Below, in pieces: positions 1 through 64,000 of a stretch of 64,000 bases of DNA (its first letter is position 1; each line of letters starts with the position of its first letter). Origin of the DNA: Siphonodentalium dalli (Eukaryota; Mollusca; Scaphopoda; Gadilida; Siphonodentaliidae); assembly GCA_032622095.1 (NCBI GenBank), contig CP136068.1, forward strand, positions 52,446,443 through 52,510,442, written 5' to 3'. The position numbers were made by a program, and so were the translations under genes. The notes beneath the pieces were generated by a model. That model saw only the letters and a program-made list of their open reading frames with translations, was not told where the DNA came from and did not search any database.

Positions 1-890
1 TGTTTTAGGTGCACCCTTTTCTGGCTTGAATACATGGGAATTTATAGGCCTGAATTAAATCACTTCAATAAAGATTTTTTGCTAAACTTCGGTATGATAT
101 AGGAGTCACAGGATGGAATTTCATTTGTCTATATTGATAATTTTCACTTGATAACCTGACAAAGGAAACTTGATCCAAGTTTGACAGTGTTTGTTTTCTT
201 TCTTCTCACTCATTTCTTGACTTAGTTAATATTTTTTGGGGTGAAAGAAAGATAACTCAATAACTCCTGGGGGAAATCTGTCCCTCAACCAGTTGTGAAT
301 ATCTATTACTAGTAATATTTAGTACATAAGTCGACAATTTAAGCCCAATGAACGTATACAGTTTTTAATAAATAGATAATGTCAAGGAATCATAATTGCT
401 TTTTATTTTAACAAAGGGTTGAATATTGAAAAGGTTTTATCATTTGGCACTTCATAAATTTGATACAGAAAGGTACCTTAAATTTAGCGCAAAAACAGGT
501 AAAATCTGCAATGTGTAAAATAATCTTACTGAAAATATTTGTATCTCCACCAACAATGGCAGAGGAAACTGTTAATATTTAGTGTTTAATGTTTAGCAAT
601 TTGTTTCTGTGTCCATCTTCAAAACATTCATGAAAGCATTTTTGTACCAACTTTTTTTATACCAACTTTCAACATAATCATAATCATAAATCAGAACAGG
701 TTGTTATTTGAGAATGTAATCGCGAGGTAACTAGGCAGAATCAACCACGTGCCGTTTAGTGGTAACCACTTATATATCTTTCAGAAAAAGGCATTAATTG
801 TCGATGTGTGCAACCCTGAAAAAACATTATTTTTTTGCAAAATGTTTCATAACTGATCAGCGTTATCTGGCTAATAAAATAAAACCCTGC
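1..890. other. Intronic sequence of capicua, no feature recognised
   Basis: AT-rich sequence upstream of the first recognisable capicua exon. No coding block with splice sites could be supported here, so it is read as intron; the preceding exon, which would carry the rest of the protein including the HMG box, lies outside the window. Confidence 0.5.
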
Positions 891-1247
891 TTAACCCCTT
901 TCTTTACTGTATGGATTCTCCCAATCAGTGAGATATAAGTATACACTGGAATGGTATATTATTCCGCTCTCATAATTGGCTACGTCAATCAGTAATGCCA
1001 AAGCAATTGCTGAAGTAAACTGGACCCATGGCAATGGTTGCTGTAGCGGATTGCCGAAGCCAACAAATCTTAATTGAGAGGGCTGATTATTCATTTGGAG
1101 GGATGTTCAGGAAATATAAACAGACAGACAGCCGAAATGATAATACAAGTGCATAAGGTTCCTAGTCATTGTCGTTTGTTGAAATTATTATCTGAAAATT
1201 TCCTAAGGTACTACTCGTTGATGAGTATTTAGTATAGAAATGGTTAA
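891..1247. mobile_element. TTAA-flanked MITE, family A, with a nested insertion
   Basis: The element begins TTAA-CCCCTTTCTTTACTG and ends TTTAGTATAGAAATGG-TTAA, so its ends are inverted and flanked by TTAA, the target preferred by piggyBac-type transposons. Compared with the intact copy at 10,314-10,547, it carries about 128 extra bases at 965-1092 flanked by ATTATTC on both sides (958-964 and 1086-1092), which looks like a second, nested insertion with a 7-bp target duplication. It lies in the capicua intron, 51 bp upstream of the next exon. Confidence 0.75.
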
Positions 1248-1298
1248 ACCTAATAAAAGCAGCTTTAAAAAAAAACTAACCTATTTATAATTTTGTAG

Positions 1299-1435
1299 GA
1301 CAACACTGCTGGAGAAAGGTCTTCATTCTTTACCAAAATTTAATCCTGAGGTGACTGACAATACCACCATTCCACAGAGTCCGCGCGGCATTATAAACAG
1401 TTACAAACGTAAACGAAAGTTCTCCACAGCAGGAG
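1299..1435 (+). CDS. cic: Capicua transcriptional repressor, 4th-from-last coding exon
   Basis: This exon encodes about 45 residues: LEKGLHSLPKF, then SPRGIINSYKRKRKFST. Both blocks match the conserved region of capicua upstream of its C1 motif (human equivalents read roughly LEQRYAELPEF and SPRAILGSYRKKRK). The acceptor is TTTTGTAG just before 1299 and the donor is GAG|GTAAG at 1435/1436. One base is carried in and one base is carried out (phase 1), which fits the next exon. Capicua is an HMG-box DNA-binding repressor of receptor tyrosine kinase and Ras/MAPK target genes in the nucleus; MAPK signalling relieves repression. The basic KRKRK run may help nuclear import (inference). The HMG box and N-terminal exons are outside the window. 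Confidence 0.9.
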
Positions 1436-1475
1436 GTAAGTCTAGTTAGGTTTGTTTCAACTGCAAAGCTAGGTA

Positions 1476-1626
1476 CAGTAATGCTCTAAGTAATCGACTT
1501 CTTAACCACAGCAGAATTATGGGTAACTTTTCAGGATTTAGTCGGAAATATGGCTTGTTGCCATTCATCGGAAAGCTCTCCCTAATTCTGCTGTGGTTAA
1601 GAAGTCGATTACTTAGAGCATTACTG
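1476..1626. mobile_element. Tc1/mariner-like MITE
   Basis: A 151-bp element has near-perfect terminal inverted repeats of about 44 bp (start CAGTAATGCTCTAAGTAATC, mirrored at the end) and is flanked by TA at 1474-1475 and 1627-1628. The TA target and the CAGT-type terminus are typical of Tc1/mariner derivatives. There is no coding capacity. It starts 40 bp after the capicua 5' splice site at 1436. Confidence 0.8.
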
Positions 1627-1628
1627 TA

Positions 1629-2949
1629 TATTGTTGTCATGTATGTCAGAGATTGGTAAACATTAATATTATGTGTTGTGTCACAATGTTCTCATTCAGA
1701 ATATTTATGTTTGGATTATGATGTCTCAGTCATATTTTATTTTTGACAATTCCAACATGAACCACCCATATTGGCTCATTTAAAATTGTGATGATCTTAG
1801 GGTGGACCTTCTGCAGTCTGGAGTAAACTACATACCCACATATAAAAAATAGTGGGTCTGACGACCTTTTGTTCAGTTTTCATTTCCCAAACCCGGGATT
1901 CCTTGTAATTCCGCCAATCAAAACTTAGCTCCAAGAAATGTGTGCCCCAATAAAAAACTAGTAACATGTCACATGCTCTCGGTGTGGAAATTCCGAAGGT
2001 GTGGCTAAATGTTGTTAAAATAGTATCCATAACGTCATGTTATACCGGAAGAGAAATTCACAAATCGACAAATAACGTAGATTGTTGACGACCGGTCGAA
2101 AGTTTAAAATCAAGAATCACCGGAATTTGGATTGCAGGCAACTGTAATTAGGATACAACTGGCCAATCTTTGGAGCTAATAATACGGCTGTGTAAGGTCG
2201 GGAGGGTTTCGGTGGGGTTAGTGGTAGAATTGTGTTGCTCTTCGCTCGTTTTGGTTGCGGTGGTACTACTGCCGGTACTGGGGAACTGATAGATCGTTTT
2301 GTTATGTCATTTAACTTTTTTTTAGTTCTGTAGTTGTTTTAGCAGATAGTCCCGACATTCATGTATTTTTTATTCGTGGCCGTTGATTTGTGTTATTTTT
2401 TGACAACATGGCGACAAATCGCCTGGCCAATCTAAAAAATAATTCGTTCTGAGTCCAAGAGATCCACATAAATTGACATTTTTTATAATTTCAAGAAGAT
2501 CTGTCTTAGTTATTGTACATATTATTTTGGATCCCGGAAGCTAGCTATTTCCCTTTATTGTCAGTACAACAACCGCCGAACGAAAAGTCACAAACCCTGC
2601 AACTATTCATTCCGATTCTTAGAATCGGCTTCACAGGGTTGAAGCGGCCATGACGGCACTGGCACGTTACCATGTTTACGCCTGTCAATCACAACTAAAT
2701 TCAGATTTATATTTTGTGCGGTGTGACGTAATTTGGGGGAAGCCCACAACCGTTCAGAAATGAAAAGTTGATGGGAATGCAATAGACTCAGTATCAGTAT
2801 GAATCTGAGTGTATGTTTACATAGACTGGACCTTCTGGTGTATCTAGAGAATTATTTTTGCAACGGCATTAGACTTTGTGGCTAAAAAAACACCAAAGCG
2901 ATGCTGTCTAGTTGTTAGATATTTATAATAGAATTGTATTCTTCTTCAG
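1629..2949. other. Capicua intron, mostly unremarkable
   Basis: No exon or transposon was recognised. Part of it (about 2,040-2,760) is richer in CpG than the surroundings and contains a 17-bp palindrome, CCGATTCTTAGAATCGG, at 2612-2628. That palindrome sits inside a wider inverted pair AACCCTG / CAGGGTT. It could be an old element or a regulatory site; nothing decides between these. Confidence 0.4.
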
Positions 2950-3105
2950 ACGAGGAAGTTGCTTGTTCCCCTGGATTGAAAGGATCAGAACCAAACACGC
3001 CAAAAACAACCCCGCTACCAAAGTCAGGACGATTGGATGACCATAGTGATATGTTCTTCGGGGCAGACTTCAATCTGGACGCTTATGAGGCAGCTCTTAG
3101 AAAAG
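2950..3105 (+). CDS. cic: Capicua, 3rd-from-last coding exon
   Basis: This exon encodes about 52 residues, starting (D)EEVACSPG and continuing GSEPNTPKTTPLPKSG and DMFFGADFNLD. The SEPNTPK block followed by an acidic/aromatic stretch matches vertebrate capicua at the same place, between the basic SYRKKRK-like motif and the C1 motif. The acceptor is TTCTTCAG at 2949 and the donor is AAAAG|GTTTG at 3105/3106. Phase is 1 on both sides, so the joins make D at the 5' end and E at the 3' end. Several SP/TP sites in this proline- and serine-rich stretch could be MAPK phosphorylation sites (inference). Confidence 0.9.
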
Positions 3106-3127
3106 GTTTGTTAAAAATTCTGTAGCT

Positions 3128-4375
3128 TTAACCCTTTCTTTACTAAATGGATTCCCCCAATTCAGTTAAATAATTATACCCCCTTTTAAAAAAAAGGGGG
3201 GTATACTGTTTTGCACCTGTCCGTGCGTGCGAGCGTGTGTTTGTGCGTGCATGCGTGCGTACGTCCGTCCGATGTCTGTTCATGTCATAACTTGAACAGT
3301 AGTGCTCAGATCCCAATGAAATTAGGTATGGATGTTCACTAATATGAGGACATTAAATAGAGGGTTCCATCATTTCTTTCGGATTCTCCATTCTAGAGTT
3401 ATTCATCTTTGTTTATCTGGAAATGTTGGATTTTGGTCTGCCTGGTGTCTGTTCATGTCATAACTTGAACAGTAGTGCTCGGATCTCAATGAAATTTTGT
3501 ATGGATGTTCACTGCTATGGGGGCATTCAACAGACGGTTACATCGTTTTGTTCGGATTTTCTATTCTAGAGTTATTCATCTTTGTTTATCTGGAAATGTT
3601 GTCTTTTTGGTCTGTCTGGTGTCTGTTCATGTCGTAACTTCAATAGTTGTGCTGGGATCTCCATGAAATTTGGTATGGACGTTCACTACTATGAGGACAT
3701 TAAAAAGAGGGTTCCATCGTTTTGTTCAGATTTTCCATTCTAGAGTTATACATCTTTGTTTATCTGGAAATGTTGGCTTTTTGGTCCGTCTGGTGTTTGT
3801 TCATGTCGTAACTTCAACAGTTGTACTGGGATCTCAATGAAATTTGGTATGGATGTTTACTACTATGATGGCATTCAATAGAGAGTTCCATTGTTCTGTT
3901 CTGCTTTTCCATTCTAGAGTTATTCATCTTTGTTTATCTGGAAATGTTGGCTGTTTGGTCCTTCTGATGTCTGTTCAGCTCATAACTTGAACAGTAATGC
4001 TCGGATCTCAATGAAATTTTGTATGGATGTTCACCACTATGAGGACATTTAATGGCACATTCAACTGTTTTGTTTTGGTTTTTTGTTCTATAGTTATTCA
4101 TCTTTGTTTATATGAAAATTATATAGTATAGCAATCATAAGTTATAGATATGCCAACACTAGGCGGTATGCCACAAGGGGGTATGCACCGGACGACAGTC
4201 CATCTCTTGTTATACAATGGAATGGTCCATTATTCATTTGGAGGGGTGATCATGAAATATAAGAAGATGACAGATAGCTGAACAGATAATACAATTCCAG
4301 GAGGATTCATATTCATTAGTGGCAAATGTTCAGACAATAAGTTCAACAAATGGTCTATTTTCTGAGGGAACTACA
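3128..4375. mobile_element. Family A MITE split by a later insertion
   Basis: The left end TTAACCCTTTCTTTACTAAA starts at 3128, only 22 bp after the capicua donor site. The sequence continues to about 3170 and then resumes at about 4212 with the expected interior (TTATACAATGGAATGG, then CATTTGGAGGGGTGATCATG) to about 4375. The right terminal repeat is missing. The interrupted reading is clear by comparison with the intact copy at 10,314-10,547. Confidence 0.7.
3171..4211. mobile_element. Nested repeat element containing a 174-bp tandem repeat
   Basis: This roughly 1.04-kb insertion splits the family A MITE. It opens with CCCCCTTTTAAAAAAAAGGG and a GTGCGTGC/GTCCGTCC-rich stretch and closes near GGGGGTATGCACCGG. 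Its core is about five copies of a 174-bp unit, with repeated starts (GTGTCTGTTCATGTC and variants) at about 3271, 3444, 3618, 3792 and 3966. No coding capacity was found. I recognise the wording of the unit (CTCAATGAAATTTTGTATGG, GTTCACTACTATGAGG) as a style of dispersed repeat in marine invertebrates, from memory only. Confidence 0.65.
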
Positions 4376-4399
4376 TTTCAAAGAGTTCAATAAATGTGT

Positions 4400-5112
4400 T
4401 TGTAGAATTGATCAGAAACCATTGTTGATTTGGTTACTGTAAAAGGATTGAAATTCGTTAGCATCAATTTTCGTGGGTCAGCCATTTATGACCTTTTTGC
4501 GGGTCTGTAAATTAGTAAGTCCGCCAGTACTAATTTTTAGCTCGAAACCCTCGATAATAGCAAACAATTATCAAGTCCAACTAATAGAAGTGCAGCCAGC
4601 TCAGCGGGCCGTTATGCTTTTACAACGGCAATACCAAATGATCGCATTTAAGTTTATTGGGATTATTCAATGTTGCAAATTAATGTTGCAATCTCATCAA
4701 TCGTCTAGATTTTAAATTATTTCTCCATCGAGGAGTCTGTATTCTTGAATAGTGCAGAATATTCTATTATGTTTGTTATTATTCATTAACATAATGGGTC
4801 ATATGGGGTACTTGGAACTCAATAATTTAACTTTATGGCCTGAATTAATCATAGAAATTAATAATAGTTGGCTGTGGTGATGAAAACATCATGGAATAAT
4901 ATGGTTGTTTAGTTTGAAGTTTATAGCAAAATATTGTGTGCATATATTGTTTTAACTCCAATTCACTTGGAGTGCTATGTAGCATAAAAAACATATATTT
5001 GTGTATATAGAGTTATCTCTCCTCCTATGCACAGTCTTGAAAATTACTTCTGTTATTGAGTCAAGAACACACACATACATGCAAGAACGATGGCTGACAA
5101 TGCCCTTACAGG
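4400..5112. other. Capicua intron, nothing recognised
   Basis: AT-rich intron sequence between two MITE remnants. No exon, RNA gene or clear repeat was supported. Confidence 0.4.
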
Positions 5113-5280
5113 CTAACCCTTTATAACAGTTTATATTGGCACAGTCCGATATTCATTTCAGGGTTGTTCATATACTAAAATCAGATCACAGACAGAAAAC
5201 AGATAATACAAGAGCAGAATGATTCATAATCAGTGGTGGGAAATGTTCAGATAATTTCAACAAAATTTTGCCAAAAAGTC
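5113..5280. mobile_element. Degenerate family A MITE remnant
   Basis: It shows a recognisable but decayed left end (TAACCCTTTATAACAG) and interior (ACAGATAATACAAGAGCAGA, then GGGAAATGTTCAGATAA). It has no right terminal repeat. It lies in the capicua intron about 60 bp upstream of the next exon. Confidence 0.55.
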
Positions 5281-5341
5281 ATGGAAATTTACCTTCAATT
5301 TTGTGTACCTTGTATAATAAACTGGTGATTCTTGTTTTCAG

Positions 5342-5473
5342 AAAGTGAAAATTCTCCATTGACACCAAAAACCCCAAGTTCACCGGGTAATTACTCGTCG
5401 TTGAGGAGGATTCTGGACCAGAGGCGTTCCTTGGTTATGAAACTGTTCGAGGAACAAACGCTGTTCCCATCAG
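5342..5473 (+). CDS. cic: Capicua, penultimate coding exon (first half of the C1 motif)
   Basis: This exon encodes about 44 residues: (E)[15 protein letters not shown], then [20 protein letters not shown] and QTLFPS. SSLRR.LDQRR.LVM.LF is the diagnostic first half of the capicua C1 motif. In capicua the C1 motif works with the HMG box to bind the TGAATGAA-type octamer and is a known site of inactivating mutations in human oligodendroglioma. The acceptor is CTTGTTTTCAG at 5341 and the donor is CAG|GTATAT at 5473/5474. Phase 1 on both sides agrees with the neighbouring exons. Confidence 0.95.
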
Positions 5474-5479
5474 GTATAT

Positions 5480-6440
5480 ATATAACCGATTTTATATTCT
5501 GGTCCATTATCAAAGACGAGATTTGTATCAATACACTTATTTTTTACCATAATACCCATTTCAGGCAGAGTTCCTTAACTTAGTGGTAATACAAGGGGAA
5601 CATAAATATAAGATACGCTTCTCAATTTCCTCGAATGGAGAAATAACAAGTCACCCCCCCCCCCAACTTGGCCAGAAATACAATAATGTGCAGAACAATT
5701 AAATATAATTGCAGAACACTTGTATACCTGCAGGGTTGGTGCTAAAATTTCTATAGTTTTTGCTATAAGAAATTTAATTTTGCTAAATTTCAAAATGATT
5801 TGCCAAATTTAATTCAGGGTATAATTGGGGAAATTGAAGGAAATTCTTTTTTCTTTATCTGTGTTATATAATGTAAATCTAACCACAGATACAGGTTAAA
5901 TTTCACATTCGGCTGATTAACCTTTTGTCTTCGCAAGTCGTAAAACATCGACATCATAAACACGTTGTATGTTGCCAGTAATATGCATTGTTACAATTAC
6001 TGCGTCCATAATCCAAACAGACAAAGGGGGATTAACTGTGATATCACCTAACTATCATATTTTATCCATGGTCGTTTAATTGTTTTATGATTTTTTTTAT
6101 CAATTTGGTGGTCTGGTTTCCCTTTGTGTTTTCTGAAAGTCAGCACTCGTAACAAATAATCCATTGTCTCATAATTACAAGCTCACTTGGCAAAATTTTT
6201 GCCAAACGCTATAATTCCCTTCATGTGTTATATATGGATGAATCATATAAGCTAGTGACAAGGTGGAGATATCATCCATGAAAACATGCAAGACTGTTGG
6301 AGACCAGCCAAAAAAAGTGGTCGAACAAGACTCTTTCAAGTCACATGGCAGACCTGAATGGTAATACAATATGAAAATGGAATATTTAGATATATTAACA
6401 ATGTATTATTAATGCCACCCAAGTTGAGCCAACACAAACT
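5480..6440. other. Last capicua intron
   Basis: AT-rich sequence with a poly-C run at about 5654-5665. No exon is supported. Its 3' end, from 6358 to the acceptor at 6541, is open in the same frame as the final exon and includes the exon-like copy listed separately. Confidence 0.5.
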
Positions 6441-6447
6441 AATATCT

Positions 6448-6510
6448 GTCCAAATGACAGGTACATTCCAAGCTCAAATTAGTGATATATTCTTTTTTAC
6501 ACAATGTTCA
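6448..6510 (+). pseudogene. Partial duplicate of the start of the last capicua exon
   Basis: In the frame of the final exon this stretch reads [16 protein letters not shown], against [16 protein letters not shown] at the true exon start. At DNA level TTCCAAGCTCAA and GATATATTC are identical, and the blocks lie at the same spacing. It has no stop and is in frame with the real exon 93 bp downstream. After DIF it diverges (FFTQ instead of PSKQ). A weak acceptor, CCAAATGACAG ending at 6460, would keep the frame. It is most likely a decayed exon duplication, less likely a used alternative acceptor. Confidence 0.6.
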
Positions 6511-6541
6511 TTCATAATAATGCTCAAATTATTTATTTCAG

Positions 6542-6744
6542 CCCAAGCGACTGCCACTTTCCAAGCTCAACACAGCGATATATTCCCATCAAAACAAATG
6601 CTTCAACTGAAAATCAGAGAAGTTCGACAAAAAATGATGGCTCAGTCTGCAGCTGTCGAGGCTAAGTTTGGAGCAATCCAATCGTCGGTTGCTGCCACAC
6701 CCACAAGTCCCAGCAGTACATCTGATTCCGCCGCTGACAAATAG
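6542..6744 (+). CDS. cic: Capicua, last coding exon (second half of the C1 motif and C-terminus)
   Basis: This exon encodes about 67 residues, starting (A)[18 protein letters not shown] and continuing [13 protein letters not shown]. This is the second half of the C1 motif and is nearly identical to vertebrate capicua ([31 protein letters not shown]). A low-complexity tail, [15 protein letters not shown], precedes the stop TAG at 6742-6744. The acceptor is ATTTATTTCAG at 6541. The four exons together give a continuous C-terminal stretch of about 208 residues. The tail is much shorter than the proline-rich tail of human CIC. No convincing polyadenylation signal was identified immediately downstream. 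Confidence 0.95.
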
Positions 6745-6978
6745 AGTGGGTCTGGTCCACTGGTATGATGAATTCTTGAATCGATGAGGGAGGCAAGCCA
6801 GCCTCCCACCCACCCTGTCTATTGGAGGGGCAGTTCCCGCCACCCCCCTGCATATCTGAGTATCATTTTCAAAAGTGGACATACATAATATATCTTGTTG
6901 GTATGGCAGAACAAACTGTCAAAAAAGTCGTGTGACTATTTGAAACTGGTTACAGCTTTTAGTCAATGCCAACATTGT

Positions 6979-7751
6979 TTAACCCTCTCATTACTAAATA
7001 GAATCTTCCATTAAGTTATAAGGTGTTATACATTGGAATGGACTATTATACATCTGGAGGGATGCTCAGAAAATTTGAACAGATAGACAAAAAGTTAGTT
7101 GGCTCCTATTGATTGTTGAGAAATGTTGAGATAATAAGTTCAGCAAAGACCTATTATCTCTAAATATTCTAAGTACTCGTCAATGAGAACTCGTCAATGA
7201 GAACTCATCAATGAGTAGTCGTCAATGAGAACTCGTCAATGTGAATGAGAACTCGTCAATGAGAACTCATCAATGAGTAGTCGTCAATGAGAACTCATCA
7301 ATGTGAATGAGAACTCGTCAATGAGAACTCGTCAATGAGAACTCATCAATGAGTAGTCGTCAATGAGAACTCGTCAATGAGAACTCATCAATGAGTAGTC
7401 GTCAATGAGAACTCATCAATGAGAACTCGTCAATGAGTACTCGTCAATGAGAACTCATCAATGAGTAGTCGTCAATGAGAACTCGTCAATGAGAACTCAT
7501 CAATGAGTAGTCGTCAATGAGAACTCGGCAATGAGAACTCATCAATGAGAACTCGTCAATGAGTACTCGTCAATGAGAACTCGTCAATGAGAACACGTCA
7601 ATGAGAACTCGTCAATGAGAATGAGAACTCGTCAATGAGAACTCGTCAATGAGAACTCGTCAATGAGAACTCGTCAATGAGTACTCGTCAATGAGAATGA
7701 GAACTCGTCGATGAGAACTCGTTAATGAGTATTTAGTATAGAATGGGTTAA
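6979..7751. mobile_element. Family A MITE enlarged by an internal minisatellite
   Basis: The left end is TTAACCCTCTCATTACTAAA at 6979 and the right end is TATTTAGTATAGAATGGGTTAA finishing at 7751 (core TTTAGTATAGAATGGG). The interior matches other family A copies until about 7172, where it turns into a 14-bp tandem array. Just inside the right end of other copies is the motif CTACTCGTTGATGAGT, from which the array unit is evidently derived. Without the array the element would be about the usual 215-235 bp. Confidence 0.75.
7173..7729. repeat. 14-bp minisatellite (unit ATGAGAACTCGTCA)
   Basis: About 40 tandem copies of a 14-bp unit, with variants GAGTAGTCGTCA, GAGTACTCGTCA and GAGAACTCATCA in a mixed order. 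A few extra 6-bp steps (GAATGA) occur. The array lies wholly within a family A MITE and is an expansion of its subterminal motif. Confidence 0.9.
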
Positions 7752-7926
7752 AATTATATATATCAAAATCATCAGTGCAATTAGCATATTTCAACAAGCA
7801 AAATATAGTAAATATGTTTTGGGAACTTGCAAACAGACTTTGTTTGATCTTTGGATGTGGGGGTGGGGCTGTCCTCATGTCCTGAGGTGGGGGAGGGCAG
7901 TCACACTCTCCCTCATGAAATATATA

Positions 7927-8356
7927 GAGGATCTACAACGAGTTCCCAGTATAGAGTGAAATTTACGCAACAAGTCCAGTAATTTAGGTCTGGACTGAGC
8001 CTTTGGCTCTTTTTCTTATATTCCTTTTTTATATTTTTCCAATATTTTTTTTTTTCGTGTTGATACCATCGTTATGTAAACAAAACTGTTATAGTGATTT
8101 GTCAACAAGCATATAATCGTGTAATAAGTTAAAAATTTGAGGCTGAATATGATTTTCAGAATATTTTTCAATGCTATGACCTTTTTCAATGTTTGGTATC
8201 AAGAGTTTATTAAACTTTCAGAGCACAGTTGAGAAACTTTACATTTGTTTCTTTGTAAGTCGCTTCTGCAGCTTGTATAGTAACCAGTTCACACATGTAT
8301 AACACAGCAGCAAGTGTAAATTTCACTATATACTGGGGACTCATTATAGATCATCA
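7927..8356. mobile_element. Non-autonomous element with imperfect 40-bp inverted ends
   Basis: GAGGATCTACAACGAGTTCC and CAGTATAGAGTGAAATTTAC on the left are mirrored on the right by GTAAATTTCACTATATACTG and GGGACTCATTATAGATCATC. No target duplication is certain and no coding capacity was seen. Confidence 0.6.
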
Positions 8357-8413
8357 ATATACATATATAAATTATAATATAACCCATGTAAGATGTTCAA
8401 TCTGCAGCCTGTT

Positions 8414-8809
8414 TATAACCCTTTCTTTGCTAAATGACGAGTAGTTACCTTTGGAAATGTTCAGATAATAAGTTTGTTGCTGAACTTATTACACAAGCAT
8501 TTCCCACCAAGCCTTGAAATAGTGTGTCTGTCATTTGCAGAATGAGGTCCCCAGAGGGTGAATTTAGTGATGCTACCCTGCATAGCGGGCTAGCATCACC
8601 AAATTCACCCTCTGGGGACCTCATTCTGCAAATGACAGACACACTTTCAAGGCTTGTTTCCCACCAATGAATTCTGCTCTTGTCTTATCTTTTCGTTCGG
8701 TTGTTTTCTGCTCATATAATATTAACATCCTTCCAGATGAATAATTGACCCTTCCAATGTATACTTTTATAACTGAGTGGGAGAATCCATTTAGTATAGA
8801 AAGTGCTAA
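8414..8809. mobile_element. Family A MITE (inverted orientation) with a nested hAT-like MITE
   Basis: The ends are ATAACCCTTTCTTTGCTAAA on the left and TTTAGTATAGAAAGTGCTAA on the right; the interior runs in the opposite direction to most copies. The host element is interrupted by the 149-bp hairpin element at 8508-8656. Confidence 0.7.
8508..8656. mobile_element. hAT-like palindromic MITE
   Basis: A perfect 12-bp terminal repeat, CAAGCCTTGAAA ... TTTCAAGGCTTG, encloses an almost perfect long hairpin (AATGAGGTCCCCAGAGGG / CCCTCTGGGGACCTCATT). It is flanked by TTTCCCAC on both sides (8500-8507 and 8657-8664). An 8-bp target duplication with a CA..TG-type terminus is the signature of hAT elements. 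The host is a family A MITE. Related copies lie at 9531-9784, 52,494-52,595 and 62,086-62,205. Confidence 0.8.
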
Positions 8810-9422
8810 TGATAACATGCTTATTTTTAAGACCTAGTCTTTATTTGAAGTTTATTGAAGTTCAGTGCTTTTCGTTTACGATGTATAAATATTTTTCATT
8901 TGCCAAAGACCTCTATTGGAATTGAATTACTAGTTTGTATGCTTCTGTTGTTTATGTTACCCAGGAACTCCAATATTGTGTGCTATATGTATACATGTGT
9001 TCCCCTGTGTGGTCCCCTGGTGAGCATGATGGCACATGTTTTTAGTCTTGGGACATGTTCCAGTTTGGAGCAAAGAATAGAACCATCACAACTGCCTGAA
9101 TTAGAAGTCTTCTAAAACACAATTAATTAACGATCACATATGTTAGCAGCAGAACCATCTTTTGGTTTTCTGCAATGTTTCACAAATGACAGACATCATT
9201 CACCATTTCTCATGGTACCCAAATTTATATTTCAAGATACCTTACTTATATTTAAATTCATGCAGTATTATTTTTCGATCAGTTTTAAACTCGAGCACTT
9301 TGAATTCGTGCAACCTGACACGTGAAATTGAATTGTGACACCAGCAACCACCGATTGGGTACTGACATCATAAATGTAAATATTTAGTTTACATATATAT
9401 TGATAATAAGCACACAGATGTG

Positions 9423-9997
9423 TCAGAGACCAGACCAGAGGTTCAAATTGGAAGAAGTCACTTCTCCCTATTTTGATTCTCAGGGAGAAGTGGTTTGTCA
9501 GGGAGGAGTAACAATGGCTGAAGTTCAATTCAAGCCTTGAAATAGTGTGTCTGTCATTTGCAGAATGAGGTTCCCAGAGGGTGAATTTAGTGATGCTACC
9601 CCACATAGCGGGCTAGCATCACCAAATTCACCCTCTGGGAACCTCATTCTGCTGAGGTGTAAGCAGAATGAGGTCCCCAGAGGGTGAATTTGGTGATGCT
9701 AGCCCAGTATGCGGGGTAGCATCACTAAATTTACCCTCTGGGGACCTCATTCTGCAAATGACAGACACACTATTTCAAGGCTTGTCTATGATCAAAAAAG
9801 TATTATGCAACACAAGAACCCATTTAACCATTATATTGAGTAAGAACACCATTATACTCATTAAATAATCTTTAACAATGCTGTTGTGACATGCATACTG
9901 GTATATGAGAGAGAAGTCACTTCTCCCTGGGACAAATATAGAGAGAAGTGGCACATTTTGGGGAGAAAATGTCTCCCAAGACTCTCCTGGTCTCTGA
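9423..9997. mobile_element. Inverted-repeat element carrying a nested hairpin element
   Basis: TCAGAGACCAG at 9423 and CTGGTCTCTGA ending at 9997 are perfect inverted ends. Each end is followed by inverted copies of CACTTCTCCCT / AGGGAGAAGTG. The hAT-like compound hairpin at 9531-9784 sits inside it. Confidence 0.5.
9531..9784. mobile_element. Compound double-hairpin copy of the hAT-like MITE
   Basis: The outer ends are the same CAAGCCTTGAAA / TTTCAAGGCTTG repeats as at 8508-8656, but the interior has two back-to-back hairpins separated by TGAGGTGTAAGC. No 8-bp target duplication is visible (GTTCAATT on the left, TCTATGAT on the right), so it probably arose by recombination or by insertion of one copy into another. 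Confidence 0.7.
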
Positions 9998-10025
9998 GAT
10001 GGGTGCGCAAAAATAGTATTGTGCA

Positions 10026-10179
10026 AATTTAAAGATGCATATTTCCGAACTATATGCATCTTTAAATTATTTTTGGGCAATTAAAGGGATTCTGATAACT
10101 GATAAGGGCCATTTAAAAAAATGTTGTTGTTGGAATATGATGATATAGGGACCATCAAATCGGATTGAGTACCCTTTAA
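10026..10179. mobile_element. Fragment of a TTAA-type foldback element with an adjacent hairpin
   Basis: A 17-bp-arm hairpin at 10,026-10,068 (AATTTAAAGATGCATAT mirrored as ATATGCATCTTTAAATT) is followed by a segment reading GGGCAATTAAAGGGATTCTG, ATGTTGTTGTTGGAAT and ATTGAGTACCC-TTTAA. The latter part matches the element at about 47,290-47,411 and the ends of the intact element at 44,285-44,753. Confidence 0.55.
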
Positions 10180-10313
10180 ATAAGAGTAAGGTTTTAGGTA
10201 TCCTAAACAACAGAACCATAAAAACTGAACCAAATCAGTTCAACTGGTTACCTCTACCATCCTGTGATGACAGGTATATTTACTCACACCTCATCAGATT
10301 TGATTAACCCATT

Positions 10314-10547
10314 CTTTACTAAATGGATTCTCCCATTCGTTATAAATGTATACATTGGAATAGTCTTATTATATATATGGAGGGTTGTTCAGAAAATATA
10401 AGCAGTCAGACAAAACAAGTCCAGAAGCATTCATATGAATTGGTGGCCAATATTGAGATAATAAGGCCTATGGTCATTTATTGAACTTATCTGAACATTT
10501 CCTAAGGGAATTACTCATCAACTACTATTTAGTAAAGAAAGAGTTAA
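10314..10547. mobile_element. Intact family A TTAA-flanked MITE (reference copy)
   Basis: This is a complete 234-bp copy with TTAA on both sides. The left end is CCCATTCTTTACTAAATGG and the right end is ATTTAGTAAAGAAAGAG. The interior GGAGGGTTGTTCAGAAAATA and the TGTTCAGATAATAAG-like blocks define the family used for comparison. There is no coding capacity, so mobilisation would need an enzyme encoded elsewhere. Confidence 0.8.
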
Positions 10548-11029
10548 TGTAATAGGAAGGTTATCACACTCAGACAGATACCTAAAAATGAAAATTAACT
10601 TTTTGTAAATAAAAGGTTATCTATTATGTTACCATCTATTTTCGCTAATATGAGACATTTTTATGTTCAAAACTATGCTCGACTGTAGTATAGAGTTTGT
10701 TTTTTCCTGATACAAAGCTACATTCACAACCGATGTCAGAATATTCAAAGGTACTCGGAGCTGCACAAAAATAGAACTTGGGACAATTAAATTTGATAAA
10801 TGTGTGGGTAAATACATCTAATATTTGATAAATGTGTGCGTAGCTACATCTATTATTTGACCGACCTCGAAGTATTTACTATAAAATGTTATATTATCTT
10901 TTTCTGAACTGAGTGTATATTTGTGAAATTAGCAATCTGCAGGTAAAAAAAATATTTTAAATTTAATAATCCAATGAAATTTACTGAAATTAGATTTCTT
11001 CATTCAGATTATGAGCTAAAATCATTGAA
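10548..11029. other. Intergenic, nothing recognised
   Basis: AT-rich sequence with a local imperfect duplication of AATTTGATAAATGTGTGGG / TATTTGATAAATGTGTGCG at about 10,790-10,840. No gene was supported. Confidence 0.4.
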
Positions 11030-11049
11030 CAGTCAGAATGATGTCATTC

Positions 11050-11125
11050 AAACAAGGGAGACAATCTCTTATCTCTTCATAGCTCCAAACAAGGGAGACA
11101 ATCTCTTATCTCTTCATAGCTCCAG
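11050..11125. repeat. 38-bp direct repeat, two copies
   Basis: CAAACAAGGGAGACAATCTC followed by TTATCTCTTCATAGCTCC occurs twice in tandem. Confidence 0.8.
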
Positions 11126-11245
11126 TAAATGAAACCAGCAGTATGAAACATAAAATTTTTGACACCTTGAGTAACAAACCCATCTCAAAATATGGAAATT
11201 ATATTTTGTAAACAAAAGTTTTCAGCAAATTGTTAACATAATCCG

Positions 11246-11580
11246 TTGAAAGTCATCACCGTGGACACCAGTATGTTTTCATACTACCTGAAAGTCATCA
11301 CCGTGGACACCAGTATGTTTTCATACTACCTGAAAGTCATCACCGTGGACACCAGTATGTTTTCATACTACCTGAAAGTCATCACCGTTGGTATCAGTAC
11401 GTTTTCATATTAACTAAATCATCATGGTTGGGCACCAGCATATTATTATATTTCCTGAAAGTCATCAATTTGGTACCAGCATGTTTTCATATTAACTTAA
11501 AGTCATCATCGTGGGCACCAGTATCTTTCCATATTACCTGAAAGTAATCATGTTTGTAACAGTATGTTTTCATATTACCT
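11246..11580. repeat. 42-bp minisatellite, about 8 units
   Basis: The unit reads TGAAAGTCATCACCGTGGAC followed by ACCAGTATGTTTTCATACTACC. The first three units are nearly identical and later ones diverge progressively (for example ATCATGGTTGGGCACCAGC), which suggests growth at the left side. Confidence 0.85.
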
Positions 11581-13350
11581 TTCTATATATTATACAATGC
11601 TTGAAATGAGTCCTGTGCATTTTGAATGTTTGAGTTCTGAAAATCAAAATATTGAACTGAAGACGATGTGATCTGAGTTTCTGTATGCATCCCCATGTCA
11701 TTGTGTTTCCGTGTAGAAAGATCTGAAAGTTTAAAGCTCTGTGGCAGAGCTTCAAATTAAACCAAACAATTCTTGAAATTACAGGGCATGGTAACCTACA
11801 TCATAATTTTCTTGAAAATGGCCGCAAGATATCTCACATCGATGTTAGAATTTATCGATTTCTTGGCATAGATAAATAATTTAACCAAAAAAGATAGCGA
11901 ATGAGCTGTGTATAATTTTTGCGAGCTCACTATGAATCCTGTCCCCGTATAAATATGACTTGAGAAGATATAAGTGTTCATGTGATTTTAGTCACCATTT
12001 TTCGAGGCATGAAATACTGAATGCCACAATCCGATTATAAATAAATCTGTTTAATATCTTGGTTTTTGTATCCGAGATGAGTTGTTGGGATAACTCATTA
12101 GTCTAATAGCCTGCTGTTATCTTGGGGAAAATAATAGAAAAATGAATGTTGAAATTGCGAGGCGTCATATATTGCTCCCATTTTCAGGCAAGTTATGATG
12201 CATATTCCCAGCTCTGTATTATGACAGTCGTGTCTGGTTCCATGTTCAAATAAGTCTATAAATACTTTTTCTACAGACTTGATAAGCATCAGAATGACTT
12301 GAGAGATTATCACTTCATATAATCGAAGGGTCCACATGATGTGAGCCTTTAATAAAAAAAACACTGCCAATATGCTGTTTATTATCCATTTTGCATGAGC
12401 GGAAGTAATTATTTATATGTGTTTTAGTTGTACTGTTATTCGAGACAAGAGTGTTATTGTACTGTGAGTACAGTGGCCAACACACCCCCGGTCACCAGAA
12501 AACATTTTTATGCTGAGACAACGATTAGCTGTTTGAAAACAATATTAGGATGTTTGTCATTAGTCTGTTCAAAGTCTGGACCCGTTTCCAGGACAAATTT
12601 GGCGAGAAGAGAACATACTATTAATTCTACTCAGCATCCCAATTTATTTTCTCAATCTCCGCCTCGAACTACAGTACAACCAAAATGCGTAGAAATAATT
12701 CCACTTCCATTCATCTACAGTGTTATCGTTATGGTCACAATAAACTTTATGTCTTCTCACAGACACAATTGGAAGGAATAGACGGATGCGCAGGAGACTT
12801 GATGAGTGCTAACAAGTGCTGAGAATTAATATTACCTCTTACTGTTGTTGCTAAGCAACTGGGGCAAAGTTATTATTATAAAACAAGTTGTTGAATTGTA
12901 AAATGTTGTAATATATTTATTTGAATTGTTGATAGTCCCATAAGATATATATCATGTAAATATGGTAAATATGTCCATCTTGTTAGAACACACGTCATGT
13001 AAATGCACAGCGGTTAATGTATATATATATATGTATATACTCACGCGGACCATTGTATGTATAATGTATATACACCACACAGTGCTCTCACTGTCATCTT
13101 CTCACGTTGATATCATGTACTCTCATCCAAAGCGTTTGTTTTAAAGAACTTTTCTGTGATATTATTCGTTGTTAGAGATTAAACTGATTGACCGGGTAGA
13201 CATTGATTGAATATGAAACCACCTCTGATCACTTTGTAATATATTAAAAGACATGGAAGATGGGATTCATTTTGAAATTCGCCTTAATCACCTAAATATC
13301 ATGTATTCAGGGTTCAGAATTCCAATCACAAATACAACATACAAAATCTC
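11581..13350. other. Intergenic, nothing coding recognised
   Basis: AT-rich sequence with a short TA/TATG microsatellite at about 13,019-13,040. Short open frames (for example 12,428-12,781) show no recognisable domain, splice context or composition change. Confidence 0.4.
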
Positions 13351-13352
13351 AT

Positions 13353-13442
13353 TTAAAAGGGTCTCCCTGTGGGTATAAGAGAATACATTGGCACATGGTT
13401 TTCAAAAAAATTCAGGAAGCTCCAGTCATGGAAGGGTTAACC
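13353..13442. mobile_element. Right half of a family B TTAA MITE
   Basis: A truncated copy reads TATAAGAGAATACATTGGCA, then AGGAAGCTCCAGTCATGG and AAGGGTTAA. It sits back to back with the complete copy that starts at 13,449. Confidence 0.6.
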
Positions 13443-13448
13443 GATGGG

Positions 13449-13666
13449 TTAACCCTTTCATGACTGGAACTGCGCTGGTGCAACATTACAGATCCTCTGC
13501 CAGTGCATTTTCTTATATATGCTACAAAATCAGGGTAAATATTGTTTAGGACAATGCATTCTCTTATATATGCAAGGCTGCCTATGGGAGACTCGTATAT
13601 ATAAGAGAATGCATTGGCACAGGGATTTCGCAAAATTTCAAGAATCTCCAGTCATGGAAGGGTTAA
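13449..13666. mobile_element. Family B TTAA-flanked MITE
   Basis: The ends are TTAA-CCCTTTCATGACTGG and CCAGTCATGGAAGGG-TTAA. Inside is the family's hallmark palindrome pair: GCCAGTGCATTTTCTTATAT with its inverse TATATAAGAGAATGCATTGG. The TTAA flanks and CCC start are piggyBac-like. There is no coding capacity. Confidence 0.8.
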
Positions 13667-13977
13667 TACCAGGTTGGCAATTTGTTATCAGAAAGAATTG
13701 GGTTTTTATTTTCATTCTTTTTTGTTTGTCGGTATGTGTGAGAGAAATGTCTTCTGTCAGAGTGAGCAGAGGTGGTCGTTAACGTCATGTGGATATAGTT
13801 AAGTGTTGTTTATGCTCTTAAGTCTTACGATACTAGTATGCATTTCTCGATTTCTGAATACTGTTGTTTTGATTGTTTAAGATATAAACCACCACCCCAT
13901 CCCCCTGTAATCTGGAATCCCGATATTATTAGGGCATGAAATCCACAATCAAGTTTAAGGATAACAAGGAGTAATTA

Positions 13978-14095
13978 AGAAGTATATGGACCTATTTGAA
14001 GTATATATGGACATATTTAAAGGAGTATATGGACCTATTTAAGGAGTATATGGACCTATTTAAGGAGTATATGGACCTTGACTGTATATGGATCT
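13978..14095. repeat. 21-bp minisatellite, about 5 units
   Basis: Tandem copies of AAGGAGTATATGGACCTATTT, with some length variation at both edges. Confidence 0.8.
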
Positions 14096-14599
14096 CTTTA
14101 AGGATAATAAAGCAGTAAATTTAAACCAATATAGGTATATACAGTATAATCCTCAGCATCCGGGAATGAATTACGTTACTTTAATTGGCTTATAAAGTCA
14201 TCTATGTGTTTACATATTCGGAATGTATGAAATTTGTAGAAAATAAAAAATAAAAATTACTTAAATTGTAAAATTACGCTGGAAAGGGATCCCGTTATCT
14301 GGTGTCAGAATCAGGTGTACGGCTTTAAAACACCCAATGACTTAAATTGTAAAATTCTGCACGAACGGGATTCCTTTATCTGGTGTATGAGTTAAAAACT
14401 GGTGGACGGCTTTAATATAGCTGGAATACAGAGTACAAAAAGAAGGGGAGAGGGTGGTGGACTCTGATATAATGTCTCTGAATATTGTGAATCACACAAG
14501 TGATCAGCTGATGGGAATACTGCCAAAAATGAATTTGTTAAAAGCTTGGCTGCGTTAGCTTGATGATATATGAAATAATACTCTTAACTCCATTTTTGA
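14096..14599. other. Intergenic, a degenerate direct repeat only
   Basis: Two related segments at about 14,260-14,330 and 14,338-14,410 share CTTAAATTGTAAAATT and GGATTCC(T/C)TTATCTGGTGT. Nothing else was recognised. Confidence 0.4.
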
Positions 14600-14701
14600 C
14601 TTGTTAAATTTATTAATCATGAGCTTTCTACCCTTCCAGGGATATATCTTAAGTGGAATCCTTAGCCGGGTCGGAAGCCTGTGATTAATAAATTTAACAA
14701 G
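14600..14701. repeat. 102-bp inverted repeat with perfect 20-bp arms
   Basis: CTTGTTAAATTTATTAATCA at 14,600 is mirrored exactly at 14,682-14,701. It is probably the remains of a small MITE. Confidence 0.75.
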
Positions 14702-15733
14702 ACTAAATAAGTGTTATTGGAGACTTGTACGGCATATCATTTATTCAACTCTTATGTGTTCTTGATAATATTTTCATTTCATTTAGAAAAAATGTTATGT
14801 GGAGAATGTATTTGTTCTCTTTTGCAGATCAGTGGACCAATCATGTGGTGGATACAAAAAGTCTTGAATGCAATTTTCAAATGCACCTTGTGTTACACTG
14901 TTCCTGTGTCTTGGTCTGTTCCATAATCCATAATTTATAATCAGAATGTTCATAAGACGCATTCACTTCATGTTGTATTTGACTACAATACTGAAACTAA
15001 AAAAAAAAGGAAGGACCAATTCTTTGATAAGATCATAATAGACCTGCGACGAGGTTGAACAAAGGCTTGACTCCTTTACTGTCACATGCTGCCATTAATG
15101 TGTAAAGTGTATATGTTCTGCTGCTGTCCTGGTCATCCATGGCCATTTATCATTTGTTTGTAAGAATGATGAGCACTCAGTGAAATTCTCCTATCGATCT
15201 CTGCACAATGACAACCATCCTAAGAGACGCCACAAGAGTGGTCCAGACAAGCCGATTAAAAAATTTATTTATGCCTCGCCGTCCACTTGAAAATAACATC
15301 GAACATCTTTCTAACAAATCAAAGCAGCCACTGTTTCTTACTGGAGGTAGTATATTTGAGAAGTTGATATTTGATGACATCAACTTCGCACTTCATACTT
15401 CAACAGACTGAATTTGGGGTGGGAATATCCAGCCAAAATTGGCTGAACTATAATCTGTCAGCAAGCTCATCATAACAGCCACACGACTTGTTTCACAAGA
15501 TTAGTGATCGCATACAATACAAACTGTACGATTCGTGTCTCACTGTTACACAGACTCCGTGTGGAATAGAACATAGGTGTTTCAATATTGGATGATATTT
15601 TCCACATTAAAATTATAGTGTTCTAGTCTGTTGATGCGAAGTACAACTTGAGTCAAATTTCAACGTCACATTAGTTCCATGCTGATCACAATCGGCTTAC
15701 TTTGAAGCAGACACCTAGGCCTTCCGAGATTTT
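14702..15733. other. Intergenic, no gene supported
   Basis: A short stretch near 15,162-15,290 translates to SLHNDNHPKRRHKSGPDK in one frame and to an overlapping open frame in another, but neither shows a recognisable family or clear splice sites. It may be an old gene fragment. Confidence 0.3.
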
Positions 15734-15808
15734 GATCACGAATGTTCATTGATCACAAATGTTCATTGATCACAAATGTTCATTGATCACAAATGTTCAT
15801 TGATCATC
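15734..15808. repeat. 17-bp minisatellite, 4 units
   Basis: Tandem copies of TGATCACAAATGTTCAT, the first with a single base change (TGATCACGAATG). Confidence 0.85.
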
Positions 15809-16028
15809 ATGTTTACCCATGGGAGTGTTCTAGTAAAATAAATATATATTTATCACTTGTTTATTTCTGTGTCTTCATATTTTCCTCTCCTGCTCTAGAC
15901 CATGCCAGCTTTATGTATCAGCGGTGCTAGATGCTGGCGTACTATGTGGTTCCAACCCATACCTCTTCTACCACATAGTTCATACACAGACCCGGGGATG
16001 GGAAGTCATATTGTTTGTATATTAGCCG

Positions 16029-16293
16029 TTAACCCTTTCATAACTGGAGCTGTGCTGGTGCAGCATTAAAGATCATGTGCCAGTGAATTCTCTTATATAT
16101 GCGAGTCCCCCCCCCCCCCCCCCCCCCCATAAGGAGCCTCGCATATATAAGAGAATGTCCTGGCTGTCGAGGTAAATTTTGTTAGGCCAATGCATTGTCT
16201 AATATATGCGAGGCTCCCTGAGGGAGACTTGCATATATGAGAGAATAAATAGGCACATGTTTTTCAGGAAGCTCCAGTCATGGAAGAGTTTAA
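16029..16293. mobile_element. Family B TTAA MITE with a long poly-C run
   Basis: The left end is TTAACCCTTTCATAACTGG and the right end CCAGTCATGGAAGAG-TTTAA. The loop of one internal palindrome contains about 22 consecutive C bases (about 16,107-16,128), which may be an expanded or mis-sequenced homopolymer. Confidence 0.75.
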
Positions 16294-16299
16294 AAGTGA

Positions 16300-17000
16300 A
16301 TGTTCACAATGGATAAACGTCATTCACGGTCATTGCTATAAATGAATTACATATAGTGACTATTGTTGGCAAAATCATCGCCCTATCACCCAATAATTTG
16401 TACCAAATAAAGTACATGTCGTAAATATTTACATTTGTGCGTAGATCAAACATTGTGTTCTCTGAAATGGCACATGTACCATCAATGTGGTTGGAATTTT
16501 TGACAATCTTAGTTTATTGCTACATTCTTCCATTGGAGATAGCATTTGAGAACTAACTTATTGGTATTATTCACTGAAATAAGTGTACAATATGTCTTTA
16601 AATATTGTCCAGAATGCTGATACAAGTCAGACCTGTTGACCTCGTAAAATAATTGAGTATTACTATTGTAAATGGCAGCTTTTCCCAACCGCAATGGTTC
16701 TAACGCAATGTATACCGGTAATAACTCTTGATAACTATGTGTTAGCCTTGATGGGTGTAACTAGTTTTGTTATCCTTTACCACAATCTCCTCCCTTCTGA
16801 TTGGCTGAGGGTGTGTCACATGTGGGGGCCCCAATCACTTGTTGCCCTCGAAGTAACATTTAGAAGGTTATTGACCGCTCAGCGATGTTGTTTGCTCATT
16901 TGCATAATTATTGTTTTTAATTTGCAATTAAAATGCGTTGTGCATAAATGGTGTTATGACTGAGATAAATCTGTTGTATGACTTACAAGGTTCCTATTCG
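16300..17000. other. Intergenic, nothing recognised
   Basis: No gene or repeat was supported in this stretch. Confidence 0.35.
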
Positions 17001-17004
17001 ACCT

Positions 17005-17170
17005 TTTTAGCTCACCTGAGACGAAGTCTCCGGTGGAGCTACCTAACCAAATTTAGTAAACCGCTTTTCAATTGGTCCGTTTTTCCCGCGTTTTGTTGTT
17101 ACGTCACAACCTCGTTATCGGACTTCGATCTCTTTCTCAAACCTCCATCGTAGCGAACGGGTTGCAAATA
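17005..17170. repeat. Dispersed 'TTTTAGCTCACCTGAG' repeat
   Basis: The segment begins TTTTTAGCTCACCTGAGACG, with the small hairpin GAGACGAAGTCTC, and continues CCGGTGGAGCTACC. I recognise this opening from memory as a very common dispersed repeat of bivalve genomes. It is the main clue to the organism but was not checked against a database. Confidence 0.5.
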
Positions 17171-17754
17171 TATTTGGCTGGTTTAGCCATCAATTTTATT
17201 CATTAATGTCTTAAGTAATAATGGAAGGCCAATACAGATAGTTGGGAGTGTCTTTTGTCTCACCGGCAAGGTAAATACAACTCTTATACATCGTATGTTA
17301 TTACAGATATTACAAGTGTTTTCATGAGATAATATTTCACTTTCAGGATATTTACTCCTTTTGGTCAAAGGTCAAACCTAAACCTTGAGGGTTTGAATTA
17401 TTCATATCAATTCCGATGGCGGCATATATTTATAGTCAAATACTTTTATTAAAGTCATTATATTTACACTTTTAATTATCATTTGAACATTTTTATGGGG
17501 AGGGGGAAGTTTTGATATTACAAGTGCATGAAGCACAGTAATCACTGTCAGTTATAAAGTAATCACAAGTCAGTAATAAATGAAATAAATAACAAAGTAT
17601 CTAGCAAATGTTCAGTTCATTTACTATTGTTGTATTTTGGTTATTGCAGAGAAATTCCGAAGATCTGTAGAAGTTAGACACATGTATACCTGTAGCACGA
17701 CATTTGTACAGTGCTGTATACCTATATCATCCAATATCTATTATATATTTTGGA
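17171..17754. other. Intergenic, nothing recognised
   Basis: AT-rich sequence without a supported feature. Confidence 0.35.
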
Positions 17755-18500
17755 AGGTCTGTGTGTGTGTGTGTGTGATCGCGATGGACTCGAAAACGAC
17801 CGAGCCGATTTCGATGAAACTTGGTATGTGGGGGTATTTTCGGCCGGGGGGTGGCATGGGCCTATCAATTTTCAGATCCGAGGTCAACTTTTCCCGTGCC
17901 GCGGTCAAATCTGTTTTTACGCTGTGTTACGGGACTTTCATTTGAGTTCGGTGCTTACAAATCGATTTGAAACAGCGCGAATAATAAAATGCCAGTCATA
18001 ATAATGACACTGTGAGAATCTTTCGTGTTTCCTCTTTCCAACGATATATAATGCGTATGTATCCGTTTTAGTTATCTGCCTCGATTATCAAGAAGAAGTG
18101 GTACTATCTTCCATCAGGATAAAAACAATGCGTAACTTCTATGACGTCGTTAGAGTTCATAACGTTAGATCACGTTAACGCTTAACCGGCCGATGCATTT
18201 GACTGTTTCAGACGTCTTGGCGATATCTCGGGCACCGGTGGTAATTTATCTTTACGTTGAAACTTGATAATTAATGAGCGTGTGTATATGAGGCGCGTTT
18301 ATATACTTGAGTGGAAATCAAATCGGGTTAAAAGGTCAAATCGGGTAAAACCGGATGGATTTCGACGGGTACTTTTGTCGGGTACTTTTGTTCGGGCAGT
18401 GTTTTGGACGGGTCAAATCGTGACCCCACTTGACCTTGGCCTTCAAAATAGACAATTCAAGGTCAAACCCCGGACGAAGTCGGGTCACCTTCTAGTATAT
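17755..18500. repeat. Probable dispersed repeat with a GT microsatellite
   Basis: A short (GT)n run at about 17,760-17,778 is followed by GATCGCGATGGACTCGAAAA and CCGATTTCGATGAAACTTGG. The later part repeats GACGGGTACTTTTGTCGGGT-like words and is richer in CpG than the neighbours. The wording is typical of dispersed invertebrate repeats, but the boundaries are not defined by visible terminal repeats. Confidence 0.4.
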
Positions 18501-20200
18501 ATATAAAGACATCTTAAGGTGAGACCTTTCCATTATTCACCTCCAACCCTCATGGCGAAGAAGTTCGATATATACACATGTTTCTCGGACTTGACTGCTG
18601 TGTATACACATGCAAACCGAAAATATATATGCATATAACGATTTCCCTGAGAAAGGAATCCCTGCGACATACTCATTATACCCTGATTTGCAAAGAAAAC
18701 TGGGGGGGGGGGGGTATATTGGATTGAATTTGTCTGTCAGTATGTCCTCCCATCCATCCCTCTGTTGGGATGTCTCCATCCGTCCATCAATTTTGTTCTT
18801 CTCCACATACATATTAAAGACCGAATGGGTTTATATATTTTGACTCACATTCAGATTTTTTCAAATGAGTTCATCAGGTCATATAGGTGAGAAGCCAGGG
18901 CCATAACTCTTTCCCTCCATAGTAATTCTTCAAAAACCAAGGGGCCAGCATCCTCATCATATTATGCCTGTATAACATTATATAGATAACACTTTTGTAT
19001 TGTATAAACTACATATATTTTTGAAAACCATAACCCCTGTTATGAAACACTTAATCTTCCATGTACCTAACAATATAAGCATTCCTATTACACAGGTCAG
19101 ATATGATCTTATCTGTCCATGTTTTATAAACAAATAACAACTGGGGAGATGGGGGTGGGTAGTAATTAAAGTACAATTTAAATATGAGATGGAATCCCAT
19201 ACATGTATGTTGTTCTAAGCAGTCTGGCTTGTCAACAAATTATAATTTGTCTTTAGAAGTGAATGAATTTTGAATATCTGGCATGCCAAAAGTGGCAGAG
19301 ATAGGGATTTTTCACTTTTGTTTCCAATGTGTTAACTTACAGTAAACTCCTAATCATATCCTCCGAAATCACTAAACCATTGGATCTCACAGTGAGAGGT
19401 CTTTGGGTGAATAGGGACAGAGTTATGAGATTTAAAACTACTCCTCCCCCACCCCAAATACTTTAACCACTTCTTTAAGACAAATTATTTGAGCTTTTGA
19501 TTTCAAGTTTGGTACTGATGTATGGATTCCTGTGATCATATCTTTGAAAAATTATCAGTTATAGCTAATCGCTATCGCCAAGGTATGGGTTAAACATCTG
19601 CCGATCGTGATCAGCCTCTCGTTATATCAATAATGAATACTGTTGAACAAATAATTAAACATTACGCAGTTCATATATATATATACTGCAGACAATTTCA
19701 CACACGATGTACATACGTTTTTGTACTGAGCTCTAAAGTTCAAATAGCCACTCTTTATTGTATTGACAATTTCCTCTCGACAATACGTTCCCCCGACTCC
19801 ACAAGCACAACAGTTGTCAATTTCCTTTGCATGGCCAATACTTGTTAGTTTCACATGCATGCTAATGTTCTTGAAATTAACACGTGAAGACTCATTTAAA
19901 ACAAAACCGAACATTTCGCCCCATGGCTGTTCTCTACTTCGAAATTGCTTTACTCCTCTTTCCGTGAACCGATTAACACCATGCGGCCAGCAAAATGACC
20001 GGAACATTACAACCCCAATGATGGATTTGTTAATTGACCCACAATGTGATTATGAACATTTTATATTCTAAAAAGTGAAGATTCCAACAACATAAAATGA
20101 ACTCTTCAAACTGGATTAAAGAATATACATTCACACCTAGACATGTCATTAAGCAGGTGTGTACTCATTTGCCAGATAACAAAACAGTTATCACCCTTGT
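18501..20200. other. Intergenic, no gene supported
   Basis: It contains a poly-G run at about 18,702-18,713. The minus-strand frame at 19,627-20,007 (126 codons) has no recognisable domain and is cysteine-, serine- and tyrosine-rich in an AT-rich context, so it is not called as a gene. Confidence 0.35.
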
Positions 20201-20212
20201 TTTCGTTAGACA

Positions 20213-20305
20213 CAGGGATTTGTCGCTGCTCTCGACTTGGAATGTCACCCACGGGCCTGGCGGCCCTCGGGTGTTATTCCAGGTCTTGAGCGGGTGACAA
20301 ATCAA
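20213..20305. repeat. GC-rich imperfect hairpin element
   Basis: GATTTGTCGCTGCTCTCGAC and GGAATGTCACCCACGGGCC are mirrored by GGCCCTCGGGTGTTATTCC and GAGCGGGTGACAAATC around a central GGCCTGGCGGCC. The arms span about 45 bp each. It looks like a small structured dispersed element. Confidence 0.6.
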
Positions 20306-20982
20306 AGTCTCACTCAATTGCAGGCAACAACTGTATATTGTCAACAATTCCAGCAATAATTATGATAATTTGATTTACACTGGTCTTAAAGAGAGGTTGC
20401 TGGCAAAGTGAAACAATGGGCAGAACGGAACCTGACTTTTAAAGCAAATAAAATGAAAAATATGAACGATACCATTCAACATTTCATTAATAGTCCTTGT
20501 GATGGTGAACAATACTGAACATCCATACCCAATTATTGAGATCCTACCATGTTACCCATGCCTGATCTGCACAGATGGACAGAAATCCATGAAAAAAAGA
20601 GTGAACTCCAAAAAATAAAAAACGAAAATCATTCAAAGTCCTCTTGATTGCTGACCTCCATTCTAAATATTATTCAGAAGAACCGATAAGCCAAGGGTGA
20701 GATATCACAATGACAGACAGAAAACCATTATTTCAAGATAAACAAAGAAGGATAACTCTAGTAGAATGGAACACAAGAACATGATCATTGGGCCTTCTTT
20801 TGAAATAGCCAAGATATTTGCTCGGATGCATGTAATTGAGTATACTGCCCCCCTCCCCCAATCAGAGTGGGGTAATAATTATTGCCCGTGCATTATAGAT
20901 ATAGAAAAATTGTTGAAAGAGAAGGGGTACAGATTTAGATGAATAATCATGAAAATATGGATTTTTTTTTTTATTTCCTATC
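20306..20982. other. Left flank of the satellite
   Basis: Unique-looking AT-rich sequence ending in a poly-T run (about 20,962-20,973) directly before the first 24-bp unit. It includes AAGATAAACAAAGAAGGATA and CTCTAGTAGAATGGA, which resemble the inverse of the 174-bp repeat at 3,271-4,140 (TTTGTTTATCTGG, CATTCTAGAGTTATTC), so a fragment of that element is present at about 20,735-20,775. Confidence 0.5.
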
Positions 20983-23900
20983 AAACCCATGTCGATATGG
21001 AAGACTAAACCCATGTCGATATGGAAGACTGAACCCATGATGACGATATGGATGACTAAACCCATGTCAATATGGATGACTAAACCCATGACGATATGGA
21101 AGACTAAACCCATGTCAATATTGAAGACTAAACCCATGTCAATATGGATGACTAAACCCATGTCAATATGGATGACTAAACCCATGTCAATATGGATGAC
21201 TAAACCCATGTCAATATGGAAGACTAAACCCATGTCAATATGGATGACTGAACCCATGTCAATATGGATGACTAAACCCATGACGATTTGGAAGACTAAA
21301 CCCATGACGATATGGAAGACTAAAACCCATGTCAATATGGAAGACTAAACCCATGTCAATATGGATGACTAAACCCATGTCAATATGAATGACTAAACCC
21401 ATGTCAATATTGAAGACTAAACCCATGTCAATATTGAAGACTGAACCCATGTCAATATGGAAGACTAAACCCATGACGATATGGAAGACTAAACCCATGT
21501 CAATATGGATGACTAAACCCATGTCAATATGGAAAACTAAACCCATGTCAATATGGAAGACTAAACCCATGACGATATGGAAGACTAAACCCATGTCAAT
21601 ATGGAAGACTAAACCCATGTCAATATGGAAGACTAAACCCATGTCAATATTGAAGACTAAACCCATGTCAATATTGAAGACTAAACCCATGTCAATATGG
21701 ATGACTAAACCCATGACGATATGGAAGACTAAACCCATGTCAATATTGAAGACTAAACCCATGTCAATATGGAAGACTAAACCCATGTCAATATGGAAGA
21801 CTAAACCCATGTCAATATGGATGACTAAACCCATGTCAATATGGATGACTAAACCCATGACGATATGGAAGACTAAACCCATGTCAATATGGATGACTAA
21901 ACCCATGTCAATATGGATGACTAAACCCATGTCAATATGGATGACTAAACCCATGTCAATATGGATGACTAAACCCATGACGATATGGAAGACTAAACCC
22001 ATGTCAATATGGATGACTAAACCCATGTCAATATGGAAGACTAAACCCATGTCAATATTGATGACTAAACCCATGACGATATTGATGACTAAACCCATGT
22101 CAATATTGAAGACTAAACCCATGTCAATATGGATGACTAAACCCATGTCAATATGGAAGACTAAACCCATGTCAATATTGAAGACTAAACCCATGTCAAT
22201 ATGGAAGACTAAACCCATGTCAATATGGATGACTAAACCCATGTCAATATGGATGACTAAACCCATGACGATATGGAAGACTAAACCCATGTCAATATGG
22301 ATGACTAAACCCATGTCAATATGGATGACTAAACCCATGACGATATGGAAGACTAAACCCATGTCAATATGGATGACTAAACCCATGTCAATATGGAAGA
22401 CTAAACCCATGTCAATATGGATGACTAAACCCATGTCAATATTGAAGACTAAACCCATGTCAATATGGAAGACTAAACCCATGTCAATATTGAAGACTAA
22501 AGCCATGTCAATATGGAAGACTAAACCCATGTCAATATTGAAGACTAAACCCATGTCAATATGGAAGACTAAACCCATGTCAATATTGAAGACTAAACCC
22601 ATGTCAATATGGAAGACTAAACCCATGTCAATATTGAAGACTAAACCCATGTCAATATGGAAGACTAAACCCATGTCAATATTGAAGACTAAACCCATGT
22701 CAATATGGATGACTAAACCCATGACGATATGGAAGACTAAACCCATGTCAATATGGATGACTAAACCCATGTCAATATGGATGACTAAACCCATGACGAT
22801 ATGGAAGACTAAACCCATGTCAATATGGATGACTAAACCCATGTCAATATGGAAGACTAAACCCATGTCAATATGGAAGACTAAACCCATGTCAATATGG
22901 TAGACTAAACCCATGTCAATATTGATGACTAAACCCATGTCAATATGGAAGACTAAACCCATGTCAATATGGATGACTAAACCCATGACGATATGGAAGA
23001 CTAAACCCATGTCAATATTGAAGACTAAACCCATGTCAATATTGATGACTAAACCCATGTCAATATGGAATACTAAACCCATGTCAATATTGATGACTAA
23101 ACCCATGTCAATATGGAAGACTAAACCCATGTCAATATGGATGACTAAACCCATGTCAATATGGAAGACTAAACCCATGTCAATATTGATGACTAAACCC
23201 ATGTCAATATGGAAGACTAAACCCATGTCAATATGGATGACTAAACCCATGTCAATATTGATGACTAAACCCATGTCAATATTGAAGACTAAACCCATGT
23301 CAATATGGATGACTAAACCCATGTCAATATTGATGACTAAACCCATGTCAATATGGAAGACTAAACCCATGTTAATATGGAAGACTAAACCCATGTCAAT
23401 ATGGAAGACTAAACCCATGTCAATATGGATGACTAAACCCATGTCAATATGGATGACTAAACCCATGTCAATATGGAAGACTAAACCCATGTCAATATGG
23501 AAGACTAAACCCATGTCAATATGGATGACTAAACCCATGACGATATGGAAGACTAAACCCATGTCAATATGGAAGACTAAACCCATGTCAATATTGATGA
23601 CTAAACCCATGTCAATATGGAAGACTAAACCCATGTCAATATTGAAGACTAAACCCATGACGATATGGATGACTAAACCCATGTCAATATGGAAGACTAA
23701 ACCCATGTCAATATGGATGACTAAACCCATGTCAATATGGATGACTAAACCCATGTCAATATGGATGACTAAACCCATGTCAATATGGATGACTAAACCC
23801 ATGTCAATATGGATGACTAAACCCATGACGATATGGAAGACTAAACCCATGTCAATATGGATGACTAAACCCATGTCAATATGGAAGACTAAACCCATGT

Positions 23901-26900
23901 CAATATTGATGACTAAACCCATGACGATATTGATGACTAAACCCATGTCAATATTGAAGACTAAACCCATGTCAATATGGATGACTAAACCCATGTCAAT
24001 ATGGAAGACTAAACCCATGTCAATATTGAAGACTAAACCCATGTCAATATGGAAGACTAAACCAATGTCAATATGGATGACTAAACCCATGTCAATATGG
24101 ATGACTAAACCCATGTCAATATGGAAGACTAAACCCATGTCAATATGGATGACTAAACCCATGTCAATATGGATGACTAAACCCATGTCAATATGGAAGA
24201 CTAAACCCATGTCAATATGGATGACTAAACCCATGTCAATATGGATGACTAAACCCATGTCAATATGGATGACTAAACCCATGTCAATATGGATGACTAA
24301 ACCCATGTCAATATGGAAGACTAAACCCATGTCAATATGGATGACTAAACCCATGTCAATATGGATGACTAAACCCATGTCAATATGGAAGACTGAACCC
24401 ATGTCAATATGGAAGACTAAACCCATGTCAATATGGAAGACTAAACACATGACGATATGGATGACTAAACCCATGTCAATATTGAAGACTAAACCCATGT
24501 CAATATGGATGACTAAACCCATGTCAATATGGAAGACTAAACCCATGACGATATGGAAGACTAAACCCATGTCAATATGGAAGACTAAACCCATGTCAAT
24601 ATGGATGACTAAACCCATGTCAATATGGATGACTAAACCCATGACGATATGGATGACTAAACCCATGTCAATATTGAAGACTAAACCCATGTCAATATGG
24701 ATGACTAAACCCATGTCAATATGGATGACTAAACCCATGTCAATATGGATGACTAAACCCATGTCAATATGGAAGACTAAACCCATATCAATATGGATGA
24801 CTAAACCCATGTCAATATGGAAGACTAAACCCATGTCAATATGGAAGACTAAACCCATGACGATATGGATGACTAAACCCATGTCAATATTGAAGACTAA
24901 ACCCATGTCAATATTGAAGACTAAACCCATGTCAATATGGATGACTAAACCCATGTCAATATGGATGACTAAACCCATGTCAATATGGAAGACTAAACCC
25001 ATGTCAATATGGATGACTAAACCCATGTCAATATGGAAGACTAAACCCATGTCAATATGGAAGACTAAACCCATGATGATATGGATGACTGAACCCATGT
25101 CAATATGGATGACTAAACCCATGTCAATATGGATGACTAAACCCATGACGATATGGATGACTAAACCCATGTCAATATTGAAGACTAAACCCATGTCAAT
25201 ATGGATGAATAAACCCATGTCAATATGGATGACTAAACCCATGACGATATGGATGACTAAACCCATGTCAATATGGAAGACTAAACCCATGTCAATATGG
25301 ATGACTAAACCCATGATGATATGGATGACTAAACCCATGATGATATGGATGACTAAACCCATGTCAATATGGAAGACTAAACCCATGTCAATATGGAAGA
25401 CTAAACCCATGTCAATATTGAAGACTAAACCCATGTCAATATTGAAGACTAAACCCATGTCAATATTGAAGACTAAACCCATGTCAATATGGAAGACTAA
25501 ACCCATGTCAATATTGAAGACTAAACCCATGTCAATATGGATGACTAAACCCATGTCAATATGGATGACTAAACCCATGTCAATATGGATGACTAAACCC
25601 ATGTCAATATTGAAGACTAAACCCATGTCAATATGGGTGACTAAACCCATGTCAATATGGATGACTAAACCCATGACGATATGGATGACTAAACCCATGT
25701 CAATATGGAAGACTAAACCCATGTCAATATGGAAGACTAAACCCATGTCAATATTGAAGACTAAACCCATGTCAATATTGAAGACTAAACCCATGTCAAT
25801 ATGGATGACTAAACCCATGTCAATATGGATGACTAAACCCATGTCAATATGGAAGACTAAACCCATGTCAATATTGAAGACTAAACCCATGACGATATGG
25901 AAGACTAAACCCATGTCGATATGGATGACTAAACCCATGTCAATATGGATGACTAAACCCATGACGATATGGAAGACTAAACCCATGTCAATATGGATGA
26001 CTAAACCCATGACGATATGGAAGACTAAACCCATGTCAATATGGATGACTAAACCCATGTCAATATGGAAGACTAAACCCATGTCAATATGGAAGACTAA
26101 ACCCATGTCAATATGGATGACTAAACCCATGTCAATATGGAAGACTAAACCCATGTCAATATGGATGACTAAACCCATGTCAATATGGATGACTAAACCC
26201 ATGACGATATGGATGACTAAACCCATGTCAATATGGAAGACTAAACCCATGTCAATATGGAAGACTAAACCCATGTCAATATGGAAGACTAAACCCATGT
26301 CAATATGGTAGACTAAACCCATGTCAATATGGAAGACTAAACCCATGTCAATATTGAAGACTAAACCCATGTCAATATTGAAGACTAAACCCATGTCAAT
26401 ATGGATGACTAAACCCATGTCAATATGGATGACTAAACCCATGTCAATATGGAAGACTAAACCCATGTCAATATTGAAGACTAAACCCATGACGATATGG
26501 AAGACTAAACCCATGTCAATATGGATGACTAAACCCATGTCAATATGGATGACTAAACCCATGGCGATATGGAAGACTAAACCCATGTCAATATGGAAGA
26601 CTAAACCCATGTCAATATGGATGACTAAACCCATGTCAATATGGATGACTAAACCCATGTCAATATGGATGACTAAACCCATGTCAATATGGAAGACTAA
26701 ACCCATGTCAATATGGATGACTAAACCCATGTCAATATGGATGACTAAACCCATGTCAATATGGATGACTAAACCCATGTCAATATGGAAGACTAAACCC
26801 ATGACGATATGGAAGACTAAACCCATGTCAATATGGATGACTAAACCCATGTCAATATGGATGACTAAACCCATGACGATATGGAAGACTAAACCCATGT

Positions 26901-27786
26901 CAATATGGATGACTAAACCCATGTCAATATGGAAGACTAAACACATGTCAATATTGATGACTAAACCCATGACGATATTGATGACTAAACCCATGTCAAT
27001 ATTGAAGACTAAACCCATGTCAATATGGATGACTAAACCCATGTCAATATGGAAGACTAAACCCATGTCAATATTGAAGACTAAACCCATGTCAATATGG
27101 AAGACTAAACCCATGTCAATATGGATGACTAAACCCATGTCAATATGGATGACTAAACCCATGACGATATGGAAGACTAAACCCATGTCAATATGGATGA
27201 CTAAACCCATGTCAATATGGATGACTAAACCCATGACGATATGGAAGACTAAACCCATGTCAATATGGATGACTAAACCCATGTCAATATGGAAGACTAA
27301 ACCCATGTCAATATGGATGACTAAACCCATGTCAATATTGAAGACTAAACCCATGTCAATATGAAAGACTAAACCCATGTCAATATTGAAGACTAAACCC
27401 ATGTCAATATGGAAGACTAAACCCATGTCAATATTGAAGACTAAACCCATGACGATATGGAAGACTAAACCCATGTCAATATGGATGACTAAACCCATGT
27501 CAATATGGAAGACTAAACCCATGTCAATATGGAAGACTAAACCCATGTCAATATGGTAGACTAAACCCATGTCAATATTGATGACTAAACCCATGTCAAT
27601 ATGGAAGACTAAACCCATGTCAATATGGATGACTAAACCCATGACGATATGGAAGACTAAACCCATGTCAATATTGAAGACTAAACCCATGTCAATATTG
27701 ATGACTAAACCCATGTCAATATGGAATACTAAACCCATGTCAATATTGATGACTAAACCCATGTCAATATGGAAGACTAAACCCAT

Positions 27787-28140
27787 GTCAATATGGATAT
27801 ATGGATGACTAAACCCATGTCAATATGGAAGACTAAACCCATGTCAATATTGATGACTAAACCCATGTCAATATGGATGACTAAACCCATGTCAATATGG
27901 AAGACTAAACCCATGTCAATATTGATGACTAAACCCATGTCAATATTGAAGACTAAACCCATGTCAATATGGATGACTAAACCCATGTCAATATGGAAGA
28001 CTAAACCCATGTCAATATGGATGACTAAACCCATGTCAATATGGATGACTAAACCCATGTCAATATGGAAGACTAAACCCATGTCAATATGGAAGACTAA
28101 ACCCATGTCAATATGGATGACTAAACCCATGGAAGACTAA
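27787..28140. repeat. Satellite segment with balanced 8-bp insertion and deletion
   Basis: At about 27,796 one unit is 32 bp (an extra ATATATGG-type step) and at about 28,128 one unit is only 16 bp (CCCATGGAAGACTAAA). The two shifts cancel, so register is restored. In this segment the order of two neighbouring unit types is also swapped relative to copy 2 at 35,827-36,180, which has only 24-bp units. Confidence 0.85.
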
Positions 28141-29507
28141 ACCCATGTCAATATGGAAGACTAAACCCATGTCAATATTGATGACTAAACCCATGTCAAT
28201 ATGGAAGACTAAACCCATGTCAATATTGAAGACTAAACCCATGACGATATGGATGACTAAACCCATGTCAATATGGAAGACTAAAACCATGTCAATATGG
28301 ATGACTAAACCCATGTCAATATGGATGACTAAACCCATGTCAATATGGATGACTAAACCCATGTCAATATGGATGACTAAACCCATGTCAATATGGATGA
28401 CTAAACCCATGACGATATGGAAGACTAAACCCATGTCAATATGGATGACTAAACCCATGTCAATATGGAAGACTAAACCCATGTCAATATTGATGACTAA
28501 ACCCATGACGATATTGATGACTAAACCCATGTCAATATTGAAGACTAAACCCATGTCAATATGGATGACTAAACCCATGTCAATATGGAAGACTAAACCC
28601 ATGTCAATATTGAAGACTAAACCCATGTCAATATGGAAGACTAAACCCATGTCAATATGGATGACTAAACCCATGTCAATATGGATGACTAAACCCATGT
28701 CAATATGGAAGACTAAACCCATGTCAATATGGATGACTAAACCCATGTCAATATGGATGACTAAACCCATGTCAATATGGAAGACTAAACCCATGTCAAT
28801 ATGGATGACTAAACCCATGTCAATATGGATGACTAAACCCATGTCAATATGGATGACTAAACCCATGTCAATATGGATGACTAAACCCATGTCAATATGG
28901 AAGACTAAACCCATGTCAATATGGATGACTAAACCCATGTCAATATGGATGACTAAACCCATGTCAATATGGAAGACTGAACCCATGTCAATATGGAAGA
29001 CTAAACCCATGTCAATATGGAAGACTAAACACATGACGATATGGATGACTAAACCCATGTCAATATTGAAGACTAAACCCATGTCAATATGGATGACTAA
29101 ACCCATGTCAATATGGAAGACTAAACCCATGACGATATGGAAGACTAAACCCATGTCAATATGGAAGACTAAACCCATGTCAATATGGATGACTAAACCC
29201 ATGTCAATATGGATGACTAAACCCATGACGATATGGATGACTAAACCCATGTCAATATTGAAGACTAAACCCATGTCAATATGGATGACTAAACCCATGT
29301 CAATATGGATGACTAAACCCATGTCAATATGGATGACTAAACCCATGTCAATATGGAAGACTAAACCCATATCAATATGGATGACTAAACCCATGTCAAT
29401 ATGGAAGACTAAACCCATGTCAATATGGAAGACTAAACCCATGACGATATGGATGACTAAACCCATGTCAATATTGAAGACTAAACCCATGTCAATATTG
29501 AAGACTA

Positions 29508-30611
29508 AACCCATGTCAATATGGATGACTAAACCCATGTCAATATGGATGACTAAACCCATGTCAATATGGAAGACTAAACCCATGTCAATATGGATGA
29601 CTAAACCCATGTCAATATGGAAGACTAAACCCATGTCAATATGGAAGACTAAACCCATGATGATATGGATGACTGAACCCATGTCAATATGGATGACTAA
29701 ACCCATGTCAATATGGATGACTAAACCCATGACGATATGGATGACTAAACCCATGTCAATATTGAAGACTAAACCCATGTCAATATGGATGAATAAACCC
29801 ATGTCAATATGGATGACTAAACCCATGACGATATGGATGACTAAACCCATGTCAATATGGAAGACTAAACCCATGTCAATATGGATGACTAAACCCATGA
29901 TGATATGGATGACTAAACCCATGATGATATGGATGACTAAACCCATGTCAATATGGAAGACTAAACCCATGTCAATATGGAAGACTAAACCCATGTCAAT
30001 ATTGAAGACTAAACCCATGTCAATATTGAAGACTAAACCCATGTCAATATTGAAGACTAAACCCATGTCAATATGGATGACTAAACCCATGTCAATATGG
30101 ATGACTAAACCCATGTCAATATGGAAGACTAAACCCATGTCAATATGGATGACTAAACCCATGTCAATATGGAAGACTAAACCCATGTCAATATGGAAGA
30201 CTAAACCCATGATGATATGGATGACTGAACCCATGTCAATATGGATGACTAAACCCATGTCAATATGGATGACTAAACCCATGACGATATGGATGACTAA
30301 ACCCATGTCAATATTGAAGACTAAACCCATGTCAATATGGATGAATAAACCCATGTCAATATGGATGACTAAACCCATGACGATATGGATGACTAAACCC
30401 ATGTCAATATGGAAGACTAAACCCATGTCAATATGGATGACTAAACCCATGATGATATGGATGACTAAACCCATGATGATATGGATGACTAAACCCATGT
30501 CAATATGGAAGACTAAACCCATGTCAATATGGAAGACTAAACCCATGTCAATATTGAAGACTAAACCCATGTCAATATTGAAGACTAAACCCATGTCAAT
30601 ATTGAAGACTA
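29508..30611. repeat. 552-bp tandem duplication inside the satellite
   Basis: The marker ATGATGATATGGATGACTGA occurs at about 29,657 and again at 30,209 (552 bp, 23 units), and the surrounding unit order repeats. The same pair is present at 37,697 and 38,249, so this duplication is older than the 8,040-bp one. The single-copy equivalent is at 25,073. The boundaries given are approximate. Confidence 0.75.
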
Positions 30612-31319
30612 AACCCATGTCAATATGGAAGACTAAACCCATGTCAATATTGAAGACTAAACCCATGTCAATATGGATGACTAAACCCATGTCAATATGG
30701 ATGACTAAACCCATGTCAATATGGATGACTAAACCCATGTCAATATTGAAGACTAAACCCATGTCAATATGGGTGACTAAACCCATGTCAATATGGATGA
30801 CTAAACCCATGACGATATGGATGACTAAACCCATGTCAATATGGAAGACTAAACCCATGTCAATATGGAAGACTAAACCCATGTCAATATTGAAGACTAA
30901 ACCCATGTCAATATTGAAGACTAAACCCATGTCAATATGGATGACTAAACCCATGTCAATATGGATGACTAAACCCATGTCAATATGGAAGACTAAACCC
31001 ATGTCAATATTGAAGACTAAACCCATGCCGATATGGAAGACTAAACCCATGTCAATATGGATGACTAAACCCATGTCAATATGGATGACTAAACCCATGA
31101 CGATATGGAAGACTAAACCCATGTCAATATGGATGACTAAACCCATGACGATATGGAAGACTAAACCCATGTCAATATGGATGACTAAACCCATGTCAAT
31201 ATGGAAGACTAAACCCATGTCAATATGGAAGACTAAACCCATGTCAATATGGATGACTAAACCCATGTCAATATGGAAGACTAAACCCATGTCAATATGG
31301 ATGACTAAACCCATGTCAA

Positions 31320-34300
31320 TATTGAAGACTAAACCCATGTCAATATGGATGACTAAACCCATGTCAATATTGATGACTAAACCCATGTCAATATGGAAGA
31401 CTAAACCCATGTTAATATGGAAGACTAAACCCATGTCAATATGGAAGACTAAACCCATGTCAATATGGATGACTAAACCCATGTCAATATGGATGACTAA
31501 ACCCATGTCAATATGGAAGACTAAACCCATGTCAATATGGAAGACTAAACCCATGTCAATATGGATGACTAAACCCATGACGATATGGAAGACTAAACCC
31601 ATGTCAATATGGAAGACTAAACCCATGTCAATATTGATGACTAAACCCATGTCAATATGGAAGACTAAACCCATGTCAATATTGAAGACTAAACCCATGA
31701 CGATATGGATGACTAAACCCATGTCAATATGGAAGACTAAACCCATGTCAATATGGATGACTAAACCCATGTCAATATGGATGACTAAACCCATGTCAAT
31801 ATGGATGACTAAACCCATGTCAATATGGATGACTAAACCCATGTCAATATGGATGACTAAACCCATGACGATATGGAAGACTAAACCCATGTCAATATGG
31901 ATGACTAAACCCATGTCAATATGGAAGACTAAACCCATGTCAATATTGATGACTAAACCCATGACGATATTGATGACTAAACCCATGTCAATATTGAAGA
32001 CTAAACCCATGTCAATATGGATGACTAAACCCATGTCAATATGGAAGACTAAACCCATGTCAATATTGAAGACTAAACCCATGTCAATATGGAAGACTAA
32101 ACCAATGTCAATATGGATGACTAAACCCATGTCAATATGGATGACTAAACCCATGTCAATATGGAAGACTAAACCCATGTCAATATGGATGACTAAACCC
32201 ATGTCAATATGGATGACTAAACCCATGTCAATATGGAAGACTAAACCCATGTCAATATGGATGACTAAACCCATGTCAATATGGATGACTAAACCCATGT
32301 CAATATGGATGACTAAACCCATGTCAATATGGATGACTAAACCCATGTCAATATGGAAGACTAAACCCATGTCAATATGGATGACTAAACCCATGTCAAT
32401 ATGGATGACTAAACCCATGTCAATATGGAAGACTGAACCCATGTCAATATGGAAGACTAAACCCATGTCAATATGGAAGACTAAACACATGACGATATGG
32501 ATGACTAAACCCATGTCAATATTGAAGACTAAACCCATGTCAATATGGATGACTAAACCCATGTCAATATGGAAGACTAAACCCATGACGATATGGAAGA
32601 CTAAACCCATGTCAATATGGAAGACTAAACCCATGTCAATATGGATGACTAAACCCATGTCAATATGGATGACTAAACCCATGACGATATGGATGACTAA
32701 ACCCATGTCAATATTGAAGACTAAACCCATGTCAATATGGATGACTAAACCCATGTCAATATGGATGACTAAACCCATGTCAATATGGATGACTAAACCC
32801 ATGTCAATATGGAAGACTAAACCCATATCAATATGGATGACTAAACCCATGTCAATATGGAAGACTAAACCCATGTCAATATGGAAGACTAAACCCATGA
32901 CGATATGGATGACTAAACCCATGTCAATATTGAAGACTAAACCCATGTCAATATTGAAGACTAAACCCATGTCAATATGGATGACTAAACCCATGTCAAT
33001 ATGGATGACTAAACCCATGTCAATATGGAAGACTAAACCCATGTCAATATGGATGACTAAACCCATGTCAATATGGAAGACTAAACCCATGTCAATATGG
33101 AAGACTAAACCCATGATGATATGGATGACTGAACCCATGTCAATATGGATGACTAAACCCATGTCAATATGGATGACTAAACCCATGACGATATGGATGA
33201 CTAAACCCATGTCAATATTGAAGACTAAACCCATGTCAATATGGATGAATAAACCCATGTCAATATGGATGACTAAACCCATGACGATATGGATGACTAA
33301 ACCCATGTCAATATGGAAGACTAAACCCATGTCAATATGGATGACTAAACCCATGATGATATGGATGACTAAACCCATGATGATATGGATGACTAAACCC
33401 ATGTCAATATGGAAGACTAAACCCATGTCAATATGGAAGACTAAACCCATGTCAATATTGAAGACTAAACCCATGTCAATATTGAAGACTAAACCCATGT
33501 CAATATTGAAGACTAAACCCATGTCAATATGGAAGACTAAACCCATGTCAATATTGAAGACTAAACCCATGTCAATATGGATGACTAAACCCATGTCAAT
33601 ATGGATGACTAAACCCATGTCAATATGGATGACTAAACCCATGTCAATATTGAAGACTAAACCCATGTCAATATGGGTGACTAAACCCATGTCAATATGG
33701 ATGACTAAACCCATGACGATATGGATGACTAAACCCATGTCAATATGGAAGACTAAACCCATGTCAATATGGAAGACTAAACCCATGTCAATATTGAAGA
33801 CTAAACCCATGTCAATATTGAAGACTAAATCCATGTCAATATGGATGACTAAACCCATGTCAATATGGATGACTAAACCCATGTCAATATGGAAGACTAA
33901 ACCCATGTCAATATTGAAGACTAAACCCATGACGATATGGAAGACTAAACCCATGTCGATATGGATGACTAAACCCATGTCAATATGGATGACTAAACCC
34001 ATGACGATATGGAAGACTAAACCCATGTCAATATGGATGACTAAACCCATGACGATATGGAAGACTAAACCCATGTCAATATGGATGACTAAACCCATGT
34101 CAATATGGAAGACTAAACCCATGTCAATATGGAAGACTAAACCCATGTCAATATGGATGACTAAACCCATGTCAATATGGAAGACTAAACCCATGTCAAT
34201 ATGGATGACTAAACCCATGTCAATATGGATGACTAAACCCATGACGATATGGATGACTAAACCCATGTCAATATGGAAGACTAAACCCATGTCAATATGG

Positions 34301-37300
34301 AAGACTAAACCCATGTCAATATGGAAGACTAAACCCATGTCAATATGGTAGACTAAACCCATGTCAATATGGAAGACTAAACCCATGTCAATATTGAAGA
34401 CTAAACCCATGTCAATATTGAAGACTAAACCCATGTCAATATGGATGACTAAACCCATGTCAATATGGATGACTAAACCCATGTCAATATGGAAGACTAA
34501 ACCCATGTCAATATTGAAGACTAAACCCATGACGATATGGAAGACTAAACCCATGTCAATATGGATGACTAAACCCATGTCAATATGGATGACTAAACCC
34601 ATGGCGATATGGAAGACTAAACCCATGTCAATATGGAAGACTAAACCCATGTCAATATGGATGACTAAACCCATGTCAATATGGATGACTAAACCCATGT
34701 CAATATGGATGACTAAACCCATGTCAATATGGAAGACTAAACCCATGTCAATATGGATGACTAAACCCATGTCAATATGGATGACTAAACCCATGTCAAT
34801 ATGGATGACTAAACCCATGTCAATATGGAAGACTAAACCCATGACGATATGGAAGACTAAACCCATGTCAATATGGATGACTAAACCCATGTCAATATGG
34901 ATGACTAAACCCATGACGATATGGAAGACTAAACCCATGTCAATATGGATGACTAAACCCATGTCAATATGGAAGACTAAACACATGTCAATATTGATGA
35001 CTAAACCCATGACGATATTGATGACTAAACCCATGTCAATATTGAAGACTAAACCCATGTCAATATGGATGACTAAACCCATGTCAATATGGAAGACTAA
35101 ACCCATGTCAATATTGAAGACTAAACCCATGTCAATATGGAAGACTAAACCCATGTCAATATGGATGACTAAACCCATGTCAATATGGATGACTAAACCC
35201 ATGACGATATGGAAGACTAAACCCATGTCAATATGGATGACTAAACCCATGTCAATATGGATGACTAAACCCATGACGATATGGAAGACTAAACCCATGT
35301 CAATATGGATGACTAAACCCATGTCAATATGGAAGACTAAACCCATGTCAATATGGATGACTAAACCCATGTCAATATTGAAGACTAAACCCATGTCAAT
35401 ATGAAAGACTAAACCCATGTCAATATTGAAGACTAAACCCATGTCAATATGGAAGACTAAACCCATGTCAATATTGAAGACTAAACCCATGACGATATGG
35501 AAGACTAAACCCATGTCAATATGGATGACTAAACCCATGTCAATATGGAAGACTAAACCCATGTCAATATGGAAGACTAAACCCATGTCAATATGGTAGA
35601 CTAAACCCATGTCAATATTGATGACTAAACCCATGTCAATATGGAAGACTAAACCCATGTCAATATGGATGACTAAACCCATGACGATATGGAAGACTAA
35701 ACCCATGTCAATATTGAAGACTAAACCCATGTCAATATTGATGACTAAACCCATGTCAATATGGAATACTAAACCCATGTCAATATTGATGACTAAACCC
35801 ATGTCAATATGGAAGACTAAACCCATGTCAATATGGATGACTAAACCCATGTCAATATGGAAGACTAAACCCATGTCAATATTGATGACTAAACCCATGT
35901 CAATATGGAAGACTAAACCCATGTCAATATGGATGACTAAACCCATGTCAATATTGATGACTAAACCCATGTCAATATTGAAGACTAAACCCATGTCAAT
36001 ATGGATGACTAAACCCATGTCAATATGGAAGACTAAACCCATGTCAATATGGATGACTAAACCCATGTCAATATGGATGACTAAACCCATGTCAATATGG
36101 AAGACTAAACCCATGTCAATATGGAAGACTAAACCCATGTCAATATGGATGACTAAACCCATGACGATATGGAAGACTAAACCCATGTCAATATGGAAGA
36201 CTAAACCCATGTCAATATTGATGACTAAACCCATGTCAATATGGAAGACTAAACCCATGTCAATATTGAAGACTAAACCCATGACGATATGGATGACTAA
36301 ACCCATGTCAATATGGAAGACTAAAACCATGTCAATATGGATGACTAAACCCATGTCAATATGGATGACTAAACCCATGTCAATATGGATGACTAAACCC
36401 ATGTCAATATGGATGACTAAACCCATGTCAATATGGATGACTAAACCCATGACGATATGGAAGACTAAACCCATGTCAATATGGATGACTAAACCCATGT
36501 CAATATGGAAGACTAAACCCATGTCAATATTGATGACTAAACCCATGACGATATTGATGACTAAACCCATGTCAATATTGAAGACTAAACCCATGTCAAT
36601 ATGGATGACTAAACCCATGTCAATATGGAAGACTAAACCCATGTCAATATTGAAGACTAAACCCATGTCAATATGGAAGACTAAACCCATGTCAATATGG
36701 ATGACTAAACCCATGTCAATATGGATGACTAAACCCATGTCAATATGGAAGACTAAACCCATGTCAATATGGATGACTAAACCCATGTCAATATGGATGA
36801 CTAAACCCATGTCAATATGGAAGACTAAACCCATGTCAATATGGATGACTAAACCCATGTCAATATGGATGACTAAACCCATGTCAATATGGATGACTAA
36901 ACCCATGTCAATATGGATGACTAAACCCATGTCAATATGGAAGACTAAACCCATGTCAATATGGATGACTAAACCCATGTCAATATGGATGACTAAACCC
37001 ATGTCAATATGGAAGACTGAACCCATGTCAATATGGAAGACTAAACCCATGTCAATATGGAAGACTAAACACATGACGATATGGATGACTAAACCCATGT
37101 CAATATTGAAGACTAAACCCATGTCAATATGGATGACTAAACCCATGTCAATATGGAAGACTAAACCCATGACGATATGGAAGACTAAACCCATGTCAAT
37201 ATGGAAGACTAAACCCATGTCAATATGGATGACTAAACCCATGTCAATATGGATGACTAAACCCATGACGATATGGATGACTAAACCCATGTCAATATTG

Positions 37301-39359
37301 AAGACTAAACCCATGTCAATATGGATGACTAAACCCATGTCAATATGGATGACTAAACCCATGTCAATATGGATGACTAAACCCATGTCAATATGGAAGA
37401 CTAAACCCATATCAATATGGATGACTAAACCCATGTCAATATGGAAGACTAAACCCATGTCAATATGGAAGACTAAACCCATGACGATATGGATGACTAA
37501 ACCCATGTCAATATTGAAGACTAAACCCATGTCAATATTGAAGACTAAACCCATGTCAATATGGATGACTAAACCCATGTCAATATGGATGACTAAACCC
37601 ATGTCAATATGGAAGACTAAACCCATGTCAATATGGATGACTAAACCCATGTCAATATGGAAGACTAAACCCATGTCAATATGGAAGACTAAACCCATGA
37701 TGATATGGATGACTGAACCCATGTCAATATGGATGACTAAACCCATGTCAATATGGATGACTAAACCCATGACGATATGGATGACTAAACCCATGTCAAT
37801 ATTGAAGACTAAACCCATGTCAATATGGATGAATAAACCCATGTCAATATGGATGACTAAACCCATGACGATATGGATGACTAAACCCATGTCAATATGG
37901 AAGACTAAACCCATGTCAATATGGATGACTAAACCCATGATGATATGGATGACTAAACCCATGATGATATGGATGACTAAACCCATGTCAATATGGAAGA
38001 CTAAACCCATGTCAATATGGAAGACTAAACCCATGTCAATATTGAAGACTAAACCCATGTCAATATTGAAGACTAAACCCATGTCAATATTGAAGACTAA
38101 ACCCATGTCAATATGGATGACTAAACCCATGTCAATATGGATGACTAAACCCATGTCAATATGGAAGACTAAACCCATGTCAATATGGATGACTAAACCC
38201 ATGTCAATATGGAAGACTAAACCCATGTCAATATGGAAGACTAAACCCATGATGATATGGATGACTGAACCCATGTCAATATGGATGACTAAACCCATGT
38301 CAATATGGATGACTAAACCCATGACGATATGGATGACTAAACCCATGTCAATATTGAAGACTAAACCCATGTCAATATGGATGAATAAACCCATGTCAAT
38401 ATGGATGACTAAACCCATGACGATATGGATGACTAAACCCATGTCAATATGGAAGACTAAACCCATGTCAATATGGATGACTAAACCCATGATGATATGG
38501 ATGACTAAACCCATGATGATATGGATGACTAAACCCATGTCAATATGGAAGACTAAACCCATGTCAATATGGAAGACTAAACCCATGTCAATATTGAAGA
38601 CTAAACCCATGTCAATATTGAAGACTAAACCCATGTCAATATTGAAGACTAAACCCATGTCAATATGGAAGACTAAACCCATGTCAATATTGAAGACTAA
38701 ACCCATGTCAATATGGATGACTAAACCCATGTCAATATGGATGACTAAACCCATGTCAATATGGATGACTAAACCCATGTCAATATTGAAGACTAAACCC
38801 ATGTCAATATGGGTGACTAAACCCATGTCAATATGGATGACTAAACCCATGACGATATGGATGACTAAACCCATGTCAATATGGAAGACTAAACCCATGT
38901 CAATATGGAAGACTAAACCCATGTCAATATTGAAGACTAAACCCATGTCAATATTGAAGACTAAACCCATGTCAATATGGATGACTAAACCCATGTCAAT
39001 ATGGATGACTAAACCCATGTCAATATGGAAGACTAAACCCATGTCAATATTGAAGACTAAACCCATGCCGATATGGAAGACTAAACCCATGTCAATATGG
39101 ATGACTAAACCCATGTCAATATGGATGACTAAACCCATGACGATATGGAAGACTAAACCCATGTCAATATGGATGACTAAACCCATGACGATATGGAAGA
39201 CTAAACCCATGTCAATATGGATGACTAAACCCATGTCAATATGGAAGACTAAACCCATGTCAATATGGAAGACTAAACCCATGTCAATATGGATGACTAA
39301 ACCCATGTCAATATGGAAGACTAAACCCATGTCAATATGGATGACTAAACCCATGTCAA
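31320..39359. repeat. Satellite higher-order block, copy 2 (8,040 bp)
   Basis: This is the second copy of the block that starts near 23,280. A private change is AAATCCATG at about 33,829, where copy 1 has AAACCCATG. The duplication ends near 39,360, where the following sequence instead matches the part that follows 34,224 (offset 5,136 bp). Confidence 0.85.
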
Positions 39360-42300
39360 TATGGATGACTAAACCCATGACGATATGGATGACTAAACCC
39401 ATGTCAATATGGAAGACTAAACCCATGTCAATATGGAAGACTAAACCCATGTCAATATGGAAGACTAAACCCATGTCAATATGGTAGACTAAACCCATGT
39501 CAATATGGAAGACTAAACCCATGTCAATATTGAAGACTAAACCCATGTCAATATTGAAGACTAAACCCATGTCAATATGGATGACTAAACCCATGTCAAT
39601 ATGGATGACTAAACCCATGTCATTATGGAAGACTAAACCCATGTCAATATTGAAGACTAAACCCATGACGATATGGAAGACTAAACCCATGTCAATATGG
39701 ATGACTAAACCCATGTCAATATGGATGACTAAACCCATGACGATATGGAAGACTAAACCCATGTCAATATGGAAGACTAAACCCATGTCAATATGGATGA
39801 CTAAACCCATGTCAATATGGATGACTAAACCCATGTCAATATGGATGACTAAACCCATGTCAATATGGAAGACTAAACCCATGTCAATATGGATGACTAA
39901 ACCCATGTCAATATGGATGACTAAACCCATGTCAATATGGATGACTAAACCCATGTCAATATGGAAGACTAAACCCATGACGATATGGAAGACTAAACCC
40001 ATGTCAATATGGATGACTAAACCCATGTCAATATGGATGACTAAACCCATGACGATATGGAAGACTAAACCCATGTCAATATGGATGACTAAACCCATGT
40101 CAATATGGAAGACTAAACCCATGTCAATATTGATGACTAAACCCATGACGATATTGATGACTAAACCCATGTCAATATTGAAGACTAAACCCATGTCAAT
40201 ATGGATGACTAAACCCATGTCAATATGGAAGACTAAACCCATGTCAATATTGAAGACTAAACCCATGTCAATATGGAAGACTAAACCCATGTCAATATGG
40301 ATGACTAAACCCATGTCAATATGGATGACTAAACCCATGACGATATGGAAGACTAAACCCATGTCAATATGGATGACTAAACCCATGTCAATATGGATGA
40401 CTAAACCCATGACGATATGGAAGACTAAACCCATGTCAATATGGATGACTAAACCCATGTCAATATGGAAGACTAAACCCATGTCAATATGGATGACTAA
40501 ACCCATGTCAATATTGAAGACTAAACCCATGTCAATATGAAAGACTAAACCCATGTCAATATTGAAGACTAAACCCATGTCAATATGGAAGACTAAACCC
40601 ATGTCAATATTGAAGACTAAACCCATGTCAATATGGAAGACTAAACCCATGTCAATATTGAAGACTAAACCCATGTCAATATGGAAGACTAAACCCATGT
40701 CAATATTGAAGACTAAACCCATGTCAATATGGAAGACTAAACCCATGTCAATATTGAAGACTAAACCCATGTCAATATGGATGACTAAACCCATGACGAT
40801 ATGGAAGACTAAACCCATGTCAATATGGATGACTAAACCCATGTCAATATGGAAGACTAAACCCATGTCAATATGGAAGACTAAACCCATGTCAATATGG
40901 TAGACTAAACCCATGTCAATATTGATGACTAAACCCATGTCAATATGGAAGACTAAACCCATGTCAATATGGATGACTAAACCCATGACGATATGGAAGA
41001 CTAAACCCATGTCAATATTGAAGACTAAACCCATGTCAATATTGATGACTAAACCCATGTCAATATGGAATACTAAACCCATGTCAATATTGATGACTAA
41101 ACCCATGTCAATATGGAAGACTAAACCCATGTCAATATGGATGACTAAACCCATGTCAATATGGAAGACTAAACCCATGTCAATATTGATGACTAAACCC
41201 ATGTCAATATGGAAGACTAAACCCATGTCAATATGGATGACTAAACCCATGTCAATATTGATGACTAAACCCATGTCAATATTGAAGACTAAACCCATGT
41301 CAATATGGATGACTAAACCCATGTCAATATTGATGACTAAACCCATGTCAATATGGAAGACTAAACCCATGTTAATATGGAAGACTAAACCCATGTCAAT
41401 ATGGAAGACTAAACCCATGTCAATATGGATGACTAAACCCATGTCAATATTGAAGACTAAACCCATGTCAATATGGATGACTAAACCCATGTCAATATGG
41501 ATGACTAAACCCATGTCAATATGGAAGACTAAACCCATGTCAATATGGATGACTAAACCCATGTCAATATGGAAGACTAAACCCATGACGATATTGATGA
41601 CTAAACCCATGTCAATATGGAAGACTAAACCCATGTCAATATTGATGACTAAACCCATGTCAATATTGATGACTAAACCCATGTCAATATGGAAGACTAA
41701 ACCCATGTCAATATTGATGACTAAACCCATGTCAATATTGATGACTAAACCCATGTCAATATGGAAGACTAAACCCATGTTAATATGGAAGACTAAACCC
41801 ATGTCAATATGGAAGACTAAACCCATGTCAATATGGATGACTAAACCCATGTCAATATTGAAGACTAAACCCATGTCAATATGGATGACTAAACCCATGT
41901 CAATATGGATGACTAAACCCATGTCAATATGGAAGACTAAACCCATGTCAATATGGATGACTAAACCCATGTCAATATGGAAGACTAAACCTATGTCAAT
42001 ATGGATGACTAAACCCATGTCAATATGGATGACTAAACCCATGACGATATGGATGACTAAACCCATGTCAATATTGAAGACTAAACCCATGTCAATATGG
42101 ATGACTAAACCCATGTCAATATGGATGACTAAACCCATGTCAATATGGATGACTAAACCCATGTCAATATGGAAGACTAAACCCATATCAATATGGATGA
42201 CTAAACCCATGTCAATATGGAAGACTAAACCCATGTCAATATGGAAGACTAAACCCATGACGATATGGATGACTAAACCCATGTCAATATTGAAGACTAA

Positions 42301-43559
42301 ACCCATGTCAATATTGAAGACTAAACCCATGTCAATATGGATGACTAAACCCATGTCAATATGGATGACTAAACCCATGTCAATATGGAAGACTAAACCC
42401 ATGTCAATATGGATGACTAAACCCATGCCAATATGGAAGACTAAACCCATGTCAATATGGAAGACTAAACCCATGATGATATGGATGACTGAACCCATGT
42501 CAATATGGATGACTAAACCCATGTCAATATGGATGACTAAACCCATGACGATATGGATGACTAAACCCATGTCAATATTGAAGACTAAACCCATGTCAAT
42601 ATGGATGAATAAACCCATGTCAATATGGATGACTAAACCCATGACGATATGGATGACTAAACCCATGTCAATATGGAAGACTAAACCCATGTCAATATGG
42701 ATGACTAAACCCATGACGATATGGAAGACTAAACCCATGTCAATATGGATGACTAAACCCATGTCAATATGGAAGACTAAACCCATGTCAATATTGAAGA
42801 CTAAACCCATGTCAATATTGAAGACTAAACCCATGTCAATATTGAAGACTAAACCCATGTCAATATTGAAGACTAAACCCATGTCAATATGGAAGACTAA
42901 ACCCATGTCAATATTGAAGACTAAACCCATGTCAATATGGATGACTAAACCCATGTCAATATGGATGACTAAACCCATGTCAATATGGATGACTAAACCC
43001 ATGTCAATATTGAAGACTAAACCCATGTCAATATGGGTGACTAAACCCATGTCAATATGGATGACTAAACCCATGACGATATGGATGACTAAACCCATGT
43101 CAATATGGAAGACTAAACCCATGTCAATATGGAAGACTAAACCCATGTCAATATTGAAGACTAAACCCATGTCAATATGGATGACTAAACCCATGTCAAT
43201 ATGGATGACTAAACCCATGTCAATATGGAAGACTAAACCCATGTCAATATTGAAGACTAAACCCATGACGATATGGAAGACTAAACCCATGTCAATATGG
43301 ATGACTAAACCCATGTCAATATGGATGACTAAACCCATGACGATATGGAAGACTAAACCCATGTCAATATGGATGACTAAACCCATGACGATATGGAAGA
43401 CTAAACCCATGTCAATATGGATGACTAAACCCATGTCAATATGGAAGACTAAACCCATGCCAATATTGAAGACTAAACCCATGTCAATATGGAAGACTAA
43501 ACCCATGTCAATATGGAAGACTAAACCCATGTCAATATGGATGACTAAACCCATGTCAA

Positions 43560-43895
43560 TATGAATGACTAAACCCATGTCAATATGAATGACTAAACCC
43601 ATGTCAATATGGAAGACTAAACCCATGATGATATGGAAAACTAAACCCATGACGATATGGAAAACTAAACCCATGTCGATATTGAAGACTAAACCCATGT
43701 CGATATGGAAGACTATAAACATATGACGATATGTAAGACTAAACCCATGACGATATGGAAGACTAAACCCATGACGATATATGTAAGACTAAACCCATGA
43801 CGATATATGTAAGACTAAACCCATGACGATATATGTAAGACTAAACCCATGACGATATATGTAAGACTAAACCCATGACGATATGTAAGACTGAA
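43560..43895. repeat. Diverged right edge of the satellite
   Basis: Units here increasingly carry ACGAT or GTCGAT, and the last ones lengthen to 26 bp or so with an extra AT (CATGACGATATATGTAAGAC). The left edge (20,983-21,060) also shows GTCGAT and GATGACGAT units. Diverged edges around a homogeneous core are typical of arrays evolving by unequal exchange. Confidence 0.8.
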
Positions 43896-44158
43896 CAACA
43901 ATCATGGTTAACTGCACATTTATTAGAACCAAGATCTACTTTCATTTTTTTTTTCATCTTTGACATTATTTTAACATTAAATTTGTATTTACATCATTAA
44001 CAAAATCATTGTGTTCAAAAAAATCATTGTGTTCAATTCACTAACAAGATCATTGTGTGAAATCACCAAGTTTAACATTAATATAATATGCATACATACA
44101 GTAAGTAATCTCTCACACTATCAGGTCGGGCAAATCCTATATACAGCTATAAGAGCTC
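43896..44158. other. Right flank of the satellite, nothing recognised
   Basis: AT-rich sequence with a short direct repeat (AAATCATTGTGTTCAA twice, about 44,003-44,036). Confidence 0.4.
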
Positions 44159-44796
44159 AATCTAGCTATCAGTTAATGACAATATTACTCATTAAATCTA
44201 GCTATCAGTTAATGACAATATTACTCATTAAATCTAGCTATCAGTTAATGACAATATTACTCATTAAATCTAGCTATCAGTTAAAGGTACTCAACCCGTA
44301 AAGAGGGTCCCCATCTCAACAGATTCCAACAACAACAATCCGATCAGAGGGTCCTATATTACTATTTCTTTGGCTTTGGGGGTAAAAAATATTTGATTCG
44401 AGTCGAGGAACCCATCAAACAAAGCTCAGAGTTATTAGATATTGATTTTTCAAATTTGTTATGTTCTCGAGATGAGTACCAATAACTGCCGTAATCTGCT
44501 CTGGATGTGTACTCCAAATCTATTCAAACAGACAAGGGTGAATAACTCTAAAATCAAGTGGTAATTTTTACGCAATTTTGACTGAGTTCTGGGCCAGATA
44601 GTATTCCCGATAATGAAAAATAATAGATTTCTAAAATCGATATCTAACAAATCTGAGCTTTGATGGGTGACTTCCTCGACTTGAATCAAATATTTTTGAC
44701 CCCCGAAGCCATTGAAATAGTAATTGAGAGGAGTTTTATCGGGTTGAGTACCTTTAATGACAATATTACTCATTAAATCCAGCTATCAGTTAAAAA
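44159..44796. repeat. 36-bp minisatellite interrupted by a transposon
   Basis: The unit AATCTAGCTATCAGTTAATG plus ACAATATTACTCATTA is repeated from 44,159. The fourth unit is broken at TTAA (44,281-44,284) and resumes exactly at TTAA-TGACAATATTACTCATTA from 44,754. Removing 44,285-44,753 and one TTAA restores a perfect unit. Confidence 0.9.
44285..44753. mobile_element. piggyBac-like TTAA foldback element
   Basis: The 469-bp element starts AGGTACTCAACCCG and ends CGGGTTGAGTACCT and is flanked by TTAA on both sides. Its two halves are long imperfect inverted copies: AATATTTGATTCGAGTCGAG on the left mirrors CTCGACTTGAATCAAATATT on the right. The host 36-bp repeat shows the exact pre-insertion sequence. 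There is no transposase gene. Related pieces are at about 10,085-10,179 and 47,180-47,411. Confidence 0.85.
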
Positions 44797-45150
44797 ATCA
44801 AACTAATCACAAAACAATCATTTGAATTTACAAGAGCTAGATTTGGCTATTGTTTTCACAAAGTTTTTGTTTGCATATATTATCAAAGGCAAACAAATAT
44901 TGTATTTATACTATCAGATATATGTAACAGGAATTTTCTTGGAATTGTATCCTTCTGGTAATCTCAAATATAGTTATACCAGTTCAAGGTAATGGCTACA
45001 TTCAAATGCAAAATGTACAAAAGTTATTTTGCAATGGTCATATTTAACTACAGTAGTTAGATATTGCTATAAATGGAATATGTCAGACCCAAATATTACA
45101 GGTATACCAGCTGCAACTCACAAATAATAATTCAACCATCAAATTCAGGA
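44797..45150. other. Intergenic, nothing recognised
   Basis: AT-rich sequence without a supported feature. Confidence 0.35.
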
Positions 45151-45152
45151 AA

Positions 45153-45299
45153 GACGCTCTCAAAAACTAGATGTGCCGGGCAAGCCGCTCTCAAAAACTA
45201 GATGTGCCGGGCAAGCCGCTCTCAAAAACTAGATGTGCCGGGCAAGCCGCTCTCAAAAACTAGATGTGCCGGGCAAGCCGCTCTCAAAAACTAAATGTG
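45153..45299. repeat. 31-bp minisatellite, about 4.7 units
   Basis: Tandem copies of GCCGCTCTCAAAAACTAGAT followed by GTGCCGGGCAA. The first four junctions are identical and the last unit is degraded. Confidence 0.85.
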
Positions 45300-45593
45300 C
45301 TGCACACAAATTTGAATATTTGGTCAGATTATCTTATAAGTGTCAGATGTAGAATATTGTCATTTCCTCTGATGAAATTTCCTTGGACTAGTCTTGACTT
45401 TTGGTGCCGATATTTAAACTTGATCTGTATCTTTTGTGATTATAAAACCACCACTTTAAATATTGGGCCGATCACAATTTATAAGCGAGAATCTGACAGA
45501 TAGTCAATATTCCCAACCTGCATGCTGGTAAATCCGAGAGGATCCTGCACTTGACAACATACAGATACAGTTAATAGATTTATCATCCAGAAA

Positions 45594-45664
45594 TCATGGA
45601 CCAGCCTAGAGAGAGACATGGGAAATATCATGGACCAGCCTAGAGAGAGACATGGGAAATATCA
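45594..45664. repeat. Short direct repeat, two copies
   Basis: ATCATGGACCAGCCTAGAGA followed by GAGACATGGGAAAT occurs twice in tandem. Confidence 0.8.
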
Positions 45665-45934
45665 TCGACCTAAATGTGTCGCTACTACTTTTGTAATTCA
45701 AAAATTTAATTTGGCAATTCCAGCAAGTATGTGTCCAAAAAGGAAAGAAATGCTTTAACGTGAGTGAAAAGAAGTGTTAATTTAAAATTTCAATATTTAT
45801 GACTTGTAAAATCATTTGTCTCAATTCAAAACCTCTAGAATGGTCTCTGTCCGATATAATCAACTGCGATTCAAATATTTAAACTAAATATAAAAAACCA
45901 AACAAATTATTTCATCGCTTTTGGTCCTACAATA

Positions 45935-46107
45935 CTCCCATAGGGAGCCTTGCATATATAAGAGAATACATTGGCCTAACAATATCTACCTTGATCTTGT
46001 AAGCCAGTGCATTCTCCTAATATCCGGGGCACCCAATGGGAGACTCGTATATAAGAGAATGCACTGGCAAAGGATAGCTAGTGCAGCTCCCATCATGAAA
46101 GGGTTAA
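45935..46107. mobile_element. Left-truncated family B TTAA MITE
   Basis: The internal palindromes (TATATAAGAGAATACATTGG, then GCCAGTGCATTCTCCTAATA and AAGAGAATGCACTGGC) and the right end CATCATGAAAGGG-TTAA are present, but the left end is missing. The right TTAA at 46,104-46,107 is also the first four bases of the adjoining 39-bp array. Confidence 0.75.
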
Positions 46108-47090
46108 TGCTTGGGACATGTACTCTGCATGAAGATCAGTTATTAATGCTTGTGACATGTACTCAGCATGAGGATCAGTTATTAATGTGTGGGATATGTA
46201 CTCGGCATGAGGATCAGTTATTAATGCGTGGGATATGTACTTGGCATGATGATCAGTTATTAATGCTTGTGACATGTACTCAGCATGAGGATCAGTTATT
46301 AATGTGTGGGATATGTACTCGGCATGAGGATCAGTTATTAATGTTTTGTGATAGGTAATCGGCATGAGAATCAGTTATTAATGCGTGGGATATGTACTTG
46401 GCATGACGATCAGTTATTAATGCGTGGGATATGTACTTGGCATGATGATCAGTTATTAATGCTTGGGACATGTACTCAGCATGAGGATCAGTTATTAATG
46501 TGTGGGATATGTACTCGGCATGAAGATCAGTTATTAATGCGTGGGATATGTACTCAGCATGATGATCAGTTATTAATGTGTGGGATATGTACTCGGCATG
46601 AAGATCAGTTATTAATGTGTGGGATATGTACTCGGCATGAAGATCAGTTATTAATGTGTGGGATATGTACTCAGCATGATGATCAGTTATTAATGCTTGT
46701 GACATGTACTCAGCATGAGGATCAGTTATTAATGTGTGGGATATGTACTCGGCATGAGGATCAGTTATTAATGTTTTGTGATAGGTAATCGGCATGAGAA
46801 TCAGTTATTAATGCGTGGGATATGTACTCGGCATGAGGATCAGTTATTAATGCTTGGGACATGTACTCAGCATAAGGATCAGTTATTAATGCGTGGGACA
46901 TGTACTCGGCATGAGGATCAGTTTTTAATACGTGGGACATGTACTCGGCATGAGGATCAGTTATTAATGCGCGGGACATGTACTCGGCATGAGGATCAGT
47001 TATTAATGCTTGTGATAGGTAATCAGCACGAGAATCCGTTATTAATGCTTGGGAGATGTGCTCGGCATGAGAATCAGTTATTAATCAGTT
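46104..47090. repeat. 39-bp minisatellite, about 25 units
   Basis: The unit reads TTAATGCGTGGGATATGTAC, then TCGGCATGAGGATCAGTTA. Variants include CTTGTGACATG and TTTTGTGATAGGTAATCGG, the latter recurring 420 bp apart at about 46,341 and 46,761, which implies a block duplication within the array. Degenerate outlying units continue at about 47,590-47,790. The stop-free frames it creates (for example GICTRHEDQLLM) are by-products of its length being a multiple of 3. Confidence 0.9.
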
Positions 47091-47179
47091 ATTTTTTATT
47101 TCTCGAGATATTAAATTTTTTCCACCTGACAGAAAATCGTCAAGGCGACGGTCTCGGACCAAATTTCGGATGAAGATGG

Positions 47180-47411
47180 ATAACCCTAAAATCAAGTGGC
47201 TTAATAGTGTGTATATATTTGACAATTCGGCCATATTTCATTGAACAAAATGTTGATAAATAACACATTTCGGTCAATTTCATACTATAGTTGACTGCAG
47301 TTAGCATTATTTTTGGGCAATTAATCGATTCTGATAACTGAAGCAGCATTTCAAAAAATGTTGTTGTTGGAATCTGAAGATATGAGGACCATCGAATCGA
47401 AATGAGTACCT
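47180..47411. mobile_element. Fragment related to the TTAA foldback element
   Basis: ATAACCCTAAAATCAAGTGG, TTTGGGCAATTAATCGATTC, ATGTTGTTGTTGGAATCTGA and the terminus ATGAGTACCT-TTAA match the ends of the elements at 10,026-10,179 and 44,285-44,753. The left boundary is uncertain. Confidence 0.55.
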
Positions 47412-47794
47412 TTAAACTTTAAACTTGAGCTAATTATTGCTATTTATTACTATTTATCACAATTTAATCATTCAGTGAACAGATTCTGCTCCATTCACAT
47501 ATATGCGTCAACGAGTCAATGTTATTGCCTTATTAAATAGCATTGCGCAAATATGGTTTCTATTTATGGAAGAGGTTATTTCCGAGCGAAGCATGGCCAA
47601 GTTGTTGAGAATGACTTGGCATATGTGCCCAGCATGAGGATTAGTTATCGAAGTTTGGGATATGTATTCCATGTGAGGATCAGTACCAAAGCGTGGGACA
47701 TGTACTTTGCATTAATACTTGGGATATGTACTCTAAATGAGGATCAATTATCCATACATGATATATGTACCCAGCACGAGTCAGCACAGCAGTA

Positions 47795-49082
47795 ATATTG
47801 ACCACTCAAGTCAAACAATTACATTATCCCAGCCGATCAGACAGGCAATAATTGGTTGAAAGCCCACTCAAAACCTGTGTGTTCAGCGAACATTAATTAG
47901 CTCAATGATTAGGTTTAATTGGTCAGGTTCCCATTCGAAGTATAACTTGACGTCATTTCTCAAATGTCGGCAAAGGATTGAAATGCCACAGGTAAAATGT
48001 GTAAAGGTCAGAGTAGTAATATGTGCTCTGGGTACGAGACAGAGTTAACAGGTGACATTGATTGTGTGCGTTTGTGGAGATCAATGAAATGAAATGAGAA
48101 TCTGAGAAGAATCAGGAACAATGAAGCTCAACACACCTGTGCAAACAAAGAGAGGGAAAATCTGCACCGGACCAAGGATCAGCTGGGAAGGGGGGGGGGG
48201 GGGTATACAAGAGGAAGGCAGGAACAGAGAGGGCGGCACATGTCTAAGAAAATTTTAAGGCAGGATGGGAGGGGTGTCTTTCCAACCACTACACACCCCT
48301 CCCTTTTTACCAAGCCAAAATTGGAAAATTTAAAACTTAAAACCTCTGATCAATGGTCATTTCAGTCTAATATAAATTTTAGCTGATAGTACGCAAATAT
48401 TCCACTATCAGTTCAGAAAGAATACATATTTGCACTAACTATTGGTTGAAAATAAAATTAAACTAGTTTATCAGAAAATTTCCAACCTATTTTTGGTCTG
48501 AATATTTCCACCTCTATAGAGTGTAAGTCTTAGGATGGAATTTCCAACTGGTGAAATTTAAAGGAACACATTATGTTTGTGCAAAAATTTGACATAATTT
48601 GCTCTCTGTATACTCAATTTTGAGCCTTGCATACATATAGCAATCATAAAATGCTGGCTGTAGTATACCTGAAAATAAAAATTTAATTTAGACAGCACAG
48701 ACATATTCACAAACATTGGCCTTCCAACATTCACATCAGCTGTCATGCTTAATAAATACATACATACAAATCATCAAACTATCACAATAGAGGGGTTCTA
48801 CCATTTCACAAATACACAAGGCTCATTCATGCATCAATAGACACATGTTCAAGGAGTTTTGAAAGATTAAATCGCTGATTGTCTCCATGCCTGAAATGTG
48901 TTCCGAATAAGAAAAGATCAATGAGGCGGGAGGAATTATTCATGAAAAGTGGAAATCCCTCAGAAATTCATGTATCATGTATACGATGATGGACAGTGCT
49001 GTGTAGTGATAGATATTATTTCACACCCTAGTAAGTAACCAAAGGAACCAACACACTGATGTGTTGTTTTGATTAAATTTTA
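47795..49082. other. Intergenic, no gene supported
   Basis: It contains a poly-G run at about 48,190-48,202. No open frame shows a recognisable domain. Confidence 0.35.
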
Positions 49083-49138
49083 ATGAAGCTTTTTATTTCT
49101 GTAGTATTAATGGCTTGTATTCCACTTGTGTTGGACAT

Positions 49139-49211
49139 AATCTGTCTACCATTCATAATCTGTCTACCATTCATAATCTGTCTACCATTCATAATCTGTC
49201 TACCATTCATG
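49139..49211. repeat. 18-bp minisatellite, 4 units
   Basis: Tandem copies of ATAATCTGTCTACCATTC. Confidence 0.9.
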
Positions 49212-49317
49212 ACTATTTGTCAAAACTTATTTTCGTTTTGCAAAGTATTGGCAATCAAGTTTCACTATCGTGAAAACTGGAAATGATTAATTTGCAGTTG
49301 AACGACGGCTAAAAAAA

Positions 49318-49692
49318 TGAATCTCTACTCTGGTTAATGCATGTAGAGATCATATTCCACCAATAACCAAAAACCTGGGAAGTTTTGAAAGGGAACCTTA
49401 TAAAATCGAAAAAATAACACAGGGAATATATTTCTTTGTTATTATCTGTTTCTTAATAATGTATTGAATGTTTATTCATTCACATAAGTCACAGAAAAGC
49501 ATGCCATTTCAAGTTGGGACCTTCATCTACAGTGATGTACACTATTAAGAAACAGATAACCATTAAGAAATATATTCCCCCTGTGTTATTATTTTGACTT
49601 TATAAGGTTCCCTGTCAAAACTTCAAAAAGTTCCAAGGTTTTGTACTGGTGGAATATGATCTCTACGGTCGTCAGTCAGAGTAGAGATTCAT
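49318..49692. mobile_element. Foldback element with about 150-bp inverted arms
   Basis: ATGAATCTCTACTCTG at the left is mirrored at the right end. Inner blocks also pair: CATATTCCACCA with TGGTGGAATATG, GGGAACCTTATAAA with TTTATAAGGTTCCC, and AACACAGGGAATATATTTCT with AGAAATATATTCCCCCTGTG. The loop is about 75 bp. No coding capacity. Confidence 0.8.
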
Positions 49693-49790
49693 GGCATGAT
49701 CTAATAAAACTCATAAAGATGTAAAGCCTCTATCAATCTGACATTAATTCTATATTGGTAGATGTAATGTTTATGCCTTTTGGCCCTTTC

Positions 49791-50025
49791 ATGACTGGAA
49801 CTTCCTGAATTATTGTGAAAACCCTGTGCCAATGCATTCTCTTATATAAGCGAGAATATACATAAGAGAATGCATTGGCCTAACAATATTTACCTTGCTC
49901 TTGTAAGCCAGTGCATTCTCTTATATATGCGAGGCTCCCCATGGGGGACTCACATATATAAGAGAATGCACTGGCAGAGGAACTTTAATGCTGCACCAGT
50001 GCAGCTCCCATCATGAAAGGGTTAA
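49791..50025. mobile_element. Family B TTAA MITE
   Basis: The left end CCCTTTCATGACTGGAACTT has lost its TTAA (GGCCCTTT). The right end is CATCATGAAAGGG-TTAA. Two internal palindromes built on GCCAGTGCATTCTCTTATAT are present. Confidence 0.8.
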
Positions 50026-50070
50026 AGACCATGAAGTCCTTCAATATGTTTTACAGTGTATCCTCTGGTA

Positions 50071-50260
50071 TTAACCCTTTCTATACTAAAGCATCATTGA
50101 CGAGCAGTTATCCCATAGGAAATGTTCAGATAATAAGTTCAACAAACAACCATAGGTCATTGAACTTATTATCTCAACATTTCCCTCAATAAATTTCCCT
50201 TCTGTACTTCAATTTATCTTTAGCTAACTTGGAGAATCCATTTAGTATAAAAAGGGTTAA
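50071..50260. mobile_element. Intact family A TTAA MITE
   Basis: A complete short copy (190 bp): TTAA-CCCTTTCTATACTAAA at the left and TTTAGTATAAAAAGGG-TTAA at the right, with the usual GAAATGTTCAGATAATAAG interior. Confidence 0.8.
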
Positions 50261-50633
50261 AGCATTAGAACAAGAGGAACTAACTAACAATAGTTCAATC
50301 TGATGCGATAATCTACGTACTACAAATTGGGGGTTTTCAGTGAAATTGAACTTCGAATTGAAAGATAATCGCAAATCGATTACGTGCTCTCCGTCGATGC
50401 AAAGGGGCAGCAGTATTTACATGTATAAACATCACGTTATTTAAGCTACTACATCTTGAAACCAACTTTGAAACACAAGCCCCACTAATAGGGTCTGGAT
50501 GCGGATAATTTCACCCAGTTTCAAATAAATATTTTCCAGTATAATTTCTAAATCTCTGTAAAGTTTTGATTAATGAATATGGAAGTGTTATACATGTACA
50601 TTTCAAGGATACCGACACGTAACAAATATTTCT

Positions 50634-50976
50634 GATATGGTTCATGACGGGAGCTGCCCTGGGGCAGCATTAAAGAACTTGTGCCAGTACATTCTCTGAT
50701 ATATGCGAGTCTCCAATAGGGAACCTTGCAGATATATAGTAACCTTGCAGATATATAGTAACCTATAGTGGTCACTGGAAAGACAAGAAAGTCGTCCAAA
50801 CGATATTATCTGCAAGAGAATGCACTGGTTTCAAAGGTCAAGGTAAATACTGTTACTTAGGCCAATGTATTATCTTATATATGCGATACTCCCCTATGGG
50901 AGACTCGGATATATGAGAGAAGGCATTGGCACAGGGTTTTCGTAAATTGCAGGAAGCTCCAGTCATTGAAGAGTTA
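50634..50976. mobile_element. Family B TTAA MITE with an internal insertion
   Basis: The left end is decayed (GGTTCATGACGGGAGCTG) and the right end is CCAGTCATTGAAGAG-TTAA. A roughly 85-bp stretch at about 50,725-50,812, including two copies of CCTTGCAGATATATAGTAA, is absent from sister copies. Confidence 0.7.
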
Positions 50977-51341
50977 ACCAATTTTTTTTTTTATGCATGG
51001 GAATGCTGAATATTCAAATCCTATTTTTGAATTGATTAGGCAGCCCAACTCACAAATCAAATCGAGTCTCAAAGCTTTACAGGGGCCTACGATAACCAAA
51101 TCAAGTCTGTGTATGGCATTGGTGTTAATGCGGCTCTACTTTCCTTATGAGATATTTAACACAAAATTAACTGCATTTTTGATATAAAATGGCACTGTGA
51201 TCCTACACTGGACAACATTCATTTGTATTTACATATTCCTGATTTCATCTATGTTTCATTTACATAATTTACATATTTTTAATGAATTTTATATACAGAC
51301 CATGTTAATGATATGTACCAGTGTTTAAGTTATGCAACAGA

Positions 51342-51445
51342 ATGAATATTCATCAGTGCACAATCAATATCTCTGATGAATATTCATTAGTGCATAATCA
51401 ATCTATCATGAATATTCATCAGTGCATAATCAATCTCTCATCACA
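51342..51445. repeat. About 33-bp degenerate tandem repeat, 3 units
   Basis: Copies of ATGAATATTCATCAGTGCA followed by (C/T)AATCAATCTCTC. Each unit contains the palindrome GAATATTC. Confidence 0.75.
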
Positions 51446-51515
51446 GATATATCTCCTCAATGTGGTTCAATCCCATTTGCATAAAAAGGTGCCTCCTTGT
51501 TGAACTTTGAACTCT

Positions 51516-51747
51516 TTAAACCATTCTTTACTAAATTGATTCTCCCACTCAGTTATAAAACTATTCATTAGAATGGTCTATTGCTCAGTTGGAGGGATGT
51601 TCAGGTAAAACAGACGACAGTATGCCAAAAAGATAATACAAGTTCAGAAGGATTCACATTCTTTGGCCCTGTGATCATTTGTTAAACTTATTATCTGAAT
51701 ATTTCCTGAGTCAACTACTAGCCCATGAGCAATTAGTAAAGTGTTAA
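51516..51747. mobile_element. Family A TTAA MITE
   Basis: The left end is TTAA-ACCATTCTTTACTAAA and the right end AATTAGTAAAGTG-TTAA. The interior (ACTCAGTTATAAAACTATTC, GGAGGGATGTTCAGG) matches the family. Confidence 0.75.
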
Positions 51748-51780
51748 TAACGAATCGCTCACTAAAGGTTATTTGCTGAA

Positions 51781-51990
51781 CCTATTATCGGAGCATTCCT
51801 GAACATTTCCTGATATTGCCTGAACATTCCCTATCATTCCCTGATGTTACCTGATATTACCTGATATTGCCTGAACATTCCCTATCATTCCCTGATATTG
51901 CCTGAACATTCCCTATCATTCCCTGATATTTGCTGAACATTGCCTGAATATTCCCTGAACATTCCCTGAACATTCCCTCAAATTGCCTGA
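51781..51990. repeat. Degenerate tandem repeat of CCTGAACATTCCCTATCATT
   Basis: A mixture of 10-12-bp words (CCTGAACATT, CCCTATCATT, CCCTGATATTG) repeats with variable order over about 210 bp. It starts next to the words TTATCGGAGCATTCCTGAAC, which resemble family A MITE interior (TTATCTGAACATTTCCT), so it may have grown from a MITE fragment. Confidence 0.7.
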
Positions 51991-52493
51991 ACATTATGTT
52001 TTCCGAACTGTCATATGTTTATAAAAAGACATATAAAAGAATGAACCATTCTAATGTATACTTTTATCCATTCAGTAATTAAATGAATTGCACTTGCTTG
52101 TATGGAAATGAGGTGACCACCAGTAAGGAGACTTAATTGTCAAGCAAACAGTCAATCAACAATGCTCAATTATACAATCAACCATCCATTAATCAACTAT
52201 ATTTATAATTAACAGTTCTCAACCAAGCACTCCAGTATCTATCACATTTCATACGCTCAAACTCAATCAGTAATTAATTTTTGCTTTACGTGAAGCACTT
52301 TCAAGTCAATTTTCTAACCACCAGAATATAACATTTTTTTATATACATTTTATTTTCAAAAACAAAGTTAGATATAAGCTGAGACTCGTCAGACTTGTTA
52401 TTATGATTCGTGTACAGATAGTTATTATGTTATCGTGTACAGCTATGAATTTAGGACCTTTCACTCTTTATGACATGCAGGCCTCAAAATATG

Positions 52494-52595
52494 GAGAATG
52501 AGGTCCCCAGAGGGTGAATTTAGTGACCCTACCCCAGCACAGTGGGCCAGCATCACTAAATTCACCTTCTAGGGACCTCATTCTGCTTAGGCCTC
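52494..52595. mobile_element. Hairpin core of the hAT-like MITE
   Basis: AATGAGGTCCCCAGAGGG mirrored by CTTCTAGGGACCTCATT, without the outer CAAGCCTTGAAA ends. It is a truncated relative of the element at 8508-8656. Confidence 0.7.
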
Positions 52596-52681
52596 ATCTC
52601 TTCTGGAAAGTATCTTTATTATCAAATTAACAAGATTTTTTACTTTCTTTAGAAATTTCTTGTTAATTTTTAATTTAGTTT

Positions 52682-52880
52682 CTCTATAACCCCAAATTGT
52701 CTCCCATTCACATATATAAATAAGAGAATGCATTGGCACAGGATCTTTAATGATTTGGCCTGGAACCATGAATACATCTTTAATTTTGAGAATTCGGCTC
52801 AGATTGACATTCCTAAACATGGATTTTAGCCATACTGTTTTAGTACTGATCTGGTCTGCCCTGGCAGTAAAAGAGTTGAA
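52682..52880. mobile_element. Decayed family B-like MITE fragment
   Basis: AACCCCAAATTGTCTCCC is followed by CATATATAAATAAGAGAATG and CATTGGCACAGGATCTTTAA, then ends CTGGCAGTAAAAGAGTTGA. Only one palindrome arm is present. Confidence 0.5.
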
Positions 52881-53151
52881 CAAGTGAATGACAAAAATAT
52901 AGTTCATTGCAAGCCTGAAAATTCATTTATATACACTAAAGTTTGATAACAATGATATATTTATTTAAAAATATATTTTTAATTTTAAGAGTTTTCAGAT
53001 GTACAATATGAATAAGCTCAAAACAAACTCATAGTTTTACATCATAGTTTGCATAATATGGACAGATCGGTATGTGTGAAATGGGATTAGAACAATTCAT
53101 AACCCTCAATAAACATTGAGTAAAGATGCGTGAAATGATGGCGCAGGTTAG

Positions 53152-53867
53152 CTAATACTCAGCCTCTAGTCGCACTTTTTGATGATTTTTTTACTTGGCA
53201 GTGCTTCATATCGGTTGATAAATGTTTCGTCACATGCAAGGTGCAAACTGTTCATTTCAAACTGTCGGCATTTACGAACAACTAAGAGCAACTAACGCGT
53301 GCAAACTTGCTTGTGTTGTCATAAATTGACAAACTCACATTGATAAAATGTTTGTATATACCTTTTTATAGCGTTTGTTGATATAAATGTTGACAGACGT
53401 AGCATTGACCTCAGACCTCTAGCCAGTTTACCAACAACACGGAATACCGGAATTGCATGTGGGGTGCTCCCCATAAACAAAGGAGGAAAGTACATCACAG
53501 AAGAAATTTGATAGCAAGATCTCACAGCGTCATTATACCCGCTCACGCGGAATTGGCGATCAAGAAAATAATAGAATAGGATACATTTATATTAATGGAA
53601 TAGATTTATTCCAACAATGATGCGGAGGGTGTTATAGGAAGCTTACCGAATATCATTGGGATGTGGTGACGGTGGGAGAGCATCTGTTTTAAAAAAATAC
53701 AGCAAAATTAGCATTCTGTCTACTATTCCGTGTTTTTTATTTATGTAATTTGTCTCGATACTTCCTGTACATCACCACGGCTTGTGTCTGGCAGACAAAC
53801 TATCAGCTGACAGGAGGCCGCCAGATAAAAAAAATCATAAACAGGCCAACTAGAGGCTGAGTATTAG
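53152..53867. mobile_element. 716-bp element with perfect 19-bp inverted ends
   Basis: CTAATACTCAGCCTCTAGT at 53,152-53,170 is mirrored exactly at 53,849-53,867. A TA dinucleotide can be placed at both borders, as for Tc1/mariner-type elements, but the exact border is ambiguous. An internal minus-strand frame of 75 codons shows no recognised transposase. It is probably non-autonomous. Confidence 0.65.
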
Positions 53868-53957
53868 ATAGGCAGAGGTGAGCTGCAATTCCAAGTTAAA
53901 ACTTCCTGCCAATCACTGAACTAAGTACTACTTCTGATGAGGACCTCATAACTAGTA

Positions 53958-54211
53958 TTAACCCTTTGAGTGCCAGGTCCGACTTTTGTATCAACCCATA
54001 TACCCTGTGCCAATGCATTCTCTTATATATATGCGAGTCGACCATAGGTCGCCTCGCATATATAAGAGAATGCATTGGCTTAACAATTTTTTTGTTTTTT
54101 TGTTTTTTTTACAGTTTTTTACAATTTTAATATATTTTATTATATTCTTTAACAGACTTATTGTGTAGGTTTAGGGCCGATAATATCGGCCCCTGGCACT
54201 CAAAGGGTTAA
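53958..54211. mobile_element. TTAA MITE with a different terminal repeat (family C)
   Basis: TTAA-CCCTTTGAGTGCCAGG is mirrored by CCTGGCACTCAAAGGG-TTAA. The termini differ from family B after CCCTTT, yet the interior has the same GTGCCAATGCATTCTCTTAT / TATAAGAGAATGCATTGGC palindrome as family B. The second half has been replaced by T-rich sequence. Confidence 0.8.
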
Positions 54212-54866
54212 CTACCATTTCAGGCTCGTCTAATTTAACATATTACTCAATTGCAAAACATCAAATGTTACAAGCCAGACAATGAGGGTGCACATTCAAA
54301 CTCCAGCTCCGAAATTTTCTTGAGTGCAACGTGTTAACTGAAAACTTTAGTTTGAACACAACAGAATTTGATGTAGTGTATCACTGGATTAGTAGACAGG
54401 CTTAGAATGAGAACGTTCGTATACAGATAAATATTATCCAGTTTTATCGACATGCGATAACATCAGGCGATCACATACATCATGTGACCTTTAGAAACTG
54501 AGATAGCATGAAGTTAGAAGTTCTCAATTTAAACCTGTTTACAACTAATTATTAAAAAGAACAAGTTCAGAGGTACACGACATTCTGTCATGGTTAGTAG
54601 GCCCAAATGAGGTATAATTCTTGTCATGAAAGTAACAATATGTTACTGCTTCTGGCACAAAAGATGACAGGATACCTTAGATGCTACTATATTCGATTCA
54701 CATGCCGTTTGGAAAGACATTTAGTCAATTTCCTGGTACCTTGGAAAAATAATATACATTTACGCACTTCTAAATTGTTTTGTAACCACATAAATGCATC
54801 CCCCAGTCCTATCCCAGTTATCTCGTGATATGCATACACAAAAATAAAGACTGCATCAATCCTGTC
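54212..54866. other. Intergenic, nothing recognised
   Basis: No gene or repeat supported. Confidence 0.35.
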
Positions 54867-55103
54867 AAAGACACCCTGTCTGATTTAACACCCCTAAATT
54901 ACTATTTCTTCTTATTAATCGGCTGTAAATTACTATTTCTTCTTATTAATCGGCCCTAAATTACAATTTCTTCTGATTTAACACCCCATAATTACTATTT
55001 CTTCTGACTTTAGCGGTGTTAAATTAGAAGAAATAGTAATTTAGGGGTGCTAAATCAGAAGAAATAGAAATTTAGGGGTATTACATCAGACAAGGTATCT
55101 TTA
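54867..55103. mobile_element. Inverted-repeat element with an internal tandem unit
   Basis: ACCCTGTCTGATTTAACACC at the left is mirrored by ACATCAGACAAGGTATC at the right. Inside, CCTAAATTACTATTTCTTCT is repeated several times, first in one direction and then in the other (AGAAGAAATAGTAATTTAGG). Confidence 0.65.
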
Positions 55104-55655
55104 AAGTAAACTCAATAATAAATAATGCTGAAATTATGGCAACCAATAATTTAAAGTGGACTGCTGAACAACTTGTATCAAAAATAAAATATTGCACACA
55201 AGGATGAAATTATTCCAGGAGAATTCTCTATCAAATTAAAAATAAACTCAGAACTTGAATTATGATTTTTAATTTTAAGAGTTACATTTCAGATTTGACA
55301 ACCCTCAGTCTTACACAACTACAACAACAGCCAACTAGGTTTATATGTAAAAACATATTTACTTCAAACATTATATTTCACAGGTTATACAGGAATGTCG
55401 CATCTCAATCCAGCTAAAATAGGGGTGGGGGTGGGCATGAAGTAACAGAGCCATGAAGATGTCATAAGGTGATAATTATTGATTTCCAATCTAAACTTTG
55501 TAATTGTATTATGTACTCTTATGTACCGAAATTTGGGTCTAATTTCAGAATATGGAAAAATTTGAGTTGGATTTGTCCTGTCTTGAATGTCCCTGTTTTA
55601 GCATTCAGAGTTGTGAGTCATGGTGCAGCCATCGACACTCTTGATACAGTGTAGC
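55104..55655. other. Intergenic, nothing recognised
   Basis: No gene or repeat supported. Confidence 0.35.
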
Positions 55656-55658
55656 CAC

Positions 55659-56035
55659 CCACACACGCTGATATTCGGGGCGGCCATAGACACACACTTG
55701 ATATTCGGGGCGGCCATAGACACACTTGATATTCGGGGCGGTCACCCAAACACTTGATATTCGGGGCGGCCACCCAAACACTTGATATTCGGGGCGGCCA
55801 CCCAAACACTTGATATTCGGGGCGGCCACCCAAACACTTGATATTCGGGGCGGCCACAACACACTTGATATTCGGGGCGGCCACCCAAACACTTGATATT
55901 CGGGGCGGCCACCCAAACACTTGATATTCGGGGCGGCCACAACACACTTGATATTCGGGGCGGCCACCCAAACACTTGATATTCGGGGCGGCCACAACAC
56001 ACTTGATATTCGGGGCGGCCACCCAAACACTTGTG
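55659..56035. repeat. 26-28-bp GC-rich minisatellite, about 14 units
   Basis: The unit is CACTTGATATTCGGGGCGGC then CACCCAAA (28 bp) or CACAACA (a shorter form). The two length forms are interspersed. CpG-containing units in an AT-rich neighbourhood make it stand out. Variants at the left edge read CATAGACACA. Confidence 0.9.
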
Positions 56036-56218
56036 ATACAGTGTAGGCATGTTGTTCAGCAGTATACTCTAATAACTATTAATAACAATATTGAATAACC
56101 GATGATGACCCACACACAGCTGTGGATGGATAAGATTTCTAGTTTACTATAAAACAATAAATATGTATTCTCAACAACTTCTATTCTATATTGATTTTCA
56201 TATGTCTAAATTAATCCT

Positions 56219-56483
56219 AACCCTTCCATGACTGGAGCTTCCTGAAATTTTGGAAAAACCCTGTGCCAATGCATTCTCTTATATATGCGAGTCTTCCATA
56301 CCTAGGGCGCCTTGCATATATATGAGAATGCATTGGCCGAACAATATTTACCTTTGTCTTGTAAGTCAGTGAATTCTCTTATATATGCGAGGCTCCCTAT
56401 GGAATACTCGCATATATAAGAGTATGCACTGGCACAGGGTGTTTAATGCTGCACCAGTGCAGCTCCCATCATGAAAGGGTTTA
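56219..56483. mobile_element. Family B TTAA MITE
   Basis: The left end is AACCCTTCCATGACTGGAGC and the right end is CATCATGAAAGGG-TTTAA, with two full internal palindromes. Confidence 0.75.
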
Positions 56484-56488
56484 AGCAT

Positions 56489-56796
56489 TTAACCCTTTCT
56501 ATACTAAATGGTTTCTCCCAGTCAGTTTTATATTGTACAAAGGAATTGTCTATTATTCATTTACAGGGATGTACAGGCAATATAAGCAGACAACAGATAA
56601 ATAAAAGTACAGAAGGAGTCCTATTTATTGAGGGAATTGTTTAGATAATAAGTTTGTTAAACTTATTATCTGAACATGTCCTATGGGATAACTACTCATC
56701 AATGATGCTTTAGTATAGAAAGGGTTAAACTTATTATCTGAACATGTCCTATGGGATAACTACTCATCAATGATGCTTTAGTATAGAAAGGGTTAA
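56489..56796. mobile_element. Family A TTAA MITE with a duplicated right end
   Basis: The left end is TTAA-CCCTTTCTATACTAAA. The right end TTTAGTATAGAAAGGG-TTAA occurs twice because a 68-bp segment (56,656-56,723) is repeated in tandem at 56,724-56,791. Confidence 0.8.
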
Positions 56797-56845
56797 AGAG
56801 GGAACACAGAATAAAGTAGAGCCAATTTCCATAAATTTTAAATCC

Positions 56846-57377
56846 TTAAACCTTTCATGACGGGAGCTGCGCTGGTGCAGCATTAAAGACCCTATGCCAG
56901 TGCATTCACTTATATATGCGATTCTAACATATATAAGAGAATGCACTGGCTTACAAAATCAAGGTAAATATTGTTAGGCCAATGCATTCTCTTATATATG
57001 CGAGGCACTCTTATGGGGAAACTCACATATATAAGAGAATGCACTGGCTTACAAATTCAAGGTAAATATTGTTAGGCCAATGCATTCTCTTATATATGCT
57101 AGGCGCCCTCTCTAAACAAACAGTTAATTTAATCAGCGCTGGAGCAGCATTAAATATCCTGTGCCAGTGCATTCTCTAATATGTATGCGAGTCTCTCATA
57201 GGGAGCCTCGCATATATAAGAGAATGCACTGGTTTACAAGGTTAAGGTAAATATGGTTAGGCCAATGCATTCTCTTATATTTGCTAAGCGACCTATGGGA
57301 GACTCACATATATAAGAGAATGCAGAGGCACAGGGTTTTCGCAAAAATTCAGGAAGCTCCAGTCATCAAAGAGTTAA
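56846..57377. mobile_element. Expanded family B TTAA MITE
   Basis: The left end is TTAA-ACCTTTCATGACGGGAG and the right end CCAGTCATCAAAGAG-TTAA. The interior holds four or more palindrome modules (GCCAATGCATTCTCTTATAT / ATATAAGAGAATGCACTGG) instead of the usual two, so modules have been duplicated. It lies only 188 bp beyond the SIK stop codon and could be part of the SIK 3' untranslated region. Confidence 0.75.
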
Positions 57378-57564
57378 AGACTTTCTCTTCCTGTCATTTG
57401 CTTACAGCATCTGAGCATCCCTAGAAATGTAGAATTGACTATTCCAATGCTTAGAACTGAATGGGTAAATCCATTCACTAAACAAACGATGATAATCTTT
57501 GGCTGTGTGAGGGTCATCCGATTTCCACACAAAATTACAATTATTTAACCTCACAAAGCGCTCA

Positions 57565-59412
57565 TCAAGAGAGATCCATCTCTTCATCATTCCCAACATT
57601 CACAATCGGCTTCTGAGAATATGAAGCCTGCAAAATCGACTGTGCTTGCGATATTTGTGAATCGCTCGCCGAGCATGGAGTATTTCCATTCACAGAAATG
57701 TCGCCTACACACAGATGATTTTCACTTCCGATAGAAAGTCCTGCGATTCCTGTCCCAACACTCGCAAAATATGATTGGTCCTGCGAATGTGCCTTCCCAT
57801 TTGGAAAAGCCATGTCGCCGCTAACATTCGGATAAATACCTAATGTATTACTGCTTTCTGCCAACGTTCCTGAACCCGAATAACTTCCTTGCAGAAGCGT
57901 GTGAGAAAGAACGTCCTCCGACAGTTCAAGTTTTTGGCCAGGTGGCAGAAGTTGCGAAAGAGTGTTTTTTCGTTCAACTCTCGCACCAGTTGACTGATTG
58001 CTTGCACTTGATAATTGATCTTCTAAGCTAAAGTCATTAAAATTTGGTGGATTTTTCGTGTCGATTTGCAACATTTGTAGTTGCTGTTGGAGCGGCGTGT
58101 GTTTCTGGAACGTCTGCCGTTTTTGTTGCAGACGATGCTGAAGAAGCTGTTGCTGTAACGATTTGACGGGTGACTGAATTTGATATGCTGACATTGGCAA
58201 CTCTTCTGTTCTGTCAATGTGTTGCTCTAGCTGTCGACTGTGCTTCATCGCCAAGAATTTATGTGGCTGCATGTCGACCGTGTCTGAAGGTAAACTCATC
58301 CTTTTCAATAAAGGATGTGATGATTTTATCCCATACCTAGAATTATACTCATCCAGCGACATTTGTCGAAAACCGGCTCTGTCATTATAATGACGTTGCC
58401 TGGCCCGTAAAGCCTCTTCATCGTTTAAAAATTCCTTGTACCTGTTTTGAAGCTCTTGATGTTCCTGGCGAAGTTCGGCCATGCCTTGCGTCCGCATTCC
58501 TTCACGTAATCGTTGCTTAAACGCTATAACTCCTTGAGCTACAAGTCCATCAGAAGCTCGTCTGCCTTCCCTGAAATTAACAGGTGACCTCATTCGCGAC
58601 CTCTCCATGGTAACATTTTCCTGCAGCGTGCATGTTTTTTCATCGGTAGCATCAGATATTGCGTTCGAATCCTCACTGACCTGGCTTAAAGGTGGCTGAT
58701 TGTCATTTGGGCCTCCGACTAGACCAGGATGCAACAGAGAATTGATGCTACTTTGAGAGTTTAGACAAAGACTAGACATAGAATCGGGCTCAAACGATGA
58801 GTCGAAGCTGGTGAATGTCGAACTCAAGTTTGGCTGGTCAGTTTTCGATTGATCCTTGTTACTGTTGTTCGATTCAACTCCAACAATTTGTGACATATCA
58901 CCAAAAGCACAACTCGGGACCAGCCCGATGCCGTACCCATCACGAGCGAAACCCTGATCACGACTCTCCACGTTATCACGATTATCCTCCTTTTCATACA
59001 TATCTGCTTCAACACCCTCGTCGATTGACGTTGTTATCACTTGACCAGGAACATGCGTTTTGACCGTTGGTTTTGGAAACACTTCCTGTATGGCTATATT
59101 CACACCAGGTGGCACCTGTATGTTCTCGATGTCCAACAGTTGACCCCTATTACGAACAGGGACTGATGGGTAATCGACAGACTGACTTGTCTTCAGACAC
59201 GCTAGAACCTGCGATGCAGTAAGAAAGGGTGCACCAGCGCCTGTCATGTTCGGAGCATTCCTTATTATTGCTTGGTCCGATATAGTACTTGGTCTTCTCT
59301 TCCGTGGATCGACACAATTGTCTGTGGGATAACTGTATCGATGTTGACGAATTCGTTCTTGTAAAAGGTAATATATTGCTGTGTAATGATCGTATGCATC
59401 ATTCTTTAGAGC
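57565..59412 (-). CDS. Salt-inducible kinase (SIK2/SIK3-like), last coding exon
   Basis: This exon encodes about 615 residues. It starts ALKNDAYDHYTAIYYLLQER, the second half of the UBA domain that follows the kinase domain of SIKs. Next is RKRRPSTIS (near 59,276-59,305), which matches the PKA-phosphorylated 14-3-3 site RRPSTI of vertebrate SIK2/3, and later SPVNFREGRRASDG (near 58,545-58,585), the second PKA/14-3-3 site. A glutamine-rich block LQQQLLQHRLQQKRQ is also typical of SIK2/3. The acceptor is TTGTTGACAG at 59,413, phase 0; the stop is at 57,565-57,567. SIKs are AMPK-related Ser/Thr kinases activated by LKB1 that phosphorylate CRTC coactivators and class IIa HDACs; cAMP/PKA inhibits them through these sites. 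SIK2 versus SIK3 is not resolved. Confidence 0.93.
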   Translation of the reverse strand, partial: ALKNDAYDHYTAIYYLLQERIRQHRYSYPTDNCVDPRKRRPSTISDQAIIRNAPNMTGAGAPFLTASQVLACLKTSQSVDYPSVPVRNRGQLLDIENIQVPPGVNIAIQEVFPKPTVKTHVPGQVITTSIDEGVEADMYEKEDNRDNVESRDQGFARDGYGIGLVPSCAFGDMSQIVGVESNNSNKDQSKTDQPNLSSTFTSFDSSFEPDSMSSLCLNSQSSINSLLHPGLVGGPNDNQPPLSQVSEDSNAISDATDEKTCTLQENVTMERSRMRSPVNFREGRRASDGLVAQGVIAFKQRLREGMRTQGMAELRQEHQELQNRYKEFLNDEEALRARQRHYNDRAGFRQMSLDEYNSRYGIKSSHPLLKRMSLPSDTVDMQPHKFLAMKHSRQLEQHIDRTEELPMSAYQIQSPVKSLQQQLLQHRLQQKRQTFQKHTPLQQQLQMLQIDTKNPPNFNDFSLEDQLSSASNQSTGARVERKNTLSQLLPPGQKLELSEDVLSHTLLQGSYSGSGTLAESSNTLGIYPNVSGDMAFPNGKAHSQDQSYFASVGTGIAGLSIGSENHLCVGDISVNGNTPCSASDSQISQAQSILQASYSQKPIVNVGNDEEMDLS

Positions 59413-59907
59413 CTGTCAACAAGAACATGATATTAATTTATACCTGGGTGGAAAAAACAACAGGTTGCAACACGGGTGCTGGCATACTCTTGCAGTGCCA
59501 AATTTAAACATGGACAAGACGGAACCCCAAATTTAGGACTACAACATCAACATTTCCAAATATACAAAGAAGAAGAAAAAGGATAACTCTATCTAAAGCA
59601 GAAAATGTGAATGTCTTGGGTCCTGGGGACATCTTCCATATCAAATTCAACTCAGATGAGATGAAGCAAGATAAATGCCCAGACGGATACTACCGGTAGA
59701 TGGACAAAGTCAATACAATATATCCACAATGTTTTTTTTAAGTGGACGTAATTAAAAAGGTTCTATTGTTTTTATATTATAAGAAGATTATAAATGGTTT
59801 CTTGCAATTGCAATTCAAAATTTACTTCTACCTGTTAATATTATCACACAAGTTTGTTACGACACGGTGGTAGAATGATTTATGCTGATCATTGGACCTC
59901 TATAGTG
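59413..59907 (-). other. SIK intron, unique part
   Basis: Sequence between the 39-bp array and the last exon. It contains CAAAGAAGAAGAAAAAGGAT and CTCTATCTAAAG, resembling the inverse of the 174-bp repeat (about 59,565-59,600). No exon was supported. Confidence 0.5.
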
Positions 59908-60724
59908 ATAGCTAACTCCTACCTCTATTGTGGGAGCTAACTCCTACTTCTATTGTGGGAGCTAACTCCTACCTCTATTGTATTATGTCGATCATGGGAG
60001 CTAACTCTTACCTCTATTGTATTATGCTGATCATGGGAGCTAACTCTTACCTCTATTGTATTATGCTGATCATGGGAGCTAACTCTTACCTCTATTGTAT
60101 GATGCTGATCATGGGAACTAACTCCTATCTCTATTGTATGATGCTGATCATGGGAGCTAACTCTTACCTCTATTGTATTATGCTGATCATGGGAGCTAAC
60201 TCTTACCTCTAAATGAGTGTATGATGCTGATCATGGGAGCTAACTCTTACCTCTATTGTATGATGCTGATCATGGGAACTAACTCCTATCTCTATTGTAT
60301 TATGCTGATCATGGGAGCTAACTCTTACCTCTATTGTATGATGCTGATCATGGGAGCTAACTCCTATCTCTATTGTATTATGCTGATCATGGGAGCTAAC
60401 TCTTACCTCTATTGTATTATGCTGATCATGGGAGCTAACTCTTACCTTTATTGTATGATGCTGATCATGGGAGCTAACTCTTACCTCTATTGTATTATGC
60501 TGATCATGGGAGCTAACTCTTACCTCTATTGTATGATGCTGATCATGGGAGCTAACTCTTACCTCTATTGTATTATGCTGATCATGGGAGCTAACTCTTA
60601 CCTCTATTGTATTATGCTGATCATGGGAGCTAACTCCTACCTCTATTGAATTATGCTGATCATGGGAGCGAACTCCTACTAGTACCTCTATTGTATTTTG
60701 CTGATCATTGGAGCTAACTCCTAC
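59908..60724 (-). repeat. 39-bp minisatellite made of exon end plus 5' splice site
   Basis: Read on the minus strand, each unit is GATCAGCATAATACAATAGA-G, then GTAAGAGTTAGCTCCCAT. The first 21 nt are the end of the SIK exon at 60,725-60,745 (encoding DQHNTIE), and the last 18 nt begin with its intron. About 20 units follow the authentic donor; about 13 have GAG|GTAAGAG and the rest GTAGGAG or GATAGGAG. The frame stays open through about 13 units (VRVSSHDQHNTIE) to a stop at about 60,209. One unit is 45 bp and a few near 59,915-59,960 are shortened to about 24 bp. Confidence 0.92.
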
Positions 60725-60948
60725 CTCTATTGTATTATGCTGATCAATGCCTAGGCTTTGCATAAGTCGTAGGATCTGTTCACTGTATTCTCCAGCTTTC
60801 GTCTTTTCACCTATCAGTGGTGTTGACGTCATCATTTTGTCCAGTTTCTCACCACCTTGCTTCATCCAGTGGTGATTGCGAATCTGTTGTATTGTATAAC
60901 GCTTTGACGGATCAAGAACAAGCATTTTCCTTATAAGGTGCTCACATT
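60725..60948 (-). CDS. Salt-inducible kinase (SIK2/SIK3-like), penultimate coding exon
   Basis: This exon encodes about 75 residues: (E)CEHLIRKMLVLDPSKRYTI, then IRNHHWM, the end of the kinase domain (alpha-helices G-I region), followed by EQILRLMQSLGIDQHNTIE, the first half of the UBA domain. Both match vertebrate SIKs closely (CEHLIRRMLVLDPSKRLT and EQVLRLMHSLGIDQQKTIE). The acceptor is TTATTTTCAG at 60,949, phase 1. The best-supported donor is GAG|GTAGGAG at 60,725/60,724, phase 0, which joins exactly to GCT CTA AAG of the last exon to give ..NTIE-ALKNDAY... Many copies of this donor follow in the 39-bp array. The upstream kinase exons are outside the window. Confidence 0.92.
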
Positions 60949-62085
60949 CTGAAAATAACATTTAATTTAGGTAAACCAAAAATCGTTGTTTGTCTTAATG
61001 CAGTGCATGAAATTAAAAATCGTATTTAAATATAGAGAATAATTTAATTAGGTCATGTCATTCCAAAACGGAAATGATATTCAAACAAAGAAAGTCGCCA
61101 TCCGTCTGATGACAGAAAGAAACAAATGGATGTTACAAGACAGTCAATGACTGTGTGTCCCTACCAGACTGAAAAGACTGAGAAGACTGGGACTCTGAAG
61201 ACTACAATAGTCAGTACTTGACAAAATCACTATAACAAGTAGTTCTAAACATGGACATAGCTGGAAGTTCTCAGATGAGCAGGGCTCTTCACCTTGAAAT
61301 TTCTAATTGCACACAACTGACAAATCACCAACCCCTTACCCCTTTTAAAGAAGACAACCATATCCTTTTGCACATCTCTCTTAGGTTGAATTTTACAACT
61401 GGTATTGGTACTTCAAGCTTTCAAACTTTTGAAAATTAATAACCTGACATCCCCCATAAAGTTAAAATTTGTGGCTAATTCGGTCCAACAGTTTAACCTG
61501 AAGTAGGAACATATGGACTGTTGGTTTAAAAACATATTGGTTGGAAAATCAAGTCAATCTATGAGAACAGTTCTAACCTATTTTTGGTGTGAAAATCTAA
61601 TCTACAACAAATGTATCAAGGAAAGAAATTTTCAACTGTTTAAAATTTTATCAAAGTAGGGGGTCAAAACTCAACCCCCTCTACACTTCCTCCCCATTGT
61701 GTCAAACATTGGCCCCCACCCAGGCAGCCTAGAAATCAATATTATTATACCAGTACCAAACAGCATAGATACAGGCAGGGAGGGTGGGGAGAGTTAAATC
61801 TCTTATCTCTGCCCCTATTTGAACAAATGTGAATCCACATCTATGAGATCCATTCATCTAGTAATTTCAAATGGTAGATTTAAGAGTTGAAGTGAATTGA
61901 TTTCCCTCAAAAGTTTCCTAAAAAATGACCCCATTTGAACAAATCTGAACCCAAGGACCCTCCATACAGACAAACAGACAAGTTAAATCCAATATAACCC
62001 CCAATTTTTCTTTTAAAAATCAGGGTATGATTTAATCTGGATAAGTGGTGGTTAAGAAAATAATATTTGAAGAGCCAATTCTGAA
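60949..62085 (-). other. SIK intron, nothing recognised
   Basis: AT-rich sequence. No kinase-domain exon could be identified here, so the preceding exon must lie beyond the window or be too short to see. Confidence 0.45.
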
Positions 62086-62205
62086 ATTAGTGTGTCTGAC
62101 ATTTGCAGAATGAGGTCCCCAAAAGGTGAATTTAATGATGCTATTCCACAAGGCAGGCTAGAATCACCGAATTCACTTTCTGGGGACCACATTCTGATAA
62201 GGCCA
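62086..62205. mobile_element. Decayed hAT-like hairpin MITE
   Basis: CTGAAATTAGTGTGTCTGAC and AATGAGGTCCCCAAAAGG are mirrored by CTTTCTGGGGACCACATT. This is a diverged relative of the element at 8508-8656 with only one outer arm. Confidence 0.65.
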
Positions 62206-62599
62206 CAACTGCCATGGGAAACCTAGGAACAGATTGAAGTTCTCCAGTTGAAGTTGGTGATGTACCCCCATTGAGCACCTCGATTATGCATTATCTTCTG
62301 CAAATTAGGGGATATAGAAACTGAACAGAAGGGAAAAAGTAACTAAATGAAAGTGTCAATGACACTGTAGCTCAACTTGAAAAGGGAATAATTTCATGTG
62401 TTACAGTCAATGGAGCGATTAGGAATGTGGACAGTTGAAAAGTATAAGTAATACTAGATTATCAACATGAAGAGATATATATAAATGTAAAATCCAAGAT
62501 GGTTGCTGACGGCATTGTTTTCCAATGAAATTCAAAAACATTTGATAGCATCCATCAGTAGATCAATATCAAGATTAATATGAAGTTTGGTGTGATCGT

Positions 62600-64000
62600 A
62601 TGAGGGAAGTGGACAGTAGGGTGTGCCAAAAGATTTAGTCATGCAAAGAGTAAAATCCAAGATGGCTGCCAGCGGTCATATTTTATGGCCGAATGACCCC
62701 CAAAATGACCCGTTCCCATCTACATGTCATTGTTAACATCCATGACAAATTTCATCATGATCCGATCAAAGGTACGACCTGTAACCCGTACTAAAGGATT
62801 TAGTCATGCCAAGAGAAAAATCCAAGATGGCTGCCAGCAGCCATGTTTTATGACTGAATGACTCCAAAATGGCTCGTTCCCATCTACATATCAATGTTAA
62901 CATCCATGACAAATTTCATGATGATCAGACGAACACTCTGGTCTGTAGTCTGCGGATTGAATTGAATTGATAGAATTTTGAAATCCAAGATGACCACTGG
63001 CAGCCATGTTTTATGGCCGAATGACCTCAAAATGACTCGTTCCCATCTGCATGTCAATGTCAACAGCCATGACAAATTTCATAATGATCCGACCAAAGGT
63101 ACAACCTGTAGCCCGTACCAAATGATTTAGTCATGCAAAGAGTAAAATCAAAGATGGCTGCCAGTGGCCATGTTTTATGGCCGAATGGCCCCAAATGACT
63201 CGTTTCCGATCTACATGTCAATGTCTACATCCATGACAAATTTCATAATGATCCAACCACAGGTATGAACTGTAGCCCATGCCATATGATTTAGTCATGC
63301 AAAGAGTAAAATCAAAGATGGCCGCCTGCGGCCATGTTTTATGGCCGAATGACCCCAAAATGACTCGTTTCCCATCTGCATGTCAATATTAACATCCATG
63401 ACAAATTTCATAATGATCCGACAAAAATTCCAGCCTGTAGCCCATGCTAATGGATTAAATTTTGAAATCCAAGATGGCCGATGGCAGCCATGTTTTTTTG
63501 CCGAATGACCCCCAAAATGACTCGTTCCCATCAACATTTCAATGTTAATAGCCATGACAAATTTCATGATGATCCGACCAAAGGTACGACCTGTAACCCG
63601 TACCAAAGGATTTAGTCATGCCAAGAGAAAAATCCAAGATGGCTGCCAGCAGGCAATGTTTTATGGCCGATTGACCCCAAAATGACTCATTCCCATATAC
63701 ATGTCAATGTTAACAACCATGACAAATTTCATGATGATCCGACCAAAGGTACGACCTGTAGCCCGTGCCAAAGGATTTAGTCATGCAAAGAGTAAAATCG
63801 AAGATGGCTGCCAGTGGCCATGTTTTATGGGCGAATGACCCCAAAATGACTTGTTCCCATCAACATGTCAATATTAACGTCCATGACAAATTTCATGATG
63901 ATCCTACCAAAGGTACGACCTGTAGCCTGTGACAAAGGATTTAGTCATGCAAAGAGTAAAATCCAAGATGGCCAAATAACCCCAAAATGACTCGTTCCAA
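62600..64000. repeat. Tandem repeat of about 160-170 bp, at least 8 units, running off the window
   Basis: Units share AAAATCCAAGATGGCTGCC, CATGTTTTATGGCCGAATGA, CCCAAAATGACTCGTTCCCA and ATGACAAATTTCATGATGAT. Repeat starts are near 62,650, 62,817, 62,983, 63,147, 63,309, 63,466, 63,630, 63,797 and 63,959. The words are similar to dispersed repeats I recall from marine invertebrates. The array continues past the right end. Confidence 0.85.

Follow-up and report, generated by a model that had tools for sequence, protein, structure and literature searches.

The minisatellite of the human gene IFI6 (6-16, G1P3) was reportedly described by Turri et al. in 1995 as giving multiple splice donor sites. 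According to the accessible part of PMC4526556, two of the downstream repeat units in IFI6 are used as donors, which leads to three mRNA species. In Drosophila, partial tandem duplication of exons at proto-splice sites has been identified as a source of novel introns (PMC2891723, in its available portion). As to the choice among competing sites, the available sections of PMC9225289 indicate that the splice sites closest to each other across the exon are preferred where the flanking introns are long; they also recount the classical opposite, an intron-proximal preference, for short introns and intron-defined splicing. Only IFI6 and the Drosophila duplications emerged from the literature search as relevant leads on such arrays. 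The array considered here, at the donor end of an exon of a salt-inducible kinase (SIK) gene, is a splice-junction minisatellite derived from this same exon edge. Its 39-bp units stand head to tail within the roughly 10-100 bp typical of minisatellites (as do the 72-bp units of a second array, in the segment L033 described below), and each unit joins the exon end to an intact 5' splice site, with the authentic site as the first copy, as in a splice-donor minisatellite of the IFI6 type.

The minus strand of the window (the whole stretch of 64,000 nt that was analysed) carries the 3' part of the SIK gene. Exon C, at 60,948-60,725 on that strand, codes for the last part of the kinase domain and the first part of the UBA domain; it ends in ...ILRLMQSLGIDQHNTIE, with ...SLGIDQHNTIE as its last residues, and is followed by GTAGGAG. 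Its best PDB match is SIK3 (E 1.4e-12), and by itself it scores 20.5 bits against Pfam Pkinase, under the cut-off of 31.7. The authentic 5' splice site, GAG|GTAGGA, lies at 60,719-60,727 (minus strand); a SIK3-like paralogue has the homologous intron (TQE|GTGAGT), and the junction is collinear with SIK3. The intron between exons C and D (59,413-60,724, minus strand; 1,312 bp) contains the donor array. Exon D, at 57,565-59,412 on the minus strand, starts with ALKNDAYDHYTAIYYLL and is found at one place only in the genome; it holds an open reading frame of 615 residues to the stop, encoding the remainder of the UBA domain and the C-terminal region. Exons A and B lie in the 10 kb directly above the window (L033), exon A ending in ...GPQIDIW|GTAAGC and exon B beginning CAG|AGTTTGGGTGTT..., SLGVVLYVLVCGALPFDG.... 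The exon B donor that the frame requires, at L033:2547, is AGG|GTTCGT, a weak fit to the consensus as judged by eye. The introns flanking exon C are about 5.6 kb and 1.3 kb long.

Joined at their exon-proximal sites, exons A, B, C and D form one open frame, which aligns with the solved SIK3 structure at E 9.8e-80; all three junctions are aligned, and the sole gap, of 2 residues, lies elsewhere. Among the PDB chains compared, the best MARK match reaches E 2.7e-60, so that SIK is the closest of these solved kinases. The alignment to SIK3 extends through the UBA domain, and the Pfam Pkinase match of exon A exceeds its cut-off; the UBA_SIK3 match, with the domain divided over two exons, stays sub-threshold at 20.6 bits versus a cut-off of 27. 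The original prediction had placed the point at which additional residues would enter between NTIE and ALKNDAY, and this is indeed the exon C/D junction in the SIK3 alignment.

The donor array occupies 59,884-60,724 on the minus strand and comprises 22 unit starts, mostly 39 bp apart, of which 19 (counting the authentic one) have GT and 3 have AT. These starts run from 60,724 to 59,922, the final unit reaching about 59,884, where the end of unit 22 is an arbitrary cut. TRF reports the 39-bp array at 59,956-60,746 (20.0 copies, 91% matches, score 1308) and an additional 25-bp row at 59,896-59,981. Unit 1 is 45 bp long, unit 13 is 44 bp and units 20 and 21 are 25 bp each, the rest being 39 bp. 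The exon C end and the repeat unit have 22 nt in common (TGATCAGCATAATACAATAGAG), to which about 17 nt of intron are added. The repeat had been described as the exon's last 21 nt joined to the intron's first 18 nt, and the number of additional complete donors had been put at about 20; its composition from the exon edge and the existence of an array of full donors both stand, while the shared exon part has to be corrected to 22 nt and the donor number was slightly high, given GT at 19 of the 22 starts including the authentic one. AT replaces GT at 60,367, 60,289 and 60,128. The authentic type, GTAGGAG, is found in units 1-3 and 20-22, GTAAGAG in 13 inner units and ATAGGAG in three inner units; this pattern of diverged edges around a homogeneous core was probably left by repeated tandem exchange. 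Selection on the donor array, or coding constraint, was considered and dropped in view of the GT lost in 3 of 22 unit starts and the odd lengths of 45, 44, 25 and 25 bp.

Scored with a 5' splice-site weight matrix, the authentic donor reaches 8.25, 13 downstream copies reach 10.1-10.3 and three further copies again 8.25; thus 16 downstream donors equal or exceed the authentic score and 13 are above it. The expectation that most copies fit the consensus better than the authentic site is borne out by this donor-by-donor scoring. The predicted pairing with the 5' end of U1 is nearly equal, at -9.3 versus -9.6 kcal/mol. Elsewhere in the window, with the donor array and a 24-bp array excluded, 21 of the 4,366 GTs on both strands attain the authentic score, which puts the occurrence of 16 inside about 840 nt far from chance. 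The frame had been said to stay open for about 13 units, and it does so up to the first in-frame stop, a TAG at 60,211-60,209 (minus strand) within unit 13; extension from 9 downstream donors is in frame and stop-free, and from none of those past this TAG. An AlphaFold2 model of the read-through open reading frame (245 aa, single sequence) has a mean pLDDT of 65, with residues 1-69 mostly below 50 and the repeats drawn as strands at about 53-84; nothing was drawn from this model.

The finding is larger than first noted, since the preceding SIK exon has a longer splice-site array, beyond the window. This acceptor array heads exon B at L033:2670-7537 (C8:52,513,112-52,517,979), just above window position 64,000, and holds 66 intact 3' splice sites. 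Its unit consists of the last 27 nt of the intron (pyrimidine tract and CAG) and the first 42 nt of exon B, most copies having an extra CAT that brings them to 72 bp. The 66 acceptors, including the authentic one, span 4,809 nt, and each is in the frame of exon B, which it reaches without a stop. Successive unit starts delimit 66 stretches, 41 of them identical, with lengths of 69, 72, 96 and 144, all multiples of 3; in one copy CAT replaces CAG. The array is stop-free in two of the three sense frames and in one antisense frame; since frames other than the coding one are open too, the open coding frame was dropped as evidence of coding.

The proposed local origin from the exon edge is supported. 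All 10 genome matches to a three-unit donor query fall within the SIK donor array, and the 36 genome matches listed for two acceptor units are all in the acceptor array; a dispersed repeat thus finds no support for either SIK unit, every match listed being at its own array (an absent match does not prove rarity). The protein of exon C has a sole other match in the genome, the SIK3-like paralogue. This gene lies on the same contig, and at the homologous position its exon terminates in LQIDRNRTQE|GTGAGT. Five small TRF arrays were detected in the 8.5 kb surrounding that paralogue, none of them at the homologous exon end. Exon end and junction of the SIK gene align with SIK3, and this collinearity across the junctions, together with the lack of such an array at the homologous exon end of the paralogue, suggests that the array is younger than a long-established exon edge.

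Other repeats are present in the window. A 24-bp satellite occupies 20,983-43,896 (about 23 kb, 954 copies by TRF), with minus-strand open frames of thousands of codons, and a second 39-bp array, different in sequence from the SIK unit, lies at 46,104-47,085 (25 copies by TRF). The open reading frame at 45,897-46,355, which overlaps the latter, has no Pfam match. At E 0.01 no Pfam match was obtained for six open reading frames of the window beyond the SIK ones.

Splice-site arrays recur at other exons of the genome. TRF was run on 115 exon loci cut from the same genome, 108 of 123 kinesin matches and 7 of 20 AAA ATPase matches; 19 of 135 kinase matches were also cut out and are counted separately from the 115. 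Left out were 15, 13 and 116 rows, respectively: several of the kinesin rows are near-identical copies, most of the kinase rows belong to one cluster on C2, and the rest were just not taken. One locus, L106, was chosen out of list order for its long open frame; no array covers its match. At 14 of the 115 loci (5 of 60 plus 9 of 55) the coding match is overlapped by an array. Thirteen of the 115 have one or more additional tandem splice-site copies, with the exon edges and sequences read by eye in a sample drawn mainly from one protein family: donor arrays at 11 loci (L064, L084, L087, L103, L105, L121, L125, L129, L135, L140 and L150) and acceptor arrays at three (L103, L143 and L154). L150 is included despite the loss of GT in its second copy; L139, where an array overlaps the match with no AG copied, is outside the 13. 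The cuts of L105 and L129 end within their arrays, making their donor counts minima, and L105 shows at least eleven copies of ...LVDLAG|GTAACT at 34-bp steps up to the end of the cut. A single exon in L103 has arrays at both ends. In three kinesin gene copies (L103 with L115, L116 and L117, at C7:209.49, 209.79 and 207.98 Mb), which might be recent duplicates or unmerged haplotypes, the exon sequences agree at 121-122 of 122 nt and are followed by 13, 10 and 13 donors, the nearest proxy in this one assembly for variation of array length between individuals. The excess of donor over acceptor arrays, 11 to 3, is not claimed (two-sided binomial 0.057).

The 11 sampled donor arrays supply 39 extra donors, just one of which (L103, +30) is in frame and stop-free. 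Array coverage over the 115 loci is 6.1% at 1-50 nt and 5.2% at 51-200 nt outside the match, and within the match 5.0% over the outer 30 nt and 2.3% deeper; at 201-350 nt outside the match it is 7.0%, for the first 60 loci only. Over the 115 loci, then, exon edges show no clear enrichment or depletion of arrays, which are scarcer only in exon interiors. None of the 19 kinase loci has an array over the coding match, though one 17-bp array of 2.4 copies lies about 20 bp off. The cluster at C2:149.83-150.59 Mb comprises dozens of protein-kinase matches that are nearly identical and lie in open frames of about 281 codons; many are regularly spaced, about 2.4-2.9 kb apart, and the whole looks like a tandemly amplified kinase gene without an intron in the domain.

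The reading that best accommodates these observations, with a probability of roughly 0.72, is that splice junctions have repeatedly been amplified in tandem and that this is tolerated, exon definition leading to use of the exon-proximal copy. A short stretch over the 3' edge of the SIK exon, 22 exonic and about 17 intronic nt, would have been duplicated in tandem, then expanded and homogenised to give full copies of the 5' splice site behind the real one. Such arrays would be by-products of the high activity of tandem duplication in the genome, tolerated by virtue of the pairing of splice sites across the exon; the copy nearest the exon body would be used in nearly all productive transcripts, the others going unused or being used at a low level. 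Most productive SIK mRNA would accordingly use the 60,725/60,724 junction and the final one of the 66 acceptors, despite the 13 downstream donors of better consensus. The by-product view is supported by the recurrence of splice-site arrays at 13 of the 115 loci, by a coverage that stays even from the flanks into the outermost 30 nt of the match, and by the differing donor numbers (13, 10, 13) of near-identical gene copies. Exon-proximal use is inferred from what yields an intact protein. It is favoured by the single open A-D frame that aligns to SIK3 via the exon-proximal sites and, at the sampled loci, by the frameshift or stop that follows from 38 of the 39 extra donors, such that full-length kinesins, if made, need the exon-proximal donor or nearly so. 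The position of exon C between introns of about 5.6 kb and 1.3 kb, combined with the cross-exon rule, likewise suggests that the SIK gene uses 60,725/60,724 and the last acceptor.

Several observations stand against tolerated amplification with exon-proximal use. Both SIK arrays are open and in frame (9 donors and all 65 extra acceptors), compared with the one in 39 of the sampled donors; a rough estimate puts the likelihood of both being open by chance at no more than a few per cent. This reading does not account for their openness, and in-frame SIK isoforms are conceivable. The downstream units of IFI6 reported as donors, in what is available of PMC4526556, argue against exclusively exon-proximal use, and the intron-definition rule, as told in the available part of PMC9225289, would favour the intron-proximal copy. 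The absence of arrays over the match at the 19 kinase loci also counts against it.

Should the arrays instead be used, the donors would add n x 13 residues in the UBA domain and the acceptors about n x 24 after DIW in the kinase domain, generating many length isoforms of SIK. The stop-free extension from 9 donors, the 66 of 66 acceptors in frame over 4,809 nt, the 13 downstream donors whose consensus fit exceeds that of the authentic site and the reported employment of downstream repeat donors in IFI6 (PMC4526556, accessible part) all fit this idea, which is nevertheless unlikely: the inserts would fall inside the UBA domain and right after DIW, where solved SIK3 has no gap, the acceptor array is open in non-coding frames as well, and donor units of 44, 25 and 25 bp disrupt the frame. 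The main known role of the SIK UBA domain is to aid LKB1-dependent activation (PMC8057676, available text), and a 13-residue insert within it should therefore be harmful. The length-variable, splice-variable kinase originally put forward is disfavoured as a general explanation, both by the SIK insert's place inside the UBA domain and by the sampled exons, where 38 of 39 extra donors are non-productive. More doubtful again is a SIK that acts as a repeat-tunable kinase, in which both in-frame arrays are used and array length sets a graded mix of active and altered SIK for each cell or individual; it is less well supported than the conclusion that splice-site arrays are common and tolerated here, exposing the exon-proximity rule at 2 to 66 copies.

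The copies might also serve without being spliced, as a decoy array of U1 or U2AF platforms that tunes splicing speed, restrains premature polyadenylation or buffers splicing factors. Binding is plausible, with 13 downstream donors outscoring the authentic one and 65 extra acceptors retaining pyrimidine tract and AG, but GT is lost in 3 of 22 unit starts and arrays are about equally frequent at exon edges and elsewhere in the flanks, as expected without function, so that such a role is very improbable. That the locus is an assembly artefact or a decayed gene copy, its arrays meaningless for splicing, is least credible of all. Tandem arrays are difficult to assemble, but exons A-D are intact across the conserved region, exon D has an open frame of 615 residues, and the UBA exon matches a single further place in the genome, the SIK3-like paralogue. 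Arrays whose units differ are present at many distinct loci, and those of three gene copies are related without being the same.

The choice of the spliceosome among equivalent neighbouring sites has mostly been studied with pairs of sites. Ordinary genes of this genome offer from 2 to 66 tandem donors or acceptors, in copy numbers that vary between near-identical gene copies, and long-read cDNA from one individual could read the rule of splice choice directly from such arrays. They suggest that an exon edge can undergo tandem expansion without the expansion necessarily being purged, a point relevant to the way minisatellites enter exons and intron edges shift.

A minisatellite of donor copies is already known from IFI6. 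The acceptor counterpart, arrays on two successive exons of the same gene and recurrence across the genome appear to be new, no report of them having been found in a literature search that took in few subscription journals. IFI6, as far as the accessible text describes it, resembles the SIK gene in that a tandem array at a splice donor provides several donors; it differs in being one gene with donors only, whereas here there are also a 66-copy acceptor array, two consecutive exons with arrays and recurrence in the genome, the extra SIK sites being putative donors and acceptors. The Drosophila duplications (PMC2891723, available portion) are likewise tandem duplications over a splice motif that create extra splice sites; in that case one copy becomes an intron through duplication of an exonic AG/GY motif, whereas in SIK the exon edge has been copied many times into an existing intron. 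The rule applied here, cross-exon proximity with long introns, comes from PMC9225289, where, in the sections available, pairs of competing sites are compared in the constructs and the data set; the arrays of this genome present up to 66 natural tandem copies.
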